Source: Streptomyces griseus (lineage in GTDB: Bacteria; Actinomycetota; Actinomycetes; Nanopelagicales; Nanopelagicaceae). Taken from it: a stretch of DNA of 64,000 nucleotides. Location: NCBI GenBank assembly GCA_945884695.1, contig CAMCYO010000005.1:1-64000 (forward strand), in the 5' to 3' direction. Both the position numbers and the translations under genes were made by a program. Numbering within the stretch: position 1 is the stretch's first letter; every line of letters starts with the position of its first letter. The notes under the pieces were generated by a model. The model had not been told where the DNA came from. It saw only the letters and a list, made by a program, of their open reading frames with translations, and ran no database searches. Below are positions 1 to 64,000 of the stretch, in pieces.

Positions 1-567
1 GTTGCCTGTGCAAAATCTGGGGCAACTACGAAGGTGAAGACAACAACATATAAGTGCGCAAAGAACCCGACAGTAAAAAACGCAAAATTAACATGGGTTA
101 GTAAAGACTGTCTAGATGCTAATACTTCTTGGATTAAATCAAATAAAGATTATCAAGATTTGGAAGCACAGATGCCAGCAACTCTGGCTGACCTAGACCA
201 AAAGATAGTAGATGAAGCTGCCAATGTTGTCTTGCAAAATATCAAAGCAGATGCGCTTGATCTCCAAGTAAAAACAATGACGGACACAGTTACGGCACTT
301 ACTGCTAAGCGTGAAAAGCTAATTGCTGATTCTGCCAACGCGATAAAGAATAAGCCGGCAATTACTACGTACGCGCAGGCGATTACTACATTTAAGAAAG
401 CGATTGCATCTCTAACAGCTTCAGCAACTCTCTACAGAAAGACAGGAAAGTCAGTGGAGACAATGAAGAAGACACGTGAATATGCTGCAACTCAACTAGG
501 TCAAGCCAAAAGCGGTGTTGCACAATCACTGGATATGCGCTCCATGATTTGTGCTAAAGGTCTGTAG
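1..567 (+). CDS. Exported or envelope-associated helical protein, 5' end outside window
   Basis: The reading frame is open to the left edge, so the start lies upstream; a GTG at 34 is only an internal candidate. The visible part is about 188 residues. It begins with a Val-Ala-Cys-Ala-Lys-Ser-Gly stretch that could be the end of a lipoprotein signal, but the hydrophobic segment itself is not in view. The remainder is rich in Lys, Ala and Thr and looks largely helical, with four visible cysteines including one near the C-terminus. I do not recognise a family. About 120 bases with no visible gene separate it from the next gene. Lipoprotein status is inference. Confidence 0.6.
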   Translation, partial: VACAKSGATTKVKTTTYKCAKNPTVKNAKLTWVSKDCLDANTSWIKSNKDYQDLEAQMPATLADLDQKIVDEAANVVLQNIKADALDLQVKTMTDTVTALTAKREKLIADSANAIKNKPAITTYAQAITTFKKAIASLTASATLYRKTGKSVETMKKTREYAATQLGQAKSGVAQSLDMRSMICAKGL

Positions 568-690
568 CTCGCATTCTTGTTGGCAGTTCAGTTGAGCTTT
601 CCAATCAGGTTGGCTAGGTGAGGAAAATTTTGCTTACGGCTATGGCTACCCTTATTCATCTTTAACTCAAGCCTGACTTAACTGCTTGAT

Positions 691-2079
691 ATGGGCAGCT
701 CTGGTCTCCTGAGATTTCTTACTCCCCTGCTTCTGGTTTTACATTTCGTTCTTCGAATAATAAATCCAAATACCAATCTTGTGGTTGATCTCTTTTTATA
801 TAACTTGGTGGCCCTTACAGCCATATCTATAACCTTCTTTGCTATAGAAAATAGAGATGGCGGCGGGCGTTATGCGCTTTCGTTTGCACTCCTATTGTGG
901 AGTGCCGGATCTATTCTTACAAGTGCAACGGAGTTTTACTCTCTGCCGACCTATATTCCAGTTGTTGCAAATATATTTTATGTTCTTTTTTACCCATGTC
1001 TCTTTATCGCAATCCCTCGCTTACTTTTACAAAAAATTAGATTCGGTCTGGTTGAGATTCTTGATTCTGCAATTCTTTGTTTGGGATTAAGTTCCGTTGG
1101 AGCAGCTTTCCTACTAGAACCAGTATTGCCTCGTTTTGAGGCAAATATTAGTAATACTTTCTTCGCCATATTCTTTGCAATAGCAGACTTAACACTCCTC
1201 ACAATCAGCATTTCAATATTTGCTTCAAGAATTTCCTTGAAGTCAGGATTATTTACTGTAGGTATAGGTATTTTCGCACTTTCTGATTTTCTGTTTCTCT
1301 GGCTTAGTGCAAATAGCAACTACTCGCTGGGACTCATCAGCGACGATGGTTGGCTACTTGGTATTACGTTAATTACACTAGCAATATCAATGCGCTCTCA
1401 GAAAATGCGAACTTTAGAGTCAGTCAATCCGTTATATATTGCACTTTCTGTAATGATGAGTGCGACGCTTTTGGCTATTAACTCACTCAGGCCTGGATAC
1501 TTTCCCGATTTCATATTGATTCCCACTATCTCTACTCTCCTTTTGGCATTTCTTCGAATGACAATTGCACTTCGGCAAGCAAGGTCAATTGGTGATGAAC
1601 GCACCCTAGCTAGAACCGATGATCTAACAGGTCTTCCCAATAGGCGACACTTCATTGCAGAGCTTCAATTGATTTCAAAAACGTCTGAGGTAGAAAGTGC
1701 TCTTTTGTTACTAGACCTAGATGGGTTCAAGCCGATTAACGACAAGTTCGGACATGAAGTTGGAGATGAGTTACTCAAGCAAGTATCCCAACGATTTTCA
1801 AGGGCTCTTCCAGCCAATTCGCTCCTTGCACGTTTGGGAGGAGATGAATTTGGGGCAATCATTCGAGGAGACCGCCAATTCACGATCGAAGTAGCGCAGG
1901 CGCTGAGAGCAACGCTGAGCTATCCATTTTTGATAGGGAATGAGGAGATAAGAGTCGGAGTAAGCGTGGGTCACGTCAGCAATGACGGTGCGCATGACTT
2001 GATGCGTCGGGCAGATAACGCCATGTACCAAGCCAAAAATGAATCACTTGGGGTGTGGTCCGAGCAAGCGCTCCAGTGA
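691..2079 (+). CDS. Membrane-bound diguanylate cyclase (GGDEF domain)
   Basis: A 462-residue protein. The first ~285 residues form a run of about eight to ten hydrophobic helices, so the N-terminus is an integral membrane, probably sensory, module. The C-terminal ~165 residues are a GGDEF domain with the Asp-Asp-Leu-Thr-Gly-Leu-Pro-Asn opening and an intact GGDEF active-site loop at residues 383-387, so it should condense two GTP into cyclic di-GMP. The product-inhibition I-site (RxxD just before GGDEF) is absent: the residues in that position are Pro-Ala-Asn-Ser. No EAL or HD-GYP partner is visible in the window. The stop codon overlaps a possible GTG start of a small downstream ORF (GTGA). 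Confidence 0.9.
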   Translation: MGSSGLLRFLTPLLLVLHFVLRIINPNTNLVVDLFLYNLVALTAISITFFAIENRDGGGRYALSFALLLWSAGSILTSATEFYSLPTYIPVVANIFYVLFYPCLFIAIPRLLLQKIRFGLVEILDSAILCLGLSSVGAAFLLEPVLPRFEANISNTFFAIFFAIADLTLLTISISIFASRISLKSGLFTVGIGIFALSDFLFLWLSANSNYSLGLISDDGWLLGITLITLAISMRSQKMRTLESVNPLYIALSVMMSATLLAINSLRPGYFPDFILIPTISTLLLAFLRMTIALRQARSIGDERTLARTDDLTGLPNRRHFIAELQLISKTSEVESALLLLDLDGFKPINDKFGHEVGDELLKQVSQRFSRALPANSLLARLGGDEFGAIIRGDRQFTIEVAQALRATLSYPFLIGNEEIRVGVSVGHVSNDGAHDLMRRADNAMYQAKNESLGVWSEQALQ

Positions 2080-2225
2080 CTTATGCCGAAAGATATTGGG
2101 GTGGATACCACTCAGAAGCTGCGGATTGGGATCCAATGAAGAATCGAAATGATTTGTTTAAGGGTTGGAATGGTCGTCAATATGACGAAACCGATCCTTG
2201 GCAGTTCACTAATTTTTTGGCGTAA
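2076..2225 (+). CDS. Possible aromatic-rich microprotein (49 aa) coupled to the diguanylate cyclase gene
   Basis: A GTG at 2076 overlaps the stop of the GGDEF gene (GTGA) and opens a 49-residue frame ending in TAA at 2225. The peptide has four Trp and several Tyr and Phe, with acidic and basic residues between them and motifs such as Trp-Gly-Gly-Tyr, Asp-Trp-Asp-Pro and Gly-Trp-Asn-Gly. It contains no hydrophobic run, so it would be soluble. Its last 17 bases overlap the end of the convergent photolyase gene. I recognise no family. The overlap suggests translational coupling, but the ORF is short enough that chance is possible. Confidence 0.4.
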   Translation: MTYAERYWGGYHSEAADWDPMKNRNDLFKGWNGRQYDETDPWQFTNFLA

Positions 2226-3564
2226 TTTCCTTCAACTCAGAAAGTCTTGCTAAAGATTCTTGCCTTTCAAGACCATGATCGACAATTCTTTCTGGATATC
2301 CGTTCTTTAATCCTTCTGTGTACAACCAAGGTTCATGAACTTCCATGGCGGAAAGGTGAGATAACTCAGGAACATATTTCTTGATGTAGTCGCCCTGTTC
2401 ATCAAAGCGTTTTCCTTGCTCGATTGGATTGAAAATCCGATAGTATGGAGATGCATCAGTGCCACATCCAGCAGTCCACTGCCAACCATGTGCGTTGGAG
2501 GCAACATCAAAATCAACTAAATGCTCCCTAAAGAAATCTGCTCCCAACTGCCATTCCAGGTGAAGATCCTTAACAAGAAATGATGCAACAACCATCCGTG
2601 TGCGATTGTGCATCCAACCCTCGTGGACTAGCTGACGCATTGCTGCATCAACAAATGGAAATCCAGTCTTGCCTTCTTTCCATGCTGTGAATTTAGAATC
2701 AGGAGCGTCATAACGCATCTCGGAAAATCTTGGTGCGTAGTAATCCTTCTCGGTATGTGGATTGTGATGGAGTACATCTGCATAAAACTCTCTCCACGCT
2801 ATTTCTTTGCGAAAAACATCGTGAGCACTACTTTCACCAAGGTGCGCCAAAAGTGTTCGGGGGTGAATCTCGCCCCATTTAAAGTGAGCACTTAAGCGAC
2901 TCGTGCCATCCATTCCAGCAAGATTTCTTGTTTCATCATAGCTATCTAAAATTTCTTCACAGAAATATTTCCATCGAATATGGGCGTTCGCTTCACCTGC
3001 GAGTGAAACTTTTGCATCCAGAGGCATCGGCCAGTCAGGAAAATTTCTCTCACTTTCACTTGGCGTGATTGCATTTATATGTTCAGGTTGTGGAGCTGGC
3101 GGCCGCCATCCATGTACACCCCATGCTTTATAAAAAGGTGTGTAAACGCGATAAGGAGTTCCATCACTTGGTTTCCTTACCCTGCCTGGCGCAACGGCGT
3201 AAGGACTTCCGGTTCTGGTTAACGCGATTCCACTTGACTCAACTCGTGCATCACGTGTTACTCCATATGGCTCGTATTCTGCAGAAATATGAATAGAAGT
3301 TGCTCCGTAACGCAATGATAATTCCTTTAGAACTTCGACTTGATCACCAACCATGACGTGCAATCTATTTTCTAGTGATTCATCTAGTGCTCGCAATGAC
3401 TGACCTAAATAAGCAAGACGTTTGCTGCCTGTTGCGCTAATGAGTTTTTCATCCAATATAAAGACCGGCACAATGTGATCGGCGCTGGCAAGTGCCTCAA
3501 GGAGTGCGGGGTTATCGGCTAAGCGCAGATCCCTGCGAAACCACATGATGCTCGTTTTTGCCAC
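2209..3564 (-). CDS. phr: Deoxyribodipyrimidine photo-lyase
   Basis: A 451-residue member of the photolyase/cryptochrome family, which uses blue light and FADH- to split UV-induced pyrimidine dimers in DNA. The N-terminal alpha/beta domain begins with the Trp-Phe-Arg-Arg-Asp-Leu-Arg motif (residues ~8-14). The C-terminal FAD-binding half has the conserved Met-His-Asn-Arg-Thr-Arg-Met block near residue 318, followed by Phe-Leu-Val-Lys-Asp-Leu, then Asn-Ala-His-Gly-Trp-Gln-Trp near 355-367. Length is normal for a class I enzyme. It is a single gene, convergent with the GGDEF gene, and fits a sunlit surface-water lifestyle. Substrate class (CPD rather than 6-4) is inferred from overall similarity. 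Confidence 0.95.
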   Translation of the reverse strand: MAKTSIMWFRRDLRLADNPALLEALASADHIVPVFILDEKLISATGSKRLAYLGQSLRALDESLENRLHVMVGDQVEVLKELSLRYGATSIHISAEYEPYGVTRDARVESSGIALTRTGSPYAVAPGRVRKPSDGTPYRVYTPFYKAWGVHGWRPPAPQPEHINAITPSESERNFPDWPMPLDAKVSLAGEANAHIRWKYFCEEILDSYDETRNLAGMDGTSRLSAHFKWGEIHPRTLLAHLGESSAHDVFRKEIAWREFYADVLHHNPHTEKDYYAPRFSEMRYDAPDSKFTAWKEGKTGFPFVDAAMRQLVHEGWMHNRTRMVVASFLVKDLHLEWQLGADFFREHLVDFDVASNAHGWQWTAGCGTDASPYYRIFNPIEQGKRFDEQGDYIKKYVPELSHLSAMEVHEPWLYTEGLKNGYPERIVDHGLERQESLARLSELKEITPKN

Positions 3565-3612
3565 AGGGTGATTAAATCACTATCGAGGCCGGCAAGCATT
3601 TTAGAGTGAATC

Positions 3613-3665
3613 TACTCAAAGCAATCATGCGAAATTACTCAAAGCAATCATGCGAAATTACTCAA
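3613..3665. repeat. 23-bp tandem repeat, 2.3 copies
   Basis: The unit beginning TACTCAAAGCAATC occupies 3613-3635 and again 3636-3658 with no mismatch, followed by a third partial copy of 7 bases (3659-3665). It lies in the ~107-bp gap between citrate synthase (stop at 3672, transcribed leftward) and the photolyase start at 3564. It may be a simple slippage product. A role in the photolyase leader or promoter is possible but not shown. Confidence 0.9.
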
Positions 3666-3671
3666 GAATAA

Positions 3672-4787
3672 TTAAGAGTGAAGCTGAATTACTGTGTCGT
3701 TCCAACCATTAACAGTTTCAGCTTTGCGTGGACCTTTTCCAATATAACGAGCAGATGGACGCACTAGTCGGCCTGTGCGCTTTTGCTCAAGAATATGTGC
3801 ACTCCAACCTGCAGTTCTAGCAGCTGTAAACATAGAAGTGAAAAGGTGTCCCGGAACTTGGGCAAAATCAAGAACAATTGCAGCCCAAAATTCAACGTTT
3901 GTTTCAAGAACGCGCTCGGGGTGGCGTTCATGCAATTCTGCTAGCGCTGCCTTTTCAAGTGCGAGCGCAACCTCATAGCGTGGAGCACTTAATTCTTTCG
4001 CCGTGCGACGTAGAGTGCGAGCGCGTGGATCTTCTGCGCGATACACGCGATGACCAAAGCCCATCAAGCGTTCTCCGCGATCCATGATTCCTTTTACATA
4101 TGCACGTGCATCACCGGTTTTTTCAACTTCTTCAATCATATGAAGTACACGTGAAGGTGCTCCACCATGTAGCGGACCTGACATTGCGCCAATTGCTCCA
4201 GATAGTGATGCTGCAACATCAGCACCTGTTGATGCAATAACACGAGCTGTGAATGTCGAAGCATTCATTCCGTGCTCTGCTGCTGAAACAAAATATGCAT
4301 CAATTGCACGAGTGTGAAGTGGGTCTGGCTCTCCGCGCCAACGAATCATCATTCGCTCAACAACAGTGTGTGCTTTATCAACTTCAGACTGAGGAATTTC
4401 AGGTTGCTTGGTTCCGCGTGCTGACTGGGCCACATAGGAAAGAACCATCACGGATGCTCGAGCTAAATTACTACGTGCTTCTTCATCGGAAATATCAAGA
4501 AGTGGCTTAAGCCCCCAAGCTGGTGCCAACATTGCAATTGCAGACTGGACATCTACGCGAACATCACCCGAGTGCACAGGTATTGGAAACGGTTCCGCAG
4601 GAGGCAAGCCTGGGTTAAATTCATCGTCTACAAGTAAGCCCCATACATTTCCAAAAGAAACGCGACCTACAAGATCTTCAATATCTACTCCGCGATAACG
4701 AAGCGCGCTTCCCTCTTTATCTGGTTCAGCAATTTCAGATTCAAAAGCAATTACACCTTCAAGGCCTGGTTTGAAATCGTCAGACAC
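3672..4787 (-). CDS. gltA: Citrate synthase
   Basis: A 371-residue citrate synthase that condenses acetyl-CoA and oxaloacetate at the entry of the TCA cycle. The catalytic triad is visible: a His in Gly-Pro-Leu-His-Gly-Gly (about residue 207), a His in Gly-Phe-Gly-His-Arg-Val-Tyr (about 246) and an Asp in Leu-Asp-Phe-Ala-Gln-Val-Pro (about 306). The length matches the short (~370 aa) form common in Gram-positives. It is divergent from pdxH with a ~118-bp gap. The neighbourhood citrate synthase / pdxH / serC is a familiar actinobacterial arrangement. A 2-methylcitrate synthase role cannot be excluded from sequence, but no prp genes are nearby. Confidence 0.93.
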   Translation of the reverse strand: MSDDFKPGLEGVIAFESEIAEPDKEGSALRYRGVDIEDLVGRVSFGNVWGLLVDDEFNPGLPPAEPFPIPVHSGDVRVDVQSAIAMLAPAWGLKPLLDISDEEARSNLARASVMVLSYVAQSARGTKQPEIPQSEVDKAHTVVERMMIRWRGEPDPLHTRAIDAYFVSAAEHGMNASTFTARVIASTGADVAASLSGAIGAMSGPLHGGAPSRVLHMIEEVEKTGDARAYVKGIMDRGERLMGFGHRVYRAEDPRARTLRRTAKELSAPRYEVALALEKAALAELHERHPERVLETNVEFWAAIVLDFAQVPGHLFTSMFTAARTAGWSAHILEQKRTGRLVRPSARYIGKGPRKAETVNGWNDTVIQLHS

Positions 4788-4905
4788 GTTGGCTCCTTTT
4801 TATCGCGCAAGTACTGGAGTAATTCTGCCCCTAGTTGCTGGGTGCTCTCGACCATAGCCGGAGGCCCAAGGGCTAATTTACCCATAACGTGCCAAGGAAG
4901 CGAAA

Positions 4906-5598
4906 GTGACGTTAGATACAGTTATGGCACCTGAACTCACCCCAGAGCAGATTTCAGCAATGCGAAGGGCATATGGCGATAAAGGTATTGACGAATTGCC
5001 TTCAGACCCTTTTGCATTTTTCTCTACCTGGTTGGAGCAAGCACACAAGAATCCTGCAATAGTTGAAGCAAATGCAATGGTTTTATCTACCCAGGATCAC
5101 AATGGAATACTCAGTACTAGAACTGTTTTACTCAAAGATATTTCAGCAAGTGGATTCACTTTTTTTACAAACTACACATCTCGTAAAGCGCTCTCTATGC
5201 ATTCAAATCCGCACGTTACGCTTCTCTTTCCTTGGTATCCGCTTGAACGACAAGTAATCATTAGTGGAGAAGCTGAAAAAATTTCGCGAAGTGAATCAGA
5301 GGAATACTTTGCAACAAGGCCATGGAATAGTCAGATTGGCGCATGGGCAAGTCAGCAATCTTCTCCACTGTCATCGCGCGCTGAATTAGAAGAGCGATGG
5401 AAATCGGCATCTGAAAAATGGCCCGAGGGTTCACGCGTTCCAACACCGCCGCATTGGGGCGGGTACCGCGTTAACCCTTCTGATATCGAGTTCTGGCAAG
5501 GACGATATTCACGTTTACATGATCGAGTGCGATTTGAGAGACGTACCACATCTAGCACTGGTGAAATCAATTGGGAAATTTCACGCTATTACCCCTAG
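4906..5598 (+). CDS. pdxH: Pyridoxamine/pyridoxine 5'-phosphate oxidase
   Basis: A 230-residue FMN flavoprotein that oxidises PNP or PMP to pyridoxal 5'-phosphate. Family features include Ser-Thr-Arg-Thr-Val-Leu-Leu-Lys in the FMN-binding core, Phe-Phe-Thr-Asn-Tyr, and the C-terminal Pro-Pro-His-Trp-Gly-Gly-Tyr then Glu-Phe-Trp-Gln-Gly-Arg block with Arg-Leu-His-Asp-Arg near the end. A GTG at 4906 is taken as the start; ATG at 4924 is an alternative that would drop six residues. serC follows after about 10 bases, so the two are probably co-transcribed, and SerC itself needs PLP. Confidence 0.94.
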   Translation: MTLDTVMAPELTPEQISAMRRAYGDKGIDELPSDPFAFFSTWLEQAHKNPAIVEANAMVLSTQDHNGILSTRTVLLKDISASGFTFFTNYTSRKALSMHSNPHVTLLFPWYPLERQVIISGEAEKISRSESEEYFATRPWNSQIGAWASQQSSPLSSRAELEERWKSASEKWPEGSRVPTPPHWGGYRVNPSDIEFWQGRYSRLHDRVRFERRTTSSTGEINWEISRYYP

Positions 5599-5607
5599 GC
5601 TCTGCCT

Positions 5608-6726
5608 GTGAGCACAGACATTAAAATCCCAGATAATCTAAAACCTTCTGATGGACGTTTCGGTTGCGGGCCGTCAAAAATTCGTCCTGCTTCTTTAGCT
5701 GCACTCGCAAATAGTGGAACATCGATCCTCGGAACGTCGCATCGCCAAAAACCGGTTAAAAACGTAGTGCATGCTCTTCGTGAAGGACTGTCTTCCTTAT
5801 TCCAACTTCCCGACGGGTATGAAGTTGTGCTCGGTAATGGTGGCTCTACAGCATTTTGGGACATCGCCACTTTTGGATTAATTGAATCTCGATCACAACA
5901 TTTAGTATTTGGAGAATTCTCCTCGAAGTTTGCAACTGCTTCCAAAGATGCACCATTTCTTGGTGACCCAACAGTGATTAAATCTGAACCAGGCACTCAT
6001 CCAGAAGCAAAAGCTGAAGCAGGAATAGATGTTTATGCACTTACTCATAACGAGACAAGCACAGGCGTTTCGATGCCTATCAAACGTCCAGCGAGTACTG
6101 AAGGCGCGCTTGTACTTGTAGATGCCACGAGTGCAGCAGGAGGTCTAGAAGTAAATGCTAAAGAGTTTGATACCTATTACTTCGCACCGCAGAAATCATT
6201 TGCATCCGATGGAGGGCTCTGGATTGCTCTCATGAGTCCTGCCGCAATCGCTCGAGTTGAAAAGATTAAAAGTTCTGCCCGATGGGTTCCTGAATTTTTC
6301 AATCTCACCACAGCAATTGAAAATAGCCGCCTGGATCAGACATATAACACTCCCGCCGTCGCCACTCTTATTTTATTAGCAGAACAAATTGAGTGGATGA
6401 ACTCCAATGGAGGTATGAAATTCTCTGCAGGACGAAGTGCGGATTCGGCTTCACGACTCTATTCATGGGCTGAGAAAACTACTTACACAACTCCTTTTGT
6501 CACTAATCCTTCTATGCGATCAAACGTCGTTGGCACCATCAACTTTGATGATTCAATTGATGCATCCAAAATTGCGGCTGTCCTGCGGGCCAACGGAATT
6601 GTTGATACTGAGCCTTACCGCAAACTCGGAAAGAACCAGTTACGCATTGGAATGTTTCCAGCAGTAGAGCCCTCTGACATTGATGCACTTATCGCTTCTA
6701 TCGAGTATGTGGTAAACGTTCTATAA
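5608..6726 (+). CDS. serC: Phosphoserine aminotransferase (actinobacterial type)
   Basis: A 372-residue PLP enzyme that converts 3-phosphohydroxypyruvate and glutamate to phosphoserine in serine synthesis. The N-terminus with Phe-Gly-Cys-Gly-Pro-Ser-Lys is characteristic of the mycobacterial/Streptomyces SerC type. The PLP lysine is K196 in Ala-Pro-Gln-Lys-Ser-Phe-Ala-Ser-Asp-Gly-Gly, and the substrate-binding Gly-Thr-Ser-His-Arg segment is present near residue 45. The start is GTG at 5608, immediately downstream of pdxH, suggesting an operon. Length is normal. Confidence 0.95.
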   Translation: MSTDIKIPDNLKPSDGRFGCGPSKIRPASLAALANSGTSILGTSHRQKPVKNVVHALREGLSSLFQLPDGYEVVLGNGGSTAFWDIATFGLIESRSQHLVFGEFSSKFATASKDAPFLGDPTVIKSEPGTHPEAKAEAGIDVYALTHNETSTGVSMPIKRPASTEGALVLVDATSAAGGLEVNAKEFDTYYFAPQKSFASDGGLWIALMSPAAIARVEKIKSSARWVPEFFNLTTAIENSRLDQTYNTPAVATLILLAEQIEWMNSNGGMKFSAGRSADSASRLYSWAEKTTYTTPFVTNPSMRSNVVGTINFDDSIDASKIAAVLRANGIVDTEPYRKLGKNQLRIGMFPAVEPSDIDALIASIEYVVNVL

Positions 6727-6747
6727 CTTTAGGACTAGGGTTTCACT

Positions 6748-7902
6748 ATGTTTCAACGCGACCGTGTTTTTTGGCTCGGGTCGCTGCAAACCTCGCTCGT
6801 TGTATTTTTTGTTGGCGGATTCGGACCAGCTCAGCCACTTTTACGCATAGAGCAACATACATCTCTGGCTGTAGCTGGCTTGCACGGAACTGCAATGGGA
6901 ATTGCCTCAATAGTTGCCGGGTTTACTGGACCAATACTCGTTCATAGATTTGGCCGCCCACGTACAACGTGGATCGGTATGGGTTTCTTTCTCGTTGGGT
7001 TAGTTGCTTTTGTTTTCGCGCCGACAGTGCAGTTCACATTAATTGCAATATTAATTGCTGGTTTTGGAATTTCTACAGTGGTCAACGCGATGGTCACGCG
7101 CTTTACAGAACACTTTAGAGAAAACGCATCAAATGCTCTTTCCCAAGGAAGTGCTGTTGGGTCAGTTGGTTATATTTTAGGAACTCTCTCTGTTGGCACA
7201 TTAGCTGCATTTGGAATTAGCTGGCGTTTGGCGCTTTTGGCTGTAGTACCTGTTGCAATTTTCTTGTATTTTCATTCCCGCCATGAAATTTCAGATGACC
7301 ACACACCTGACGAAGATGGGCCGCAACGCGGTTCTTTAAGCGCTAAATTCTGGTTTGCTTGGTTTGGATTTGTCGCATGTATTGCGGGTGAATTTGCCAC
7401 AACTTTTTGGGCAGCGGCTCTTATTCGAGATCGAATTGGATCAAGTCCAGCCTTTTCGACTATCACCATCATGGCAGTTGGTATAGGTATGGGACTTGGG
7501 CGTTGGTATGGCCCTAAAGTTCTCAAGCGTTTTCAATTAGATAGTAAATTGAAGTTTGTTATTGCACTCCAATTTTTTGCTTTTAGTGTTGTTTGGTTTT
7601 CACATACCTTACTTATCTCCCTCATCGCTCTGTGCGTTGTTGGTATGGGACTTTCGATGCAATTCCCACTCTCATCCCTTCGCCTCATTGGATTTAGTGA
7701 CAATCGCCCCGACTTAGCAATTGGCAGAAGTTCACTTGCAGCAGGTTCTGCGATTGGCGGTTCTCCATTTATTCTTGGCGTCCTAGGTGATCATTTTGGA
7801 ATTTCAAGAGCCTACTTAATGGTGCCCGTTCTAGTAATACTCGCCTTTTCGACGCTAGTGATTGTTCCTTCGCAAAAGGTGACAGTTGGAAAAAATCTAT
7901 GA
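6748..7902 (+). CDS. MFS transporter
   Basis: A 384-residue polytopic membrane protein with about 12 hydrophobic segments in two halves and the Gly-Arg-Pro-Arg motif A region after the second helix (near residue 70). It belongs to the major facilitator superfamily; the substrate cannot be told from sequence. It follows serC by 21 bases on the same strand, so it may be read from the same transcript. Its stop overlaps (ATGA) the start of a 26-codon hydrophobic ORF. Confidence 0.88.
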   Translation: MFQRDRVFWLGSLQTSLVVFFVGGFGPAQPLLRIEQHTSLAVAGLHGTAMGIASIVAGFTGPILVHRFGRPRTTWIGMGFFLVGLVAFVFAPTVQFTLIAILIAGFGISTVVNAMVTRFTEHFRENASNALSQGSAVGSVGYILGTLSVGTLAAFGISWRLALLAVVPVAIFLYFHSRHEISDDHTPDEDGPQRGSLSAKFWFAWFGFVACIAGEFATTFWAAALIRDRIGSSPAFSTITIMAVGIGMGLGRWYGPKVLKRFQLDSKLKFVIALQFFAFSVVWFSHTLLISLIALCVVGMGLSMQFPLSSLRLIGFSDNRPDLAIGRSSLAAGSAIGGSPFILGVLGDHFGISRAYLMVPVLVILAFSTLVIVPSQKVTVGKNL

Positions 7903-7979
7903 GTTACAAAGCTCGAAGGTTAATAACACTTCTCACGCTTGTCGGGCTCTTAGCCCTTATTGTCATAAGCGGAGGGTAA
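7899..7979 (+). CDS. Possible 26-aa single-helix membrane peptide downstream of MFS gene
   Basis: An ATG at 7899 overlaps the MFS stop (ATGA) and opens a 26-codon frame ending in TAA at 7979. The peptide starts with a basic stretch (Tyr-Lys-Ala-Arg-Arg) followed by an uninterrupted hydrophobic run rich in Leu, Ile and Val, then ends Ser-Gly-Gly. This is the profile of a small single-pass membrane protein oriented N-in. The last ~30 bases overlap the 3' end of the convergent MFS gene. No family recognised; existence rests on the ATGA coupling and composition only. Confidence 0.35.
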   Translation: MSYKARRLITLLTLVGLLALIVISGG

Positions 7980-9215
7980 AACTACATCGATTGAGAAATC
8001 ATGTGGTACTTCAACTCGGTTTCTGTATTTCATTAGCACCGCCAAGCTAGCTAGTACGGGAATTATCCCCCCAGTAATAATTGTAAGTCTGACTCCGATT
8101 TGTTCAGACATCACACCTACGAGTGGGGAAATAAATGGAGTCCCTCCCATGAATACGAAAAGATAAATGCCCATTACTCGTCCGCGCACTACAGGGTCGC
8201 TATTAACTTGCATTAATGAATTTGCAGCAATCATTGTTGTAAGTGCTGTAACCCCACATACGGGAAGCCACAGTGCATAGAGTAAATACGATGGCATAAA
8301 TGCTAGGGCTATGAGTGAGATACCAAAAGTAATGCTTCCATAAATCACAAATACTGTTTTTCGATAACCTTCCATTCGCGCCGACAGAAGTGCCCCAGCG
8401 AGTGCACCGACCGCTAAAGCGGTGCCGAGTAAGCCAAATGATGCCGCGCCTCGATGGAAAACCTCGGTCGCCATCATTGCGTTAAATATCTGGAAATTTA
8501 GCCCAAAAGTTGCAGTAAAGAAAACCACAATCATGATTGCATAAAGATCAGGGCGAGCGCTGACGTATTTCATTCCCTCTCGAACATTTGCCGAACCAGT
8601 AGACCGAGGCATGGAAAAGAACTCGCTTTTACGTAACTTTAAGATTCCAAAAATGATGGTTGCATACGAGAGCGCATTGAGAATGAATGATGGACCTGTT
8701 CCAAATGCAGCTATCGACAAACCGGAGAGCGCGGGCCCGATAATGCGACCCGAATTGAAATTAGCAGAGTTGAGACTTACAGCATTTGCTACATCATCTT
8801 TTCCAACAACTTCTGCACTAAATGCCATGCGGACTGGCGCATCTACCGCACTCGATACCCCTAGTACGAAAGCAAGAATGAATATATGCCAAATCTGTAT
8901 GTGGTGACTTACTACTAGGAGGCCAAGAATTCCTGAAGCCGCTCCACCTACAAGATTTGTTGCAACTAACACTTTCTGTTTATCAAATCGATCTCCAAGT
9001 GCGCCACCATGCAAGCTAAAGAAAAGTACTGGTGCAAATTGCAAGCCAGTGACAATCCCCAAGTACGTTCCGCTATGAGTGAGTTCGAGTACTAGCCAAT
9101 CTTGTGCAATCCGTTGTGCCCAACTTCCAATATTGGCAATTGCATTTGATGCAAAAAGGATTCTGAAATTGCGATGGCGGAAAGCGCGCCAGTTACCATG
9201 CGGATCTATCTGCAC
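7950..9215 (-). CDS. MFS transporter, EntS/MFS_3-like exporter type
   Basis: A 421-residue membrane protein with 12 predicted helices. The opening Phe-Arg-His-Arg-Asn-Phe-Arg-Ile-Leu-Phe-Ala-Ser-Asn and the Gly-Ser-Trp-Ala-Gln-Arg-Ile-Ala-Gln-Asp-Trp-Leu segment are typical of the MFS_3 group that includes the enterobactin exporter EntS. The Gly-Gly-Ala-Leu-Gly-Asp-Arg-Phe-Asp motif A follows helix 2. It probably exports small molecules, but the substrate is unknown. Its 3' end overlaps the small ORF at 7899-7979 convergently. Confidence 0.88.
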   Translation of the reverse strand: MQIDPHGNWRAFRHRNFRILFASNAIANIGSWAQRIAQDWLVLELTHSGTYLGIVTGLQFAPVLFFSLHGGALGDRFDKQKVLVATNLVGGAASGILGLLVVSHHIQIWHIFILAFVLGVSSAVDAPVRMAFSAEVVGKDDVANAVSLNSANFNSGRIIGPALSGLSIAAFGTGPSFILNALSYATIIFGILKLRKSEFFSMPRSTGSANVREGMKYVSARPDLYAIMIVVFFTATFGLNFQIFNAMMATEVFHRGAASFGLLGTALAVGALAGALLSARMEGYRKTVFVIYGSITFGISLIALAFMPSYLLYALWLPVCGVTALTTMIAANSLMQVNSDPVVRGRVMGIYLFVFMGGTPFISPLVGVMSEQIGVRLTIITGGIIPVLASLAVLMKYRNRVEVPHDFSIDVVLPSAYDNKG

Positions 9216-9279
9216 AAGTTTGCCTCCGAAGACACCTTATCGTTAGAAGAGTTCTGTTGCGAGGGTCTACAATCCAGAT

Positions 9280-9468
9280 ATGGAAGCCCATGTGAAATCT
9301 GTAGTGATCTTGATAAGTGCGGGGGTTGCATTCTGGATTATTGGATTTATTCTCTGCGCAGTTTTGGGAGCAGAATCCAAAGTTTTATGGACCTGTGTTA
9401 TGGGTGCAGTTCTTGGCCTCATCGGAATCCGCTACACAATTCGCCGAGCAGGTAAAAGCCGTATTTAA
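9280..9468 (+). CDS. Small two-helix membrane protein, DUF2530-like
   Basis: A 62-residue protein with two hydrophobic helices (about residues 8-28 and 33-52) and a basic C-terminus. The arrangement, with a Trp in the first helix and a Gly-Leu-Ile-Gly-Ile turn in the second, fits the actinobacterial DUF2530 family. The position between an MFS gene and a cold-shock/DUF3027 pair also matches what I recall for that family in Streptomyces. Function unknown. Its last four bases overlap the convergent cold-shock gene. Confidence 0.65.
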   Translation: MEAHVKSVVILISAGVAFWIIGFILCAVLGAESKVLWTCVMGAVLGLIGIRYTIRRAGKSRI

Positions 9469-9848
9469 GCTTCTAACTGCCCTGCGATTCCGCGCAAGAC
9501 TTTTCCAAGGCGCTCTGTTTCGACAGCAGATGGATGACGACCGTGACGAAGTCCATTACCAACTTTGTCTAGGATTTTAATTGTGTCTTCAATCATTGCT
9601 GCAAGATCATCGCTATTAACGTGGTTGTTTGCAACCAGAGATGGTGGAGCATCAATGATGCGAATTGAAAGTGCTTGTGGGCCACGGCGACCATCTGCAA
9701 CGCCAAATTCCAATTTAGTGCCTGGCTTAACGGTTGTTACGCCTTCTGGAAGTGAAGTTGCGGCAAGATAAACATCTTCGCCTTCATCGGATGCAATAAA
9801 TCCAAAACCCTTTTCCAGGCTAAACCATTTCACTTTACCTGTAGGCAT
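9465..9848 (-). CDS. Cold-shock domain protein with C-terminal extension
   Basis: A 127-residue protein, about twice the usual CspA length. Residues 1-66 are a cold-shock domain that binds single-stranded RNA/DNA: Gly-Lys-Val-Lys-Trp-Phe then RNP1 Lys-Gly-Phe-Gly-Phe-Ile. The RNP2-like stretch reads Asp-Val-Tyr-Leu-Ala-Ala-Thr rather than the usual Asp-Val-Phe-Val-His, so two nucleic-acid-contacting aromatic/His positions are altered. Residues ~70-127 are a helical extension of unknown role. A purine-rich ribosome site lies just upstream (AAGGAGCG). The gene is followed upstream on the same strand by DUF3027, a known actinobacterial pairing. Confidence 0.88.
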   Translation of the reverse strand: MPTGKVKWFSLEKGFGFIASDEGEDVYLAATSLPEGVTTVKPGTKLEFGVADGRRGPQALSIRIIDAPPSLVANNHVNSDDLAAMIEDTIKILDKVGNGLRHGRHPSAVETERLGKVLRGIAGQLEA

Positions 9849-9993
9849 GGAACGCTCCTTCTAATTCACTACTCAACTCGTGTAGGCCGCTCGTTGCGGG
9901 CAGAGGGATAGTTTATCTCAGAGTTCACTTAAGTTGTACAGGAGTTTTAAGGCTTAAATCTGGGCACAAGTTAAGCGTAAGGCAGGCGCAAAA

Positions 9994-10683
9994 TTAGAAA
10001 GTGGCCTCAGAATGCGCACCACAACCATGGTCTACCGAGACTACGCGAGCATCTTCAGGCGAGATGGCATTTGCGCAAACACCAAATGCTCCGCGAAGTG
10101 AACCTGAGATACCAAGAAAAAAACCACAAGATGCACATGGCTTTGGTGAAGCTTTTGCAATATCACTTTCTGGTCCACGGTCGCCGGAATACCAACGCTT
10201 ACTCGCTTGATCGCGACCTTCGATAGACATTACACGTGGACGACCTAAACCTAATTCCCAAATTTGCGTTGCATCTAAATCTTCATCACCTGGAAGCGCT
10301 GCAAATCCAGGAACTAATCGTGCATCGTCTATAGAAGATGGAACTATGTCGCCAGCTCCAACATCACCGGGTGCAAGGCGGTCAACATAGGGAATCCAGT
10401 CTGGTGCAAGTAATGAATCTGGACCCGGAAGCAGAACAACGTCACACACTGTTGCATCACTATCAGAATCGACTTTGGCAACAGTTACTGCCCATCGCCA
10501 ACCCTTATAAGCAGGCAAGTGAGCTTCAAATAAATAACTTGCGATACGACCTTCATCATCAAATTCAACGCTAACAAATTCGCCGACTAACTTTGCTTCT
10601 CCTGCATCAACCAAGGCAGCATCGCGCGCAAGGGCTTGCGCATCGAATGTCTGAACTTTTGTGCTCTTGCGGAAAAGTGCCAT
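9994..10683 (-). CDS. DUF3027 domain protein
   Basis: A 229-residue actinobacterial protein of unknown function. The DUF3027 signature is clear: Gly-Trp-Arg-Trp-Ala-Val-Thr-Val followed by Val-Val-Leu-Leu-Pro-Gly-Pro-Asp-Ser-Leu-Leu-Ala-Pro and the Arg-Leu-Ala-Pro-Gly-Asp-Val-Gly-Ala-Gly-Asp stretch. The C-terminal region has Cys-Ala-Ser-Cys-Gly-Phe and two further cysteines (Val-Cys-Ala-Asn, His-Gly-Cys-Gly-Ala-His), which looks like a small zinc-binding module, also a family trait. It is transcribed leftward into the cold-shock gene after a ~145-bp gap. Confidence 0.85.
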   Translation of the reverse strand: MALFRKSTKVQTFDAQALARDAALVDAGEAKLVGEFVSVEFDDEGRIASYLFEAHLPAYKGWRWAVTVAKVDSDSDATVCDVVLLPGPDSLLAPDWIPYVDRLAPGDVGAGDIVPSSIDDARLVPGFAALPGDEDLDATQIWELGLGRPRVMSIEGRDQASKRWYSGDRGPESDIAKASPKPCASCGFFLGISGSLRGAFGVCANAISPEDARVVSVDHGCGAHSEATF

Positions 10684-10701
10684 GGCGTAAGGGTAAAGCA
10701 G

Positions 10702-10732
10702 AAAGGACTCCCGAGGTAATCGGGAGTCCTTT
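10702..10732 (-). terminator. Rho-independent terminator of groEL
   Basis: A 13-bp perfect stem (10702-10714 with 10720-10732) around a 5-base loop, containing AGGACTCCCGA. Read on the minus strand it lies about 30 bases past the groEL stop and is followed by TTTCTGCTTT. It separates groEL from the DUF3027 gene, whose start is at 10683. Confidence 0.88.
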
Positions 10733-10763
10733 CACGCTTACTACAATCTAATTTTTTAACAAA

Positions 10764-12404
<1,641 letters not shown>

Positions 12405-12430
12405 TCAAGCGTTAGGGACGGATGGGGTAC

Positions 12431-12457
12431 TTATCACTCGCACCCCGAGAGTGCTAA
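12431..12457. promoter_or_regulatory. CIRCE operator (HrcA-binding site) upstream of groEL
   Basis: The inverted repeat TTATCACTC-N9-GAGTGCTAA matches the CIRCE consensus TTAGCACTC-N9-GAGTGCTAA with one mismatch in the left arm. It lies 41 bases upstream of the groEL start codon. HrcA repression with heat-shock derepression is the established role of this element. The hrcA gene is not in this window. Confidence 0.95.
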
Positions 12458-12519
12458 CGCTAAATCTAGAGCAGGGTTGGTTCATGGGCAAACCGAGGTT
12501 TGCTGGCTTTGAAGGGTGC

Positions 12520-12792
12520 TTAGCGTGCTGAGCGTTGAGCCATACGTGCCTGCCGGAGCCGGCGCAGGCGCTTGACCAACATGGGGGCGGCCTCCAGGGC
12601 ATCTTCGCGATCGATGAGGTCATTGAGTAGTTGGTAATAACGAGGAGGAGCTAAATCGAATAGATCCTTAATCGCGCTCTCTTTTGCTCCAGCAAAACGC
12701 CACCAAGTGCCTTCGAAATCTAAAATTCGAGATTCGAGATCACTGAGCGTCGAACCTTGTTCAAGGCTATCGAGCTTGGCGTTCTCATCCAT
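12520..12792 (-). CDS. DUF3263 protein, possible small DNA-binding factor
   Basis: A 90-residue actinobacterial protein. The signature is Ile-Leu-Asp-Phe-Glu-Gly-Thr-Trp-Trp-Arg-Phe-Ala-Gly-Ala-Lys-Glu (residues ~23-38), then a Tyr-Tyr-Gln-Leu-Leu-Asn helix and Pro-Met-Leu-Val-Lys-Arg-Leu-Arg-Arg. The central part resembles a helix-turn-helix of sigma-like or small regulators, so DNA binding is plausible but unproven. It is monocistronic, leftward, between groEL and the PLP decarboxylase. Confidence 0.85.
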   Translation of the reverse strand: MDENAKLDSLEQGSTLSDLESRILDFEGTWWRFAGAKESAIKDLFDLAPPRYYQLLNDLIDREDALEAAPMLVKRLRRLRQARMAQRSAR

Positions 12793-12831
12793 ACCCTAAG
12801 CCTAAGCCAAGAGTTCGTGAATTTGTGGGAT

Positions 12832-14181
12832 TTAGAGCGTCTCCAAGATTTGTTCAATATCACTGACTTTTGTCCATGGATTCACAATGGCAAAACGCAA
12901 AATCGGTTGGCCTTTATGTGATGAGGCTGGAATAAATCCAATTTGGCCTGCTAGTAAATCATCACTCCATTTCTTATAATCTGATTTTTCCCACCCAGTT
13001 CTAGTAAATGCAACTACTGAAAGTTCTGGATCACGAAGTAATTCAAGTCGAGGATGTTGGCGAATTTTCTCTGCTGCAATTTGGGCAATCTCAAGTGTTT
13101 TCTCCATTGCAGTTGCATAGGCATCTGTTCCGTTTGCAGCAAGGGAGAACCAGAACGGAAGCCCTCGAGTTCTGCGAGTTAAGTTAATTGCATAATCAGA
13201 TGGGTTCCAGGATTCGCCTTCCTGTAGGGCATCTAAGTAAGAGGCACTTTGCGTGTGCACTGCTTTTGCCAATTCTGGATTCCTATAAATGAGTGCGCAT
13301 GCATCAAATGGCGCGAAGAGCCATTTATGTGGATCAACTATCAATGAATCCACTAATTCGATTCCTTCAAATTTCCCCCGCGCAGATGGTGCGCAAAGGG
13401 CTGCTAATCCGTATGCGCCATCGGCATGAAACCATAAGTCTCGTTTTTTAGCTTCAGTACCCACAGATTTCAAATCATCGATAATTCCTAAATTTGTTGT
13501 TCCTGCTGTTGCTACAACAGCAAAAACTCGAGCGCCATTTTTTCTATGAAACTCGTCAACATCGCGTGCAACTTCAACTCCAGTGAGTTTTCCGCTACTT
13601 GAGGGTTCAATAAACAGAAGGTCAACATCCATCACTTGCGCAGCCGATGTAATAGAGGAATGAGCCTCTGCGCTACATGCAATTGCCCAACGAGTTGTTT
13701 CGGGCCAACGCTTGCGCGCCTGCGCTCTAGCAACAACAAGTGCTGAAAGATTTCCAACAGTTCCACCTTGTACAAATACTCCGCCGGCGCTGACTGGAAG
13801 TTGCGCTAAATCGGCAATCCACCGAAGTGCTTGATTTTCAGCAAATACTGCCCCTGCTCCTTCTTGCCATGATCCGCCATACAGGGCACTTGCACCAACA
13901 ACAAGATCAAATAAATTTGCGTGCTCACTTGGAGCAGATGGAATGTATGCCAAGTTACGGGGATGATCTGTTGAAATACATGCACGGGCTAAGACATCTG
14001 TAAAAACTGCTAGCGCTTCTACGCCACCCATTCCTTTTGCAGTAATAGTCTGCCCAACTTCTGCGAATAAGTCTTCAGCAGAGCGAGGTCCATCTAGAGG
14101 CGGGTCATCTTTTAATCGCTCAAGGCTGTAGGCCAAAGCTTTGCCTGCGAGGATTTCTAACTCTGTTGTGAACTCATGCAT
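12832..14181 (-). CDS. PLP-dependent group II decarboxylase
   Basis: A 449-residue fold-type I PLP enzyme of the aromatic-amino-acid/glutamate/diaminobutyrate decarboxylase group. The PLP lysine is K286 in Val-Asp-Pro-His-Lys-Trp-Leu-Phe, with the conserved His-Ala-Asp-Gly-Ala-Tyr-Gly upstream. Substrate is uncertain: aromatic amino acids or 2,4-diaminobutyrate are possible. Only 18 bases separate its start from the divergent UbiA gene. Confidence 0.88.
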   Translation of the reverse strand: MHEFTTELEILAGKALAYSLERLKDDPPLDGPRSAEDLFAEVGQTITAKGMGGVEALAVFTDVLARACISTDHPRNLAYIPSAPSEHANLFDLVVGASALYGGSWQEGAGAVFAENQALRWIADLAQLPVSAGGVFVQGGTVGNLSALVVARAQARKRWPETTRWAIACSAEAHSSITSAAQVMDVDLLFIEPSSSGKLTGVEVARDVDEFHRKNGARVFAVVATAGTTNLGIIDDLKSVGTEAKKRDLWFHADGAYGLAALCAPSARGKFEGIELVDSLIVDPHKWLFAPFDACALIYRNPELAKAVHTQSASYLDALQEGESWNPSDYAINLTRRTRGLPFWFSLAANGTDAYATAMEKTLEIAQIAAEKIRQHPRLELLRDPELSVVAFTRTGWEKSDYKKWSDDLLAGQIGFIPASSHKGQPILRFAIVNPWTKVSDIEQILETL

Positions 14182-14199
14182 GCGACATAGTGTGCCACT

Positions 14200-15009
14200 T
14201 TGCGAGAGAATATTCCCATGCGATTAATGAGGGCTTCCCACCTAGGGCCAACACTTGTGGTGACACTCGTTGCATATTTACTTGCAATACCAGTGTGGTG
14301 GGAAGGTCCTGCGCTAGTTATTGCTTTCACCGTTTTTGCTGGCCAATTATGTGTGGGCTGGACAAATGACCTCGTTGATCTAGAAATTGACAGGCTTGAA
14401 GGACGCACCAATAAGCCAATTGCATCGGGTCAAATTTCTGCCGAAGCAGTGCGCATTGCAACATTTATTGCACTTGGATTTTGCATCGCATTTTCACTTC
14501 TGGGACCTTTGGGTATCAAAGGTGGCCTAGTACATCTGCTTGGAGTCGGTTGTGGTGTTGCATATAACTTTTACTTTAAGAAAACTATTCTTTCTCCGCT
14601 TCCCTTTCTCATTGCCTTTAGTGCACTGCCTTCGTGCATCGTCTTAAGCAAGAAATCGACTGTCCCAATCTGGCTCATAATTTCAGGTGCTCTATTTGGA
14701 GTAGCAATACATTTTTCAAACGTCATCAAAGACATTGATGCCGATCGCACTGCTGGTATCCATGGTGCGCCTCAAAGAATGGGAGTAGGAGGAAGTGCAA
14801 CAATTGCCGGTGTTTCGCTCATTGCAATTTCGCTTATTTTTAATTCGGTTGTAAATGCAGAGTTTCTCATTGTCGTTGCCATTATTGCTTTGATTCTTCT
14901 CTTCACTCTTCCAAGGAAGTTTACTTTTTGGGTAGTGATGGCTATGGCTCTTATTGATGTCGGAGTACTGGTTACTTCTGGAGCTCATTCTCTTGCGATG
15001 CCCGCTTAA
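14200..15009 (+). CDS. UbiA-family prenyltransferase
   Basis: A 269-residue integral membrane protein with about eight to nine helices. Both Mg-prenyl-diphosphate motifs are present: Asn-Asp-Leu-Val-Asp at residues 56-60 followed by Asp-Arg, and Asp-Ile-Asp-Ala-Asp-Arg starting at 178. It would move an isoprenoid chain onto an aromatic or other acceptor in the membrane; the acceptor cannot be named. No menaquinone or haem genes are adjacent. A role with the neighbouring SDR-DUF2867 and NDH-2 in quinone or lipid chemistry is inference. Its 3' end overlaps the convergent SDR gene by 38 bases. Confidence 0.88.
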   Translation: MRENIPMRLMRASHLGPTLVVTLVAYLLAIPVWWEGPALVIAFTVFAGQLCVGWTNDLVDLEIDRLEGRTNKPIASGQISAEAVRIATFIALGFCIAFSLLGPLGIKGGLVHLLGVGCGVAYNFYFKKTILSPLPFLIAFSALPSCIVLSKKSTVPIWLIISGALFGVAIHFSNVIKDIDADRTAGIHGAPQRMGVGGSATIAGVSLIAISLIFNSVVNAEFLIVVAIIALILLFTLPRKFTFWVVMAMALIDVGVLVTSGAHSLAMPA

Positions 15010-16462
15010 TAATATTTCGAAGCATTGTTGGAAAAATAAAAGCATGAAAAGGTAAAACCGTGTACCAATACAGTTGACCGCCAAGACCGCGAGGGGCAAA
15101 TCGCGCTTCTTGAATAATTCGAGTCTTTCCATCAATGGTGTCCATGCGAAATTCCAGCCATGCCTTCCCTGGCAAAATCATTTCCGCATAAAGCCTTAGT
15201 AATTTCTTATCTTCTAGCGCTTCGACTCTCCAAAAATCCAAGCTCTCGCCAACTCGTAATTGATCAGGATCTCGTCTGCCTCTACGCAAACCCACTCCAC
15301 CGAGTGCGCGATCAAGAAGTCCACGTAGCCACCAAAGCCAGTCCGCTCCGTACCAGCCGTGTTCTCCACCAATACTCTCAATCTTCTTCCAAATTATCGA
15401 TGCTGGTAATTGAGAAAAAATCTCTCGATGATCTTTAAGAATGACTTCGCCAGCCCAATCAGGATCACTTTGCGCTTTCTGCCATGGAGCAGTTGGAATT
15501 CCAGCATCTGACCATCGAGTTTCAACGCTGTGTTGAGAAATTTTGCCAAGCGCGAGCCTTATTGCCCCTTCAACATTGAGCAATCCCTCCGAGGGTGGCG
15601 GAATAAGTGCATCAATACTTTTTGCCGGATCTGCAACAACTTCGCTGATTAATGAGCCGACTAACGGTCTTGCAAGCGCAGTTGGAACAGGAGTTACGAG
15701 ACCAATCCATAAACTAGAAAGATTGGGAGTTAAGACGGGCACCTTAATGATCCATCGCTTTGGTAGCCCTGAAATTTCTGCAAACTTTTGCATCATGTCA
15801 GCATAAGTAAGAACTTCGGGACCACCAATATCAAAAACTTTATTTACCGGTGTTGCAAGCGATGCACTCTTGCGTAAATACCAGAGCACATCCCGAATTG
15901 CGATTGGTTGTGTCTTATTGGTTACCCACTTAGGGGTAGTCATAATTGGTAGTCGATGCGTTAAGTGGCGAAGCATCTCAAAGGAAGCAGACCCAGAACC
16001 AATCACGATGCCAGCTCGAAGTTCCATTACTGGGACTTGTTGGGAAGCCAATTCGGTGCCGGTTCTTGCTCGCGAAGCTAAATGCTTACTCGTCTTCTTA
16101 TCATTTGCAATTCCGCCCAGATAAACAATTTGTTCAACTCCCTGTTTGCGTGCCGTTTCTGCAAAATTTCTTGCCATGACTGCTTCAATAGTGTCAAAAT
16201 CCGACCCAAGATTTATTGAGTGAAGTAAGTAATAAGCTGTATGAATTCCATCAAGTGCGGTGCTGAGATCTGAAACGTTGTTTGCGTTGCCTTCAACGAC
16301 TTCTACGCTTTGCGCCCAAGGTTGGCCTTGAATCTTTGATTTATCCCGTAGAAATACTCGAACTTGGTGGTGGTCATCTAGGAGGGCTTTCACTAATCGA
16401 CCACCTACATAGCCAGATGCGCCAGTTACTAAGTACTTACGATTTATCATCTGCGAATTCAC
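14972..16462 (-). CDS. SDR-type NAD(P)-binding protein fused to DUF2867
   Basis: A 496-residue two-part protein. Residues ~8-300 are an atypical short-chain dehydrogenase-like domain with Thr-Gly-Ala-Ser-Gly-Tyr-Val-Gly-Gly for dinucleotide binding. Residues ~330-490 are a DUF2867 domain (Gly-Trp-Tyr-Gly-Ala-Asp-Trp-Leu-Trp-Trp-Leu-Arg is characteristic). This fusion is common in actinobacteria; it resembles NmrA/complex-I-assembly-like proteins, and the enzymatic activity is unknown. It is divergent from a type II NADH dehydrogenase (50-bp gap) and convergent with UbiA. Confidence 0.85.
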   Translation of the reverse strand: MNSQMINRKYLVTGASGYVGGRLVKALLDDHHQVRVFLRDKSKIQGQPWAQSVEVVEGNANNVSDLSTALDGIHTAYYLLHSINLGSDFDTIEAVMARNFAETARKQGVEQIVYLGGIANDKKTSKHLASRARTGTELASQQVPVMELRAGIVIGSGSASFEMLRHLTHRLPIMTTPKWVTNKTQPIAIRDVLWYLRKSASLATPVNKVFDIGGPEVLTYADMMQKFAEISGLPKRWIIKVPVLTPNLSSLWIGLVTPVPTALARPLVGSLISEVVADPAKSIDALIPPPSEGLLNVEGAIRLALGKISQHSVETRWSDAGIPTAPWQKAQSDPDWAGEVILKDHREIFSQLPASIIWKKIESIGGEHGWYGADWLWWLRGLLDRALGGVGLRRGRRDPDQLRVGESLDFWRVEALEDKKLLRLYAEMILPGKAWLEFRMDTIDGKTRIIQEARFAPRGLGGQLYWYTVLPFHAFIFPTMLRNIIKRASQENELQK

Positions 16463-16512
16463 AGTACAAACCTTAGACTGAGTAGCCTCAACTCGCTCGC
16501 GGAAAGGAACTC

Positions 16513-17730
16513 ATGGAACGCGTAGTAATTCTTGGCGCAGGTTTCGGGGGGCTGACTGCAGCAAAAGCGCTATCAGGTAAGGCGCATGTCACTCTTGTAG
16601 ACCGTCATAATTTCCAAACTTTTCTTCCCTTGCTTTATCAAGTTGCAACAGCGGGTTTAGCTGCCGATCACGTTGCATATCCAGTGCGCGGAGCGCTTCG
16701 CAAGAGCAATATTGAATTTCGGATGGGAACTCCGGTTGAACTCGACCATAAGAACAAAATTATCAAGTTAGATAGCAGTGAAGAGTTGGCTTTTGATCAC
16801 TTGATCGTGGCACTTGGCTCTGCAAATACTGATTTTGGTATCAAAGGTGTTACAGAGTATGCACTGGGAATGAAAAGCGTGAGCGAAGCAATTGCCATTC
16901 GAGCAGAGGTCATGCGGCGATTTGAAGACCTCTGCCGATTCAAAGATGAAACGCGACTTTCTATTGCAGTCATCGGTGGCGGTCCGACCGGTGTCGAAAT
17001 GGCGGGGGCAATGGCTGAACTTGTTCGAGGACCGCTTACATCTGATGAAAAACATGCCGCCGAACATATAGATATTTTTCTTATTGAAGCAGGCCCACGT
17101 TTATTGCCAAGTTTTTCACCATCACTTTCGGCACGGACTCAATCTGATTTAGAAAAACTTGGAGTCAAAGTCCGTTGCAATACTGCTGTGCAAGAAGTCC
17201 AGCCTAGAAAAATATTTTTAAAATCCGGTGAGTTCATTCCTTCAGAGGTAACAATTTGGGCAGCTGGTGTGCGCGGAGAGCCAACTGCAACCGTTCTTAA
17301 TCTGCCAGTTACCTCTACAAGAATTGATGTTGAGGAAAGTTTGCAGGTTAAAAACTACCCACACATTTGGGCAATTGGAGATATTGCAGGAAGTAAAAAT
17401 GATGAGGGCCGTTATTTACCAATGGTTGCACCCGTTGCGATGCAACAAGGTAGGTGGGTCGCAAAGCAGATCATGGGAGTTGCTCAAGGTAAACCGGGCC
17501 TTAAATTTGTTTATAAAGATAAAGGTTCTATGGCAACAATTGGTAGGCACAAAGCCGTTGTTGAAGCTGGAAAGCTTAAGATGACAGGAGCACTCGCTTG
17601 GAGTGCTTGGTTGACGCTTCATTTATTTTATCTTTTAGGGGGCCGTAATAAGGTTCTTACTGTGGCCGACTGGACATGGAATTATTTAACTTTTGATCGG
17701 GGAAATCGGCACATCATGGATTCCAACTAA
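16513..17730 (+). CDS. ndh: Type II NADH:quinone oxidoreductase
   Basis: A 405-residue flavoprotein with two Rossmann motifs: Gly-Ala-Gly-Phe-Gly-Gly at residues 8-13 for FAD and Gly-Gly-Gly-Pro-Thr-Gly-Val-Glu near 156-163 for NADH. The quinone-site Gln-Val-Ala-Thr-Ala-Gly segment near residue 47 is a NDH-2 hallmark. It passes electrons from NADH to the quinone pool without pumping protons. The C-terminus carries an amphipathic or hydrophobic stretch (Trp-Leu-Thr-Leu-His-Leu-Phe-Tyr-Leu-Leu) that would anchor it at the membrane. The alpha/beta hydrolase starts immediately after the stop codon. Confidence 0.92.
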   Translation: MERVVILGAGFGGLTAAKALSGKAHVTLVDRHNFQTFLPLLYQVATAGLAADHVAYPVRGALRKSNIEFRMGTPVELDHKNKIIKLDSSEELAFDHLIVALGSANTDFGIKGVTEYALGMKSVSEAIAIRAEVMRRFEDLCRFKDETRLSIAVIGGGPTGVEMAGAMAELVRGPLTSDEKHAAEHIDIFLIEAGPRLLPSFSPSLSARTQSDLEKLGVKVRCNTAVQEVQPRKIFLKSGEFIPSEVTIWAAGVRGEPTATVLNLPVTSTRIDVEESLQVKNYPHIWAIGDIAGSKNDEGRYLPMVAPVAMQQGRWVAKQIMGVAQGKPGLKFVYKDKGSMATIGRHKAVVEAGKLKMTGALAWSAWLTLHLFYLLGGRNKVLTVADWTWNYLTFDRGNRHIMDSN

Positions 17731-18507
17731 ATGCCGAGCTATACCAACTTACGTGGCCACCAAGTGTGGAACTACGAGTGGGCCAATAATGGTGAAGCAC
17801 TTGTTATGTTGCATGGCGGGATGAGTGCGACAGAGGACTGGGATAAATACATGCTCCCCGCTTTTGAATCAACACATCATGTTTTTGCCTACGACCGCAC
17901 TGGGCAAGGGCGTACAGGAGATCAACCCGGGAGTTTGCACTTTGCACATCAGTGCGCAGAGGCCATTGCTTACTTAGAAGATGTCGTAAAGGGGCCAGCG
18001 CATTTAGTTGGGTGGAGTGATGGCGGAATTATTTCCTTACTTGTCGCCCTTGAACGTCCTGATCTTGTTAAATCAATTGTTGCGATTGGTGCAAATTATC
18101 ATTACGAAAGTGGAGGTATTCAACTTCCCGAGGGGTCAATTTCAGATGAAGATCGCGCTGAATATGCCGAACGTTCTCCCGATGCTTGGCAAACTTTAGA
18201 TGACAAAGTTGCAAGGATGCGTGCCATCTGGAAATCCGAACCAACTTTGACTGTGCAGGATCTAAAGAAAATCACTTGCCCTGTATTGGTACTTGCAGGA
18301 GATGATGAGTTATTTAGTATTGAACATACCGGAACACTTTATGAATCACTTCCGCAAGGTCAATTAGCAATCATTCCCGGCACTTCGCATTTTGTTATTA
18401 AGGAAAAGCCGGAATTAACACAAATGGCTATTAAGCAATTCTTAGCGGACTTAACGCCACCAATTACTCGCGTGCCCGTTCGCAGAACTAACCCAGAAAT
18501 TATTTAA
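17731..18507 (+). CDS. Alpha/beta hydrolase
   Basis: A 258-residue alpha/beta-fold hydrolase. The oxyanion-hole His-Gly-Gly is near residue 29, the nucleophile is Ser96 in Gly-Trp-Ser-Asp-Gly-Gly, the acid is probably Asp in Ala-Gly-Asp-Asp-Glu (about residue 191-193) and the catalytic His is in Gly-Thr-Ser-His-Phe (about 216). Substrate unknown. The start codon abuts the ndh stop (no gap), so the two are translationally coupled. Convergent with gatD, overlapping by 8 bases. Confidence 0.88.
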   Translation: MPSYTNLRGHQVWNYEWANNGEALVMLHGGMSATEDWDKYMLPAFESTHHVFAYDRTGQGRTGDQPGSLHFAHQCAEAIAYLEDVVKGPAHLVGWSDGGIISLLVALERPDLVKSIVAIGANYHYESGGIQLPEGSISDEDRAEYAERSPDAWQTLDDKVARMRAIWKSEPTLTVQDLKKITCPVLVLAGDDELFSIEHTGTLYESLPQGQLAIIPGTSHFVIKEKPELTQMAIKQFLADLTPPITRVPVRRTNPEII

Positions 18508-19189
18508 CTGCGCTTGCTCGTTCATCATGTAATTTGCTAAAAATCTCAGCCTCCAGTGGAGCTAATTCACCCACAACTCGAGACAAAATCCAATCTGCAA
18601 GTTCAGGATTGCGAGCAAGTGCTGGACCATGCATGTATGTTGCAACTATCTGATTTGTAATAAGCCCGTCGATATTTGTACCAAGTCCATTTCCAACTCC
18701 GCTTATTACATTCCCAAGCGGTTGCTGATCTTCAAGAAAACGAGTCTGACCAGCATGATTTTCAAATCCAGTGAGCATTGCAATTGGAATTGATGGCTTG
18801 GAGAAAATTTCACCCACTGATCGCTTCGGTGCGGAAAGGGTTTCAATGGGGGCTATACCTAAACCCTCTACGGTTCTTCCACCCGAAGCTGGAAAAGTTG
18901 AACCCAATAATTGAAACCCTGCACATACTGCAAAGATGTGAGCGCCATCCCTTACGGCCTTGGAAAGCGACGTTCCTAAAATCTCACGCGCTTTAATTTG
19001 CGCATCATCTTCTCCCCCACCAAGAAAATATAGATCTGCTGTAGTGGGAATTGCCTCCCCGATTCCCACTGTTAATACTTCGTGTGCAATCTCGCGTTTG
19101 TTTAATCGCCAACTAGCAATTTCCACATTTCCTTTGTCACCATATGTCCCAAGTAACTCTGGCAATAAATGAACAAGGGTTAGTGTCAT
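18500..19189 (-). CDS. gatD: Lipid II isoglutaminyl synthase, glutaminase subunit
   Basis: A 229-residue class I glutamine amidotransferase of the CobB/CobQ-like branch. The catalytic Cys is C89 in Ala-Val-Cys-Ala-Gly-Phe-Gln and the His is H187 in Tyr-Met-His-Gly-Pro. It releases ammonia from glutamine for MurT, which amidates the D-Glu of the lipid II stem peptide. The start overlaps the murT stop (ATGA, 19186-19189), giving the fixed murT-gatD pair. Confidence 0.93.
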   Translation of the reverse strand: MTLTLVHLLPELLGTYGDKGNVEIASWRLNKREIAHEVLTVGIGEAIPTTADLYFLGGGEDDAQIKAREILGTSLSKAVRDGAHIFAVCAGFQLLGSTFPASGGRTVEGLGIAPIETLSAPKRSVGEIFSKPSIPIAMLTGFENHAGQTRFLEDQQPLGNVISGVGNGLGTNIDGLITNQIVATYMHGPALARNPELADWILSRVVGELAPLEAEIFSKLHDERASAVK

Positions 19190-20421
19190 GATTTCTTCAC
19201 ACCTTTAGCTAGCCGATGGAAAGCTGTATATGAAGCGATGAGATCTGCCTCAACATTTCCAAAAATTACCGCGGCGCTTTTTTCATCACTAACGATGCCG
19301 TGCTCAATACCCGCAACTGTTAGCCGCGCAGAAATATCGAGCCGGCGATCACCTGAAACTATTACTGTGCGGTCTTTGAGTGGTGCAAAATCAACATCCC
19401 ATAACCATGAGGTGTCTTTGCCATCTTGAACGTTGGCATTGACGACAAGTAAGACATCTTTGGGTCCTTGTGCGCTAGTGGCTAAAGTTTCACGCCAGCT
19501 TGCAGGATTCTTAGAGAGCATCAATCGAAATCTTGTCTGTTTCATGATCAAAGTACCGAAGCGGCCATCAACGCTGGTAATTTTTAAAATAGCCCGCAAA
19601 GCATCCTCTGCATCCACACCGAAATGTTGACTTACAACGACTGCGCGAGCAGCGTTACTCAGACCCGCTTTTCCAGGAATCGCACTTGTTATTTCTATTT
19701 CATGGTTCTGTGGACCAAGTAATGTATTTCCGTGCAAAATCCATTCTGGGTTTGGCTTCTTAAACCCACACGTGCATGAATAGGTTGCACCTTGGTTCTG
19801 CCACTGCAAGATTTCGCCACATTCGGGACACGTTGATGCGTCCATATGTCCCTGCACGCCACTTGTAAACCAAATCACATTCACACTTGCCATCGAAGCC
19901 CAAGCAACAAAAGGATCATCGGCATCGGCAAGCACTGCGCAACTTGCAGGCAAAGTTTTAAGGACACCTCGCCATTTCTGTGCGACAACTCTTACTTCAG
20001 ATAAGCGATCTAGTTGATCTCTGCCTAGATTGAGAAGCACAATAAGGCGCGGCTTTGTTTGTGCTATTGCCCAAGGTAGAACCATCTCATCAACTTCTAG
20101 TACCGCAACCGGCGCTGAAAGATCTTGGCTAAGTGCAGATGCAAGTCCGGCAAATAAATTTGCACCTGTTGAGTTGCTCACTACAGAGAATTTCGTATTC
20201 AGTGCTTGAGTAATCAGCGCTGTAGTGGTGCTCTTTCCGTTGGTCCCAGAGACAAGTACTACTTGGCGATTCTTCGAAAGTTCAAGGACTGCTTTTGGGG
20301 CTAGTTTTAAGAGTATTCGGCCACCGACCATTACCCCGCTACCTTGCCTTAAAAAACGCGATAACGAACCAAACACATTTGCGAATGCGATAACTAAGCG
20401 CAATGCCACGGCAACTAGCAA
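19186..20421 (-). CDS. murT: Lipid II isoglutaminyl synthase, Mur-ligase-like subunit
   Basis: A 411-residue Mur-ligase-like protein with the ATP loop Gly-Thr-Asn-Gly-Lys-Ser-Thr-Thr-Thr (about residue 59-67) and a four-cysteine zinc ribbon (Cys-Pro-Glu-Cys ... Cys-Thr-Cys) around residues 200-225. A C-terminal DUF1727 domain follows. With GatD it converts lipid II D-Glu to D-isoGln. A TTG at 20421 gives the longest form; a GTG four codons later is an alternative. The 5' end overlaps the carbonic anhydrase stop by 7 bases. Confidence 0.92.
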   Translation of the reverse strand: MLVAVALRLVIAFANVFGSLSRFLRQGSGVMVGGRILLKLAPKAVLELSKNRQVVLVSGTNGKSTTTALITQALNTKFSVVSNSTGANLFAGLASALSQDLSAPVAVLEVDEMVLPWAIAQTKPRLIVLLNLGRDQLDRLSEVRVVAQKWRGVLKTLPASCAVLADADDPFVAWASMASVNVIWFTSGVQGHMDASTCPECGEILQWQNQGATYSCTCGFKKPNPEWILHGNTLLGPQNHEIEITSAIPGKAGLSNAARAVVVSQHFGVDAEDALRAILKITSVDGRFGTLIMKQTRFRLMLSKNPASWRETLATSAQGPKDVLLVVNANVQDGKDTSWLWDVDFAPLKDRTVIVSGDRRLDISARLTVAGIEHGIVSDEKSAAVIFGNVEADLIASYTAFHRLAKGVKKS

Positions 20422-20945
20422 TCTACAAGTTCAAGTGTTCCGGTACTCACGTTGTAAATCGCTCCACCAACACTGACACCTTTGCGTAAGAGCGGATATG
20501 AGCGAATGCGATTAACATCAGTTTCGAGTGCCTTGCGCTGATCTAAAACCGTTCGAAATTCAAGACCTCTTGTATCGACGCCGAATTGCTTCTCGATTAT
20601 TGCGTGAATTTCGGCCTCTTCGCTCTGCGCCATACGGCAATCCGTATGAGGCATAACAAGAATCCTTGAAACGCCAAGTAGATATGTTGCAAGGACCAGA
20701 GTACGAAGAACGTCTTCTGTTACGCGAGCACCGGCATTTCGCAATATTTTTGCATCCCCCGATTGCATGCCAACAACTGCCAATGGGCTAATGCGAGAAT
20801 CCATACACGTAACTATGGCAAGACCTTTGGCAGCAGAACCTGTGAGCGCGCTACCTTTAAAATCAGTAGCAAACTCACGATTTGCACTTACAACATCCTG
20901 AAAAGAATGTAATGGGAAAGCGTCGCGAGGATCTTTTCCTGACAT
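20415..20945 (-). CDS. Beta-carbonic anhydrase
   Basis: A 176-residue zinc enzyme for CO2/bicarbonate interconversion. The ligand set is complete: C47, with D49 and R51 in Cys-Met-Asp-Ser-Arg, then H100 and C103 in His-Thr-Asp-Cys-Arg-Met. Residues 70-75 show the Arg-Asn-Ala-Gly-Ala loop. It belongs to the short beta-CA clade common in actinobacteria. Transcribed in the same direction as murT-gatD and overlapping murT by 7 bases, so probably one operon. Confidence 0.93.
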   Translation of the reverse strand: MSGKDPRDAFPLHSFQDVVSANREFATDFKGSALTGSAAKGLAIVTCMDSRISPLAVVGMQSGDAKILRNAGARVTEDVLRTLVLATYLLGVSRILVMPHTDCRMAQSEEAEIHAIIEKQFGVDTRGLEFRTVLDQRKALETDVNRIRSYPLLRKGVSVGGAIYNVSTGTLELVDC

Positions 20946-20969
20946 CTTCGCATCCTTTCAGATCTGTTA

Positions 20970-21077
20970 TTACTTATTCTTATCTTTTTTCTCTTGCTTC
21001 TTTGCGCGCTTTTCCTTGAGAGAAAGTTTTGGTTCTTTCTTCTGATTAGCGTTGCTTTTCTGCTCTTTGTTAGCCAT
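20970..21077 (-). CDS. 35-aa lysine-rich small protein
   Basis: A 35-codon ORF with a good ribosome-binding site (AAGGGAG about 7 bases before ATG on the minus strand). Roughly 40% of residues are Lys, with Gln, Glu and Asn making up most of the rest, and a short Pro-Lys-Leu-Ser-Leu-Lys-Glu-Lys-Arg core. It contains no hydrophobic segment, and the charge suggests nucleic-acid or ribosome association. Similar tiny basic proteins are annotated in many actinobacteria, but I cannot name a family. It sits 24 bases upstream of the carbonic anhydrase gene on the same strand and just downstream of tRNA-Thr. Confidence 0.65.
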   Translation of the reverse strand: MANKEQKSNANQKKEPKLSLKEKRAKKQEKKDKNK

Positions 21078-21120
21078 TATCACTCCCTTCGGTGCTTGTA
21101 GGACTTCACTGTAGCAATGG

Positions 21121-21192
21121 AGCCCCCCGTCAGGATTGAACTGACGACCTTCCGCTTACAAGGCGGGCGCTCTACCACTGAGCTAGGGAGGC
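21121..21192 (-). tRNA. tRNA-Thr (TGT)
   Basis: Complete cloverleaf on the minus strand: acceptor GCCTCCC with GGGGGGC, D arm GCTCAGTGGTAGAGC, anticodon loop CTTGTAA (anticodon TGT), T arm with TTCAATC. The discriminator base is T at 21121, and the next three bases (21120-21118, minus) read CCA, so the 3' CCA is encoded, unlike the other tRNAs here. Confidence 0.95.
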
Positions 21193-21263
21193 ATTTCGTA
21201 CTGGTGCATTATGCCAGCAACTTGATGCTCTGATGTACACGAACAAGCGTGTAAGTTCTCCAT

Positions 21264-22181
21264 ATGCGACTGGGAGTACTCGATGTTGGGTCAAATACCA
21301 TCCATCTTCAAATTATGGACGCTCACCCAGGTGCACGGCCAACCCCAACTACTAATCATAAAGTGGAACTTCGATTAACAGAGCATTTAGATAAAAAGGG
21401 GGCGATCACTGCCGAGGGCGGTGAATTGCTATTTCAAAGTATTCAAGATGCGGTAACGCATGCTAAGGAATTCAAGACAGAGGAGATTCTCGCCTTTGCT
21501 ACTTCAGCGCTAAGAGAAGCTAAAAATGGAAAAGAAATCATCGACGAGATTAATCGTCGATTTGAAATTGACTTGCAGATTCTCACTGGAGTTGAAGAGG
21601 CAAGAATTACATTTCTAGCAGTTCGACGCTGGCTCGGGTGGTCAAGTGGCAAGCTACTGGTTCTCGATATCGGTGGCGGTTCTCTGGAAATGGCAACAGG
21701 TATAGATGAAAGTCCAGATTCTGCGCTCTCTCTACCCCTTGGTGCCGCAAGATTGACTCGAGATTTTCTATCTCAAAATTCAATCACTCCAAAAAATCTC
21801 AATATTCTTGAAACTCACGTAAAAGAAGTTCTGACTTCAAAAATTCCAAAAACGTTATTAGTCCACGATGCAAATCATTTCGTTGCAACGAGCAAGACCT
21901 TCAGAACTCTTGCACGGCTGGGTAACCATTGGTATGGAGATAAACCTCAATATCTTGAAGTGAACGCCTTAGTGGGCATTATTCCTCGCCTCATGGATAT
22001 GACATCTGCTGAAAGGGCCAATTTGCCTGGTGTTTCAAATACACGCGCCCAGCAAATTATTGCAGGCGCAGTCGTAGCTAAAACATCGATGGAAATCTTA
22101 GGAATAAGTGAATTGGAAATTTGTCCTTGGGCGCTACGAGAAGGCGTGATTCTTAAGTGGCTAGATTGGAACGAGCGTTAA
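21264..22181 (+). CDS. ppx: Exopolyphosphatase / pppGpp phosphatase family protein
   Basis: A 305-residue protein of the Ppx/GppA family (ASKHA fold). It has Asp-Val-Gly-Ser-Asn-Thr near residue 7, a Ser-Ala-Leu-Arg-Glu-Ala block near 90 and Asp-Ile-Gly-Gly-Gly-Ser-Leu-Glu near 138. It is the short (~300 aa) actinobacterial form lacking the HD domain of E. coli Ppx. It should hydrolyse polyphosphate ends. ppk is 0.9 kb away on the other strand, so synthesis and breakdown are clustered. Convergent overlap of 4 bases with the Nudix gene. Confidence 0.9.
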   Translation: MRLGVLDVGSNTIHLQIMDAHPGARPTPTTNHKVELRLTEHLDKKGAITAEGGELLFQSIQDAVTHAKEFKTEEILAFATSALREAKNGKEIIDEINRRFEIDLQILTGVEEARITFLAVRRWLGWSSGKLLVLDIGGGSLEMATGIDESPDSALSLPLGAARLTRDFLSQNSITPKNLNILETHVKEVLTSKIPKTLLVHDANHFVATSKTFRTLARLGNHWYGDKPQYLEVNALVGIIPRLMDMTSAERANLPGVSNTRAQQIIAGAVVAKTSMEILGISELEICPWALREGVILKWLDWNER

Positions 22182-23080
22182 GCAACCGGCGCTAAAACCC
22201 AGTCAATTGCAACTATTTCTCCATCTCGATGATGGAGTACCCAAGCATCGCCAGGGCTAAGTTTTTCATAGTCCAGATTCTTAAAATTCTTCTTCCCAAT
22301 TAATTCTTTAACCATTTTTGGGAGAATTGGGTTATGGCTACAAACTAAAACTGAAACACCTTTTTTAAGTAACTTCTTTGTATACTTAATTGGCGATTCT
22401 TTGTCTCGAGAATATCCGTACTCACTTAAATCTTGAGTTACAGTAGTTTTTGCTTGAAGCGCCTTGGCTAAATACTCCAGGGTTTCAAGACATCTCATCG
22501 CATCTGACGAATGAATCTCTTGAAGGTCATACGGTAAAAAATTTGGTAAAAATTTTTTTGCTTGACGCTGACCAACGATATCGAGTGGCCGATCACCATC
22601 GTCGCCATCCCATTCTTCTCGCTTAACTGCTTTTGCATGTCTTAAGAGGACCAGCGGTGTTGTATCGGGCCCAAACTCAAGAAAGAAATCAATAATTTTG
22701 CAATCATCCTTATTAGTCAAAATTTTCTTTGCTTCTTTTGGTGAAGCCCACTTTATTTGATCGACTTCCTTTGGATCTGGTTTGCCTTCGGGAGTATCGG
22801 TTGCTTGAGCTGACCAATATCGTGCAACTTTTGGAGCACCTTCTACCTTGTATAAAGTTTGGCCAAGCTCAGGCCCAAATATCGCAGTAATGCCTGTCTC
22901 TTCAAGTACTTCTCTAAATGCACACGCAATATGCGACTCACCTTTTTCTAACTTACCTTTAGGCAACGACCAGTCGTCATAACGGGGGCGATGAATGAGC
23001 GCAATTTCGATTTCTTTTTTCTTGTCCCAACGCCAAAGAACCGCTCCAGCCGCCTGAATAAGTTGTGAGCCTGTTTCCAT
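22178..23080 (-). CDS. Nudix hydrolase fused to histidine-phosphatase domain (MutT1-like)
   Basis: A 300-residue two-domain protein. Residues ~8-140 are a Nudix domain with the box Gly-Lys-Leu-Glu-Lys-Gly-Glu ... Arg-Glu-Val-Leu-Glu-Glu-Thr-Gly. Residues ~150-295 are a SixA-like phosphoglycerate-mutase-fold domain with Leu-Arg-His-Ala-Lys. This is the layout of mycobacterial MutT1, which removes 8-oxo-dGTP and diadenosine polyphosphates. It begins 4 bases after ppk ends, so they are probably co-transcribed. Confidence 0.9.
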   Translation of the reverse strand: METGSQLIQAAGAVLWRWDKKKEIEIALIHRPRYDDWSLPKGKLEKGESHIACAFREVLEETGITAIFGPELGQTLYKVEGAPKVARYWSAQATDTPEGKPDPKEVDQIKWASPKEAKKILTNKDDCKIIDFFLEFGPDTTPLVLLRHAKAVKREEWDGDDGDRPLDIVGQRQAKKFLPNFLPYDLQEIHSSDAMRCLETLEYLAKALQAKTTVTQDLSEYGYSRDKESPIKYTKKLLKKGVSVLVCSHNPILPKMVKELIGKKNFKNLDYEKLSPGDAWVLHHRDGEIVAIDWVLAPVA

Positions 23081-23084
23081 TTAG

Positions 23085-25145
23085 TCACATCTCTTTTGCG
23101 TAATTATCAAGAGTTACAGATTGAAGATCTTTAAGTTTCTTCTTTTCTTGAGATAAATCAACTCGATTCCAAATAGCCTTATCCAAATGCCAACTTGCAA
23201 CCTCATCCGACAGAGATAAATCAATAATTTGTTGGAGTTGAGCTTTATGAGAATCCTTATCGATTCTTACTAAACTTTCCACTCTTCGATCAAGATTTCG
23301 ATGCATCAGGTCAGCGCTACCGATCCAATATTCCCTTGCGCCTGCGTTTTTGAAATGAAAAATACGTGCATGCTCGAGGAATCGCCCAAGGACTGAGCGG
23401 ACCCGAATGTTTTCTGACAAATCCTTGATTCCTGGCCTAAGCGCGCAGATGCCACGCACGATTAAATCTACCTGCACACCATGTTGTGATGCTTTGTACA
23501 GTGCTTCAATAAAGTCTTCATCTAAAAGTGAGTTGAGTTTAAACTGGATTCCTGATGGCAAACCCGCTTTATGATTTTGAATTTCATTTTCAATTTTCTT
23601 TAAAAGTCCACGACGTAATGTGCGAGGAGCAACAAGCAATCTGGAATATTCTGATTGAGGAGCAAACCCAGACAACTGATTAAAAAGTTTGGTTAGATCA
23701 TCTGCTAATACAGGGTCTGCGCTGAGTAGACCTAAATCTTCGTAAAATCTGGCAGTTTTTGGATTGTAATTTCCAGTTCCAACATGGCAATAACTTCGCA
23801 AACCATGCGCCTCTTCTCGTACAACAAGAGATAATTTCGCATGAGTTTTAAATCCCATTAATCCATAGACCACATGCGCTCCGGCCGCTTCAAGTTTTCT
23901 GGCCCAACGAACATTTGCCTGTTCGTCAAAACGCGCTCTGATTTCAATCACAGCAAGAACTTGTTTACCTGCTTCAGCCGCCTCTATCAGCGCATCTACG
24001 ATCGGGGAATCGCCAGAAGTGCGATAAAGCGTTTGCTTAATCGCTAAAACTTTTGGATCTTCAGCGGCGTTGGCGAGGAACTGAACTACTGAGCTTGAAA
24101 ACGAGTCATAAGGGTGATGCAGGAGAATCTCTCCTTGTGCGATAGCGGAAAAGAACGAGTCTGGACTTTCCGGATCTACGCCTCGAAGTTCGAGTGCGGT
24201 CTTGGATCTATGTAGAGGAAATTTCAAAGCCGGTAAATCTAGATCTGCAATTCTGTTAAGTCCGGTCAGGTCTATTGGTTTTGATGTTGTAATAATTCCA
24301 GATTCATCAATACCAAGTTCAGAAGCTAACCTACTCAATAACTCGGGTTTAATACCCTCTTCGATTTCCAGACGAACTGGAGGTCCAAATCTACGGCGCA
24401 ACAATTCTTGCTCTAAAGAAGAGAGAAGATCTTCACTCTCTTCTTCGTCCAGCTCCATATCCTGATTTCGAGATATACGAAAGGTGTAATGATCTTCAAT
24501 AGCCATACCAGGAAATAAATCATCCAGGTGGGCAACAATCAAACTTTCAAGGGGGATAAATCTTTTGGTTTCACTTTCTGACGTTGGCAAGAAGCGCGAT
24601 AAAACTGGGGGCACCTTCACGCGGGCAAAGAATTCCTCATCTGTTTTTCTATTCTTAACAATTACTGCAAGGTTTAGTGAAAGTCCGGATATATAGGGGA
24701 AAGGATGGGAGGGATCGACTGCCAAAGGCGTTAAGACAGGAAAAATTCGAGTGTTAAAAAGCTCAGTTGTATATGCCTTCTCTACTTCACTGAGTTCAGC
24801 CCACTCAACTAATGAAATACCTTCTGCTTTAAGCGCTGGCAAAATAGAATTTTCGAAACACTTGGATTGGCGATCTATTAAGATTCGAGTTTGGGCAGAA
24901 ACCTTTTCCAATAAATGTGTCGGTGTAAATCCTGCAGAATTATGGGATTCAACACCGCTTTCAATTTTGCTCATTAGAGTCGCAACGCGCACCATAAAAA
25001 ACTCGTCAAGATTGGATGAAAATATGGCTAAAAATCTAACTCTTTCAAGTAAAGGAATTGATTCATCTTCAGCCAATTCAAGTACACGTTGATCGAAGGC
25101 GAGCCAACTTAACTCTCGATCGGTGAGATGCTCACTATGAACCAT
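23085..25145 (-). CDS. ppk: Polyphosphate kinase 1
   Basis: A 686-residue PPK1 that reversibly builds polyphosphate from ATP. The autophosphorylated His is about H454 in Cys-His-Val-Gly-Thr-Gly-Asn-Tyr-Asn, and the second active-site segment Leu-Met-His-Arg-Asn-Leu-Asp-Arg-Arg-Val-Glu is near residue 620. The frame extends 16 codons further to a TTG at 25193. I chose ATG 25145 because GGAGAG sits 9 bases ahead of it and the family N-terminus aligns there. Neighbours: Nudix/MutT1 downstream, an SGNH hydrolase upstream. Confidence 0.95.
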   Translation of the reverse strand: MVHSEHLTDRELSWLAFDQRVLELAEDESIPLLERVRFLAIFSSNLDEFFMVRVATLMSKIESGVESHNSAGFTPTHLLEKVSAQTRILIDRQSKCFENSILPALKAEGISLVEWAELSEVEKAYTTELFNTRIFPVLTPLAVDPSHPFPYISGLSLNLAVIVKNRKTDEEFFARVKVPPVLSRFLPTSESETKRFIPLESLIVAHLDDLFPGMAIEDHYTFRISRNQDMELDEEESEDLLSSLEQELLRRRFGPPVRLEIEEGIKPELLSRLASELGIDESGIITTSKPIDLTGLNRIADLDLPALKFPLHRSKTALELRGVDPESPDSFFSAIAQGEILLHHPYDSFSSSVVQFLANAAEDPKVLAIKQTLYRTSGDSPIVDALIEAAEAGKQVLAVIEIRARFDEQANVRWARKLEAAGAHVVYGLMGFKTHAKLSLVVREEAHGLRSYCHVGTGNYNPKTARFYEDLGLLSADPVLADDLTKLFNQLSGFAPQSEYSRLLVAPRTLRRGLLKKIENEIQNHKAGLPSGIQFKLNSLLDEDFIEALYKASQHGVQVDLIVRGICALRPGIKDLSENIRVRSVLGRFLEHARIFHFKNAGAREYWIGSADLMHRNLDRRVESLVRIDKDSHKAQLQQIIDLSLSDEVASWHLDKAIWNRVDLSQEKKKLKDLQSVTLDNYAKEM

Positions 25146-25230
25146 GGATAAAGACTCTCCAATGAAGGTGAATGCAGGGTTAAGAAGAGACAACTGTAGG
25201 GCTAACCTGTTCCTGACTGCAATTTATTGC

Positions 25231-26010
25231 CTAATTATTAGCCCAACATACAGGTGCTGAATGCTTAGGAACTCGCCCATCACCAGATGACTTGCCTCGC
25301 AAACGTCTCCACATCCAAGGAATCAAGAAGCTTACAAACCACGCAACGTTATCAAGTGCTTTCTTAGACCAATGCACTGTGGGTGATGGAAGAAGTGAAT
25401 TTCTCCAATTCGTATCAAATGGCAAACCTAGTTTTTCTAACAATCCTTGGGCAACTCTTTCATGTCCAAGGGCATTTAAATGTAAGCGATCTTTTGCAAG
25501 GAATTGGCGATCGCTTAAAAGCCCTGATTCATTGGCATCAGCAATAATCGCTCCAACTTCGGCCCCAACAGCTCGAATATTTTCATTAAATTTTCCAAAC
25601 CTACTTGCCCATAATTCGGCAGTTTTCCCCTTAGCGCCAGTCCTCTCTAATACTGTAAAAAGTAGAACTGTTGCACCCGTGGATGCAATTTCGCGAACTG
25701 CTTTTGCATATAGCGGTAAAATAATTTCGCTTTTGTAATTCGGACGAAGTACATCATTTGCTCCAGCATGAAATGTGACCAGTGTTTCTTTGCCGGTTAT
25801 GAAACTGAGGGCAACGGGAATTTGATCTACAACAACTTGGTGTACCAATTTCCCTCTTACTGCAAGATTTGCATACGTGAATCCAGAGACTTCTCTTGCC
25901 ATAACATCAGCAATTCGATCTGCCCACCCACGATATTGACCGTTGATAATGTCATCACTCATTCCTTCAGTAAAGGAATCTCCGCACGTTACAAGCCTTT
26001 TAAAACGCAT
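25231..26010 (-). CDS. SGNH/GDSL-type hydrolase
   Basis: A 259-residue SGNH esterase/lipase-fold protein. Block I is Cys-Gly-Asp-Ser-Phe-Thr-Glu-Gly near residue 8-15 (nucleophile Ser), block III contains Gly-Ala-Asn-Asp (about 83-86) and block V is Asp-Arg-Leu-His-Leu-Asn (about 172-177). It has no signal peptide, so it is probably cytosolic. The substrate is unknown; acyl esters of lipids or cell-wall glycans are typical. Its start overlaps the rlmB stop (TAATG), consistent with coupling to the cysS-rlmB operon. Confidence 0.88.
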   Translation of the reverse strand: MRFKRLVTCGDSFTEGMSDDIINGQYRGWADRIADVMAREVSGFTYANLAVRGKLVHQVVVDQIPVALSFITGKETLVTFHAGANDVLRPNYKSEIILPLYAKAVREIASTGATVLLFTVLERTGAKGKTAELWASRFGKFNENIRAVGAEVGAIIADANESGLLSDRQFLAKDRLHLNALGHERVAQGLLEKLGLPFDTNWRNSLLPSPTVHWSKKALDNVAWFVSFLIPWMWRRLRGKSSGDGRVPKHSAPVCWANN

Positions 26011-26951
26011 TATGACCTACGTTGCTCGTCCACCCAGTAGAGCGCAATAGATGTAGCAACACTGGCGTTAAGTGATTCAGTAGTTGCGCGCATAGGGATT
26101 GAAACAACAAGATCGCACTTTTCTCGAACAAGTCTTGAAAGACCTTTCCCTTCACTTCCTACAACAATCATGATTGATTCTTTTGCAACTTTCATTTCAT
26201 TGAGATTCTTATCGGCTTCACCATCAAGGCCAATAACAAAGCAACCAAGCTCTTTGGCTTCTTCAATTGTGCGAGCCAAATTAGTTACTTGCGCTATTGG
26301 TAGACGTGCAGCAGCACCAGCAGAGCTTTTCCAGGCCGACGCTGTCATCGCAGCAGCACGGCGCTCTGTCATAACAACGCCATGCGCGCCAAATGCGGCA
26401 GCACTTCTGACCACAGCGCCAAGATTTCGTGGATCCGTTACTCCATCGAGTGCAACAATTAAATTTGGTTTTGGAGCTCTTTGCATAATTTCTTCAAAAC
26501 TTGAATATTGATAAGGTTTAATTGCCAAAAGGATTCCTTGGCTACTGCCTGAAAGGCCTTCAACTTCTGCACGATGTACTTCACGAATGGGAAGGTGTGC
26601 GCTCAGTGCTAGTTGCAAAGATTCTGTAATGCGATCATCGACGTCAATACTTCGAGCAACAATGAGTTCGATTGCTGGAACTCCTTCACGAAGGGCCTCA
26701 ACAACTGCGTTGCGACCTGCTACTAATTCTCCGCCACCTTTGGGACGAGCACTCTTTTGGCGTGGTGCACGTTCGCGCGTATCTTTTGAAGCCGCCTTCT
26801 TACGTTTAGCAGCTGCGTGATAAGGACGATCTTCCGCTTTTGGAGTTGGCCCTTTTCCCGATAAGCGTTTTTTATTATTGCCACCGCTACCGCTGGATGG
26901 TCCTTTTTTCGAGGTGCGCACTGCACCTTTACGTGATGAATTTCCAGCCAT
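26010..26951 (-). CDS. rlmB: 23S rRNA (guanosine-2'-O-)-methyltransferase, TrmH/SpoU family
   Basis: A 313-residue SPOUT methyltransferase. Residues 1-~72 are a long, very basic, low-complexity extension (Lys, Arg, Ser, Gly rich), probably for RNA binding. Then a SpoU substrate-binding domain (Val-Ala-Gly-Arg-Asn-Ala-Val-Val-Glu-Ala-Leu) and the knotted catalytic domain with Asn-Leu-Gly-Ala-Val-Val-Arg-Ser-Ala, Val-Val-Gly-Ser-Glu-Gly-Lys-Gly-Leu and Ser-Leu-Asn-Ala-Ser-Val-Ala. It starts 4 bases after cysS ends, the standard actinobacterial order cysS-rlmB. Confidence 0.93.
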   Translation of the reverse strand: MAGNSSRKGAVRTSKKGPSSGSGGNNKKRLSGKGPTPKAEDRPYHAAAKRKKAASKDTRERAPRQKSARPKGGGELVAGRNAVVEALREGVPAIELIVARSIDVDDRITESLQLALSAHLPIREVHRAEVEGLSGSSQGILLAIKPYQYSSFEEIMQRAPKPNLIVALDGVTDPRNLGAVVRSAAAFGAHGVVMTERRAAAMTASAWKSSAGAAARLPIAQVTNLARTIEEAKELGCFVIGLDGEADKNLNEMKVAKESIMIVVGSEGKGLSRLVREKCDLVVSIPMRATTESLNASVATSIALYWVDEQRRS

Positions 26952-26955
26952 TGAA

Positions 26956-28374
26956 CTACCGCTCTTCTTTCGATGTTATCGACCAACGTGGTCCTTGCGG
27001 AGTATCTTCAATAGCAATTCCAAGTGCTAATAAGCCATCACGAATTGCATCAGATGCCGCAAAATCTTTTCGATCTCGGGCAGATGCACGTTGAGCAAGT
27101 GCTAGATGAATTGTCCCATCAAGTGCGTTGGTTAAATCACCATTTCTGGATTTTCCATCGCTAGAGAGCTCAAAAACTGGGTCAAATGGGTCGCAACCAA
27201 GGACCTCTAGCGCGCCTCTTACTTCATTTGCGCTAATGGCAATGAGTTTCTTATCTCCTGCGGTGATGGCTGTATTTCCTGTTTTCATGGATTGAGAGAT
27301 CGTGGCAAGGGCCTGCGGTACTGCTAAATCATCATTCATCGCAGAAATAAAATCCTTTGAAAGAGTTGGGTCTGGTGTTTGTCCCAAAATTTCTTCTGCA
27401 CGATAAAGAAAACTTTCAATTCTGCGAAATGCGGTTGCTGACTCTTCTAAGGCTGGCTGAGAGAATTCCAGCATTGAGCGATAGTGCGCACTTCCTAGAT
27501 ACCAACGGAGTTCTATTCCTCGAACTACTTTTAACAGTTCGGTTACTTGCAATGAGTTGCCAAGTGACTTACTCATCTTTTCACCAGAGGTTGTCACCCA
27601 AGCGTTATGCATCCAGCGTTTGGCAAAACCCCACCCAGCAGATTGAGATTGAGCAATCTCATTTTCATGATGCGGGAAAATGAGATCAAGTCCGCCACCG
27701 TGGATATCAAAGCTTTCACCTAAGTATGCATGTGCCATTGCAGAACATTCCAGATGCCAGCCAGGTCGGCCATCTCCCCATGGCGTTGGCCACGAAGGCT
27801 CTCCTGGCTTTGCGCTTTTCCAGAGCGCAAAATCTTTTGGATCTTTCTTAAAAGTTTCTGTTGCATCATCCGATGGCAACAGATCATCAATCTTTTGACC
27901 GGAAAGCGTGAGGTAGGAAGAAAGTTTCCTTACTTCAAGATAAACATCTCCATTGCCTGGAACATAGGCCGAACCATTGTCAATAAGTTTTTGCATCAAC
28001 TCAATCATTTGGGTGATGTGACCCGTTGCTCGAGGCTCATAGGTTGGGGGCATTACATTGAGCGCAGAATATGCATCGGAAAATGCGCGTTCATACTTCA
28101 TTGCAACTGCCCACCATGGTGATTTTTCTATGATTGCCTTCTGCAAAATCTTGTCATCAATATCTGTAACGTTTCGGATGAAAATTACTGATAACCCGCT
28201 CTTTTCTAACCAGCGACGTAAGATATCGAAATTCACACCACTTCGAATATGGCCGATATGCGGTGGTGCTTGCACAGTTGCACCGCATAAATATATGGAT
28301 GCTTCACCTTTTTTTAGGGGGACAAAGGGATGGACCGCTCGCGACAACGTGTCATATAACGAAAGCGAACTCAT
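26956..28374 (-). CDS. cysS: Cysteinyl-tRNA synthetase
   Basis: A 472-residue class Ia synthetase that charges tRNA-Cys. The HIGH motif is Pro-Pro-His-Ile-Gly-His near residue 37-42, preceded by a zinc-ligand Cys in Leu-Cys-Gly-Ala-Thr-Val. The Phe-Pro-His-His-Glu-Asn-Glu zinc site and Lys-Met-Ser-Lys-Ser (about 268-272) are present. The paralogous mycothiol ligase MshC is shorter (~410 aa) and lacks this gene context, so CysS is preferred. Lies between ispF and rlmB on the same strand. Confidence 0.95.
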   Translation of the reverse strand: MSSLSLYDTLSRAVHPFVPLKKGEASIYLCGATVQAPPHIGHIRSGVNFDILRRWLEKSGLSVIFIRNVTDIDDKILQKAIIEKSPWWAVAMKYERAFSDAYSALNVMPPTYEPRATGHITQMIELMQKLIDNGSAYVPGNGDVYLEVRKLSSYLTLSGQKIDDLLPSDDATETFKKDPKDFALWKSAKPGEPSWPTPWGDGRPGWHLECSAMAHAYLGESFDIHGGGLDLIFPHHENEIAQSQSAGWGFAKRWMHNAWVTTSGEKMSKSLGNSLQVTELLKVVRGIELRWYLGSAHYRSMLEFSQPALEESATAFRRIESFLYRAEEILGQTPDPTLSKDFISAMNDDLAVPQALATISQSMKTGNTAITAGDKKLIAISANEVRGALEVLGCDPFDPVFELSSDGKSRNGDLTNALDGTIHLALAQRASARDRKDFAASDAIRDGLLALGIAIEDTPQGPRWSITSKEER

Positions 28375-28405
28375 TGGCTCAGTCTATCTTGGGAAGTAAT
28401 CGCGC

Positions 28406-28915
28406 TTAGGAAGGCTTATATATAAGGGCGTTTGCAATTGCTGCAATTCCCTTACCTTCGCCAGTAAAGCCCAAGCCATCGGTTGTTGTGGCGCTCAATG
28501 AAACACTGGCACCACCAAGTGCTTTGGAAAGTGCTGATGTAGCTTCTTCTCTACGAGCGCCAAGTTTTGGTCTGTTGCCAATAATTTCCACGCTGACATT
28601 TGAAATGACATAACCAGTGTTTGTAATCAATTTCAACACCTCTTGTAGAAGGCTTGCGCCCGAGCTATTGGCATATTCAGGGCGATCAACTCCAAATTTT
28701 GAACCAAGATCTCCAAGGCTTGAAGCACTCAATAACGCATCGCAGATTGCATGGGCCACTACATCTCCATCAGAGTGTGCTTCAACGCCAATTTCTCCTG
28801 GCCATTGCAAACCGGCAAGCCACATGGGCCTTGCAAGATCTTGGGAAAAAGCATGCGCATCAATACCAACACCGATTCGCATGTGAGAGGCAAATACGCC
28901 GTCAGGTGAAGTCAT
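28406..28915 (-). CDS. ispF: 2-C-methyl-D-erythritol 2,4-cyclodiphosphate synthase
   Basis: A 169-residue MEP-pathway enzyme that cyclises CDP-ME-2-phosphate with release of CMP. The metal-binding Gly-Ile-Asp-Ala-His (about residue 17-21) and the His in [11 protein letters not shown] are present, as is the C-terminal [14 protein letters not shown]. Start at 28915 is favoured over the internal ATG at 28882 because AAAGG lies 6 bases ahead of it. ispD is not adjacent; carD precedes it by 23 bases. Confidence 0.95.
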
Positions 28916-28938
28916 TGATTACCTTTCGGTGAAAACAA

Positions 28939-29421
28939 TTAAGAAGCTAAAACCTCATCAAGGATGACGCCGGCTTTTACTTCATCGGTACGCTCGGCAA
29001 GTGCCAATTCTGAAATCAGAATCTGCTTAGCTTTAGCGAGCATGCGCTTTTCGCCGGCTGAAAGACCACGGTCTAAATCACGGCGATACAAGTCGCGCAC
29101 GACTTCGGCAACCTTAATGACATCACCTGAGGCAAGTTTTTCAAGATTGGCCTTATAGCGACGGGACCAGTTTGTAGGCTCTTCGGTATATGGCTGACGC
29201 AAAACGCTAAATACTCGGTCTAAGCCGGCGCTATCTACAACATCGCGCACTCCAACAAGGTCCACATTCTCTGCTGGAACTCGAACTGTGAGATCGCCTT
29301 GGGCTACTTTCAATACTAGGTAGGTCTTCTCTTCACCTTTTATTACTCGGGTCTCGATTGCTTCGATGAGAGCCGCTCCGTGATGAGGATAAACAACAGT
29401 TTCGCCGACCTTAAATGACAT
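28939..29421 (-). CDS. carD: CarD-family RNA polymerase-binding regulator
   Basis: A 160-residue protein. The N-terminal ~60 residues are the Tudor-like RNA-polymerase-interacting domain ([11 protein letters not shown]). The C-terminal helical DNA-binding domain carries the Trp-Ser-Arg-Arg-Tyr-Lys-Ala-Asn segment, whose Trp wedges into the upstream fork of the promoter bubble. It stabilises open complexes, especially at rRNA promoters. The leader region upstream contains several inverted repeats. It is first in a leftward block carD-ispF-cysS-rlmB-SGNH. Confidence 0.95.
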
Positions 29422-29460
29422 GTAATGCCCTTCGTTAGGGGCTAATAATACCAGCCATTA

Positions 29461-29595
29461 GTGACTACAGTCACCTCGGGGTTTTACGCATAAAACCAGC
29501 TTTTTTAGCCCCGTTTAAGATGTTTACAAATTGTATGCAGTTGCGTGAGAGAATAATTGTGTTGCAACGATAGTTGCAACCTTGAAATTTCAAGG
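29461..29595. promoter_or_regulatory. Divergent carD / lipoprotein control region with four inverted repeats
   Basis: This short region between divergent genes contains: GTGACT-AC-AGTCAC (29461-29474); GGTTTTA-CGCA-TAAAACC followed on the plus strand by a T-rich stretch (about 29479-29508); two copies of the self-complementary octamer GTTGCAAC at 29561-29568 and 29573-29580 separated by GATA; and a perfect 16-bp palindrome CCTTGAAATTTCAAGG (29580-29595). The last one contains the AAGG of the lipoprotein ribosome site, so it could hide it as an RNA hairpin. The 12-bp spacing of the two octamers suggests a dimer-binding operator. No known consensus identified. Confidence 0.6.
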
Positions 29596-29603
29596 AGCAG
29601 GTA

Positions 29604-30083
29604 ATGCGAAAAATCACTGCAATATCAATAGCCCTATCACTTACTTTTTCATTAACTGCGTGCGCTGCAGGAAAAACTGCGCCGACTTCAACGGTTAAAG
29701 AAGTAACTGATGGAGTTGAGGGTTCGATATTGACTGGTGGAAATGATGTTCGCGTAAGTGGGTTACTTCTTGTGGCACAACCTGATGGAAGCGCAGTTCT
29801 TGTTGGTTCCATGGTTAACGGCGCAGATACTCCTGAGGATTTATTAGCTGTGGCAGCAGGAGAAATTATCGGTGTACTTTCTGCGACAACTCTGCCTATG
29901 GCTCAAAACAAACCACTTTACTTTGCCGGGGATTCCGCTAATGCAAAAGTGATTTTTCCAAATATCACTGCAAAACCAGGCGAGCGGGTTAAAGTAAAAC
30001 TTTTCTTTTCTCACGCTGGCGAGTTAGATCTTGATGCGCTTGTGCGCGAGCAAGATGGAATCTATGCAGGGGTAACTACTTAA
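29604..30083 (+). CDS. Lipoprotein, possibly PCuAC/DUF461-like
   Basis: A 159-residue protein with a clear lipoprotein signal: Met-Arg-Lys, a hydrophobic stretch, then lipobox Leu-Thr-Ala-Cys (Cys ~20). The mature part looks like a beta-sandwich with the pattern Pro-Gly-Glu-Arg-Val-Lys-Val-Lys-Leu-Phe-Phe, reminiscent of actinobacterial LpqE/PCuAC-type proteins, but I see no obvious Met/His copper-binding set. Ribosome site AAGGAG precedes ATG. It lies divergent from carD and convergent (4-base overlap) with the response regulator. Family assignment is tentative. Confidence 0.7.
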   Translation: MRKITAISIALSLTFSLTACAAGKTAPTSTVKEVTDGVEGSILTGGNDVRVSGLLLVAQPDGSAVLVGSMVNGADTPEDLLAVAAGEIIGVLSATTLPMAQNKPLYFAGDSANAKVIFPNITAKPGERVKVKLFFSHAGELDLDALVREQDGIYAGVTT

Positions 30084-30766
30084 GACTCCATCTTATATCC
30101 AAGACCACGAACGGTCTGGATAAAAACTGGGTTTGCTGGATCTTTTTCAATCTTTGCGCGCAATCTTTTAATATGCACATCAAGAGTTTTGGTATCACCA
30201 ACATAATCACTGCCCCATACGCGATCAATTAATTGAAGACGTGTTAATACTCGTCCAGAATTTCGCATGAGAAATTCAAGTAGCTCAAATTCCTTCAGTG
30301 GCAAGTTTGTTGGCGAATTATCTACAGAAACTAAGTGGCGGTCTGTATCCATACGAACTGGACCAGCAGTAAGAACGTGACCGTCGTTGTCTGAGAACGA
30401 TTCATTTCCATTTCTACGAAGAATTGCTCGAATTCGGGCGACAAGTTCGCGTGATGAATAAGGCTTTGTTACATAGTCATCAGCACCTAACTCGAGACCC
30501 ACGACTTTGTCTACTTCAGCATCTTTTGCAGTCAACATAACGATTGGCACATTCGAGCGAGTGCGTAATTGCCGACACACTTCAGTTCCGGACAGCCCTG
30601 GCAACATGAGATCCAGTAAAACTAAATCTGCGCCGTTGCGATCAAATTCTTCAATCGCCTTTGGCCCCGTATCTGCTACTCCGACGTCAAAACCTTCGCG
30701 ACCAAGAAGATAGGCCAGCGCCTCGGAAAAAGACTCTTCGTCTTCAACTACAAGAATTCTTGTCAC
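30080..30766 (-). CDS. regX3: OmpR-family response regulator, PhoP/RegX3-like
   Basis: A 228-residue two-domain regulator. The receiver domain has the acidic Glu-Asp-Glu pocket at residues 8-10, phosphoacceptor D52 in Leu-Leu-Asp-Leu-Met-Leu-Pro, and K102-region Thr-Lys-Pro. The C-terminal winged-helix DNA-binding domain has Leu-Pro-Leu-Lys-Glu-Phe-Glu-Leu-Leu-Glu-Phe-Leu. It is coupled to the histidine kinase (ATGA overlap 30763-30766) and divergently placed next to phoU, so it is most likely the phosphate-starvation regulator (RegX3 in mycobacteria, PhoP in Streptomyces). The exact orthologue name is inference. Confidence 0.9.
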   Translation of the reverse strand: MTRILVVEDEESFSEALAYLLGREGFDVGVADTGPKAIEEFDRNGADLVLLDLMLPGLSGTEVCRQLRTRSNVPIVMLTAKDAEVDKVVGLELGADDYVTKPYSSRELVARIRAILRRNGNESFSDNDGHVLTAGPVRMDTDRHLVSVDNSPTNLPLKEFELLEFLMRNSGRVLTRLQLIDRVWGSDYVGDTKTLDVHIKRLRAKIEKDPANPVFIQTVRGLGYKMES

Positions 30767-31881
30767 TTAATTGTCTCCATTGCTGCTAGTTGATCGACTG
30801 AATTGGTGTGATTGGTTTCAATATATTCCGGTAAACGAACCGTGAAGGTACTTCCAGCTCCTTCAACACTCCACAATGAAATATCGCCACCATGATTTGT
30901 AACAATATGTTTTACTATTGATAGACCTAACCCGGTGCCACCGGTTGCTCTTGATCGAGCTGGGTCTACTCTATAAAAACGTTCGAATACTCTTTCTAAA
31001 TCTTTTTCCGGAATCCCTAACCCTTGGTCGCTAATAGAAATTTCTGCAAGGCCATCGTGAGAGAGCAAAGCAATCGCCACCCGGGTGCTATCTGGGCTGT
31101 AATTAATGGCATTTTCGACAAGATTGCTTATAGTCATTCTTATTTGGTCATGGTCTCCCAATATTTTCACTTTTGGGCAATCACCAAAAACTAATGAAAT
31201 ATTTCGAGCCTCTGCGGCGAGCCGCGAGCCATCAATTGATTCATTCACCACCGTTTGTAGATCTAGAACTTGCGCATTTTTAAGCGGGTCATCATCTTGT
31301 AACCTCGAGAGATTAATAATTTCTTGAACTAAATCAGTCAACCTTTTTGCTTCCAATTGCATGCGAGATGCAAACTTGACGATCGCTTCAGGATCATCAC
31401 TAGCACCCAGTACTGCTTCACTTAGAATGGAAAGTGCTCCGATCGGTGTCTTAAGTTCATGTGAAATGTTGGCGACAAAATCACGACGAACTGAGTCAAG
31501 TCGACGTAGCTCGCTATCGTCAAAGATAAGGGCAATAATTAACCCTTGGTTACCAATTGGTGTCACGCGGACTAACAAATCATGAGTACCTGCGCCAACT
31601 GGGCCTCGAGGTAATTCAATTGTCTCCTCCTGATAAACGCCAGATCTGCGGACTGCTCTAACGAGAGTACTCAGACGCTCAGAACTAACCCGACCATCTC
31701 TTACTAAGCCCAACGCGCCAATACCACTTGAGATTTCAACTACCTTTTCACCTGGAGCAAATATTAAATACTCGGCATCAATAACGGATAAGACTTGAGA
31801 AATACCTATAGGTATAGCCCATTCATTATTATCGACAGAATTAGAAACCAGATTAGATTTTGCCCAACGGCGTTTAATCAC
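30763..31881 (-). CDS. Sensor histidine kinase, SenX3/PhoR-like, lacking membrane segment
   Basis: A 372-residue kinase. Residues ~25-120 are PAS-like; the dimerisation/phosphoacceptor His is H141 in Asn-Ile-Ser-His-Glu-Leu-Lys-Thr-Pro. The ATPase domain shows the N box (Asn-Leu-Val-Glu-Asn-Ala-Ile-Asn-Tyr), G1 Asp-Gln-Gly-Leu-Gly-Ile and G2 Gly-Gly-Thr-Gly-Leu-Gly-Leu-Ser. SenX3/PhoR proteins normally begin with transmembrane helices; here none is seen, and an in-frame stop (TAA) lies about 55 bases upstream of the GTG at 31881. The start codon directly follows a run of G. It is paired with the response regulator downstream. Confidence 0.88.
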   Translation of the reverse strand: MIKRRWAKSNLVSNSVDNNEWAIPIGISQVLSVIDAEYLIFAPGEKVVEISSGIGALGLVRDGRVSSERLSTLVRAVRRSGVYQEETIELPRGPVGAGTHDLLVRVTPIGNQGLIIALIFDDSELRRLDSVRRDFVANISHELKTPIGALSILSEAVLGASDDPEAIVKFASRMQLEAKRLTDLVQEIINLSRLQDDDPLKNAQVLDLQTVVNESIDGSRLAAEARNISLVFGDCPKVKILGDHDQIRMTISNLVENAINYSPDSTRVAIALLSHDGLAEISISDQGLGIPEKDLERVFERFYRVDPARSRATGGTGLGLSIVKHIVTNHGGDISLWSVEGAGSTFTVRLPEYIETNHTNSVDQLAAMETIK

Positions 31882-32024
31882 CCCCCCATCGTAGAGAATC
31901 CAGCTCCAATAAGCCTTATCCGATTGCCATTATTGAGTAATCAGCGCCCAGTCTTTACGCCACATTCAATTTCTGTTCACTTATAAGCCCTTGCCGGATG
32001 GGTTGACAAGATATTGTTCCTCTC

Positions 32025-32678
32025 ATGCGCGATGCCTTTCATGATGAGTTGGATTCCATTGGCCAGACCCTTATAGATATGGGACATCTGGTCGGCACTG
32101 CAGTGCAATTAGCCACTACTGCACTACTCACCGCTGATTTGAAAATTGCCGAGCAAGTTATTTCAGAAGATATTAAAATTGACAATATGCAACACGAACT
32201 CGATGCCAAGACTTTAAATATTCTAGTCAGAGAACAACCGGTTGCTGGAGATTTAAGAACACTCATCTCTTCCCTCCGCATGAGCGCTGATCTAGAGCGC
32301 ATGGGAGATCTAGCACATCACATCGCTAAAGTGGCCAGAATGCGTTTCCCATCAACAGCCGTACCGCCTGAGTTGGTGCTTACTATTCAAGAGATGGGTG
32401 ATGTTCTTAGCAGAATCATCACAAAAACTACAGGTGTACTTAGAACTCACGACCTTGAATCTGCAATCCAGCTTGAAAAAGATGATGACGAGATGGATAA
32501 GTTACATCGCAAATTATTCTTAATTCTTTTGGATGATGCTTGGCCACATGGGATTGAAACAGCAATTGATATGACTTTGCTTGGTCGTTACTACGAGCGT
32601 TGCGCTGACCATGCTGTTTCAGTTTGCCGTCGAGTTTATTTCCTTGTTACAGGCGAGTACGCGTCCGAGCAGGCTTAA
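32025..32678 (+). CDS. phoU: Phosphate-signalling protein PhoU
   Basis: A 217-residue all-helical protein with two PhoU three-helix repeats (about residues 10-110 and 115-210), each with an acidic metal-binding motif such as Glu-Arg-Met-Gly-Asp and Glu-Arg-Cys-Ala-Asp-His. It links the Pst phosphate transporter to the Pho histidine kinase and dampens signalling when phosphate is plentiful. Divergent from the kinase gene with a 143-bp gap, the order found in other actinobacteria. No pst genes are in the window. Convergent overlap of 4 bases with gpmA. Confidence 0.95.
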
Positions 32679-33421
32679 CCTTTTCCTTGATTTGCAACGG
32701 CGCTAATCGCAGCCTTAGCTGAATCTGAATCTAAATACTCGCCGCCTTTAATAATCGGACGCAATTGTGCATCCAATTTGTATAGCAAAGGAATGCCAGT
32801 AGGAATATTGAGTTCAGCAATATCTCCATCAGAAATTCCATCTAAATGTTTTACAAGTGCGCGCAAGGAATTTCCGTGAGCCGTTACAAGGATTCTCTTC
32901 CCCGTTTTTAAATCAGGAATAATCGATTCATTCCAATAAGGAAGCATTCGAGCAACTACATCTTTTAGGCATTCGGTCTTGGGAACTGCTGACCCAATTT
33001 CTGCATAGCGTGCATCTTTTGCCTGGCTGTACGAATCGCCATCCTCAATCGGTGGGGGCGGGACATCGTATGAACGACGCCATAATTTGAATTGCTCTTC
33101 TCCGAATTGCGCGAGGGTTTCTTTCTTATCTTTGCCTTGCAGCGCTCCGTAGTGGCGTTCATTGAGTCGCCAAGATCTGCGCACCGGAATCCACATACGG
33201 TCGCATGCATCGAGGGCAAGTTGAGAAGTATGAATCGCACGACGCAATAGTGAGGTATGTAAAATATCAGGTAGAAGTTTTTTATCTTCTAGTAAATGCC
33301 CGCCACGCTTGGCTTCTTCTACACCTTTTTGCGAAAGCGCAACATCGACCCAACCAGTGAATAGATTTTTAGCGTTCCACTCACTCTCGCCATGACGCAA
33401 GAGAATTAGCGTGTACTCCAT
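32675..33421 (-). CDS. gpmA: 2,3-bisphosphoglycerate-dependent phosphoglycerate mutase
   Basis: A 248-residue dPGM that interconverts 3- and 2-phosphoglycerate in glycolysis. The phosphohistidine is H10 in Leu-Arg-His-Gly-Glu-Ser-Glu-Trp-Asn. The second catalytic His lies in Val-Thr-Ala-His-Gly-Asn-Ser, and the [12 protein letters not shown] block typical of GpmA is present. Upstream on the same strand are a YbjN-family gene (27-bp gap) and mshA, a common actinobacterial order. Confidence 0.96.
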
Positions 33422-33448
33422 GGAACTATTCTCTCCGATTCTTTGGGA

Positions 33449-33931
33449 TTAAACCAAATGTTCAAATGCTTTTAGGTTAGCTAAGGATTCTCCGCGAGAT
33501 ACTCGCCAAGCCCATTCGCGTCTAATTGCCGAGGTGAAGCCCAATTCTAATAGTGGATTAAATGCCGAATCTGAATACTGTAAAACCGCGCCTAATAGCC
33601 GGTCGATTTCTCGATCCGTTACAGCGTTTAGGGGCAAACGCCCGACGAGAAAGACATCACCCAAATCATTAATCGCGAAGGCAACTCCATACATTCCGGC
33701 ATTTTTTCGCATGCACCATTCGTGAACTGCGCCTGCGTTTTCATCAGGCTTTCGAATAACAAATGCATTGATGCTCAGGGAGTGATCTCCAACTAAGAGT
33801 GCACAGTGTGTTTCTAATTTTTTATCACCCGGCAATGTCACCAAGAAGGTATTTTCATTTCTTCGTTCAAAATCTAGCGCATGCGAATCTAGAAACTCTT
33901 CAATAGTGACTTTTGGGTCAATTGAAGTCAT
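33449..33931 (-). CDS. YbjN-domain protein
   Basis: A 160-residue protein of the YbjN family, a fold related to type III secretion chaperones, with unknown function in actinobacteria. The Asn-Thr-Phe-Leu-Val-Thr-Leu-Pro-Gly-Asp opening and the Val-His-Glu-Trp-Cys-Met-Arg-Lys-Asn segment are typical. It starts 4 bases after mshA ends, so it is probably co-translated with mshA and followed by gpmA; the mshA-ybjN-gpm order is conserved in the phylum. Confidence 0.82.
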   Translation of the reverse strand: MTSIDPKVTIEEFLDSHALDFERRNENTFLVTLPGDKKLETHCALLVGDHSLSINAFVIRKPDENAGAVHEWCMRKNAGMYGVAFAINDLGDVFLVGRLPLNAVTDREIDRLLGAVLQYSDSAFNPLLELGFTSAIRREWAWRVSRGESLANLKAFEHLV

Positions 33932-33935
33932 TTAC

Positions 33936-35198
33936 TTACCGCCCATAGGTTGCCCGAATTTTTGTACTCTCTGAAAGCACGCGATCATAAATATCTATAG
34001 TTCCTCGCGCCGTTGAATCCCATCCAAAGTGAGTTGCATGCTCTAACGCGCCCATGGAAAGTAAGACTCGGCGCTGAGGTTCAGCCAATAAACGGGCTAA
34101 TACTGAAGACCAAGCGCGTGGATCGTGTCCATCAACTAATACGCCAGAAATTCCATCAGCAACAGCTGTCCGAAGGCCACCCACTGCTGTTGCAACTACG
34201 GGTGTTCCACAGGCTTGTGATTCAAGTGCAACTAATCCAAATGATTCGCTGTAACTTGGAACGCATACTAAATCTGCTGCTCGATACCAATCTGGTAAAT
34301 CTTTGCGAGAAATTGGTGGCAAGAAACGAACAACATCGCTTATGCCTAGCCACTTCACCATCTCTTTTAATTTCTCAACTTCTGCCGTGCCAGCACCAGA
34401 GACTCCCCCGATGACGAAAACTATAAGTTTGCTACGCAAGTGGGGTGAGTGAGCGAGCATCTCTGCCGTTGCGCGAATTAATAGATCGGGACCTTTATGT
34501 GGCTGTATACGACCAACAAAAGTGATGACATGAGCATCGGTTGGAATTTGTAAAAGTCCGCGTGCATGCGCTCTTCCTTGCCCAGGGGTAAAGGTATAGA
34601 GATCAACACCCGGTGTTACGACGTGAACTAAATCTGGGCACGCTGAATATAGAGAAACCAAACTTGCAGCTTCTGAATCTGTGTTGGCAATGAGTCCTTG
34701 GGCAGATTCAACAACTTCCATTTCACCTCGAACACGAGAACCTGGCTCAGGTGATTCGCCTTGGGCTAAGTTTAAATTCTTTACTTTAGCCATTGTGTGC
34801 ATGGTATGAACAAGTGGAATCCCTAATTTTTTGCTAGCGGGCATGCCAACTTCGCCAGAAATCCAATAGTGAGAATGAATAACGTCATAGGTAGTTGTTC
34901 CCTCCAGTGCGCTCGTAAATTGACGAGCAAGTCCTGGAATATATTGCGGCAACTCTTCTTTAGTTACTCCTTCAACGGGCCCGGCATCCAAATGTCTGAC
35001 AGTAACGCCAGGTGCCAGCTCCACTGTGTCTGGCAAATCGGCATGAGCTCTGCGAGTAAAGATATCAATGCTAACTCCCATGGCCGCCATGCGTTTTGCA
35101 CTCTCGGCAACATAGATATTCATGCCACCGGCATCGCCTGCACCTGGTTGATCCAGCGGTGAGGTGTGCACCATCAAGGTGGCGATATGGCCTTTCAT
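33936..35198 (-). CDS. mshA: D-inositol-3-phosphate glycosyltransferase (mycothiol step 1)
   Basis: A 420-residue GT4 glycosyltransferase that joins GlcNAc from UDP-GlcNAc to 1L-inositol-1-phosphate, opening mycothiol synthesis. The N-terminal Gln-Pro-Gly-Ala-Gly-Asp-Ala-Gly-Gly-Met-Asn loop is the MshA hallmark. The C-terminal nucleotide-sugar site has Val-Gly-Arg-Ile-Gln-Pro-His-Lys-Gly-Pro and Pro-Ser-Tyr-Ser-Glu-Ser-Phe-Gly-Leu-Val-Ala. With the mshD-like gene at 39.1 kb, it indicates the organism makes mycothiol. Confidence 0.96.
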   Translation of the reverse strand: MKGHIATLMVHTSPLDQPGAGDAGGMNIYVAESAKRMAAMGVSIDIFTRRAHADLPDTVELAPGVTVRHLDAGPVEGVTKEELPQYIPGLARQFTSALEGTTTYDVIHSHYWISGEVGMPASKKLGIPLVHTMHTMAKVKNLNLAQGESPEPGSRVRGEMEVVESAQGLIANTDSEAASLVSLYSACPDLVHVVTPGVDLYTFTPGQGRAHARGLLQIPTDAHVITFVGRIQPHKGPDLLIRATAEMLAHSPHLRSKLIVFVIGGVSGAGTAEVEKLKEMVKWLGISDVVRFLPPISRKDLPDWYRAADLVCVPSYSESFGLVALESQACGTPVVATAVGGLRTAVADGISGVLVDGHDPRAWSSVLARLLAEPQRRVLLSMGALEHATHFGWDSTARGTIDIYDRVLSESTKIRATYGR

Positions 35199-35244
35199 AA
35201 GCGCATTCTACCGTTGATAAATGATTGTGCGAACCGGAGAATAT

Positions 35245-35742
35245 TTAACTAACGCGCGGAAGTGTTGACCAAAGGTGTGGTTGCATGATGCGGCCTTCGG
35301 CTGCCATGTCGTATGCGAAGAATAGTTCGCCTTCAACTAGGCCGTAGAGGCGAGAGCCAGCAGTAACAATCTTGGCAGTTGGTGCTGAATATCCTTGATC
35401 CATCTCTAATTGAATTTTTGGGCCATCAAAACGTCCAACCCATCCTTCGCTAATTCCGGTGTTATGTGAGATAACAACTTCCAAAACATTGTCAGGTTTT
35501 ACTCTCCAGAAACCAGTTTCTGATCCACCTGGACGAACTACTTCTCCATCGGCATCCAAAATCCATGAGCGAGAGTAATAGGTAAGAAATGGGCGGCCGT
35601 CATGTGCGAAAACAACTTCATGCGCAAACTCAAAAGGTGGAATGGTTTCGTATTCACCGCGACCTTTACCGATCCATGTTCCAACCAACCATGCAAGCGG
35701 ATTGAGATCTGGATGTAGCCCATCTGGAATTTGAAAAACCAT
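35245..35742 (-). CDS. Nitrobindin-like haem-binding beta-barrel protein
   Basis: A 165-residue lipocalin-like/FABP-like beta-barrel of the nitrobindin (THAP4 C-domain, DUF1794) family. The opening Leu-Val-Gly-Thr-Trp-Ile-Gly-Lys-Gly-Arg-Gly-Glu-Tyr motif is present, as is the C-terminal His in Pro-His-Leu-Trp-Ser, the expected axial haem ligand. Members bind ferric haem and react with NO or peroxynitrite. Its ATG overlaps the stop of a 34-aa membrane ORF (TAATG), so the two are translationally linked. Confidence 0.88.
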   Translation of the reverse strand: MVFQIPDGLHPDLNPLAWLVGTWIGKGRGEYETIPPFEFAHEVVFAHDGRPFLTYYSRSWILDADGEVVRPGGSETGFWRVKPDNVLEVVISHNTGISEGWVGRFDGPKIQLEMDQGYSAPTAKIVTAGSRLYGLVEGELFFAYDMAAEGRIMQPHLWSTLPRVS

Positions 35743-35846
35743 TACCTACTACCCCTTCGACGAAGTCCGCTTACGCCCCACACGATAAGTCCAATACCAA
35801 TAACAACTGCAGCCAACGCTAGAAGAATAGAGGTAATTAATTCCAT
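35742..35846 (-). CDS. 34-aa single-pass membrane microprotein coupled to nitrobindin
   Basis: A 34-codon ORF, ATG at 35846, preceded by GGAGAAGCG as ribosome site. The peptide is one hydrophobic helix (Leu, Ile, Ala, Val, Gly; residues ~5-26) followed by a strongly basic tail with Leu-Arg-Arg-Arg-Gly-Ser-Arg, giving an N-out/C-in prediction. Its TAA overlaps the nitrobindin start. No family recognised. The ribosome site, composition and overlap together make a real gene likely. Confidence 0.65.
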   Translation of the reverse strand: MELITSILLALAAVVIGIGLIVWGVSGLRRRGSR

Positions 35847-35911
35847 CGCTTCTCCATGTTGTAAGCCTACCTGTGATTTATCATTAAGCCTTGTAAGCAC
35901 TTATTTTCAAT

Positions 35912-36802
35912 TTACTCTTGGATTGCAGGGACTCCACCAACGGTTAATTGCGAATCAAGTGGCACGTTTCGCTTAACCACAGCAAGTGCGATTGTTCCTA
36001 ACTCGTAGTGGCGGGCGACTGTTCCAACATAACCAACTTTTACGCCATCTTTTTCAACATCTGCGCCAGTAGCTGGGACAGTAACAACGCTTCCATCAAG
36101 GTGTAATAAAACAAGGCGGCGCGGAGGCTTTCCTAAATTAGCAACTTTTGCCACAGTTTCTTGGCCCCGGTAGCAACCCTTGTCCATATGAACAGACTTA
36201 TTCAACATCTCAAGTTCATTTGGTATTGATTTATTATCTGTCTCAAAACCAATTCGTGCTCTGCGATGAGCAACTCGCTCGGCATCTAGGGCCCACGTAC
36301 CAACTTGCAAGGCAGTGGAGGTAAAGGTTTCTTTCATTTGCTCCAACTCGTTACGTGGAACAAGTGCATAAGGGCCACCAAGTTCATCACTTAGCCCGGG
36401 TGCACGCAAAATCGCGAACTCACTTGATACATCTTCTATCTCAACACGTAAATTGAATTTCATTTTCTGTAGGTGAGTGAGCAATGGCGCAGCGCGACCA
36501 GTATCTAGAACTAGCCATGAAGTTTCCCCGTCATCAACCATTAAGAATTGATGTTCGATGTGTCCTTGCGGATCAAGAATCAATACTTCTTGCCAAAGGG
36601 CAGGTGCTAATTTCTCAAGATGTTGGGTTGTCAGTGAATGTAACCACGTTAATCGATCAATGCCGGTGACTGAGATTATTTCCTTATAAGAAAGATCTGC
36701 CCATGCTTTTCCACTTTTAAGTGCGCGCTGTTCTTTGGTTGGTTCACCAAAATGCCAGATTGCGCCTTTGTCGGGACCATCATCTACAAGGACTGCTGTC
36801 AT
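35912..36802 (-). CDS. ygfZ: Folate-binding Fe-S assembly protein YgfZ
   Basis: A 296-residue GcvT-like protein that supports repair or assembly of certain Fe-S enzymes in a folate-dependent way. The diagnostic Lys-Gly-Cys-Tyr-Arg-Gly-Gln-Glu motif has its conserved Cys at residue 210. Fold and length are typical. The Fur-family gene lies just upstream on the same strand (26-bp gap), which connects iron or zinc control with Fe-S maintenance, although co-regulation is inference. Confidence 0.93.
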   Translation of the reverse strand: MTAVLVDDGPDKGAIWHFGEPTKEQRALKSGKAWADLSYKEIISVTGIDRLTWLHSLTTQHLEKLAPALWQEVLILDPQGHIEHQFLMVDDGETSWLVLDTGRAAPLLTHLQKMKFNLRVEIEDVSSEFAILRAPGLSDELGGPYALVPRNELEQMKETFTSTALQVGTWALDAERVAHRRARIGFETDNKSIPNELEMLNKSVHMDKGCYRGQETVAKVANLGKPPRRLVLLHLDGSVVTVPATGADVEKDGVKVGYVGTVARHYELGTIALAVVKRNVPLDSQLTVGGVPAIQE

Positions 36803-36827
36803 GGTAGCAATCTACTCTTGTTGCTAA

Positions 36828-37244
36828 TTAAGCGTCAGTTGAGGCGCAAGTTGAACATCTACCGTAGATGGCAAAGTGCGTTACATCAGTCTTAAAGCCA
36901 TAATCATCGGCAAGGGTGTTCACGAAATTTGCTGCTACATCAATGGGCGCATCGCCAACTGATCCACATTCACCGCACACTAGATGTAGGTGCGTGATTT
37001 CTTCAGCCGCGTGATAAGTAGCACCACCATGGCCCAAGTGAGTGTGCTGAACGAGTCCGACATTTTCCAGGGTTTCAAGGTTGCGATAAACGGTTGAAAG
37101 ATTAATGCCTGGATGAGTTTGACGAACTCTTTCTGCAACATCTTCAGGAGTTGCATGTCCTAATGCGCGAACAGCAGAAAGAACAAGTTCTCGTTGCGGA
37201 GTTAGACGTAAACCCTTTTCGCGTAATTCATGTGGCTCAGCCAT
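36828..37244 (-). CDS. Fur-family metal-dependent repressor (Zur-like)
   Basis: A 138-residue regulator: winged helix (residues ~1-80) with Arg-Leu-Thr-Pro-Gln-Arg and Ser-Thr-Val-Tyr-Arg-Asn-Leu, then the dimerisation domain with His-Leu-His-Leu-Val-Cys-Gly-Glu-Cys (C90, C93) and a second Cys-Ser-Thr-Cys pair (C130, C133) that hold structural zinc. The metal sensed cannot be fixed: the proximity to ygfZ suits iron, while sequence flavour and length are closest to Zur/FurB of actinobacteria. Confidence 0.9.
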   Translation of the reverse strand: MAEPHELREKGLRLTPQRELVLSAVRALGHATPEDVAERVRQTHPGINLSTVYRNLETLENVGLVQHTHLGHGGATYHAAEEITHLHLVCGECGSVGDAPIDVAANFVNTLADDYGFKTDVTHFAIYGRCSTCASTDA

Positions 37245-37253
37245 GTGAGAAGT

Positions 37254-37697
37254 CTACTTTAAGCGAAGCACAAGTAGATATATCTCGCAGCCAAGGCAAA
37301 AATTGAATGCCGCATTTAAAAACGCTGCTCCAAGGGCAAAACCAAGTGAAACCGTAAAAAGGAGAGGGATATTTGCAATGATTCCCGCAAGGCCGACGAT
37401 TGCAAAAACTAGGCCGACGCTTTGTGCGAATTGAGGTGGTCGAACATCCTCTTGAGGAACTTCACCCTTAAGTTTTGGTTTGATGAGTGATCTGAAAATA
37501 AACGCGTACGGTGTGAACTGCGGACCTCTAATCGCCCCAATTGCGAAAACGATAATTTGAATTGCTAGAACCCAAATTGATTGTGTGTAAATCGCAAGAG
37601 ATAAGACGATTAAAGTAAGTAGCGCAGAGAATCTAGGCCCGCGTGCATCGATAGTTACATTTTTCTTTACAGTTTTTTGAGATGTTACTTGAGTCAT
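37254..37697 (-). CDS. DUF4395 membrane protein
   Basis: A 147-residue protein with about four hydrophobic helices. The Asp-Ala-Arg-Gly-Pro-Arg-Phe opening and the C-terminal Phe-Asn-Phe-Cys-Leu-Gly-Cys-Glu motif identify DUF4395. Family members are commonly found with thioredoxin-like and sulfurtransferase genes, and here a membrane-anchored thioredoxin lies upstream; the Cys pair may take part in thiol chemistry (inference). It ends 9 bases before the Fur-family start. Confidence 0.88.
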   Translation of the reverse strand: MTQVTSQKTVKKNVTIDARGPRFSALLTLIVLSLAIYTQSIWVLAIQIIVFAIGAIRGPQFTPYAFIFRSLIKPKLKGEVPQEDVRPPQFAQSVGLVFAIVGLAGIIANIPLLFTVSLGFALGAAFLNAAFNFCLGCEIYLLVLRLK

Positions 37698-37771
37698 GAA
37701 AGTTCCTTTATCTAGGTTGAATGGATGTGAAAGCTAAAAGCGCTTACATCACATTCGACACAGAGAGCCCG

Positions 37772-37804
37772 CTAAGCGACCAAAATCCAATACTCGTCGC
37801 TTAG
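37772..37804. promoter_or_regulatory. Inverted repeat between thioredoxin and DUF4395 genes
   Basis: Perfect 9-bp arms CTAAGCGAC (37772-37780) and GTCGCTTAG (37796-37804) separated by 15 bases, in the 200-bp gap ahead of DUF4395. There is no T-tract on the minus strand directly after it, so a terminator is less likely than an operator or leader hairpin. Confidence 0.6.
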
Positions 37805-37897
37805 TGAAATGCCATGGCTCAATGCGGAACATGAAATGAATTGTAAAGAACAGAAATGTATTTACCTAATTGCGAAAGATTCGCACTTACTAGAAAA

Positions 37898-38308
37898 TCA
37901 ATGTAGCGCTTGTAGGGCTGTGAGAACCTGTGCCCGACTCGGAGCTCCTACTGCACGACCTACTTCGAGCCCTTGTGAGTCCAGAAATAGCGTGGTTGGA
38001 GTAGATCGAATATCGAGCTTTCTCACAAGCTCTAATCTCTCTTCTGCATCAATATCTATATGTGCAACACCCGGCATATCCGCAACAATGTTTTGGAGCA
38101 AACTCTTTGTTGCTCTGCATGGCGTGCAAAACACTGTAGAAAACTGCACCAGCGTCGCATTAGCGCCGAGTGGGGCTCCCAGTACTTCTTCGTTAAGTGA
38201 GCCATATTTATTTTGGCGAGGTTTAACCACCCCGCGAGTCCTCCGGTGCCAAATACCGTATGCAGTGGCGAGGGCAAGAATGAGGAGGATTGGAACGATT
38301 GATTTCAC
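37898..38308 (-). CDS. Membrane-anchored thioredoxin-like protein
   Basis: About 136 residues from GTG 38308. Residues ~3-20 form a hydrophobic anchor followed by His-Arg-Arg; then a thioredoxin fold with the redox pair C61-C64 in Phe-Cys-Thr-Pro-Cys-Arg and the cis-Pro in Ser-Thr-Pro-Thr-Thr. The frame is open further to 38404 but that would run into the divergent glnR gene, so the GTG at the membrane helix is preferred. It likely works outside the membrane on protein or small-molecule thiols. DUF4395 follows downstream. Confidence 0.85.
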   Translation of the reverse strand: MKSIVPILLILALATAYGIWHRRTRGVVKPRQNKYGSLNEEVLGAPLGANATLVQFSTVFCTPCRATKSLLQNIVADMPGVAHIDIDAEERLELVRKLDIRSTPTTLFLDSQGLEVGRAVGAPSRAQVLTALQALH

Positions 38309-38364
38309 GCGAGTAGTCTTGCCTATGTTCTGGGAATTGAAAACCACCGTGAAGGGAGTCAGGC

Positions 38365-39078
38365 ATGGCAGGTGTTTTGTTGTTAACAAACACTCATGGA
38401 GCAAGCGCTGAAGTACTTCCTGCTCTTGCTCTCTTGCAACATCACGTGAAAATTATGCCTGCAGAAGCAAGCGCTCTTGTTGATTTTCCTGAGACAGATA
38501 TTTTATTGATTGATGCTCGACGCGAACTACCTGCAGCTAAGAACCTTACGCGTTTACTGACAACCACTGGCATTGGTGCACCTGTCATTGTCATTACAAC
38601 AGAAGGTGGCCTATCTGCGCTCACCCAGGATTGGGGCGCTGATGATGTTATTTTGGATACAGCAGGACCTGCTGAAGTTGAAGCTCGAATTCGTTTAGCA
38701 ATAGGCGAGTACAACGCAATCCGAAATGCTGCTGATCCAACATCTGGTGAAATTCGCAGTGGCGATATTATCATTGATGAGAAGACCTACACAGCAAAGT
38801 TAAAAGGTCGATCACTGGACCTTACTTTCAAAGAATTTGAGCTTTTAAAATATTTAGCACAGCATCCTGGGCGTGTGTTTACTCGCGCCCAACTTTTGCA
38901 AGAGATTTGGGGTTATGACTACTTTGGTGGAACTCGAACGGTAGACGTACATATTCGTCGCCTGCGTGCGAAATTAGGCGCTGAGTTCGAATCAATCATT
39001 GGCACTGTTCGTAATGTTGGCTACCGCTTCACAGTTTCAAGTGGGAGTAAAGAAAGTCACGCCTCCGAGCGCGTATAA
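38365..39078 (+). CDS. glnR: GlnR-type nitrogen regulator (atypical OmpR-like)
   Basis: A 237-residue protein closely following Streptomyces GlnR: start Leu-Leu-Leu-Thr-Asn, receiver-like domain (1-120) with D50 in Leu-Leu-Ile-Asp-Ala-Arg-Arg-Glu-Leu but without the usual acidic pocket at the start, and winged-helix output (about 135-230) with [11 protein letters not shown] and [11 protein letters not shown]. GlnR activates nitrogen assimilation genes and is an orphan without a partner kinase. The mshD-like gene follows 2 bases later. Confidence 0.92.
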
Positions 39079-39080
39079 GA

Positions 39081-39554
39081 ATGCGCCATATATTAAAAAT
39101 CCATCGCTCTTTGCAGGATCCGATTCCAGAAAGCAGCCATAGTTTCACGATTGAAGCTTTCAATCCCACATTGCACAAACAGATTTGGTTAGATTTAAAC
39201 AATTTAATCTTTATTGGACATCCCGATCAAGGTAATTGGGCGATGGCGGACTTAGAAAACCGAATCGCAGAACCTTGGTTTGATGCAAAAGGTTTTTTTC
39301 TAGCCATTGAAAATTCAAAAATTATAGGCTTTTGTTGGACCAAGATTCACCATGAATTTGTAAACCAAGAACCAACAGGCGAACTCTATGTAGTGGGTGT
39401 TGACCCACAATTTACGGGCAAAGGCGTTGGAAAGGCAGTTTCTATTGCTGCAATGAACTATTTACTGAGCAAGGGAATAAAGAATGCGATGTTGTATGTA
39501 GATGCCGATAACGAAAAAGGCTTAGCCCTCTACTCGCACTTAGGCTTCAACTAA
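39081..39554 (+). CDS. mshD: Single-GNAT-domain MshD-like acetyltransferase (mycothiol synthase, shortened)
   Basis: A 157-residue GNAT protein. It aligns with only the C-terminal half of MshD: Phe-Ile-Gly-His-Pro-Asp-Gln-Gly, Ala-Glu-Pro-Trp-Phe-Asp-Ala-Lys-Gly-Phe, Gly-Phe-Cys-Trp-Thr-Lys, Gly-Glu-Leu-Tyr-Val-Val-Gly-Val-Asp-Pro and the acetyl-CoA loop Gly-Lys-Gly-Val-Gly-Lys. Normal MshD is about 300 residues with two GNAT domains; the N-terminal one is missing and the protein ends right after Leu-Gly-Phe-Asn, so the last strand is also lost. The C-terminal half is the active one in MshD, so activity is plausible. It overlaps the convergent aminotransferase. Confidence 0.82.
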   Translation: MRHILKIHRSLQDPIPESSHSFTIEAFNPTLHKQIWLDLNNLIFIGHPDQGNWAMADLENRIAEPWFDAKGFFLAIENSKIIGFCWTKIHHEFVNQEPTGELYVVGVDPQFTGKGVGKAVSIAAMNYLLSKGIKNAMLYVDADNEKGLALYSHLGFN

Positions 39555-40892
39555 CTCAGCACACATCTTTCTAAAAGCGCTTGTGTGAGCATCAACATCA
39601 GCCATGGTTGTCTCTGGTGACATCAACGCCATGTTATGAAATGGTGTAATCAAGAAACCATCATTGAGCATGCGTAGGTGAATGTATTGCTCCAGTTCAA
39701 AATCACCCGCATCTGAAGCCTCTTTACCTGTTCTTGGGGCTGTTGCTTGAAACAAATATTCACCGCGCGCGCCAAGCCGCGAGCAATACCAGGGCAAATT
39801 GAATTCTTTAATTGCCGAATCCACTCCGTCGCACCAAGCGTTTCCGAGTTTGACCATCTTTTCAAATCCGGAGGCGGTAAGCACGTGAGTGAGCGTTGCT
39901 CGCATTGCAGCAAGGCTCATCGAATTTCCAGCCAATGTAGAACCAATTCCACCCGTATCAATGATTTCCCGGGACGTTCTTTCTTTAATTCGCTTGGCAA
40001 CATCTTCTGTCATGCCAAATGTGCCAGTTGGAATTCCACCTGCTATCGCTTTGCCAATAGTGAGTATGTCTGGCTTCAATCCATAAAGTGCAGTCATACC
40101 GCCAGGGCCGACAGAGATTGTGTGCGTTTCATCAATGATCCAAATAGCGCCATATTTCTTTGCAAGGACGCCAACAGCTTCTAAGTAGCCTTGATCAGGT
40201 AAAACAATGCCAATGTTGGTCATTGCAGGTTCCATTAAAATTGCCGCAACATCTCCTTTTTTTAGGGCATCCTCCATTGCAACCAAATTATTGAACTCAA
40301 CGACTCGGGTGGTCTGATCTAAATCAACGGGTGCACCTAAATTTCCTTCGCGCTTAACTGTATTTCCTGCGCTATCTAGAGTGGCAAAAGTTTCATCAAC
40401 GCTTCCGTGATAACACTTATCAATAACAATTATTTTGGATTTGCCTGTAATCAAACGGCAGTAACGAATAGAGTGCCGATTGGCATCAGTTGCTGTGACA
40501 GTAAATTGCCAGAGTGGAAGTCCAAAGCGTTGAGCCAGTTCTTTCGAAACAATGACCGCATCCTGGGTTGGAAGCATCGACGTAAAGCCGTGCTTCATTT
40601 GCTCAGTAATTGCTGCAACAGTTGGCGCAGGAGAATGCCCGGTCATAGAACCTGTATCGCCTAAACAAAAATCAACATAAGTATGGCCATCAACGTCGGT
40701 AAATTTGGCACCCTTTGATGTTGCAACAAAGACTGGATATGCCCCTGGCCACTTGGCCATCCACGACATAGGAACACCACCTGGCATTACTTTCTTGGCC
40801 TCGGCAAAGAGCGCGCCACTCTTTGGATGCAACTCCAAAAAGCGCTTCTCTTCACGCTCGGAGAGTTCAGCTAAACGTTTGCGATTGATCAT
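39540..40892 (-). CDS. Class III PLP aminotransferase (glutamate-1-semialdehyde aminomutase-like)
   Basis: A 450-residue fold-type I PLP enzyme. The Schiff-base lysine is K281 in Leu-Thr-Ile-Gly-Lys-Ala-Ile-Ala-Gly-Gly, with D254 of Ile-Ile-Asp-Glu-Thr. The usual Ser/Thr-Glu-Ala cofactor loop reads Thr-Asp-Ala-Asn-Arg, which marks a side branch of the family rather than a true HemL. Substrate unknown; amino acid or omega-amine transamination is likely. An aldose epimerase gene is directly upstream on the same strand with no gap. Confidence 0.88.
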   Translation of the reverse strand: MINRKRLAELSEREEKRFLELHPKSGALFAEAKKVMPGGVPMSWMAKWPGAYPVFVATSKGAKFTDVDGHTYVDFCLGDTGSMTGHSPAPTVAAITEQMKHGFTSMLPTQDAVIVSKELAQRFGLPLWQFTVTATDANRHSIRYCRLITGKSKIIVIDKCYHGSVDETFATLDSAGNTVKREGNLGAPVDLDQTTRVVEFNNLVAMEDALKKGDVAAILMEPAMTNIGIVLPDQGYLEAVGVLAKKYGAIWIIDETHTISVGPGGMTALYGLKPDILTIGKAIAGGIPTGTFGMTEDVAKRIKERTSREIIDTGGIGSTLAGNSMSLAAMRATLTHVLTASGFEKMVKLGNAWCDGVDSAIKEFNLPWYCSRLGARGEYLFQATAPRTGKEASDAGDFELEQYIHLRMLNDGFLITPFHNMALMSPETTMADVDAHTSAFRKMCAELVEA

Positions 40893-41660
40893 TTAGGTAT
40901 CTTGTGAAAAAACAAAGAGGGCTTCCATGTAATGCTCGCCTGTAATACCAAGATTTGCAGCCTCAGGTGGCGCAGTCTGTGGCTCTATGCAGACACCTTC
41001 AGAATCTTCTGTGTAAACAACCCACCACGGCGTATCGCATTCGATATCAATGCGAGCAGCGCCATCCCACACAACTGCAGGCGTGCCACGCACTTCAGTA
41101 AAGATGTCATCCCAAGGTTCTTTACACGGTTCAATACGTTTTCCTGTTGGTAAACCATCACTTGCTCGCTCAAGCATGACATGTGCTTTGAATTCAACTT
41201 CTGCGCTATCGCCACGGCCCAGATCGCGTGGAAACCAAGGATGAAAACCAATCCATGCAGGTAAGTCGCAATTTCCGGGCTCGTATTCCAAACTCCAACG
41301 AATGGCATCATCTAATACTTCAATAGTTTGCTCAACAGTTGCGCCACCATATGGCTCTGGAAGTTCTAGTAGAGAACGTCCTGGGCCAATTTCGCGCCAC
41401 GATGATGTGTAACCAAAACCATGCATTGCATGGGGTGGATCAAAATTTGTTGGCAATTGAAATTCTTTACCTGCTGGGTTTTTAACTATTCCATTGCGAA
41501 TACGCCCGGCCCAGGGTGCCATCGCATACCAACCCCACGTTGGTACTTCTCCGCGAAATCCAACAGAGAATTCCATATCGCGCCATTTGAGTGATGCAAT
41601 ACGTGCGCCTTGATCTAAATCGATAGCAATTTGAAATTCAGCATCATCGATGAATTGCAC
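40893..41660 (-). CDS. Aldose 1-epimerase family protein
   Basis: About 255 residues. It belongs to the galactose mutarotase-like superfamily: Gly-Ala-Arg-Ile-Ala-Ser-Leu near the start, His-Gly-Phe-Gly-Tyr (catalytic His region, about residue 82) and Gly-Phe-His-Pro-Trp-Phe (about 160). The GTG at 41660 is chosen over upstream codons because AAGGAGG lies a few bases ahead of it. It would interconvert sugar anomers; the exact sugar is unknown. It directly abuts the aminotransferase gene. Confidence 0.88.
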   Translation of the reverse strand: MQFIDDAEFQIAIDLDQGARIASLKWRDMEFSVGFRGEVPTWGWYAMAPWAGRIRNGIVKNPAGKEFQLPTNFDPPHAMHGFGYTSSWREIGPGRSLLELPEPYGGATVEQTIEVLDDAIRWSLEYEPGNCDLPAWIGFHPWFPRDLGRGDSAEVEFKAHVMLERASDGLPTGKRIEPCKEPWDDIFTEVRGTPAVVWDGAARIDIECDTPWWVVYTEDSEGVCIEPQTAPPEAANLGITGEHYMEALFVFSQDT

Positions 41661-41805
41661 GGCTGCCTCCTTCCTAAGCGAATTACAAAAGTTATTCTTG
41701 AAGTAATCTACACACAATTCGTGTTGACTCCTAGCGCAAGTAATTCTCATTTTAGGCAATACTTTTGAGCAAGTAAATCTCTCTTAGGCTTTGCCCTTAT
41801 GAGGA

Positions 41806-42087
41806 TTAACGCTCCAAGCAATCTCTCCATGTCACCAAGCAATCCTGTCCAACACCTCGCTCGACCCATGGAATCCAAGCCACTAATAAAATTCCAAGGA
41901 GTGCAAAATATGTTCCGACAAGTGCGCATAATCGCGAGAGTGAATTAATTGTTGAATAGAAAGAACCGATATCGGATTTAGTCATTGTGGTCAGTTGCAA
42001 CGCAATCGTGAGCCCAAGACCTAGGCCGGTAATCAGCGCAGCCCAGTCAACGCCAGCGGTACGGGTCTGTCGGGTGGTTTGTGACAT
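41806..42087 (-). pseudogene. Truncated N-terminus of a ferric-reductase-like membrane protein
   Basis: A 93-residue ORF. Two hydrophobic helices (about 16-35 and 48-72) are followed by Trp-Ile-Pro-Trp-Val-Glu-Arg-Gly-Val-Gly-Gln-Asp. This matches what I know of the start of actinobacterial ferric-reductase-type transmembrane/FNR fusion proteins (Leu-Thr-Gly-Leu-Val-Gly-Thr-Tyr then Arg-Ile-Pro-Trp-Leu-Glu-Arg). Full-length members exceed 400 residues; the rest is not found in any frame downstream. So this is probably a decayed gene, although a short stand-alone membrane protein is possible. Confidence 0.6.
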
Positions 42088-42180
42088 GCGAGTAGAAGAC
42101 CCTACTTACTTGAGTGTTAAGTGAGCATTACCTGGGGTCAGGCGCACAGTTATGGACTCATGACCTAATAAGGTTTGCAT

Positions 42181-43137
42181 ATGCGCGTATTCATCACCGG
42201 TGGCGCCGGATTTATCGGCTCGCACCTTTGCGACGCCCTGGTGGCTCGCGGAGACAGCGTGATCATCTTGGACAACCTCAGTACGGGTTCGCGCACCAAC
42301 ATTGCCCATCTTGGGGCAAAGATCGAAACCATCATTGGCGATATTCGCGATGTGGCAGTGATTGAGAAAGCTGTTGCCGGCGCCGATGTTGTTCTGCACA
42401 TGGCCGCAGCACTTGGCGTATCAACAATTTTAGAATCACCGATTGAATCTATCTCAACAAATTTCACAGGTAGCGAAGTTGTCTTGATGGCAGCTGCAAA
42501 ATTTAACAAGCGCATCGTGATTGCAAGTACATCAGAGATTTACGGCAAGAATCCTAAACAACCACTAAGCGAAACAGATGATCGCATCATCGGTACTCCT
42601 CAAAAGTTGCGCTGGACATACTCAGATGCCAAAGCGTTAGAAGAAGCGCTCGCTCACGCGCTCTTTCTTGAAGAGAAATTACCTGTCACCACCATTCGTT
42701 TATTTAATACTGTTGGCCCACGCCAAACTGGTCGCTACGGAATGGTTGTCCCACGTTTTGTTTCCGCGGCGCTTGAAGGAAAGCCCATTGAAATTTTTGG
42801 TGATGGCACACAATCTCGAGTTTTCTGTCATGTAGCCGACGCCATCAACGCTATCTTGGCGCTGATTCCTGATAATAAAACTATCGGTGAGGTTTACAAC
42901 ATTGGCGGAGTTGGCGAAGTCAGTATCAAAGAACTTGCCGAGCGCGTGATTGCTCGCACGAATTCGAAATCTAAAATTACCTACACACCGTACGAAAGCG
43001 CCTACCCAGCAGGGTATGAAGATATGCAAAGGCGTGTGCCAGATACAACAAAAATCAGAAACGCAATCACGTGGTCACCTGCCTATTCACTAGATGGCAT
43101 TATCGATAGCGTTGCTGACTACTTTAAAAGCAAGTAG
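42181..43137 (+). CDS. NAD-dependent sugar epimerase/dehydratase
   Basis: A 318-residue extended SDR. Gly-Gly-Ala-Gly-Phe-Ile-Gly at residues 7-13 binds NAD; the catalytic pair is Y147 and K151, with Ser-Thr-Ser-Glu (117-119) upstream. The closest groups are UDP-glucose 4-epimerase and UDP-glucuronate decarboxylase. ATG 42181 (AAGG 8 bases upstream) is preferred over a TTG two codons earlier. The adjacent nucleotide-sugar dehydrogenase on the other strand suggests a shared sugar pathway. Confidence 0.9.
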   Translation: MRVFITGGAGFIGSHLCDALVARGDSVIILDNLSTGSRTNIAHLGAKIETIIGDIRDVAVIEKAVAGADVVLHMAAALGVSTILESPIESISTNFTGSEVVLMAAAKFNKRIVIASTSEIYGKNPKQPLSETDDRIIGTPQKLRWTYSDAKALEEALAHALFLEEKLPVTTIRLFNTVGPRQTGRYGMVVPRFVSAALEGKPIEIFGDGTQSRVFCHVADAINAILALIPDNKTIGEVYNIGGVGEVSIKELAERVIARTNSKSKITYTPYESAYPAGYEDMQRRVPDTTKIRNAITWSPAYSLDGIIDSVADYFKSK

Positions 43138-43216
43138 CCCTAACCGCTTTACTCTCACCCTAGATCACTAGTTACCTAACTACCACCAGCATTAATAAGC
43201 CCTATATTTAATGGCT

Positions 43217-44431
43217 TTAGAGTCCGTGGGCTCCCGGGACTTTGCCAGTTGCATCAAATACGTAAGGCGCAGAGGCCAAAACATCAGACACATTTACTGC
43301 ATCATGCATTGTCACAACAACCGTTATATCTGCCCCTTTTGCAGCTAGCGGCTGCGAACTCTCATCTTTCCAAGCCTTAACAACTGGATCATGCCAACGC
43401 ACAAGGGCGCCTTGTACTTTAAGTGCTTCGATAACAATTTCTGCAGGAGTCTCTCTTGTATCAGCAACATTTGGCTTATACGCAACACCAACAACTAAGA
43501 CGCTTTTACCTTTAAGGCTTGCCCCATTGTCGCGCGCCACTCTTTCAACAATGTAATGAGGCATTGCTAAGTTCACTTCGTTAGCGCGCTTAATAAATGT
43601 TGCAGGCACTCCTAAGCGCTCTGACACTTCCGCCAAATACGTTGGGTCGATAGGGATGCAATGTCCACCAACCCCAGCACTTGGGTTGAATCGCATAAAC
43701 CCATAAGGTTTGGTATTTGCAGCGTCCAAGGTTTCGTGAACTGAAATACCTATCGCATCAGCTATTTGTGCAAATTCATTAACAAGAGCGATGTTGACTT
43801 GCCTAAATGTGTTTTCAAATAACTTGGCAGCTTCGGCAACTTCAGGCGATGAAACTTCTACCAAGTTGTCACAAAAACTTGAATAGAAAGCGCGAGTCTT
43901 TTCTGACGCCTCTGGCGTTAAACCTGCATACAACCTTGGAGTATTTTTCTGTCCCCATTTTTCATTACCTGGATCCACACGTTCTGGTGATACTGCGTAC
44001 AAGTGATCCAATTTCTTAGCTGCGTTCTTCTCAATCATCGGTGCAATCAAATCGCGCACTGTGCCCGGAAAAGATGTTGATTCATTGATGATCAGTGCAG
44101 GTGCATCTAAGTGAGCGGCAATTGATTTACATGCAGATTCAAGAAAAGCGGTATCTGGTGCACGGTGTGCGTCCAGTGGAGTCGGTACAGCAATAATCAC
44201 AATCTCTGATCCTGCAATATCTGATGCGTTGGCAGTAGCCCGGTATTTGCCCGCCTTTATTGCACCCTGTAAATCAATAGATGCCACGCCTTCTATATGA
44301 GAATCTCCACTATTGAGGCAGGTTGCTAGGACAGCGTTGTTATCAAACCCAGTTACTTCATGACCCGACTTTGCTGCCGAGATAGCAATAGTTAGCCCGA
44401 CATAGCCTTGCCCGATAACTGAAATTCGCAC
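43217..44431 (-). CDS. UDP-sugar 6-dehydrogenase (WecC/UDP-ManNAc or UDP-GlcNAc dehydrogenase type)
   Basis: A 404-residue NAD-dependent dehydrogenase that makes a UDP-uronic acid. N-terminal Gly-Gln-Gly-Tyr-Val-Gly-Leu at residues 7-13, catalytic C258 in Gly-Gly-His-Cys-Ile-Pro-Ile-Asp-Pro, and the C-terminal Tyr-Lys-Pro-Asn-Val-Ala-Asp-Thr-Arg-Glu-Thr segment. The Gly-Gly-His-Cys form favours a UDP-HexNAc over a UDP-glucose substrate. It lies 12 bases from the end of the O-antigen-ligase-like gene upstream, so the two are probably co-transcribed. Confidence 0.9.
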   Translation of the reverse strand: MRISVIGQGYVGLTIAISAAKSGHEVTGFDNNAVLATCLNSGDSHIEGVASIDLQGAIKAGKYRATANASDIAGSEIVIIAVPTPLDAHRAPDTAFLESACKSIAAHLDAPALIINESTSFPGTVRDLIAPMIEKNAAKKLDHLYAVSPERVDPGNEKWGQKNTPRLYAGLTPEASEKTRAFYSSFCDNLVEVSSPEVAEAAKLFENTFRQVNIALVNEFAQIADAIGISVHETLDAANTKPYGFMRFNPSAGVGGHCIPIDPTYLAEVSERLGVPATFIKRANEVNLAMPHYIVERVARDNGASLKGKSVLVVGVAYKPNVADTRETPAEIVIEALKVQGALVRWHDPVVKAWKDESSQPLAAKGADITVVVTMHDAVNVSDVLASAPYVFDATGKVPGAHGL

Positions 44432-44443
44432 CTTGTTTTGGCC

Positions 44444-46144
44444 CTATTTAAGTTCATTCAAAGTTGTATTCAACGGATCAAGTTGTTTCATATGTTTGAT
44501 TGCGTTAGCTTTTTCTTTTTGAGAAACTGTTTTGACCATTGTTACTACTGTCCATGCATTTGAATCATTTGGATTAAATTTTGTTGCCTCTCTTGCAACA
44601 GTTAGAGCTTGTTGGTCGTAATTATTGTTAGCTAATATGCTGGCTGTATACGCTAAACGATAAGAATCCATTGGATGAGATAGGGCAGCCTGTTGAATAA
44701 GATCCACTTTTGTAGACCTTACTGCCCAGTACCAACGATTATCTGACATGAACGATGGAAGCACCAAGAGTAACCCAATCATTCCTGCTAATGCACCGAT
44801 GAGGATTGTTGAAGCCGGCAATGAATAATTAGCTTTTTGGATTCGTCGCTTACTTGCTTTTCTTGACGTTACAGCTATTCCCGGCGAGGACTCTCGGGTA
44901 CAAATCTCGTATGAGATCAAGGCGCCACCGAGTAGCCAGCCCCAAATCGCTAATCCAATTTGATTAATACTTACTGCTGACTGAACTTGAAATCCGATCC
45001 AGCCCGCTGTCAAAGCAGCAAATGTTGCATCGTAAGATCGCTTCCTTAGCGTTAGGCGAATAATTGCACGAACGCTGAAAGCAATAAGTATTAAATAGGT
45101 TACGAATAGAAACAATCCACCGCTTGCAAACATATCAAGAAATACATTATGTGCTGCATTAACCACCGTATTTGGTCCTGGCAAAACAAGGGCACTCGGT
45201 CTGCGTTCGCGCCGATACCAATCTCCATACGTATCCAAGCCAACACCAAAGATCGGGTGACTTTTCCCGGTGTTGATTGCACCCGCCCAATACTCACCAC
45301 GCAAAGAAACTGAAGTTTTGTAAATGTACTGACTCAGTGGACCCTTCTGCAGGGCCCCCATAAGGGACATAAATCCAGCAATTGACAGGAGAATCACGTA
45401 TCCAACTGTTGCGAAATTGTTTTTGAACCACGCCCTAACAACATAGAATCCAACTACAGCAATGCCAATCCCTGCAACTGCAAACCCTTGAATTGCATGG
45501 CTCATCTTTATTTCGATTAAGGCAAGAATTGCATATAGGAGCGAGAATGCCCTTAGCTTCCAAGTGGAAGATTTTGCCACCAGCCAGGCAATAGAAACCA
45601 CAACAGTAATACCAAGAAAAGCAGAAATAAAATCTGGATTTCCTAAAGTCCCCAAAATTGTATTGTATGTATTATTCCAAGGTAAAGGATCATTATGTGT
45701 CAGTTGAAGTATTCCATACAGGGCATTAACAACTCCAGCAATCATAAGAGCTTTTAATAAATTTCCTGAGAATTTAAGTTGTTTTAGAGTCGCTGTGGCG
45801 ACAAAGATAAAAAGAAAACTTAAGTATGTGATAAGACCTGTATTTCGACCATAGTTACCAAAGAGCAGTTGTGATAATGGTGCCTTACTAAACACTACTG
45901 ATGCGAAAAGAGCTACCATGAAAAGTGTAGAAGCGATTAATAGGGAAGAATTGTCTCGCGCTCGGATGACCTTCCATTGAGAAAGGGTCAACCCTAAAAG
46001 CGTAAAAGCCAACGGAGCCAGAACCAGCATCTTCGTGATATTTACTGGATCCGATACTCCTTCCATTAAAATGAATAGCGTTATAAAGGGACCAGAAAAT
46101 AACAAAAGGCGAGCAACAGAATTCTCAATTGATATATTTTGCAT
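44444..46144 (-). CDS. O-antigen ligase / Wzy-like membrane protein
   Basis: About 566 residues with roughly 12 hydrophobic helices and the Wzy_C/WaaL-type extracytoplasmic loop between residues ~280 and 360 (Gly-Val-Gly-Leu-Asp-Thr-Tyr-Gly, then His-Asn-Val-Phe-Leu-Asp). The C-terminal ~90 residues, after the last helix, resemble a tetratricopeptide-like repeat. The ORF is open to 46213 but that start would lie inside a transcription terminator; ATG 46144 is chosen. It likely polymerises or transfers a surface polysaccharide. Confidence 0.88.
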   Translation of the reverse strand: MQNISIENSVARLLLFSGPFITLFILMEGVSDPVNITKMLVLAPLAFTLLGLTLSQWKVIRARDNSSLLIASTLFMVALFASVVFSKAPLSQLLFGNYGRNTGLITYLSFLFIFVATATLKQLKFSGNLLKALMIAGVVNALYGILQLTHNDPLPWNNTYNTILGTLGNPDFISAFLGITVVVSIAWLVAKSSTWKLRAFSLLYAILALIEIKMSHAIQGFAVAGIGIAVVGFYVVRAWFKNNFATVGYVILLSIAGFMSLMGALQKGPLSQYIYKTSVSLRGEYWAGAINTGKSHPIFGVGLDTYGDWYRRERRPSALVLPGPNTVVNAAHNVFLDMFASGGLFLFVTYLILIAFSVRAIIRLTLRKRSYDATFAALTAGWIGFQVQSAVSINQIGLAIWGWLLGGALISYEICTRESSPGIAVTSRKASKRRIQKANYSLPASTILIGALAGMIGLLLVLPSFMSDNRWYWAVRSTKVDLIQQAALSHPMDSYRLAYTASILANNNYDQQALTVAREATKFNPNDSNAWTVVTMVKTVSQKEKANAIKHMKQLDPLNTTLNELK

Positions 46145-46175
46145 AACCTTATTGTAGGGGGAGGAAAAGCCAAAA

Positions 46176-46203
46176 CCCCGCTCCTGCATTAGCAGGAGCG
46201 GGG
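46176..46203 (-). terminator. Rho-independent terminator after the surface-protein gene
   Basis: A 12-bp perfect stem CCCCGCTCCTGC / GCAGGAGCGGGG around a 4-base loop. On the minus strand it follows the stop of the 653-aa surface protein (46259) by about 55 bases and is followed by TTTTGGCTTTT. It isolates the surface-protein gene from the Wzy-like gene. Confidence 0.9.
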
Positions 46204-46258
46204 CCTTGGTCAAGCATTGAGATTAAGTACTACATCGGAGACTTGCCCCGACTTAGCC

Positions 46259-48220
46259 TTACTTCTGCTTTGCTTGGATAGCTTTGATGATCTTGTAGAT
46301 ATTAGCAAGTGATGCGCTCAACTTATCAAGCAGACCAGTTACCTTGATACCTAGATCAGTTACAGCAGCAAGAGCAGCATCTGCTGACTCTTGTGCAAGT
46401 GCTGCAGCAGCACCAGCATCAACAGCTGCTTGAGTTGCATTGTCCGCTGCATCTGCTGCTGCATAAGCTGCGTCAGTTGCCTCGTTCGCTGCATCAAGTG
46501 CTGCATCAGCAGATCCACCAGAAACAGTTGCTGTTGCTGTAATTACCTTAGCTGAAGAAGCTAGAAGCGCTACAGAATCAACGCCAGTTCCTTCAGTTGC
46601 AGAGATAGTTACATCACCTGAGATAAGTGGTGCGAACATTGTAAATGCTTTAGTTCCGCCATTAAGTGAAACTGTTGCAGAAGCAGCTGGTAGACCAGAG
46701 ATTGCTGCATTTGCAGTTAATCCGGTTGAGCTAAATAGGGTGCGAAGTGCATCCAATGTAACTCCGGTATTAACTGCGCTGTCAGCAACAGCTGATCCAT
46801 TTGAGTCAACAGCTGCTACCGTCAAAGTCATCTTCTCGCCTGGGGCGTAAGTTGCCTTATCGAATGTCAGTGTGAATGACTTCGCTGTTGTTTTTGTAAC
46901 AGTAACAGGGAATGTTGCTGAAATTGCACCAGTTGTACTGCAAACAACATTACATACTGTGATTACAGCAGTACCAGAACTTACACCAGTAACTATAACC
47001 AAGTTCGAAGCAACAGTTACAGAAGCAACTAGCGTATTTGAGCTACTAGCTACTGGAGCAGCAATTGCTGCAGCCTCATTATCAAGTGAATCTACTGGAA
47101 GTAGACTAATTGTGTCTGTATCGCCAACACCGATGTATGTCTTAGCGGTATCTGCATCACGAGTTATTTTTGTTACAGCTCCAACAGAGGTGATTACTTC
47201 TGTCGCCAACACCGTGGTTACAGAGGCAGCATCTGTATAACTGATTGTGATGGTTCCCGGTCCTGAAGATCCATCTGTATCAATGTGTACATATGCAACG
47301 TTTGTATCTGTCATAACAACAGATGATGAACGTGAGTTTCCTGTGTTCGCAGTTTGTGCCAAGTCAGCAAGAATTAAGCCCGCACCAGAAATGCTCGCAC
47401 TCAATGTTCCTCCATTGAGAACAGCATTTGAAGTGGTTTTAATTGTTACGGCAATAACACCGCACTGAGTACCAGCTGCCTTAGCGCAAGTGTAGGCGTC
47501 AGCATCTGCTGTAGCATTTGCTGTTCCGTCAGTAGCGTTCAGGATTGATGTTGAAAGGCCTGCGCTGAATCCAGCAGCGGCAGCAACAGTGATGCTAATA
47601 ACTGATGACATTTCACCAGCATCTTGTGCACCAGTTGAAGCTCCATCACCTGATTGGTTATAAACAGTCAGTTGATAAACGCCTGCAACAGTTGGTGTGA
47701 AGGTAAAGCTTCCAACACCAAGAATTGAACTGGCAGTTTTTGCAGATGCCACGGTTCCTGATGCATTGACGGTTGTAGATTCAACTTGAATCCAGTTTGC
47801 TGATCCAGAAGTTGCAGTTTCAACAACGAAACCGCTCAAAGTACCAGGAGTACCTGTATCGGATACTTGGCGGCCAATAACTTGTGCTCCACCGTTTGTT
47901 GGAACAGAAGTAAGAACGCCAACGAATTTGTTGACCACATCATTTGTTTGCAAGGCCGTTACTTGGCCAGACGATGTGTTTGATTCGCCGGCGCCAATGC
48001 TGGTACCGAAGTTAACGATTACAGCAGATCCAACTGTAGGCGATGTTGTTACCTGCGCAAGTGTAATTGCGTTGATGTACTGCATCTGGTTTGCATTGCC
48101 AAGGTTCCAAGTTGTAGCTGCAGCAGATGCTGGAGTTGAGACGATTGAGGAAAGAACCCCAAAGCCCAACGATGCAACTGCAACAAGCGCTACGCGCTTG
48201 AAGTTTGTCTTTGTAGACAT
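46259..48220 (-). CDS. Large exported surface protein with Ala-rich coiled-coil C-terminus
   Basis: About 653 residues from ATG 48220, which has AAAGGAAAAT just upstream. Residues 1-34 are a classical signal peptide ending Ala-Ser-Ala-Ala. The main body is rich in Thr, Ser, Val and Gly and looks like Ig-like/beta-sandwich modules. It contains one Cys pair around residue ~265-275 (Thr-Cys-Ala ... Gln-Cys-Gly) and another near Val-Cys-Asn-Val-Val-Cys. The last ~100 residues are Ala/Asp/Glu rich in a regular helical pattern, followed by Leu-Leu-Asp-Lys-Leu and an Ile/Lys-rich amphipathic tail. Dedicated terminator and long leader suggest high expression, S-layer-like. Start at 48355 rejected. 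Confidence 0.8.
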   Translation of the reverse strand: MSTKTNFKRVALVAVASLGFGVLSSIVSTPASAAATTWNLGNANQMQYINAITLAQVTTSPTVGSAVIVNFGTSIGAGESNTSSGQVTALQTNDVVNKFVGVLTSVPTNGGAQVIGRQVSDTGTPGTLSGFVVETATSGSANWIQVESTTVNASGTVASAKTASSILGVGSFTFTPTVAGVYQLTVYNQSGDGASTGAQDAGEMSSVISITVAAAAGFSAGLSTSILNATDGTANATADADAYTCAKAAGTQCGVIAVTIKTTSNAVLNGGTLSASISGAGLILADLAQTANTGNSRSSSVVMTDTNVAYVHIDTDGSSGPGTITISYTDAASVTTVLATEVITSVGAVTKITRDADTAKTYIGVGDTDTISLLPVDSLDNEAAAIAAPVASSSNTLVASVTVASNLVIVTGVSSGTAVITVCNVVCSTTGAISATFPVTVTKTTAKSFTLTFDKATYAPGEKMTLTVAAVDSNGSAVADSAVNTGVTLDALRTLFSSTGLTANAAISGLPAASATVSLNGGTKAFTMFAPLISGDVTISATEGTGVDSVALLASSAKVITATATVSGGSADAALDAANEATDAAYAAADAADNATQAAVDAGAAAALAQESADAALAAVTDLGIKVTGLLDKLSASLANIYKIIKAIQAKQK

Positions 48221-48239
48221 TATTTTCCTTTCGATTGTC

Positions 48240-48262
48240 GCAAACGAGACGTTCTCGCTTGC
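48240..48262. promoter_or_regulatory. Leader hairpin of the surface-protein gene
   Basis: Arms GCAAACGAGA (48240-48249) and TCTCGCTTGC (48253-48262) pair over 10 bp with one G-T (G-U in RNA) around a 3-base loop. It lies about 20 bases before the ribosome site of the surface-protein gene. A stabilising 5' hairpin is common on mRNAs of abundant surface proteins; a regulatory role is also possible. Confidence 0.6.
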
Positions 48263-48351
48263 GGCTTTGAAATGCGCTGTACGTACTAACGCATCTCTTT
48301 CCCCCCGCACTATCCGGAGTACAGAGGAAACCTTGTTTATTGCGGAGGCCA

Positions 48352-49752
48352 TCATGAAGTGGCTCCCTTGCTTGAGGTGGCTGAGTCAGAGATAGAAATA
48401 GCTTGACCTAAGATTTGATTCTTGCCAGCGGTGAGCAGCAAGCGCATCGTGATTGCCTTAGGTGCAGAGGACAAATCATACCCGTTGGGGTTTGTGGCCA
48501 GTTGCAAGGCTGAAATCTCGGCCGAGTCGATGATCATTGTCACGCTCATGAGGTAGTTGCCATTGGCTAGACGCTCGATATTGGTTGAAGTTGAGCTGAC
48601 GTTAAGTGAAGCCCAACCACCGTTGATACCAACCGCTGCATCTGCAGAGTAAGAAGTACCTGTTCCATCGACAGTAATAACTTGATTGATCAAAATGTTT
48701 GGACCATCGGCTGTTGTCATTGCCTTGGTTGTTAGCGTCATTCCGGCATCGGTAATTGCGGCGTTGTCTTTACCAACAAATAGCTTGCCAATCTTGTTTG
48801 ATGAATCAGCAACGGTGAAACCAGTTGGAATTCCTTCTTTATCTAGGCCGGCAAATGTTACGCGAGCACCTTTTACTGCAAAGCCACCAACTAAACCAAT
48901 TGTTTTACCTGCAGGAGTTGATGCAACAGATGAAGGTGTTGGTCGAGCAACTGCGCTAGGTGAAACATCAGCAACGCTTGCCTCTGGTGCGACATCAAGA
49001 GTTGGCGCAGTTGCCTCAACTTGTGCACTTGGAACAAATGAACCTTCGTTGCCGGTCATGGAATTAAATCCAAGGAATGCGGTAACAACTAATAGGAGTG
49101 AGAGGGCAATGGTTGAAGATTTCTTTGCAACAACAGATGCCTTCTTATATGAAGTAGAGAGAAGATCCAAGGCGGTAAGCCCACGCTCTTCGTCGACGAT
49201 AAGTTCGGAAAGTACGCGACGCAATGATGCGCGTGCACGAGAAACTGTGTGACGCACTGCAGTTTCTTTAATACCAAGTTCTGCTGCGATCTCCTCCGTT
49301 GAGCGACCTTCCATCTCCCACATAACAAGAGCTGCGCGCTCTGCTGGAGATAACATGGCAAGTGCTTGGCGAATAATTGCTGCATCTTCTGCAGCGCTGA
49401 GTGCTGCAGAGTGATCTCCGCTGTCTTGCCAGGTTGCTTCGATCTCTGCAGTTGCATCATCGAGTACAACAAGGTTTGGACGACGACCTTCTAGGCGGAA
49501 GAGGTCGATGCAGAGGTTTTCGATTGTGCGGTGTAGATAAGAAAGTGCATGTTCGGTTGATTCAAGCTCAGGGGCGGCGAGCATGAATTTAATCAAAGCA
49601 TCTTGAGTGATTTCCTCAGCTTTGGCTGAATCTTTAAGAACGCGATTTGCATGTGTTAAAAGTTCGCTGCGGTGCTCTGTGTAGAAAGCACCAAACTCAG
49701 CAACGGTCCAGGTAATAGGACTTGCTGAAGTTGCGGACTTCTTGCTTGACAC
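48352..49752 (-). CDS. ECF-like sigma factor fused to transmembrane helix and exported domain
   Basis: A 466-residue protein in three parts. Residues ~15-90 are sigma region 2 (Ala-Glu-Glu-Ile-Thr-Gln-Asp-Ala then Leu-Tyr/His-Arg-Thr-Ile-Glu-Asn). Residues ~120-185 are sigma region 4 with the helix-turn-helix Ser-Thr-Glu-Glu-Ile-Ala-Ala-Glu-Leu-Gly ... Val-Arg-His-Thr-Val-Ser-Arg-Ala-Arg. Residues 212-230 are a transmembrane helix, then a Pro/Ser/Thr/Val/Ala linker and a ~180-residue exported beta-rich domain. GTG start at 49752 with AGAAGGATC upstream. No separate anti-sigma gene is adjacent. It sits between two exported-protein genes on the same strand. Confidence 0.88.
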   Translation of the reverse strand: MSSKKSATSASPITWTVAEFGAFYTEHRSELLTHANRVLKDSAKAEEITQDALIKFMLAAPELESTEHALSYLHRTIENLCIDLFRLEGRRPNLVVLDDATAEIEATWQDSGDHSAALSAAEDAAIIRQALAMLSPAERAALVMWEMEGRSTEEIAAELGIKETAVRHTVSRARASLRRVLSELIVDEERGLTALDLLSTSYKKASVVAKKSSTIALSLLLVVTAFLGFNSMTGNEGSFVPSAQVEATAPTLDVAPEASVADVSPSAVARPTPSSVASTPAGKTIGLVGGFAVKGARVTFAGLDKEGIPTGFTVADSSNKIGKLFVGKDNAAITDAGMTLTTKAMTTADGPNILINQVITVDGTGTSYSADAAVGINGGWASLNVSSTSTNIERLANGNYLMSVTMIIDSAEISALQLATNPNGYDLSSAPKAITMRLLLTAGKNQILGQAISISDSATSSKGATS

Positions 49753-49967
49753 GGGGATCCTTCTTAACCGGTTTTGTAATGCAGAGCCGACCGTCGCCGC
49801 CTCTACCTGCTACTACGAATCCGATGGTACTTTGTCGCGGTCACTGGACAAAACGGACATTTCGCCAATCGGGAAGAGGCTCACCCTTGACTGGCCGGCT
49901 AGAGATCAGCTCGTTATGGTCTCCGGCTCTGCCAATCTCCGTGCGGAGCACGCCCGCCCCGGGATAC
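49753..49967. other. GC-rich 215-bp gap between sigma fusion and Ig-repeat gene
   Basis: No credible gene on either strand; the ORFs here are short and overlap neighbours. The base composition is visibly richer in G and C than its surroundings. It contains self-complementary runs such as CTCCG-TG-CGGAG (49937-49948) and GGC-TCT-GCC nearby. It would form the 5' leader of the sigma-fusion mRNA. I tried to match known riboswitches (c-di-AMP ydaO, TPP, cobalamin) and saw no consensus. Confidence 0.5.
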
Positions 49968-51947
49968 CTACTTAATAGAGAAGGTCTTTCTGTAGACAAC
50001 CTTGCCGGCCACGCTCACAATCACGCTTCTGGCCCCAGGCTTAACTGCATTGCTGCCAACTTTGGCGCTAACGCCATCGATAGTGACCTTCGTTTTTGGT
50101 TTTGTTGAGGCAATCGTTATGACGCGAGCGATCGCCGTAACTTTAAGAGTTGGTTTAAGAGTTAAAGAAGTGGATGGCTTTGGAGTTGGTGAAGAACTTG
50201 GCTGCACTGTTGCTGATCCTGAAGGTGTTGGTTGAGGAGTTGCAGAAGCTGACGTTGATGGCTGAGGAGTTGGCGTTGGCGTTGGCGCAACTACAGGATT
50301 GGGTTTAATTATCACCTTTGCTTGCACCGTGTTGGATTGTGAAAAGTTTCCTGCCGGTAATTGCGTTGCAGTGATTGTTGCGGTGCCGGCTCCGGCAATA
50401 ACCATCGAAGTTCCATTAAAAGTTACAACGCTCTTGTCAGATGATGCATAACTCCAGAAGCCAGAAGAATTGGACGTTGGCGCTTTCATGGCAATAGGTG
50501 CCTCACCCATTGTTGCTTCAATACCAGCAAGTGAACCAACTGTTGGAATATCTCCAAGAACACGAATTACTATCTGCGCAGTTGCCCCTGCCCAGATTGG
50601 GGTTACGACTTGGGTTGCAGTAATTGTTGCAGATCCTGCTCCAACGACTTTTGCGTTGCTACCAGTAATCTCAATTACTTTTATATCTGACGAAGTAAAA
50701 GTCCAACTTGAAGGCGATGTTGAAGTCGGAGGGACAAGTGCGAAATCTGAATCCTTAATGACTTTTTCAAAACTGCTCCACGCACCAACCGTTGGAACAC
50801 CAACAACTGTTAAAACCATTGTTAGAGGGGTTGATGCGCCGTAAGTACCTGCTGCAGATTGCGTTGTTGTAATTGTTGAAGTCCCAGGTTTTAATAAGGT
50901 AACGACTGCGCCTTGAACTGTGGCAACAGTTGTATCCGATGATGCATAACTCCACGACCCAGCAGAATTCGATGTAGGAGCAGTTAAAGTCAATGATTTA
51001 GCCGATGTTGGGGAAAAGTTTGCACTCACGCTTGGGAAAGTGCCAACGGTAGGAATCGCAGCTTGAACAGTGACAGTCATTGCAGTTTTTATTGATCCAA
51101 AGTTTCCTGAATGTGCTTGAGTAGCAGTAATAACTGATGTGCCAAGGCCCACTGGAGTGAGCAAGCTTCCGCTCACAGTTGCAACAGCTGGATTAGATGA
51201 AGAAAAAGTCCATGCACCAGGGGATGTAGAAGTTGGCGCGACCATTGCAACATAGGCAACGCTATCTTTCATTAACGTGATATTTCCAAAAGTTCCAATC
51301 ACGGGAGTAATTGCAACAATAGTGAGTTTCATGGTTTTCGAAGCAACTGTCCATAGAGGTAGCGCAGCTTGAGTTGCCGTGATTGTTACATCGCCACCAT
51401 CGAGCAAAGTTACTTTGTTATCTGCAATTGTTGCAATCGCTGTATTAGAGGACGCATATCGCCAAGTGCCAGTTGAGTTTGAAATAGGCGGAGTTAACGT
51501 AATGATTTTTTCTGTAATTTGCACTGTGCGGTCGGCAAAACCACTCAAAGTTGGTGTACCTGCAGTTACACGCAGACTTGCTGATCGAACACGCGATGTA
51601 TACACACCACTTGCAGCTTGAATCGCAGTCAATCGAGTTATTCCTAAACCAACCAAAGTTAAGACTCCTCCAGAAACAGTTGCAATGGTTGGGTCATCAG
51701 TTGTGTAAGACCATGAACCAGGAGATGTCGAGGTTGGCGGAACCAAAGTTATTTTTCCATCACTGATGGGAACTGTCATTGAGGGAAAGCCACTAAATAC
51801 TGGGTCAAGTGCGTTAGCTACTGAAATTGAAGAAGCGGTCAAAAGTGAAAGTAGAACAACCACAAATGTAGTTCTGCGAAATTTACCTTGGATTCCAGTA
51901 GGCGTTTTCACATGTGAGTGCACGCGCTTATTATCTCCAAGGTCCAC
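49968..51947 (-). CDS. Exported protein with six Ig-like (BIG2-type) repeats and a Pro/Thr/Ser linker
   Basis: About 650 residues. A basic N-terminus and hydrophobic segment (about residues 25-46) form a signal/anchor. Then six modules of ~83 residues each, with the recurring pattern Ala-Pro-Thr-Ser-(Thr/Asn)-Ser ... Gly-(Ser/Ala)-Trp-(Ser/Thr)-(Tyr/Phe)-(Ala/Ser)-Ser-Ser ... Val-Ala-Thr-Val ... Ile-Thr-Ala-Thr-Gln. A Pro-Thr-Pro-rich stretch of ~45 residues follows and a final ~65-residue beta domain. Start uncertain: GTG 51947 is the longest; GTG 51923 is an in-frame alternative. Likely cell-surface adhesin or stalk. Confidence 0.82.
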   Translation of the reverse strand: MDLGDNKRVHSHVKTPTGIQGKFRRTTFVVVLLSLLTASSISVANALDPVFSGFPSMTVPISDGKITLVPPTSTSPGSWSYTTDDPTIATVSGGVLTLVGLGITRLTAIQAASGVYTSRVRSASLRVTAGTPTLSGFADRTVQITEKIITLTPPISNSTGTWRYASSNTAIATIADNKVTLLDGGDVTITATQAALPLWTVASKTMKLTIVAITPVIGTFGNITLMKDSVAYVAMVAPTSTSPGAWTFSSSNPAVATVSGSLLTPVGLGTSVITATQAHSGNFGSIKTAMTVTVQAAIPTVGTFPSVSANFSPTSAKSLTLTAPTSNSAGSWSYASSDTTVATVQGAVVTLLKPGTSTITTTQSAAGTYGASTPLTMVLTVVGVPTVGAWSSFEKVIKDSDFALVPPTSTSPSSWTFTSSDIKVIEITGSNAKVVGAGSATITATQVVTPIWAGATAQIVIRVLGDIPTVGSLAGIEATMGEAPIAMKAPTSNSSGFWSYASSDKSVVTFNGTSMVIAGAGTATITATQLPAGNFSQSNTVQAKVIIKPNPVVAPTPTPTPQPSTSASATPQPTPSGSATVQPSSSPTPKPSTSLTLKPTLKVTAIARVITIASTKPKTKVTIDGVSAKVGSNAVKPGARSVIVSVAGKVVYRKTFSIK

Positions 51948-52073
51948 TATGTTCTGGGGAAACCTCGCTGGCTTGGTGGGCTAATAGATTTTTACAAAAG
52001 TGGTCTAGTTCCAATGGGCTCAATCCTTAAAATTTCAAATACGAGCTAAACCTTGGTTGATAAGAAATATAAA

Positions 52074-52153
52074 TGTGGGCCCTGTCGGGCTCGAACCGAC
52101 GACCCACGGATTAAAAGTCCGTTGCTCTACCGACTGAGCTATAGGCCCCACTG
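52074..52153. repeat. Direct repeat A (80 bp), tRNA-Lys copy 1, flanking cassette
   Basis: The 80 bases at 52074-52153 recur at 54554-54633, 2,480 bases away, in the same orientation with one difference (T at 52142, A at 54622). The repeat contains the whole tRNA-Lys gene plus a few flanking bases on each side. Sequence outside it differs immediately. Confidence 0.95.
52076..52148 (-). tRNA. tRNA-Lys (TTT), copy 1, with acceptor-stem mismatch
   Basis: Cloverleaf on the minus strand: D arm GCTCAGTCGGTAGAGC, anticodon loop CTTTTAA (anticodon TTT), T loop TTCGAGC. The acceptor is GGGCCTA with AGGGCCC, so the bottom pair 7-66 is A-A, unpaired, unlike copy 2. CCA is not encoded (the discriminator A is followed by CA then T). 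Confidence 0.9.
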
Positions 52154-52291
52154 TGTAACACGCTTGAATCTTTAATCTAACAAGCTTGGCAATTATGCCA
52201 AGTGAAGAGATTTTATGCCAATTTCAGGGTGCTGGTGTGACAGATATGTGACACATTCCCAAAGCCATCCTGAAAGAAGTCTTACTTCGGT

Positions 52292-52594
52292 TTATAAGTG
52301 AAGGGAAAACATCCTGATCGCATCTTGAATTACACTTAAAGTGGAGGCGGTATCGGTCGCGAGTTCCGAATTCCGCAATCTTGGAACTGTCGTTCCTAGT
52401 GTTTTCGCAATCTGCGCAATCTCTAAGTCATCGGTAGAAACCACAATAGAATCGAACATGAAAGACCTTTTTGCCGCCTCAATTGGATAAGCGAGCATTG
52501 GTTTTCTATGGAAAATGTGGATGTTTTTCCTTGGGATACGCTTAGAACCACCCCTAGCTGGAATGACACAATAAAAAATTGATTCCATGTTCAC
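52292..52594 (-). pseudogene. Truncated CMP-sugar synthase (NeuA/PseF-like), N-terminal fragment
   Basis: A 100-residue ORF matching only the N-terminal half of acylneuraminate cytidylyltransferases: Ile-Pro-Ala-Arg-Gly-Gly-Ser-Lys-Arg-Ile-Pro-Arg-Lys-Asn (CTP-binding loop, residues ~11-24), Met-Leu-Ala-Tyr-Pro-Ile-Glu-Ala-Ala and Val-Val-Ser-Thr-Asp-Asp. Full-length enzymes are ~220-235 residues; the C-terminal half with the substrate and dimer regions is absent downstream. Probably a remnant of a nonulosonic acid gene, left inside the tRNA-Lys cassette. Confidence 0.78.
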
Positions 52595-52954
52595 CTCGCC
52601 TAAATTTCAATAGTTACTAAAAGTATTAATCAACTAATGCCACTCACTAAATTTATTATCGCACACCAAAAATCAAAAATAGATTAGGAGCCACTTAAAG
52701 ACGTCATGGACTAATGCCGCCTTGTTGAAGATCCCTGCGCTTCTGAGTGTGGATTGTAAATTCAAAATCGCAGATTGATGTCAAAAGCAAAAAGGACCTG
52801 CTTCCAAGGTAAAGGCTGTCCCAAAATTGTGTCCTAATTTTAGGACTGGCAATTATCCGTGCGAGTATTGCAATTATTGAATCCAAGTATCCAATGAATT
52901 CGTTGTATTAATCTGAGAATATAGTAGAGTAATTTGAAGTTGAAAGGGCGATTC
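52595..52954. other. AT-rich gap with one palindrome
   Basis: About 360 bases with no convincing gene; a 60-codon minus-strand ORF at 52704-52886 has no recognisable features and overlaps the PIG-L promoter region. A near-perfect palindrome GTCCTAA-TT-TTAGGAC lies at 52831-52846 and could be an operator for the PIG-L gene or a remnant end of a lost element. Nothing else seen. Confidence 0.5.
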
Positions 52955-53653
52955 ATGGAAAAAACAAAAGTTTTGATAGTTGCAGCACATCCAGACGATG
53001 AAGTTTTGGGCGCATTTTCATATTTAAGTAATCCTGCTTTTATTTGCAAAACAATATTTCTTTGCGAAGGCTCATCGGCTAGGTTTGATAGCAAAACAAG
53101 TTTAATTGAAAAAACCAATGCAATTGACCTTAGAGAAAAGGCCGCAGTCGAAGTGGCGCATCAACTTAAAAATGGTGTCCCTGTTTTTATCAATTTTCCT
53201 AATTTTTCCTTGTCTCAGATTTCAATTCTCGAAATTAACCAGAAGATTCGAAAAGAGCTAGAGCTGTTTATGCCTGATGTCCTCATAACACACAGTACTT
53301 TCTGCAACAATTTAGATCATTCAACGGCTTCTGTGGCGATTAGTAATTTGGTTCGCTCAAATGCCTATCCACAAATAGCCTGCATACTTCATATGGAAAT
53401 TCCATCGAGCACTGAGCAAAAACATAATGGTGGTTTTACTCCAAATTTGTTTAGAGTTATGTCGGATTATCAAGTTTCGGAAAAGATTCGGATGCTTTCA
53501 ATCTATGGTGATGAGCTGCAGATTGATCCAGCACCAAGATCTCCACATGCCATTCGCGCTTATGCGGGATTTCGTGGATTAGGAGCTGGCACTTTTTACG
53601 CAGAGGCTTTTCAGTTAGTTAGGTATATAAGCAACGGAAAGAGCGTCTTATGA
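52955..53653 (+). CDS. PIG-L family zinc deacetylase
   Basis: About 232 residues from ATG 52955, preceded by GAAAGGG; an upstream in-frame codon at 52934 is less likely. The metal/catalytic motif Ala-His-Pro-Asp-Asp-Glu is at residues 11-16, and His-Ser-Thr ... Leu-Asp-His-Ser-Thr-Ala supplies the third metal ligand region. The family removes acetyl groups from N-acetylglucosamine units (MshB, BshB, LmbE). This one lacks MshB context and more likely acts on a surface-sugar intermediate. Overlaps the methyltransferase start (ATGA). Confidence 0.85.
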   Translation: MEKTKVLIVAAHPDDEVLGAFSYLSNPAFICKTIFLCEGSSARFDSKTSLIEKTNAIDLREKAAVEVAHQLKNGVPVFINFPNFSLSQISILEINQKIRKELELFMPDVLITHSTFCNNLDHSTASVAISNLVRSNAYPQIACILHMEIPSSTEQKHNGGFTPNLFRVMSDYQVSEKIRMLSIYGDELQIDPAPRSPHAIRAYAGFRGLGAGTFYAEAFQLVRYISNGKSVL

Positions 53654-54399
53654 ATTCCCAAGATTATGTGGACCTTACGACTAGTTCTGGAAAGCTATCA
53701 GAAAGATTAGTAGCGAATGCGAAGAGCCAATCCATCAATTTTTCCGAGTGGCTTTATGCAAAAATGCCAGATTTTTTAGAGTCGTCAAGAATCCTCGACT
53801 TAGGATGTGGGACGGGTTTGCAAACTAACTTCTTCCTTAGCCAAATTAATAACGTAGGTGGGGTTGTTGCTGTTGACGCTAGTCAGGAATCCTTAAACTC
53901 TATTCCTGATGATAAGAAACTAACTAAGTTTGCGGCTGATTTCAATAACTTTCAAGAAATGGGGGCGCTATTGGGTAGAAAGAAATTTGACATAATTAAT
54001 TCCACTTATGCTATTTACTATTGCGAACGGCCAATTGAGTTTATTGAATTCATGCGGGAGTATTTTCTTGCGCCTGAAGGGAAGTTTGTAATTACTGGGC
54101 CAACTTGGGTACATGAGCTATATTCATTGATTGTGGGAGAATTCGGCGAGAATACAGAGATTACTAAAACGATAAACTTTATGGAATCGACACTTTTACC
54201 TTACGTCCGCTCCAACTATCAAACCTGCGATTTGCATATTCTCAACAATACTTCTGTCTTTGGGTCTATTGGAGAGGTAAGTCAATTCTTGGGCAATACT
54301 TCATACGCTGCCAGAATTGATAGTCTAGAATTGATAAAGTTTTTGAAAAGCAATAAGGTTTTAGAATTCCGGAAAACCAGTTTAATGGCCATATTCTAA
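53650..54399 (+). CDS. SAM-dependent class I methyltransferase
   Basis: A 249-residue protein with motif I Ile-Leu-Asp-Leu-Gly-Cys-Gly-Thr-Gly at residues 48-56 and an acidic end of strand 2 (Val-Ala-Val-Asp-Ala-Ser). The rest is a Rossmann-like methyltransferase fold. Substrate unknown; the coupling to a PIG-L deacetylase (ATGA) and the surface-sugar neighbourhood suggest N- or O-methylation of a sugar. Base composition is AT-rich compared with the core genes. Confidence 0.85.
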   Translation: MNSQDYVDLTTSSGKLSERLVANAKSQSINFSEWLYAKMPDFLESSRILDLGCGTGLQTNFFLSQINNVGGVVAVDASQESLNSIPDDKKLTKFAADFNNFQEMGALLGRKKFDIINSTYAIYYCERPIEFIEFMREYFLAPEGKFVITGPTWVHELYSLIVGEFGENTEITKTINFMESTLLPYVRSNYQTCDLHILNNTSVFGSIGEVSQFLGNTSYAARIDSLELIKFLKSNKVLEFRKTSLMAIF

Positions 54400-54553
54400 T
54401 AAGACAATTTCATACTTCCATAAGTTGGATAGTCTCATTGAAGAGAGATTGGCTTTTTTGATAGAACAAATTGGATTAGCAAGTACTTTGCACTTCAACA
54501 ATCGCAAGCTGAAAGTGAAATCTTTGATTATTCGCGGTAGATACAAGCTCTCC

Positions 54554-54633
54554 TGTGGGCCCTGTCGGGCTCGAACCGACGACCCACGGATTAAAAGTCC
54601 GTTGCTCTACCGACTGAGCTAAAGGCCCCACTG
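54554..54633. repeat. Direct repeat B (80 bp), tRNA-Lys copy 2, flanking cassette
   Basis: Second copy of the repeat at 52074-52153, same orientation, one base different. It bounds the right side of the neuA-fragment / PIG-L / methyltransferase cassette. Around it, 54400-54553 and 54634-54918 hold no credible gene; ORFs at 54425-54622 and 54661-54849 are shadows or short chance frames. Confidence 0.95.
54556..54628 (-). tRNA. tRNA-Lys (TTT), copy 2
   Basis: Identical to copy 1 except at position 7: acceptor GGGCCTT with AGGGCCC now pairs at all seven positions. Anticodon TTT. No encoded CCA. The intact acceptor makes this the more standard copy. Confidence 0.95.
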
Positions 54634-54918
54634 CGCACTCAAAAACAATAAGTCGCAAGCTCAAATGATATCGCGTTTTTGGGTTCCAACTATCCAAGGT
54701 TCATCCGTCTTACTGAGTGCAAAAGTTGCCTTCAAGCGGAATACCTTGGAGGTATGTTCGATCTTATGACTTGGAAATTCTTTGAAGAAGGTTAGTCTGA
54801 TTGACTTTTGGGGAAATCTGAACTGGGTAAATGTGAAGTGCGAGGCCAAAAACTACAGGAATTACTTAATTTGCAAGTTGCCAAAATGATTCTCGTTTGA
54901 ATTCAGGTGATAAATGTA

Positions 54919-55989
54919 TTAACTTAGCGATTTGCTTATTCCCCTATTTTTATCTCTTAACTTCTCAATCGGCGCTACAACCCTGATTAGCATTTTTGAT
55001 ACAAGTAATGTGAATACCAGCATGAGTACAATCTGTATTGGTTGCTTGCTAAAGTAAATAAACAATTGATTTCTGCTGTCTAACAATGAAAGCAGAGTCC
55101 AATAGCTTGAAAACACTAGAACGTGGGACACGTAAAATGGATACGAGTACTCTCCTATTGCATTGTCCGTTTTGTTCTGTGAACCAAAAAGAATAATCGT
55201 TGCTGAAACTAAGATGAGGAATACTAATTGCCAAAATCGCAATATGGTGAGTTTTGACATAATGTAACCGAACGCAAAGTAGGCAGAGAGCAGTACTACG
55301 TAAACTTGTTTTATAGTTAGGAATTGCCTAATTTTTGCACTCTTGCGAATTCTATACAATAAAATCCCCATGATAAACATTGGTAACTCAAATGGAAAGA
55401 ATCGATATGACCAAGGATCGAAATTCAGTCCATTTGTCCAGCCTATTACTCTTAAACCAAACAAAATTATAAAAATTATTACTATCAACCTGGTGCGCAA
55501 TTTACAAAAGAATGGGGCAAATAGATAGAATGTTATTTCCACCCCAAGAGACCAGGCTTGAGGAATAAAAAGCATCTGATGCAATGGAATTTGAGAATCA
55601 CTAAATGGACCAAAATGTAGGCCTTCATCTTGCCATTGCAAAAACATTAGCCAATCAGAACCCAATAATGTTGTATTTGCGATCGTTCCAATAGTTAGCG
55701 CTTCAGGGGGATAGTTAAAGAGGCTTTCTGTAAAATTGGAAAATATAAAATACCTAACTAATACTAGAATGCAAACAATGTAATAGATTGGGTAAAGTCT
55801 TAAAATCCGATTCTTATAGAACAATGACACTTTTGAATATGATTTATCCAGGATGAGCGCAATGTAGAAACCTGAAATTATGAAGAATATTTCTACTGCA
55901 TTCTCTCCCCCGAAACCACGAGTCCAACTAGGATTTCGAACATGAGCCATAAAAACCGAGATTGCCAACATGATTCTAAGTAATCCCAT
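54919..55989 (-). CDS. Acyltransferase 3 family membrane protein
   Basis: A 356-residue polytopic membrane protein with about ten helices. Motifs of the OafA/NodX/acyltransferase-3 family are present: the His in Phe-Met-Ala-His near the first helix, Phe-Phe-Ile-Ile-Ser-Gly-Phe-Tyr, and Arg-Ile-Leu-Arg-Leu-Tyr-Pro. Such proteins O-acylate sugars of surface polysaccharides or lipids. AT-rich relative to the housekeeping genes, consistent with acquired surface-glycan genes. Monocistronic. Confidence 0.88.
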   Translation of the reverse strand: MGLLRIMLAISVFMAHVRNPSWTRGFGGENAVEIFFIISGFYIALILDKSYSKVSLFYKNRILRLYPIYYIVCILVLVRYFIFSNFTESLFNYPPEALTIGTIANTTLLGSDWLMFLQWQDEGLHFGPFSDSQIPLHQMLFIPQAWSLGVEITFYLFAPFFCKLRTRLIVIIFIILFGLRVIGWTNGLNFDPWSYRFFPFELPMFIMGILLYRIRKSAKIRQFLTIKQVYVVLLSAYFAFGYIMSKLTILRFWQLVFLILVSATIILFGSQNKTDNAIGEYSYPFYVSHVLVFSSYWTLLSLLDSRNQLFIYFSKQPIQIVLMLVFTLLVSKMLIRVVAPIEKLRDKNRGISKSLS

Positions 55990-56090
55990 GTTCTATTGAG
56001 CTCCTTGAAATTCAGAGGAATCTTTCATCTGGCTGCAAATCTAAACTCAGGGTACATCAAAATGTCTGCATTCCAAGTTAAGTTGACTTT

Positions 56091-57053
56091 CTACCGTCCG
56101 CGGGATGCGCGCAGCAATCGGTCGCGAATGGCAATCGCAAGCCCATCTCCCTCGGGTTCGATCACCGCAATCTTGCTCAAACCTTGAGCATCGGCCTCGC
56201 GAAGTGCCAAATAGAGAACACGTGCATAATCTTCAATGCTGTTAGGAGAAGCTAATCGAATTGCACCTTTGGGTGTTGGTATAGATGCAAGAGCAATAAA
56301 TCCTTCTCCTGTCTCTGCCAAAGCTCCCAATACGACGCGAGCTTTTGGAGAGTAATGATTTTCTAGTGATCCAGAAACGCGAATTGAAACATCTGTTGTT
56401 GTAGTAACTTTCAGTTGAGTACTTTCTTCAATCATTTGCTGGGTAATTGCGCCTGGACGCAAAATCTTCGGTGCGCTTTGCGTGCAATCAATAATTGTTG
56501 ACTCGAGGCCGACTAGCGCTTGCCCACCATCGAGAATGAGATCTGTCGGTAATAGGAAATCATGAATTTCATCTTCTACTGCTTTTGCTGTGGTTGGTGA
56601 TACTTGACCAAAACGATTTGCACTCGGTGCAGCAATTCCTGCGCCACCTAGTTTTTTAAATGCACCTAATAAACCTAAAGCAATTGCGTGTGCCGGAACT
56701 CGGAGCCCAACACTTTCTTGCCCACCCGTGATGAAATCTTTTGCGTTGTCATTTCGGTTAAGCACTAATGTCATTGGTCCAGGCCAGAAATCTCGAGCAA
56801 GTGCAATTGCGTAGCTTGGAATCTCTTCTGCCCATTGATCCATATCTTCCATGCCAGCAATGTGCACGATGAGCGGGTGGTCGGCGGGGCGTCCTTTTAC
56901 TTGGTAAATACGGGCAACAGCATCGGCGTTTTTTGCATCTGCGCCAAGCCCATAAACAGTCTCCGTTGGAAATGCAACAAGAGATCCGTTTATGAGAAGT
57001 TGCGCTGCATTGGCTAGTGAGTCAGCGGTGCAGTGCGAAATAATTTGAGACAA
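56091..57053 (-). CDS. tsaC: L-threonylcarbamoyladenylate synthase (Sua5/YwlC type)
   Basis: About 320 residues. The N-terminal ~190 residues are the YrdC domain (Phe-Pro-Thr-Glu-Thr-Val-Tyr-Gly-Leu-Gly, Lys-Gly-Arg-Pro, Ala-Pro-Ser-Ala-Asn); the remainder is a Sua5 C-terminal domain, so it is the two-domain form. It makes threonylcarbamoyl-AMP for t6A37 of ANN-decoding tRNAs. No ATG fits; TTG 57053 (GGGAG just ahead) is the most likely start, with TTG 57071 as an alternative. The divergent glycosyltransferase starts 9 bases away. Confidence 0.92.
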   Translation of the reverse strand: MSQIISHCTADSLANAAQLLINGSLVAFPTETVYGLGADAKNADAVARIYQVKGRPADHPLIVHIAGMEDMDQWAEEIPSYAIALARDFWPGPMTLVLNRNDNAKDFITGGQESVGLRVPAHAIALGLLGAFKKLGGAGIAAPSANRFGQVSPTTAKAVEDEIHDFLLPTDLILDGGQALVGLESTIIDCTQSAPKILRPGAITQQMIEESTQLKVTTTTDVSIRVSGSLENHYSPKARVVLGALAETGEGFIALASIPTPKGAIRLASPNSIEDYARVLYLALREADAQGLSKIAVIEPEGDGLAIAIRDRLLRASRGR

Positions 57054-57062
57054 GATACTCCC

Positions 57063-58202
57063 ATGGCACAACGTATAAAGGTTATGGAAATCATAGCCCG
57101 TATGAATGTGGGCGGCCCTGCTGTCATTGTTGCCGAATTAATGCGAGGGATAGATGCGACAAAGTTTGAGGTACTTCTTCTCACCGGCTATTGCGATAAG
57201 ACAGAGGCTGACTATCTGGACACTGTTGCTACAGATATAAAGGCGATAAGAATTGATGGACTGGGCAGGTCACTTTCTCTTAAACAAGATGTGGTCTCAT
57301 TCTTTTCATTAGTCCGCCTTATCCGGAAAGAACAACCCGATGTTATTCATACACACACTGCTAAAGCTGGTGTCCTAGGCAGACTGGCATCAATCATTGC
57401 TGGCAAAGGCGCAACAAGAATTCACACATTTCATGGTCACTTGCTACACGGATATTTTGGAAAAGCAAAGACTTATCTTGTCATTATCATTGAACGGATT
57501 TTAGCTAAGAGGACGCATCTCCTTGTTGCAGTTGGAACGCAAGTTCGCGATGACTTGCTTCGCGCTCGAATTGGAAGTGCTGAAAAGTTCGTAGTCTCAT
57601 TCCCGGGCTTACAACTTCCCGCAACATTCGATATTGCAAGTGAGCGAAAAAAATTCGACTTGGACTCCTCAACTTTGTATTGCACTTTTGTGGGGCGTCT
57701 GACCCACATTAAAAGACCGGATCGATTATTGGATGTTGCCTCCATTATAAAAGCTCGAGGAGTAAATATTCATTTTCTTATTGCAGGGGACGGCGAATTA
57801 ACCCAAATGTGCCAAAAAAGAATTGTAGAAGAAAATTTGCCTGTCACTCTGTTGGGATGGAGAAAAGATATTGATGAGATTCTTGCATCAAGTGATATGG
57901 CCATCTTGACCAGTGATAACGAAGGAATCCCACTGACTTTAATTCAAGCATCACTTGCTGGTTTACCAATCGTCGCCACAAGAGTTGGTTCGATTTCTGA
58001 CATTGTGGTGCACGGAGAAACTGGATTCCTCACCGATAGCGAACCAGTGCGATTAGCTGATGCAATAGCTGCACTAGTTACAGACCCGGCCCTGCGAAAG
58101 AGCATGGGTGATGCGGGTCGCAAGCGTGCTCTTTCCCAATTTTCAGCACACGCAATGGTTACTGCACATGAAGATATGTACACATCTGCCACACGCAGGT
58201 GA
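57063..58202 (+). CDS. GT4-family glycosyltransferase
   Basis: About 379 residues from ATG 57063. GT-B fold: N-terminal Met-Asn-Val-Gly-Gly-Pro-Ala, central His-Thr-His-Thr-Ala-Lys-Ala-Gly-Val-Leu-Gly-Arg and Thr-Phe-His-Gly-His-Leu; C-terminal nucleotide-sugar site with Val-Gly-Arg-Leu-Thr-His-Ile-Lys-Arg-Pro and Asp-Asn-Glu-Gly-Ile-Pro-Leu-Thr-Leu. This is a retaining glycosyltransferase of capsule/EPS type. It probably belongs to the surface-polysaccharide set even though it lies outside the tRNA-bounded cassette. Confidence 0.9.
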   Translation: MAQRIKVMEIIARMNVGGPAVIVAELMRGIDATKFEVLLLTGYCDKTEADYLDTVATDIKAIRIDGLGRSLSLKQDVVSFFSLVRLIRKEQPDVIHTHTAKAGVLGRLASIIAGKGATRIHTFHGHLLHGYFGKAKTYLVIIIERILAKRTHLLVAVGTQVRDDLLRARIGSAEKFVVSFPGLQLPATFDIASERKKFDLDSSTLYCTFVGRLTHIKRPDRLLDVASIIKARGVNIHFLIAGDGELTQMCQKRIVEENLPVTLLGWRKDIDEILASSDMAILTSDNEGIPLTLIQASLAGLPIVATRVGSISDIVVHGETGFLTDSEPVRLADAIAALVTDPALRKSMGDAGRKRALSQFSAHAMVTAHEDMYTSATRR

Positions 58203-58268
58203 GCCCGCTCTCATCGAATTCCAAGTTGGAAATATCGAAAATCTCAGACAATGCGAGATACTTAAGGC

Positions 58269-58988
58269 ATGAAAAGAAACCTTGCTAAGAAGTTTGCTCT
58301 CCTTACCGTTGTGCTCTCTTTAGTGGGGGGTGTGGCACTTGCGCCGGCATCAATGGCCGCAACACCCGATAGGTACATAACAATTTCTGCCGATGGAACA
58401 GTAAAGGTTTCACCTGATGCTGTGAGGTTAGATGCAACTGTCTCTGTAGTTGCGGATACGAATGCACAGGCACTTAAGGCAACTTCTGTAGCATCTGCTG
58501 CAGTGCGAGCCGCACTTATAGCTAGCAAGATTTCTACAAAAGATATCGCTACTCGAAGTGTCACTGTTTACCCTGAATACAACTACACCCAAGATAAGGG
58601 ATCTTTACTTGTTGGATACCGTGGCAGTCAAAGCTTTTCTGTAACAATCCGCAGTGCTAAAAATGCTGGAGTAATCGTCGATAGCGTGGTTGGGGCTGGA
58701 GGGGATGCACTACAGATAAATGGAGTTACTCCTTTTATTGTTGATCCAAGTAAAGCTAGTGCTAGCGCACGAGCGGACGCAGTAAAGCGAGCAAAGGCAA
58801 AAGCTATTTCTTATGCATCACTCATGGGTGTAAAACTTTCACGAGTCAATTTCCTCGTTGAAAATTCTGCACCTAATTCCTATCCTCCAATGATGGCGAT
58901 GGCTAAAAGTGATGCTGGTGTTACTGTGATTGATCTTGGTCAGCAAGATGTAAGCGTTTCGATCACTATTCAATGGGCACTGGCATAA
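58269..58988 (+). CDS. SIMPL-domain (DUF541) exported protein
   Basis: A 239-residue protein. Residues 1-31 form a signal peptide (Lys-rich start, hydrophobic core, Ala-Ser-Met-Ala-Ala). The mature part is a DUF541/SIMPL domain with Ile-Ser-Ala-Asp-Gly-Thr-Val-Lys-Val-Ser-Pro-Asp and the central Tyr-Pro-Glu-Tyr-Asn-Tyr segment. Family members are periplasmic or outer proteins linked to oxidative-stress or envelope functions (YggE). Monocistronic, followed by a tRNA cluster. Confidence 0.88.
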   Translation: MKRNLAKKFALLTVVLSLVGGVALAPASMAATPDRYITISADGTVKVSPDAVRLDATVSVVADTNAQALKATSVASAAVRAALIASKISTKDIATRSVTVYPEYNYTQDKGSLLVGYRGSQSFSVTIRSAKNAGVIVDSVVGAGGDALQINGVTPFIVDPSKASASARADAVKRAKAKAISYASLMGVKLSRVNFLVENSAPNSYPPMMAMAKSDAGVTVIDLGQQDVSVSITIQWALA

Positions 58989-59083
58989 CCTCAATTCGTT
59001 GACTTTTCGCGCGTAATAAGTGCTCGCAATTTATTGAGTTTTGCCGCACGCAGTAATGAAGGTACGATTTGCGAGCCTCAAAC

Positions 59084-59156
59084 GTCCCCATCGTCTAGGG
59101 GCCTAGGACATCGCCCTTTCACGGCGGTAACACGGGTTCGAATCCCGTTGGGGGCA
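59084..59156 (+). tRNA. tRNA-Glu (TTC)
   Basis: Cloverleaf: acceptor GTCCCCA with TGGGGGC, anticodon loop CTTTCAC (anticodon TTC), T arm ACGGG-TTCGAAT-CCCGT. No encoded CCA. First of three plus-strand tRNAs within 350 bases. Confidence 0.95.
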
Positions 59157-59227
59157 CGCAAGAGAAGTACGGCTTTGAAGGTGACATAAGAGCCACTTAT
59201 GTGACAGATATTGAAAGATATTTTCAT

Positions 59228-59301
59228 GGCCTGGTAGCGCAGTTGGTTAGCGCGCCGCCCTGTCACGGCGGAGGTCGCGGGTTCAAGTCCCGTCCAGGTC
59301 G
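59228..59301 (+). tRNA. tRNA-Asp (GTC)
   Basis: Acceptor GGCCTGG with CCAGGTC, D arm GCGCAGTTGGTTAGCGC, anticodon loop CTGTCAC (anticodon GTC), T loop TTCAAGT. No encoded CCA. Followed 3 bases later by a strong hairpin terminator. Confidence 0.95.
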
Positions 59302-59304
59302 CTA

Positions 59305-59336
59305 GAAGAGAGTGTCCACACACTCTCTTCTTTTTT
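59305..59336 (+). terminator. Rho-independent terminator after tRNA-Asp
   Basis: 11-bp stem GAAGAGAGTGT (59305-59315) with ACACTCTCTTC (59320-59330), 4-base loop, then six T. It ends the tRNA-Glu/tRNA-Asp transcript; tRNA-Phe follows separately. Confidence 0.93.
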
Positions 59337-59361
59337 ACCATGAAGTACACAACTACATATT

Positions 59362-59435
59362 GGCTCGGTAGCTCAGTTGGTACGAGCGCGCGACTGAAAA
59401 TCGTGAGGTCGACAGTTCGATCCTGTCCCGAGCCA
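59362..59435 (+). tRNA. tRNA-Phe (GAA)
   Basis: Acceptor GGCTCGG with CCGAGCC, D arm GCTCAGTTGGTACGAGC, anticodon loop CTGAAAA (anticodon GAA), T arm GACAG-TTCGATC-CTGTC. No encoded CCA. Confidence 0.95.
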
Positions 59436-59513
59436 CTTTATTTATTCTAAGAAATTACTTAAGAATCAATTACTTTCATTGATAAGCAAAATAGCGGTAC
59501 GTGAAAAGTTAAA

Positions 59514-59696
59514 TTACGCTCCGCCAGATTTGCGTTGAAATCTTTTAGGCGCGCCACCGGCTGCTTGTCCGCCACCTACTTTGGATCCACTTGTAGGGCC
59601 GCCGCTATTGCCCGCACCACCCTTTTCCTTCTTCTTTTCTAGGGCTTCCAAAAATTTGGCACGTGCGTCATCTGCCGGTTTCTTTGCTTCAGTCAT
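59514..59696 (-). CDS. DUF5302 small protein
   Basis: A 60-residue soluble protein. N-terminal helix with Ala-Arg-Ala-Lys-Phe-Leu-Glu-Ala-Leu-Glu-Lys-Lys-Lys, then a Gly/Ser-rich linker and a C-terminal Phe-Gln-Arg-Lys-Ser-Gly-Gly. This is the DUF5302 pattern, an actinobacteria-specific family of unknown function, perhaps nucleic-acid associated given the charge. It ends between tRNA-Phe and wecA, 12 bases from the latter's stop. Confidence 0.75.
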   Translation of the reverse strand: MTEAKKPADDARAKFLEALEKKKEKGGAGNSGGPTSGSKVGGGQAAGGAPKRFQRKSGGA

Positions 59697-59708
59697 GGCT
59701 AAATCTTA

Positions 59709-60752
59709 CTACTTATCTTCACTCGGGATTTTGAAAAAGAAAATTAGCAAAGTGAGCCAGATAACTGCACTTGCGCTTATAAGTAGCGTGCCAAATGAAT
59801 CTGGCCAGGCATATATAGCTAAGGCGATTGCGCCAAAAAATGCTGCCATCAACCAGAGCAAAATAGCTGCTTGTTTACGAGATGCACCTTTGCGAATCAG
59901 CCGATGTGAAAGGTGATCACGCCCTCCCTCAAAAGGAGAAATACCTCGGTAAATGCGAGAACAAACAGCAATCGTTGTATCAAGAATAGGAACAGCCATA
60001 AGTAGTGCTGGGACAGCGAGTGATTTACTCACTGGAGTAATCCCTGGGTTTAAACGAATCGTAAGTACAGAAACAATGATGCCTAGAAATAGAGCTCCGG
60101 CATCCCCCATATAGATCTTGGCTGGGGTTCGGTTCCAGATAAGAAAGCCCGCTGTCGCACCTGCTGTCACGATGGCCAGGGCGCTGACCAGTATTTGTTG
60201 GCGGTCATAGGCAATAAAGAAGAGGAAGAAAGTAATTACTGCAACGGTACCTGCTGCGCCACCATCGAGATTATCGAAGAAGTTAATGGAGTTACACACA
60301 CCAACAATCCAAAAAATTGTAATTGCGCTATCGAAAAAGCGATTACCAAGTGCGTTGCCCATGGTCTGCGTTGAAATTAAAATACCTGCCACTAGAACTG
60401 CAGTAATAGTCTGCATTGCAAGCCGAGGCCAAGGTCGAAGCCCTCGTAGGTCATCAATCAAGCCCATAACTGCAATCGCAACTGCCGGCAATAAAACCGA
60501 TGAGGCAAGTCCGACTGACTTCCACGTGAAATCTGAATAGAGCAAAGCACCATAGGAGGCAAGAACTATTCCGATAGCAATTGCAACGCCACCCAAATAA
60601 GGAATTGGTTCTTTCTGACTTTTGCGCTCGAGTGTTGGATTATCAAATGCGCCAATTCGAATTGCGAGCTTGCGCATTACTGGAGTGAGCACTCCCACCA
60701 CGACAAAGGTTAAAGCTCCAAGTAGGAAAAATTGAAAGATTGAATACTCCAT
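59709..60752 (-). CDS. WecA/TagO-type undecaprenyl-phosphate sugar-1-phosphate transferase
   Basis: A 347-residue membrane enzyme of the MraY/WecA family with about 10-11 helices. Active-site loops are visible: Asp-Asn-Pro near residue 37, the Phe-Phe-Asp-Asn-Leu-Asp-Gly segment near 160, Met-Gly-Asp-Ala-Gly-Ala near 215, and Gly-Arg-Asp-His-Leu-Ser-His-Arg near 275. It attaches a sugar-1-phosphate, usually GlcNAc, to undecaprenyl phosphate and starts teichoic-acid, arabinogalactan or polysaccharide chains. It is not MraY itself. Confidence 0.9.
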   Translation of the reverse strand: MEYSIFQFFLLGALTFVVVGVLTPVMRKLAIRIGAFDNPTLERKSQKEPIPYLGGVAIAIGIVLASYGALLYSDFTWKSVGLASSVLLPAVAIAVMGLIDDLRGLRPWPRLAMQTITAVLVAGILISTQTMGNALGNRFFDSAITIFWIVGVCNSINFFDNLDGGAAGTVAVITFFLFFIAYDRQQILVSALAIVTAGATAGFLIWNRTPAKIYMGDAGALFLGIIVSVLTIRLNPGITPVSKSLAVPALLMAVPILDTTIAVCSRIYRGISPFEGGRDHLSHRLIRKGASRKQAAILLWLMAAFFGAIALAIYAWPDSFGTLLISASAVIWLTLLIFFFKIPSEDK

Positions 60753-60777
60753 AAATAACTTCTCTATGTAATCTTTC

Positions 60778-60990
60778 TTAGTCGGCCAAGTTTTGATTAT
60801 TTTTCAAAAGTTCACGAACTTCGGACTCTCGATATCTTCGGTGCCCTGGTCGCTTAGTTCCACCGAGTGTGCGAATGGATGTTAACTTTCCAGCAACGGC
60901 CCACCGTGTAACAGTCTTTGGATCAACATGAAATAGCGCTGCAACTTCTGCGGGGGTGAGCAGGACTTCTGATTCATGTCCTTGTGCCAT
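60778..60990 (-). CDS. bldC: BldC-type MerR-like DNA-binding protein
   Basis: A 70-residue winged-helix protein. Leu-Leu-Thr-Pro-Ala-Glu-Val-Ala-Ala-Leu-Phe-His-Val-Asp-Pro-Lys-Thr-Val-Thr-Arg-Trp (first ~29 residues) and Ala-Gly-Lys-Leu-Thr-Ser-Ile-Arg-Thr-Leu-Gly-Gly match BldC, the Streptomyces regulator that delays development. Between Leu-Gly-Gly and His-Arg-Arg-Tyr-Arg it carries five extra residues, Thr-Lys-Arg-Pro-Gly, in the wing. bldC near DUF3073, purM and purF is the known Streptomyces order. wecA is downstream after 26 bases. Confidence 0.93.
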   Translation of the reverse strand: MAQGHESEVLLTPAEVAALFHVDPKTVTRWAVAGKLTSIRTLGGTKRPGHRRYRESEVRELLKNNQNLAD

Positions 60991-61115
60991 TGCTCCCCCA
61001 ATATGTCTTGCTGGTTCTGCCGACTATGTGGATATGTCCGTTTCGTGCCGTTATGGGCGCAAGTATCGCCTGTCGTTAGTCAAAGTTGCAAGGGGCAATA
61101 AATCCAGATCTGCAA

Positions 61116-61931
61116 TTACATTGCTTGTTCGAAAGCTGCAACCCTGCGCCATCTCGTTACTAAACGCTCGTAACCCCGCCCTGCCATCGCTCCATCTCCT
61201 GCTGCTAAGCCAGCGATAGAACCTAAAACATCTTCAATTGATGTATCGGCCTCTAAGCCCTCTTCTCCCAGTTGTGTCAATGATTTTTCAAGATAGCCAG
61301 CGAGTCCGCCATAATCGAGTTCGACGTAAGACTGTGCGTGGAACATTGCAAGCCAATCACCTAAATCTTCAATCTCTTCTTCGACAGGGCCTGCGCCAAA
61401 TGCCGTACGAACTGCCAAATGTGTATTTTCGCAGCGAGTTTTTGCTTTTGCAATTGTTGTTTGCATAATTGTGAATGCTCCTTGCTCGTCACGACCGCGA
61501 ACTCTTTCCTCTGGTGTAAAAAGTGAGAACCAACGGGGAGGAATTATCCATGTTTGCGTCAAGATATGTGGAACTTTCGTATCAACATACTCTGCGCCGG
61601 ATTCAATGACTTCTTCTAAGGATTCGGGTAAGAAAAAAGAAATGACAGGCGCAGGTAGAGAATTCTTAAAATCTTCAAGGGCCGCCCAACAGCGAGTCGC
61701 AGTTGACCACGGTGAAATATATTTTTCTCCATCTATTTCTAGAACGTGTGCACCATCGAGTGCGAGCGCTGGTGATTGCGGAGAAATTACTCGAGTAAGT
61801 GCACGCCTTTGCTCATCACTTCTACTTTGCACAGATGAATCAAGTTGTGCCCATCGCAATCGATCGGCAGGTTCAAATGCTGAAAGAGGTTCGAAGATTC
61901 GAAGTGCTGCAACATACGGAGTAGGACGCAT
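61116..61931 (-). CDS. Conserved actinobacterial protein of unknown function
   Basis: A 271-residue soluble protein with no signal peptide or transmembrane helix. It starts Met-Arg-Pro-Thr-Pro-Tyr-Val-Ala-Ala-Leu-Arg-Ile-Phe-Glu-Pro-Leu, and has an aromatic-rich middle (Pro-Arg-Trp-Phe-Ser-Leu-Phe). The position between bldC and DUF3073-purM matches a conserved hypothetical in Streptomyces, but I do not recognise a functional family. It starts 5 bases after the DUF3073 stop, so the two are coupled. Confidence 0.75.
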   Translation of the reverse strand: MRPTPYVAALRIFEPLSAFEPADRLRWAQLDSSVQSRSDEQRRALTRVISPQSPALALDGAHVLEIDGEKYISPWSTATRCWAALEDFKNSLPAPVISFFLPESLEEVIESGAEYVDTKVPHILTQTWIIPPRWFSLFTPEERVRGRDEQGAFTIMQTTIAKAKTRCENTHLAVRTAFGAGPVEEEIEDLGDWLAMFHAQSYVELDYGGLAGYLEKSLTQLGEEGLEADTSIEDVLGSIAGLAAGDGAMAGRGYERLVTRWRRVAAFEQAM

Positions 61932-61936
61932 GAAAA

Positions 61937-62113
61937 TTATGCGCGAGGAATGTAATTGCCCTCTGCAAATGGATCGTCGTCTTCGCGATCTTGCACTGGC
62001 TCTGGTTCTCCGTGAAGTTCTTTTGCTAAGCGATCAAGGTCCATTTCTTGCGTGGAGTACTTCAAATCGCGGGCAACTTTAGTTTGCTTAGCTTTTGACC
62101 GGCCGCGCCCCAT
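61937..62113 (-). CDS. DUF3073 small protein
   Basis: A 58-residue actinobacterial protein. Its N-terminus Met-Gly-Arg-Gly-Arg-Ser-Lys-Ala-Lys-Gln-Thr-Lys-Val-Ala-Arg, followed by Leu-Lys-Tyr-Ser and the acidic C-terminal half, is diagnostic of DUF3073. Very basic then very acidic, so probably a small RNA- or ribosome-binding factor; function unknown. Placed 39 bases downstream of purM on the same strand. Confidence 0.92.
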   Translation of the reverse strand: MGRGRSKAKQTKVARDLKYSTQEMDLDRLAKELHGEPEPVQDREDDDPFAEGNYIPRA

Positions 62114-62152
62114 AGCGTGACCTCCTTACCTATGTTCAATCAGGGAGGTAGG

Positions 62153-63208
62153 TTATCGCGGAAGGTAGGCACCTTCCAACGTGACGCTCACAGGCGCACT
62201 TCCTGAGAATATTTCGCCACAAATCCACGCTTTCATACCTCGAGCTGCCAATGACTTAACCGCCAAGTCGGCGCTCTCTGGCGCAACCACAGCGACCATG
62301 CCCACCCCACAATTCCACGTTCTCTCAAAGTCACTCTGTGGAACATCGCCAATCTTTGCTAAGAGTTGTGTGGCAACCGGCAACGACCACGTAGTGCGAT
62401 CAAAGATTGCGTGGAGTCCATTGGGAATAACTCGGGCAGTGTTTTGCGCTAACCCACCGCCGGTTACGTGAGCAAATGTGCGAAGTGAATTGCCCAACCC
62501 TGCAATAAGCGCCAAACAATCCCGCGTATAAATTTCTGTAGGAGTAAGCAACTCTTCGCCTAGAGTCTTTCCCAATTCTGCATATGTTTGGTTCACATTC
62601 AATTTTTTCTCTTTGAGAATGTGACGAATCAGAGAATATCCATTTGCATGAAACCCGCTTGCTGGCATTGCAATCAAAATATCTCCTGCACGGACTTTTT
62701 CAGCGCTTAATAAATTAGGCGCATCCACTACTCCTGTTGCAGCTCCTGCAATATCAAATTCGCCATCTGCTAATAAACCTGGGTGTTCGGCAGTTTCTCC
62801 ACCAATCAACGCGGTATTCGCTTTGGCACAACCTGATGCAATTCCTTTAACAATATCTGCAATGCGCTCTGGTATGACTTTGCCAACCGCAATGTAATCA
62901 GTCATAAATAAAGGTTCTGCGCCACACACGACGAGATCATCTACAACCATTGCAACTAAATCCTCACCGATGGTGTCATAAATTCCCATGGCGCGCGCAA
63001 TCTCGGTCTTTGTGCCAACGCCATCAGTTGATGTTGCCAATAATGGTTGGGAGAATTTCTTGAGTGCGCTTGCATCGAAAAGTCCTGCAAAACCTCCGAT
63101 GCCGCCAATCACTTCTGGCCGGGTTGCTTTTGCAATCGATGCTTTCATTAATTGAACTGCTAAATCTCCTGCATCAATATCAACACCTGCATCACGATAG
63201 GTGGCCAT
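62153..63208 (-). CDS. purM: Phosphoribosylformylglycinamidine cyclo-ligase
   Basis: A 351-residue AIR synthetase, the fifth step of purine synthesis, which closes FGAM to AIR with ATP. Family blocks: Gly-Gly-Phe-Ala-Gly-Leu-Phe near residue 41, Ser-Thr-Asp-Gly-Val-Gly-Thr-Lys near 63, Gly-Gly-Glu-Thr-Ala-Glu-His-Pro near 137, and His-Val-Thr-Gly-Gly-Gly-Leu near 245. Its start overlaps the purF stop by one base, giving the purF-purM operon. Confidence 0.97.
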   Translation of the reverse strand: MATYRDAGVDIDAGDLAVQLMKASIAKATRPEVIGGIGGFAGLFDASALKKFSQPLLATSTDGVGTKTEIARAMGIYDTIGEDLVAMVVDDLVVCGAEPLFMTDYIAVGKVIPERIADIVKGIASGCAKANTALIGGETAEHPGLLADGEFDIAGAATGVVDAPNLLSAEKVRAGDILIAMPASGFHANGYSLIRHILKEKKLNVNQTYAELGKTLGEELLTPTEIYTRDCLALIAGLGNSLRTFAHVTGGGLAQNTARVIPNGLHAIFDRTTWSLPVATQLLAKIGDVPQSDFERTWNCGVGMVAVVAPESADLAVKSLAARGMKAWICGEIFSGSAPVSVTLEGAYLPR

Positions 63209-64000
63209 TAGAAACTCTCGTGAACTGGTGTAATTTCTAAACGCATCTTGCCTTCAGACATATCCGCAGGAATCGCAATCGGATAAGTACCTGTAAAACA
63301 GGCTTGGCATAAGTTAGATTCAGCAATATGTGTAGCTTCTATCAAGCCTTCGAGTGAGACATAACCTAATGAATCAGCGCCAATTGATCTGCGAATTTCC
63401 TCTACACCCAAACCGCTTGCTATCAGCTCAGCGCGGGAAGCAAAATCAATACCGTAAAAACATGGCCATTTCACTGGCGGGCTGGAAATGCGCACATGAA
63501 TTTCAGTTGCTCCAGCCTCGCGCAACATGCGGACAATTGCGCGTTGAGTATTGCCGCGAACGATTGAATCATCGACAACAATAATTCTCTTGCCTTCGAT
63601 AATTTCGCGCAGTGGGTTGAGTTTTAAACGAATACCCAACTGGCGAATCGTTTGGCTTGGTTGAATAAATGTACGACCCACATATGAATTCTTGACAAAA
63701 CCAGAACCGTAGGGAATCCCAGAACTCTTTGCATAGCCAATAGCAGCCGGTGTCCCTGATTCTGGAACGGGAATAACAAGATCTGCTTCGACTGGATGTT
63801 CCTGTGCCAAACGCTCACCAACTGCTACGCGGGTTGCATGGATACCACGGCCAGCAATTGTTGTATCTGGCCGTGCTAAATAGACATATTCAAAGAGACA
63901 ACCTTTTGGTTCGGGTTGTGCCCAGTGTTGTGCACGCAGTCCATCTTCATCAATGGCAATAAATTCACCTGGCTCAACTTCTCTCACAAATGATGCACCG
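63208..64000 (-). CDS. purF: Amidophosphoribosyltransferase, C-terminal part (cut by window edge)
   Basis: The frame is open to the right edge, so only the C-terminal ~264 residues are seen. The PRPP-binding loop Val-Val-Asp-Asp-Ser-Ile-Val-Arg-Gly-Asn-Thr is near the middle, and the Fe-S-type Cys residues include Gly-Cys-Leu-Phe-Glu-Tyr and the C-terminal Asn-Leu-Cys-Gln-Ala-Cys-Phe. PurF transfers the glutamine amide to PRPP, the committed step of purine synthesis. It overlaps purM. Confidence 0.95.
   Translation of the reverse strand, partial: GASFVREVEPGEFIAIDEDGLRAQHWAQPEPKGCLFEYVYLARPDTTIAGRGIHATRVAVGERLAQEHPVEADLVIPVPESGTPAAIGYAKSSGIPYGSGFVKNSYVGRTFIQPSQTIRQLGIRLKLNPLREIIEGKRIIVVDDSIVRGNTQRAIVRMLREAGATEIHVRISSPPVKWPCFYGIDFASRAELIASGLGVEEIRRSIGADSLGYVSLEGLIEATHIAESNLCQACFTGTYPIAIPADMSEGKMRLEITPVHESF

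Follow-up and report, generated by a model that had tools for sequence, protein, structure and literature searches.

A Single-lobe MshD Orthologue, Probably a Working Mycothiol Synthase, in Freshwater Actinobacteria

The question raised by this locus is whether half of a mycothiol synthase (MshD), the enzyme that completes the antioxidant mycothiol pathway, can suffice. The MshD family is characterized by two fused GNAT domains and a length of ~300 residues, a feature absent from the 157-residue product of an open reading frame directly behind glnR in the window, i.e. the 64,000-nucleotide stretch of Nanopelagicaceae (acI) DNA analyzed here. A sequence-only reading of this stretch had proposed that the frame is an mshD orthologue cut down to its C-terminal half, encoding either a minimal but working enzyme or a final pathway step in decay. 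The available part of PMC10936415 treats it as an unclear point why one lobe of a tandem GNAT is retained although it is catalytically silent. A half-size MshD that has, in many freshwater actinobacteria, kept the active half and lost the silent one makes the purpose of the silent half directly addressable, and one family, or even one genus, in which the locus is occupied now by a one-lobe and now by a two-lobe allele constitutes a natural experiment on its role. No earlier account of a single-lobe MshD was found in the titles and abstract openings of the searched literature, outside which most subscription journals lie.

RESULTS

The Short mshD Gene and Its Locus

The frame runs from ATG to TAA, its product ends in LYSHLGFN, and glnR ends at position 39078; the length, the stop after Leu-Gly-Phe, and the two-base spacing behind glnR are all as first read. 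The genes and features of the locus are as follows (window coordinates).

33975..35186, minus strand: mshA, step one of mycothiol synthesis (coordinates of the match; the gene may extend slightly beyond them at either end); TIGR03449, 536.9 bits, cut-off 462.5
37898..38404, minus strand: thioredoxin-like gene, a conserved neighbor; PF00085, 36.6 bits, and synteny
38365..39078, plus strand: glnR, two bases upstream of mshD; PF21695 (GlnR_1st), 140.5 bits
39081..39554, plus strand: single-lobe mshD, 157 codons plus stop; TIGR03448, 148.7 bits, profile positions 128-286 of 294
39540..39554, plus strand: conserved end L-G-F-N-stop of mshD; LGF, N or S, and stop in all 43 short forms
39540..40892, minus strand: class-III aminotransferase gene, convergent with mshD; NF005453 (transaminase), 611.6 bits, over cut-off

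The hmmscan match to TIGR03448 (MshD) has an E value of 2.2e-43 and lies under the curated cut-off of 163.1 bits, as does the score of 152.2 bits that the same protein obtains in a genome-level profile search; 16 of the 43 short forms described below pass this cut-off, one of them only with neighboring matches summed. The protein aligns with residues 131-299 of Mycobacterium tuberculosis MshD (Rv0819) and exceeds the gathering score of PF00583 (GNAT; 58.5 bits against 20.7). Formally, this protein lacks two features of the TIGR03448 model, the two domains and a score over the cut-off, and is thereby set apart from ordinary MshD members.

No second MshD is present in the genome (31 contigs totaling 1.48 Mb, with a listed completeness of 100%), where the remaining TIGR03448 matches reach only 29.2 and 21.9 bits, and the possibility of a full-length mshD elsewhere thus falls away. 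The 29.2-bit match is a GNAT in a tsaE-tsaB-tsaD-type cluster, which we take to be RimI. A model of the N-lobe found nothing in this genome except a 20.7-bit match at the RimI gene, and a separate N-lobe gene is absent from all 43 short-form genomes (best match 27.1 bits); the same search recovered every one of 12 long-form controls, with E values of 1e-50 or lower.

The genes around short mshD encode GlnR, thioredoxin, DUF4395, Fur, a YgfZ-like protein, class-III aminotransferase, and aldose epimerase. Wherever glnR is on the fetched stretch, both mshD forms sit 3' of it on the same strand, usually with thioredoxin upstream and mostly with an aminotransferase or galM gene downstream; the exceptions are one short-form genome in which glnR and thioredoxin are missing beside mshD (G022) and two long-form genomes with no glnR on the fetched piece (G053 and G111). 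Short and long mshD are alternatives at one locus. The 15-base tail-to-tail overlap of mshD with the aminotransferase gene (39540-39554) raised the possibility that the downstream gene had invaded the mshD tail and caused the truncation, which we rejected as the same stop also occurs with different downstream sequence. Further departures from this layout were seen among the relatives. G034 (L279, L102) has lost the trx-glnR-mshD-aminotransferase block, so that galM lies immediately next to fur; at L087 (G145:C50) the start of short mshD and the end of glnR are disturbed and their matches touch, which points to a deletion or frame error at the junction.

Distribution in Nanopelagicaceae and Beyond

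When the search table was sorted by hand, the 151 Nanopelagicaceae genomes fell into 43 with short mshD, 42 with the long, two-lobe form, none with both, and 66 with neither, a class that takes in incomplete genomes and genomes with only weaker GNAT matches. The 83 high-quality genomes (completeness ≥90%, contamination ≤5%) comprise 36 short, 26 long, and 21 with neither; again none has both, against ~11.3 expected by a chance calculation that ignores relatedness. Four genera carry the short form: g1 (9 of 21 genomes), g7 (5 of 20), g15 (10 of 20), and g16 (19 of 19). In every one of the 43 the C terminus is LGF followed by N or S and the stop, and the position of the start codon is constant (M or V before R-[HTR]-I-L) except in G145, where the start region is disturbed. 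Because 43 of 151 genomes, single-contig chromosomes among them, share this length, start, and end, the short frame is not the product of an assembly gap, and the gene has, as the sequence-only reading had thought worth checking, relatives of the same length.

In a named collection that overlaps partly with these 43 genomes, the best 80 of 154 confirmed loci are all of the short type and end in LG[FY] plus one residue. The carriers include Ca. Planktophila lacus and strains IMCC25003, IMCC26103, and IMCC19121, which the available text of PMC5301498 describes as acI-A strains isolated by dilution, from a dominant freshwater group. At class level 144 of 158 genomes were matched, 14 of them Nanopelagicaceae, and among the 130 others just one protein is shorter than 270 residues (G310, 163 residues); its frame is cut by a contig end and carries a further tail. 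At phylum level 38 of 158 were matched, one being the genome studied here, and among the other 37 only that of G489 is short (209 residues), with part of the N-lobe and a tail. One long mshD (L271, G191:C20) has a 269-residue open frame with an apparent in-frame loss of most of the N-lobe and its DVLY tail kept; it is possibly an intermediate or an assembly artifact.

Anatomy and Fold Model

Three features within the gene bear on its structure and catalysis.

39081..39113, plus strand: codons 1-11 (MRHILKIHRSL), last β-strand of the lost N-lobe, now the N-terminal strand; aligns with Rv0819 131-141, strand E4-10 in the model, β5 frays if cut
39381..39383, plus strand: codon E101, equivalent to Rv0819 E234, the proposed general base; E in all 43 short and all 35 long forms
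39531..39533, plus strand: codon Y151, equivalent to Rv0819 Y294, the proposed general acid; Y in all 43 short and all 35 long forms

The AlphaFold2 model of the short protein (41 sequences) is a compact lobe with a pLDDT of 94.5 and a pTM of 0.89. By VIA-align it superposes on 1ozp, chain residues 130-300, with a Z of 22.6 and an r.m.s.d. of 1.4 over 153 residues, and on 2c27 with a Z of 18.8 and an r.m.s.d. of 1.2. The description of the protein as only the C-terminal half is right as far as the profile goes (128-286 of 294) and needs correction at both ends: residues 1-11 correspond to the strand that ends the N-lobe, and the C-terminal lobe lacks its own final strand. The available part of PMC4964394 counts the N-terminal domain of MshD as residues 1-140, and on that count it is the last strand of this domain that the short protein keeps. 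All 35 long forms carry a tail after LGF, mostly ending in D-x-x-Y plus a few residues, and the short forms have none.

When residues 12-157 were folded alone, β5 shrank from seven residues (135-141) to three, and the block pLDDT near the end fell from 96/93/96 to 86/85/84, i.e. by ~10, with the blocks shifted by one residue. The N-terminal strand most likely pairs with β5 in the model, since DSSP strands need partners and β5 frays when this one is cut. VipF, another tandem GNAT, has lobes that each send their last strand across to the other (PMC10936415, available part), and by analogy the two MshD lobes very probably exchange their last β-strands. With such a swap the short protein would look like a self-contained lobe with a borrowed strand, and the N-lobe and the C-terminal tail would have been lost together because each serves the other lobe.

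Catalytic Residues and Selection

The catalytic roles of Glu-234 and Tyr-294 in MshD are set out in section 2.17 of PMC4964394. Besides these two, positions 224 and 282 of Rv0819 are conserved in every short form (43) and in every long form read (35 of the 42), and position 179 is Asp in all 43 short forms and Glu in 28 or Asp in 7 of the 35 long ones. Positions 179, 224, and 282, together with residue 36 of the N-lobe, presumably contact the substrate. Counting against a working MshD is the loss from the short form of an acidic N-lobe residue, which we take to be a substrate ligand; it lies in an [SA]E[HDN] motif in 32 of 35 long forms and is Asp in the other three. Short genes were compared in 37 pairs whose proteins are 80-97% identical; dN/dS is 0.024-0.108 in the 27 pairs with finite dS, dS being saturated in the other 10, and the short-form alignment of 41 sequences has 43 invariant columns.

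The Mycothiol Pathway

MshA (538.0 bits), MshB (336.8 bits), and MshC (506.5 bits) are all over their cut-offs in the genome, so mshB and mshC are indeed found elsewhere in it. Across the 43 short-form genomes, with the tables read by eye, MshB and MshC have best E values ≤5.3e-62 in 43 and MshA in 42, the exception being G108 (87% complete, MshA best E 2.8e-34). In the genome studied here neither Mca nor mycothione reductase is found over cut-off, the best Mca match being the mshB gene itself, and a mycoredoxin-like protein scores 77 bits, under its cut-off of 89.5. On gene content, use of mycothiol in this genome is likely. MshD is not indispensable in the family, since 66 of 151 genomes have neither form though mshABC genes are widespread. 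The 21 high-quality genomes without mshD (G034, G009, and G047 among them) do have mshC and usually mshA and mshB; the final thiol of genomes with neither form may be the desacetyl form. We also note mshB near a 321-residue GNAT protein at G000:C8:27505-31300, a candidate CG3035-type N-acetylglutamate synthase, a pairing that coordinates suggest in several relatives.

Origin and Spread of the Short Form

In a tree with the trait columns left out, short and long forms are the two sides of one branch with a support of 99.4. A tree that also takes in outgroups and odd rows still has the short form as one change, but support drops to 0. Independent truncation inside g1 is rejected, as holding the short and long forms of this genus together gives a p-AU of 4e-73; the same constraint on g7 is only marginally rejected (p 0.046). 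The MshC tree of 64 genomes (33 short, 26 long, and 5 neither) requires seven changes for the short form, at least five of them forced by well-supported branches, and the glnR tree of 74 rows requires six, at least two of them forced. These trees would be explained best by a single origin and later exchange, or by a two-form ancestor and later loss, and exchange or differential loss is the most likely reading of the distribution against the MshC tree. Genome streamlining is not an obvious cause, since in g2, with genomes of 0.8-1.3 Mb, mshD is long wherever it occurs.

DISCUSSION

Position and descent indicate that the short protein is a single-lobe MshD orthologue: it occupies the locus of the long form, excludes it, and appears to share its ancestry, which upholds the original assignment. 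The locus, the mutual exclusion, the catalytic residues, purifying selection, and the presence of mshA, mshB, and mshC together suggest that it very probably works like MshD, in line with the minimal but working enzyme first envisaged, and from these features we infer, with good confidence, a working mycothiol synthase reduced to its catalytic lobe. The decay of the final step that was proposed alongside does carry some weight for relatives, since mshD of either form is missing from 21 of 83 high-quality genomes and G034 lacks the whole block, and one could regard the short protein as a remnant heading the same way. For the gene itself this is not supported and seems very improbable, given Glu-234 and Tyr-294 in 43 of 43, dN/dS of 0.02-0.11, the 43 invariant columns, a start and end identical across four genera, a compact and confident model, and the mshA, mshB, and mshC genes.

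A further objection concerns the N-domain, which according to the available part of PMC4964394 forms part of the substrate site of MshD and is therefore important. Tandem GNATs share a pocket between their lobes (PMC4964394 and PMC10936415, available parts), and the short lobe might work only as a partner, in a homodimer or with another GNAT, that rebuilds the two-lobe pocket. This reading overlaps with that of a working single-lobe synthase; we consider it unlikely, as the strand place that a dimer would use is occupied in the monomer model by the protein's own N-terminal strand, and no N-lobe homologue was found in the 43 genomes by a search that found all 12 long-form controls. A change of substrate, in which the protein would descend from an old relative of the catalytic lobe of MshD, act on a different amine or other acceptor, and have only its place in the mshD locus in common with MshD, would be consistent with the positions that separate short from long forms, where Q replaces H at 96 and N and D are fixed at 60 and 49 (Q96, N60, D49), with the well-supported split, and with the lack of Mca and mycothione reductase matches over cut-off. 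It is distinctly unlikely in view of the shared locus, the retained catalytic and proposed substrate residues, the mshABC genes, and the absence of the short form alongside the long one in all 85 genomes that have either.

The gene starts precisely at the strand that ends the N-lobe and stops ahead of the final strand of the C-lobe; a working single-lobe MshD would thus be one complete lobe closed by a borrowed, now N-terminal strand, in effect a permuted GNAT. Acetyl-CoA and Cys-GlcN-Ins would bind in this one lobe, where Glu-101 (Glu-234) could deprotonate the cysteinyl amine via a water and Tyr-151 (Tyr-294) could protonate the leaving CoA thiolate, and whatever the lost lobe contributes to the substrate pocket in the long form would be dispensable or replaced. 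A bolder picture, which we offer as tentative and on balance doubtful, would add to a natural permuted single-lobe GNAT, with the silent lobe removed cleanly at the strand-exchange boundary, an invariant LGF-N/S carboxylate that helps to hold Cys-GlcN-Ins, an allele that moved among acI genera replacing the long gene, and a final thiol that varies within acI between mycothiol and its desacetyl form.

The short protein shares with MshD (Rv0819; 1OZP, 2C27; TIGR03448) the C-lobe fold, Glu-234 and Tyr-294, the place behind glnR, and the mshA, mshB, and mshC genes in the genome, and differs from it in having 157 instead of ~300 residues, no N-lobe except its last strand, and no last strand of the C-lobe. 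Its model aligns from residue 1, the strand before the C-lobe included, with the tandem GNATs VipF, glucosamine N-acetyltransferase (5KF1), MAB_4324 (7Q3A), and 3TT2, all of which are two-lobed, unlike the short form. Single-domain GNATs such as AAC(6')-Iy (1S3Z) and Ard1 (2X7B) resemble it in having one GNAT lobe of ~150 residues, but there the alignment begins near model residue 20, and the N-terminal strand of the short form has no sequential counterpart. A second, diverged group of single-lobe proteins was also seen (L089-L095, in G086, G098, G092, G116, G041, G141, and G036), with FGF-...EL ends, open frames of 176-180 residues in six of seven, and ~30-36% identity to short MshD; these genes do not adjoin glnR, and five of the seven have a weak Fur-like match nearby.

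Follow-up and report, generated by a model that had tools for sequence, protein, structure and literature searches.

ECF sigma factors that are tethered or fused to a membrane part have already been described as ECF52, ECF53, ECF48, and IutY (PMC8999054, PMC5826349). SCO4117 of Streptomyces coelicolor (ECF52), for which there is truncation evidence for release, combines sigma regions 2 and 4, a transmembrane (TM) part, a proline-rich stretch, and an outer carbohydrate-binding domain in one polypeptide, and a zinc-finger anti-sigma domain lies between its sigma and TM parts (PMC5826349, PMC8999054). The actinobacterial ECF53 and ECF48 carry membrane-spanning C-terminal extensions of the zinc-finger (ZAS-like) type, which are thought to be fused anti-sigma factors (PMC8999054). 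IutY (ECF243) of Pseudomonas putida is fused to a membrane-bound regulator, the anti-sigma factor of an iron cell-surface signalling system, and is released by Prc and RseP (PMC8999054).

The window, i.e., the whole stretch of 64,000 nucleotides that was analyzed, encodes a protein of related design (Table 1). One ORF comprises a sigma head, a juxtamembrane segment with a TM helix, and an outer beta domain, and a codirectional surface-protein gene follows behind a leader. The sequence-only reading had set this architecture apart from the classical ECF sigma factors. The fusion of the sigma factor, anchor, and outer domain and the surface gene behind it held, but the claim was too strong in view of ECF52, ECF53, ECF48, and IutY (PMC8999054, PMC5826349). 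The protein, which is actinobacterial as SCO4117 is, shares with it sigma regions 2 and 4, the TM part, the proline-rich stretch, and the outer domain; however, the zinc-finger domain of ECF52 was not found in it, and its ectodomain matched no Pfam family above the cut-off and gave no clear fold match. In contrast to the zinc-finger extensions of ECF53 and ECF48, its segment between region 4 and the TM helix has approximately 30 residues and no conserved Cys (many members of the family have no Cys at all), and no domain of the IutY type was recognized. As far as the open literature that was searched shows, a fused, tethered sigma factor without an anti-sigma domain is new, as are the conserved juxtamembrane/TM module, the exchange of head and promoter, and the RNA leader. 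No relevant open literature on an S-layer or a sigma factor of acI actinobacteria was found.

Table 1. Features of the fusion gene, its promoter, and its neighbors in the window
Feature	Coordinates	Strand	Basis
Fusion: ECF sigma, juxtamembrane segment, TM, linker, and ectodomain, 466 residues	48352..49752	(-)	ORF, Pfam, hydropathy, alignment
Sigma region 2, residues 23-90	49483..49686	(-)	Pfam PF04542
Sigma region 4, residues 126-177	49222..49377	(-)	Pfam PF08281
Juxtamembrane segment, residues 183-211, GLTALDxLSTTYKKAAELAKKSS	49120..49206	(-)	Conservation
TM helix, about residues 212-231, KVALSLLLVxTAFLGFNS	49060..49119	(-)	Hydropathy, conservation
Pro/Ser/Thr/Ala-rich linker, residues 232-290	48883..49059	(-)	Least conserved; AF2 pLDDT ~30
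Predicted beta-rich ectodomain, residues 291-458	48379..48882	(-)	AF2
Upstream box TGTCCGTTTTGTC, class I promoter region	49847..49859	(-)	Near-invariant in 38 class I upstream regions
-35-like element CGACAA	49832..49837	(-)	Conserved before class I sigma genes
-10-like element ATTCGTAG	49813..49820	(-)	Conserved before class I sigma genes
Structured RNA leader of the surface-protein gene	48218..48336	(-)	Covariation, folding
Leader hairpins P1, P2, and P4	48299-48330, 48269-48297, and 48239-48263	(-)	
Exported surface protein (putatively S-layer-like), 653 residues, signal peptide MSTKTNFKRVALVAVASLGFGVLSS, Ala-rich C terminus	46259..48220	(-)	Follows sigma gene
O-antigen ligase/polymerase-like membrane protein (Wzy_C)	44444..46213	(-)	PF04932; next gene in many loci
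UDP-glucose/GDP-mannose dehydrogenase family	43217..44431	(-)	PF03721/PF00984/PF03720; next gene in many loci
Exported Big_2 repeat protein, upstream neighbor	49968..51947	(-)	PF02368

The strand and length of the proposed 466-residue ORF were correct, and both of the sigma regions claimed for it were recovered above the Pfam cut-off (Sigma70_r2 with E 5e-12 and Sigma70_r4_2 with E 2e-14). Region 3 is absent, its Pfam match being insignificant and overlapping region 4, which places the protein among the ECF sigma factors. TIGR02937 also matched above its cut-off; an NCBIfam equivalog cut-off was reached by none of the matches listed, and no Pfam domain was recognized beyond about residue 190. 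The single hydrophobic helix of the sequence-only reading corresponded to one TM stretch predicted by hydropathy (residues 214-232), preceded on the inner side by Lys residues, which would fit the expected N-in/C-out topology. Exactly one such stretch was predicted in 66 of 67 aligned relatives (L078 has a second, borderline stretch within the sigma part), and the TM helix follows region 4 in all aligned members. The proposed linker and C-terminal domain were borne out as the least conserved part (residues 232-285) and a moderately conserved part (residues 286-466). The TM helix (IALSLLLVVTAFLGF, 49060-49119) resembles the surface protein's signal peptide (VALVAVASLGFG, 48145-48211), which may reflect composition only.

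A zinc-finger or FecR-type anti-sigma domain hidden in the linker was considered and rejected, as neither zf-HC2 nor FecR was found in the fusion by a Pfam scan (E<=1). A separate anti-sigma gene paired with the fusion was not encountered either: no adjacent gene looks like one, and no zf-HC2 (PF13490) protein was retrieved from the whole genome.

The search of GTDB species genomes yielded 75 loci; uncultured Actinomycetota and Candidatus Nanopelagicaceae (e.g., Planktophila) account for nearly all of them. The MAG names of a few are doubtful (Bifidobacterium breve, Streptomyces griseus), and a single match in a betaproteobacterium spans just 29 residues at a contig end. Full-length, unbroken ORFs were present in more than 60 distinct Nanopelagicaceae loci, so chance or a local frame artefact, the objection raised by the sequence-only reading itself, is excluded. 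The fusion is not universal, being missing from two of the 17 one-contig genomes of the family. A phage origin was also rejected, as the viral contigs contained no relative and the phage records gave one weak, sigma-only match.

Conservation was measured as the mean fraction of the commonest residue in the 67 aligned sequences. It was 0.74 for region 2, 0.80 for region 4, 0.81 for the juxtamembrane segment (residues 183-211), 0.87 for the TM helix, 0.37 for the linker, and 0.54 for the ectodomain. The juxtamembrane segment and TM helix thus roughly match region 4 in conservation and exceed region 2, which favors a sequence-specific role over mere anchoring. This module occurred once per genome and always within the fusion gene (19/19 genomes with a match). 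Among 297 sampled genomes of the class, the ectodomain profile gave 24 matches, all within the fusion family, and 23 of the 24 lay in frames of 388-548 aa. Leaving aside the remaining match, in a 150-aa frame, neither the ectodomain nor the TM module was found separated from the sigma factor, and the three parts form one polypeptide throughout the family, as had been claimed.

AF2 predicted the ectodomain as a confident, beta-rich structure (mean pLDDT 91, pTM 0.85). The full-length fold search was taken up by sigma structures; with the ectodomain alone, no clear match in the PDB was obtained (Foldseek E>=0.15), and the best VIA Z was 5.6 (8t0b/8t1m, an unknown domain, over 101 and 94 residues with rmsd 4.0 and 3.6). 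A known fold was therefore rejected, as common arrangements reach higher VIA Z values than these (<=5.6).

The sigma heads form two clades, each with 100/100 support and with approximately 51% identity between them. Upstream of the genes we found two ECF-like promoters, CGACAA-N11-ATTCGTAG with the upstream box TGTCCGTTTTGTC (class I) and CAACATTTG-N11-TGTCTT (class II). The promoter type matched the head clade in 47/47 loci scored, where L033 was counted as class I by its tree position (the residue rule gave the other label) and L098 has the class I upstream box only. In the tree of the TM helix and ectodomain, the head label requires five changes, at least four of them forced by supported branches (L063 and L078 are on long branches). 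Mosaics such as L055 and L066 show a jump in nucleotide identity at about residues 183-215; between these two, identity is 47-72% across the head and 72-86% from residue 201. The tree discordance and the identity jumps together indicate that promoter and head were repeatedly exchanged against the TM helix and ectodomain. The joint movement of two head classes with two ECF-type promoters strongly suggests that the sigma factor transcribes its own promoter, although co-transfer of physically linked elements can be hitchhiking, and the evidence for self-recognition is thus suggestive and not conclusive.

The exact combination of the class I -35 and -10 elements occurred once in the genome of the window. 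A wider regulon defined by the promoter consensus was rejected for this genome, as looser matches were no more frequent than with the reversed-pattern control. A class II genome contained one exact class II promoter and six sites with two mismatches (control 2). As the exact promoter is single in both genomes, the regulon may be one operon. A second TGTCCGTTTTGT site in the window (55164) lies inside an acyltransferase-like gene and was taken as chance. The class I upstream box and -35 element (49832-49859, minus strand) have the look of an inverted repeat (TTTGTCC...GCGACAAA), a possible regulator site.

The sequence-only reading had placed the fusion between two large exported-protein genes. 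An exported gene directly downstream was found in nearly all loci reaching far enough, but the upstream Big_2 gene was found in about a dozen loci only; the placement holds widely on the downstream side alone. In the downstream protein, the signal peptide is conserved (MSTKTxFKR...) and the C terminus is rich in Ala, and Wzy-like and UDP-sugar dehydrogenase genes often come after it. In the window, its start is the ATG at 48220 and not at 48355, and the stretch between is the RNA leader. This protein consists of 43% Ala+Thr+Ser and has a net charge of -18, and it is from this composition only that we call it S-layer-like. In 111 species pairs whose sigma heads share at least 90% identity, the mean identity was 93% in the head, 88% in the juxtamembrane/TM module, 66% in the ectodomain, and 41% in the surface protein. 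The similarity of the surface protein tracked that of the ectodomain (partial rank correlation 0.46) more than that of the head (0.12). Many metagenome contigs end at the sigma gene, which is consistent with strain-level variability of the surface-protein gene; L051, L053, L059, L061, L067, L100, L101, and L195 are on contigs that end inside or just past it. One locus (L057, 4980-9881) contains a tandem duplication in the order sigma, surface protein, second sigma, and second leader.

The leader lies between the sigma stop codon and the surface-protein ATG and is arranged as P1, P2, P4, Shine-Dalgarno AAAGGA, and ATG, with the hairpins conserved in 55 aligned sequences. Its consensus has 29 pairs, 23 of which covary with changes on both sides. 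Paired cells amounted to 97.4% versus 73.8% in shuffles (0/500 as high) and to 36-51% when the alignment was slid. The leader in the window folds at -46.7 kcal/mol (z -5.83) and leaves the Shine-Dalgarno free. In the genome sample, one full copy was found per genome, beside the sigma gene. Shortened or degenerate leaders precede surface-protein copies away from any sigma gene (L085, L089, L129, and L130), and the leader thus belongs to the surface-protein gene. Like riboswitches and stabilizing 5' UTRs, it has conserved hairpins right before the Shine-Dalgarno of one gene family; unlike described leaders, it matched no Rfam 15 family at the gathering score (a search at E<=10 gave one chance match, E 7.4). 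It is a candidate for a new RNA family, and the plain reading is a stabilizing or processing element, though it may be a riboswitch.

We give slightly better than an even chance to the reading that this single polypeptide is an ECF sigma factor held at the membrane and in control of its own operon, the main product of which would be the adjacent hypervariable surface protein. As the fusion has no zinc-finger or FecR-type domain and the genome has no zf-HC2, the tether itself would be the simplest inhibition. The sigma factor would be inactive or limited while tethered; a signal from outside, for which the state of the surface layer is a plausible candidate, would trigger cleavage of the ectodomain, and a subsequent intramembrane cleavage in the conserved TM helix would free the head to transcribe the sigma and surface-protein genes. 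The leader may then raise or control surface-protein expression relative to that of the sigma factor on the shared transcript. The genome encodes one M50 site-2 protease. To our knowledge, such proteases are present in almost every genome, and its presence thus argues only weakly for release. By analogy, release of the fusion by proteolysis would follow the IutY precedent and the SCO4117 model (PMC8999054, PMC5826349).

The sequence conservation of the TM helix and its cytosolic flank would also fit a sigma factor that is active in the membrane and recruits RNA polymerase there. Transcription, translation, and export of the surface protein would then share one site, and the ectodomain would modulate activity through its conformation, with no cleavage. 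The main neighbor is indeed one exported protein, and, with no anti-sigma domain recognized, the tether alone would have to silence the sigma factor. We nevertheless regard an active tether as unlikely, as the precedents of fused sigma factors (IutY and the SCO4117 model) point to proteolysis (PMC8999054, PMC5826349), and an active tether needs no sensor, yet all complete family members keep the ectodomain. Control could instead be mainly transcriptional, exerted through the upstream boxes by a regulator at the TGTCCGTTTTGTCC...GACAAA repeats, with the ectodomain as a structural part of the envelope and not a sensor. This is decidedly improbable; it accords with the extra near-invariant box and the inverted-repeat look overlapping the -35 element in class I upstream regions, and with the fast divergence of the ectodomain, as for an exposed structural part, but it leaves both the fusion of sigma factor and ectodomain and the strong juxtamembrane/TM conservation unexplained. 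There is only a slight chance that an unlinked anti-sigma factor of an unrecognized type controls the fusion and that the tether is secondary. The genome has another ECF-sized sigma factor, and the genome-wide anti-sigma search covered zf-HC2 only; against such a factor stand the genome-wide absence of zf-HC2 and the lack of an anti-sigma-like gene next to the fusion.

The reading of a tethered sigma factor controlling its own operon can be extended to a cassette at the tRNA-Lys locus, a possibility that we put forward tentatively. This cassette would combine an exchangeable sigma head and promoter, a fixed juxtamembrane/TM release module, an ectodomain that diversifies, and a hypervariable surface protein preceded by a structured RNA leader of a separate class. 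The ectodomain would read the surface layer that the operon makes, giving a one-protein homeostat without an anti-sigma factor, and head swaps would rewire it. Two tRNA-Lys(TTT) genes (52075-52149 and 54555-54628, both on the minus strand) flank a cytidylyltransferase-like fragment (52292-52594), a PIG-L-like gene, and a methyltransferase-like gene, a stretch that looks like an island site. A codirectional tRNA-Lys(TTT) gene upstream of the sigma gene was also present in 15 scanned relatives.

The acI actinobacteria rank among the most abundant bacteria of fresh water. They keep very few sigma factors; in the genome here (1.48 Mb, 31 contigs), region 2 was matched only three times: in a 535-aa frame (the best match), in a 210-aa ECF-sized frame, and in the fusion. 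That one of so few sigma factors is spent on a tethered switch by a hypervariable surface protein would single out the cell surface as one of the chief regulated traits, with phages or grazers perhaps exerting the pressure. Judging from the natural swaps of heads, a sigma circuit may be rewired by an exchange of head and promoter.

With a profile of the head and TM helix, additional relatives were detected in one other family of the class; three of them align into the TM helix. Four ORFs of this second family (405-595 aa, one of them cut by a contig end) encode a sigma head followed by one TM helix and a Pro-rich linker, and no structured RNA leader was found in this family. In L194, where the contig extends further, a large exported protein is encoded 271 nt downstream of the fusion. 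L020 ends after the head and has no TM helix or ectodomain, and an exported protein is still encoded downstream; the tether is thus not indispensable for the gene arrangement.
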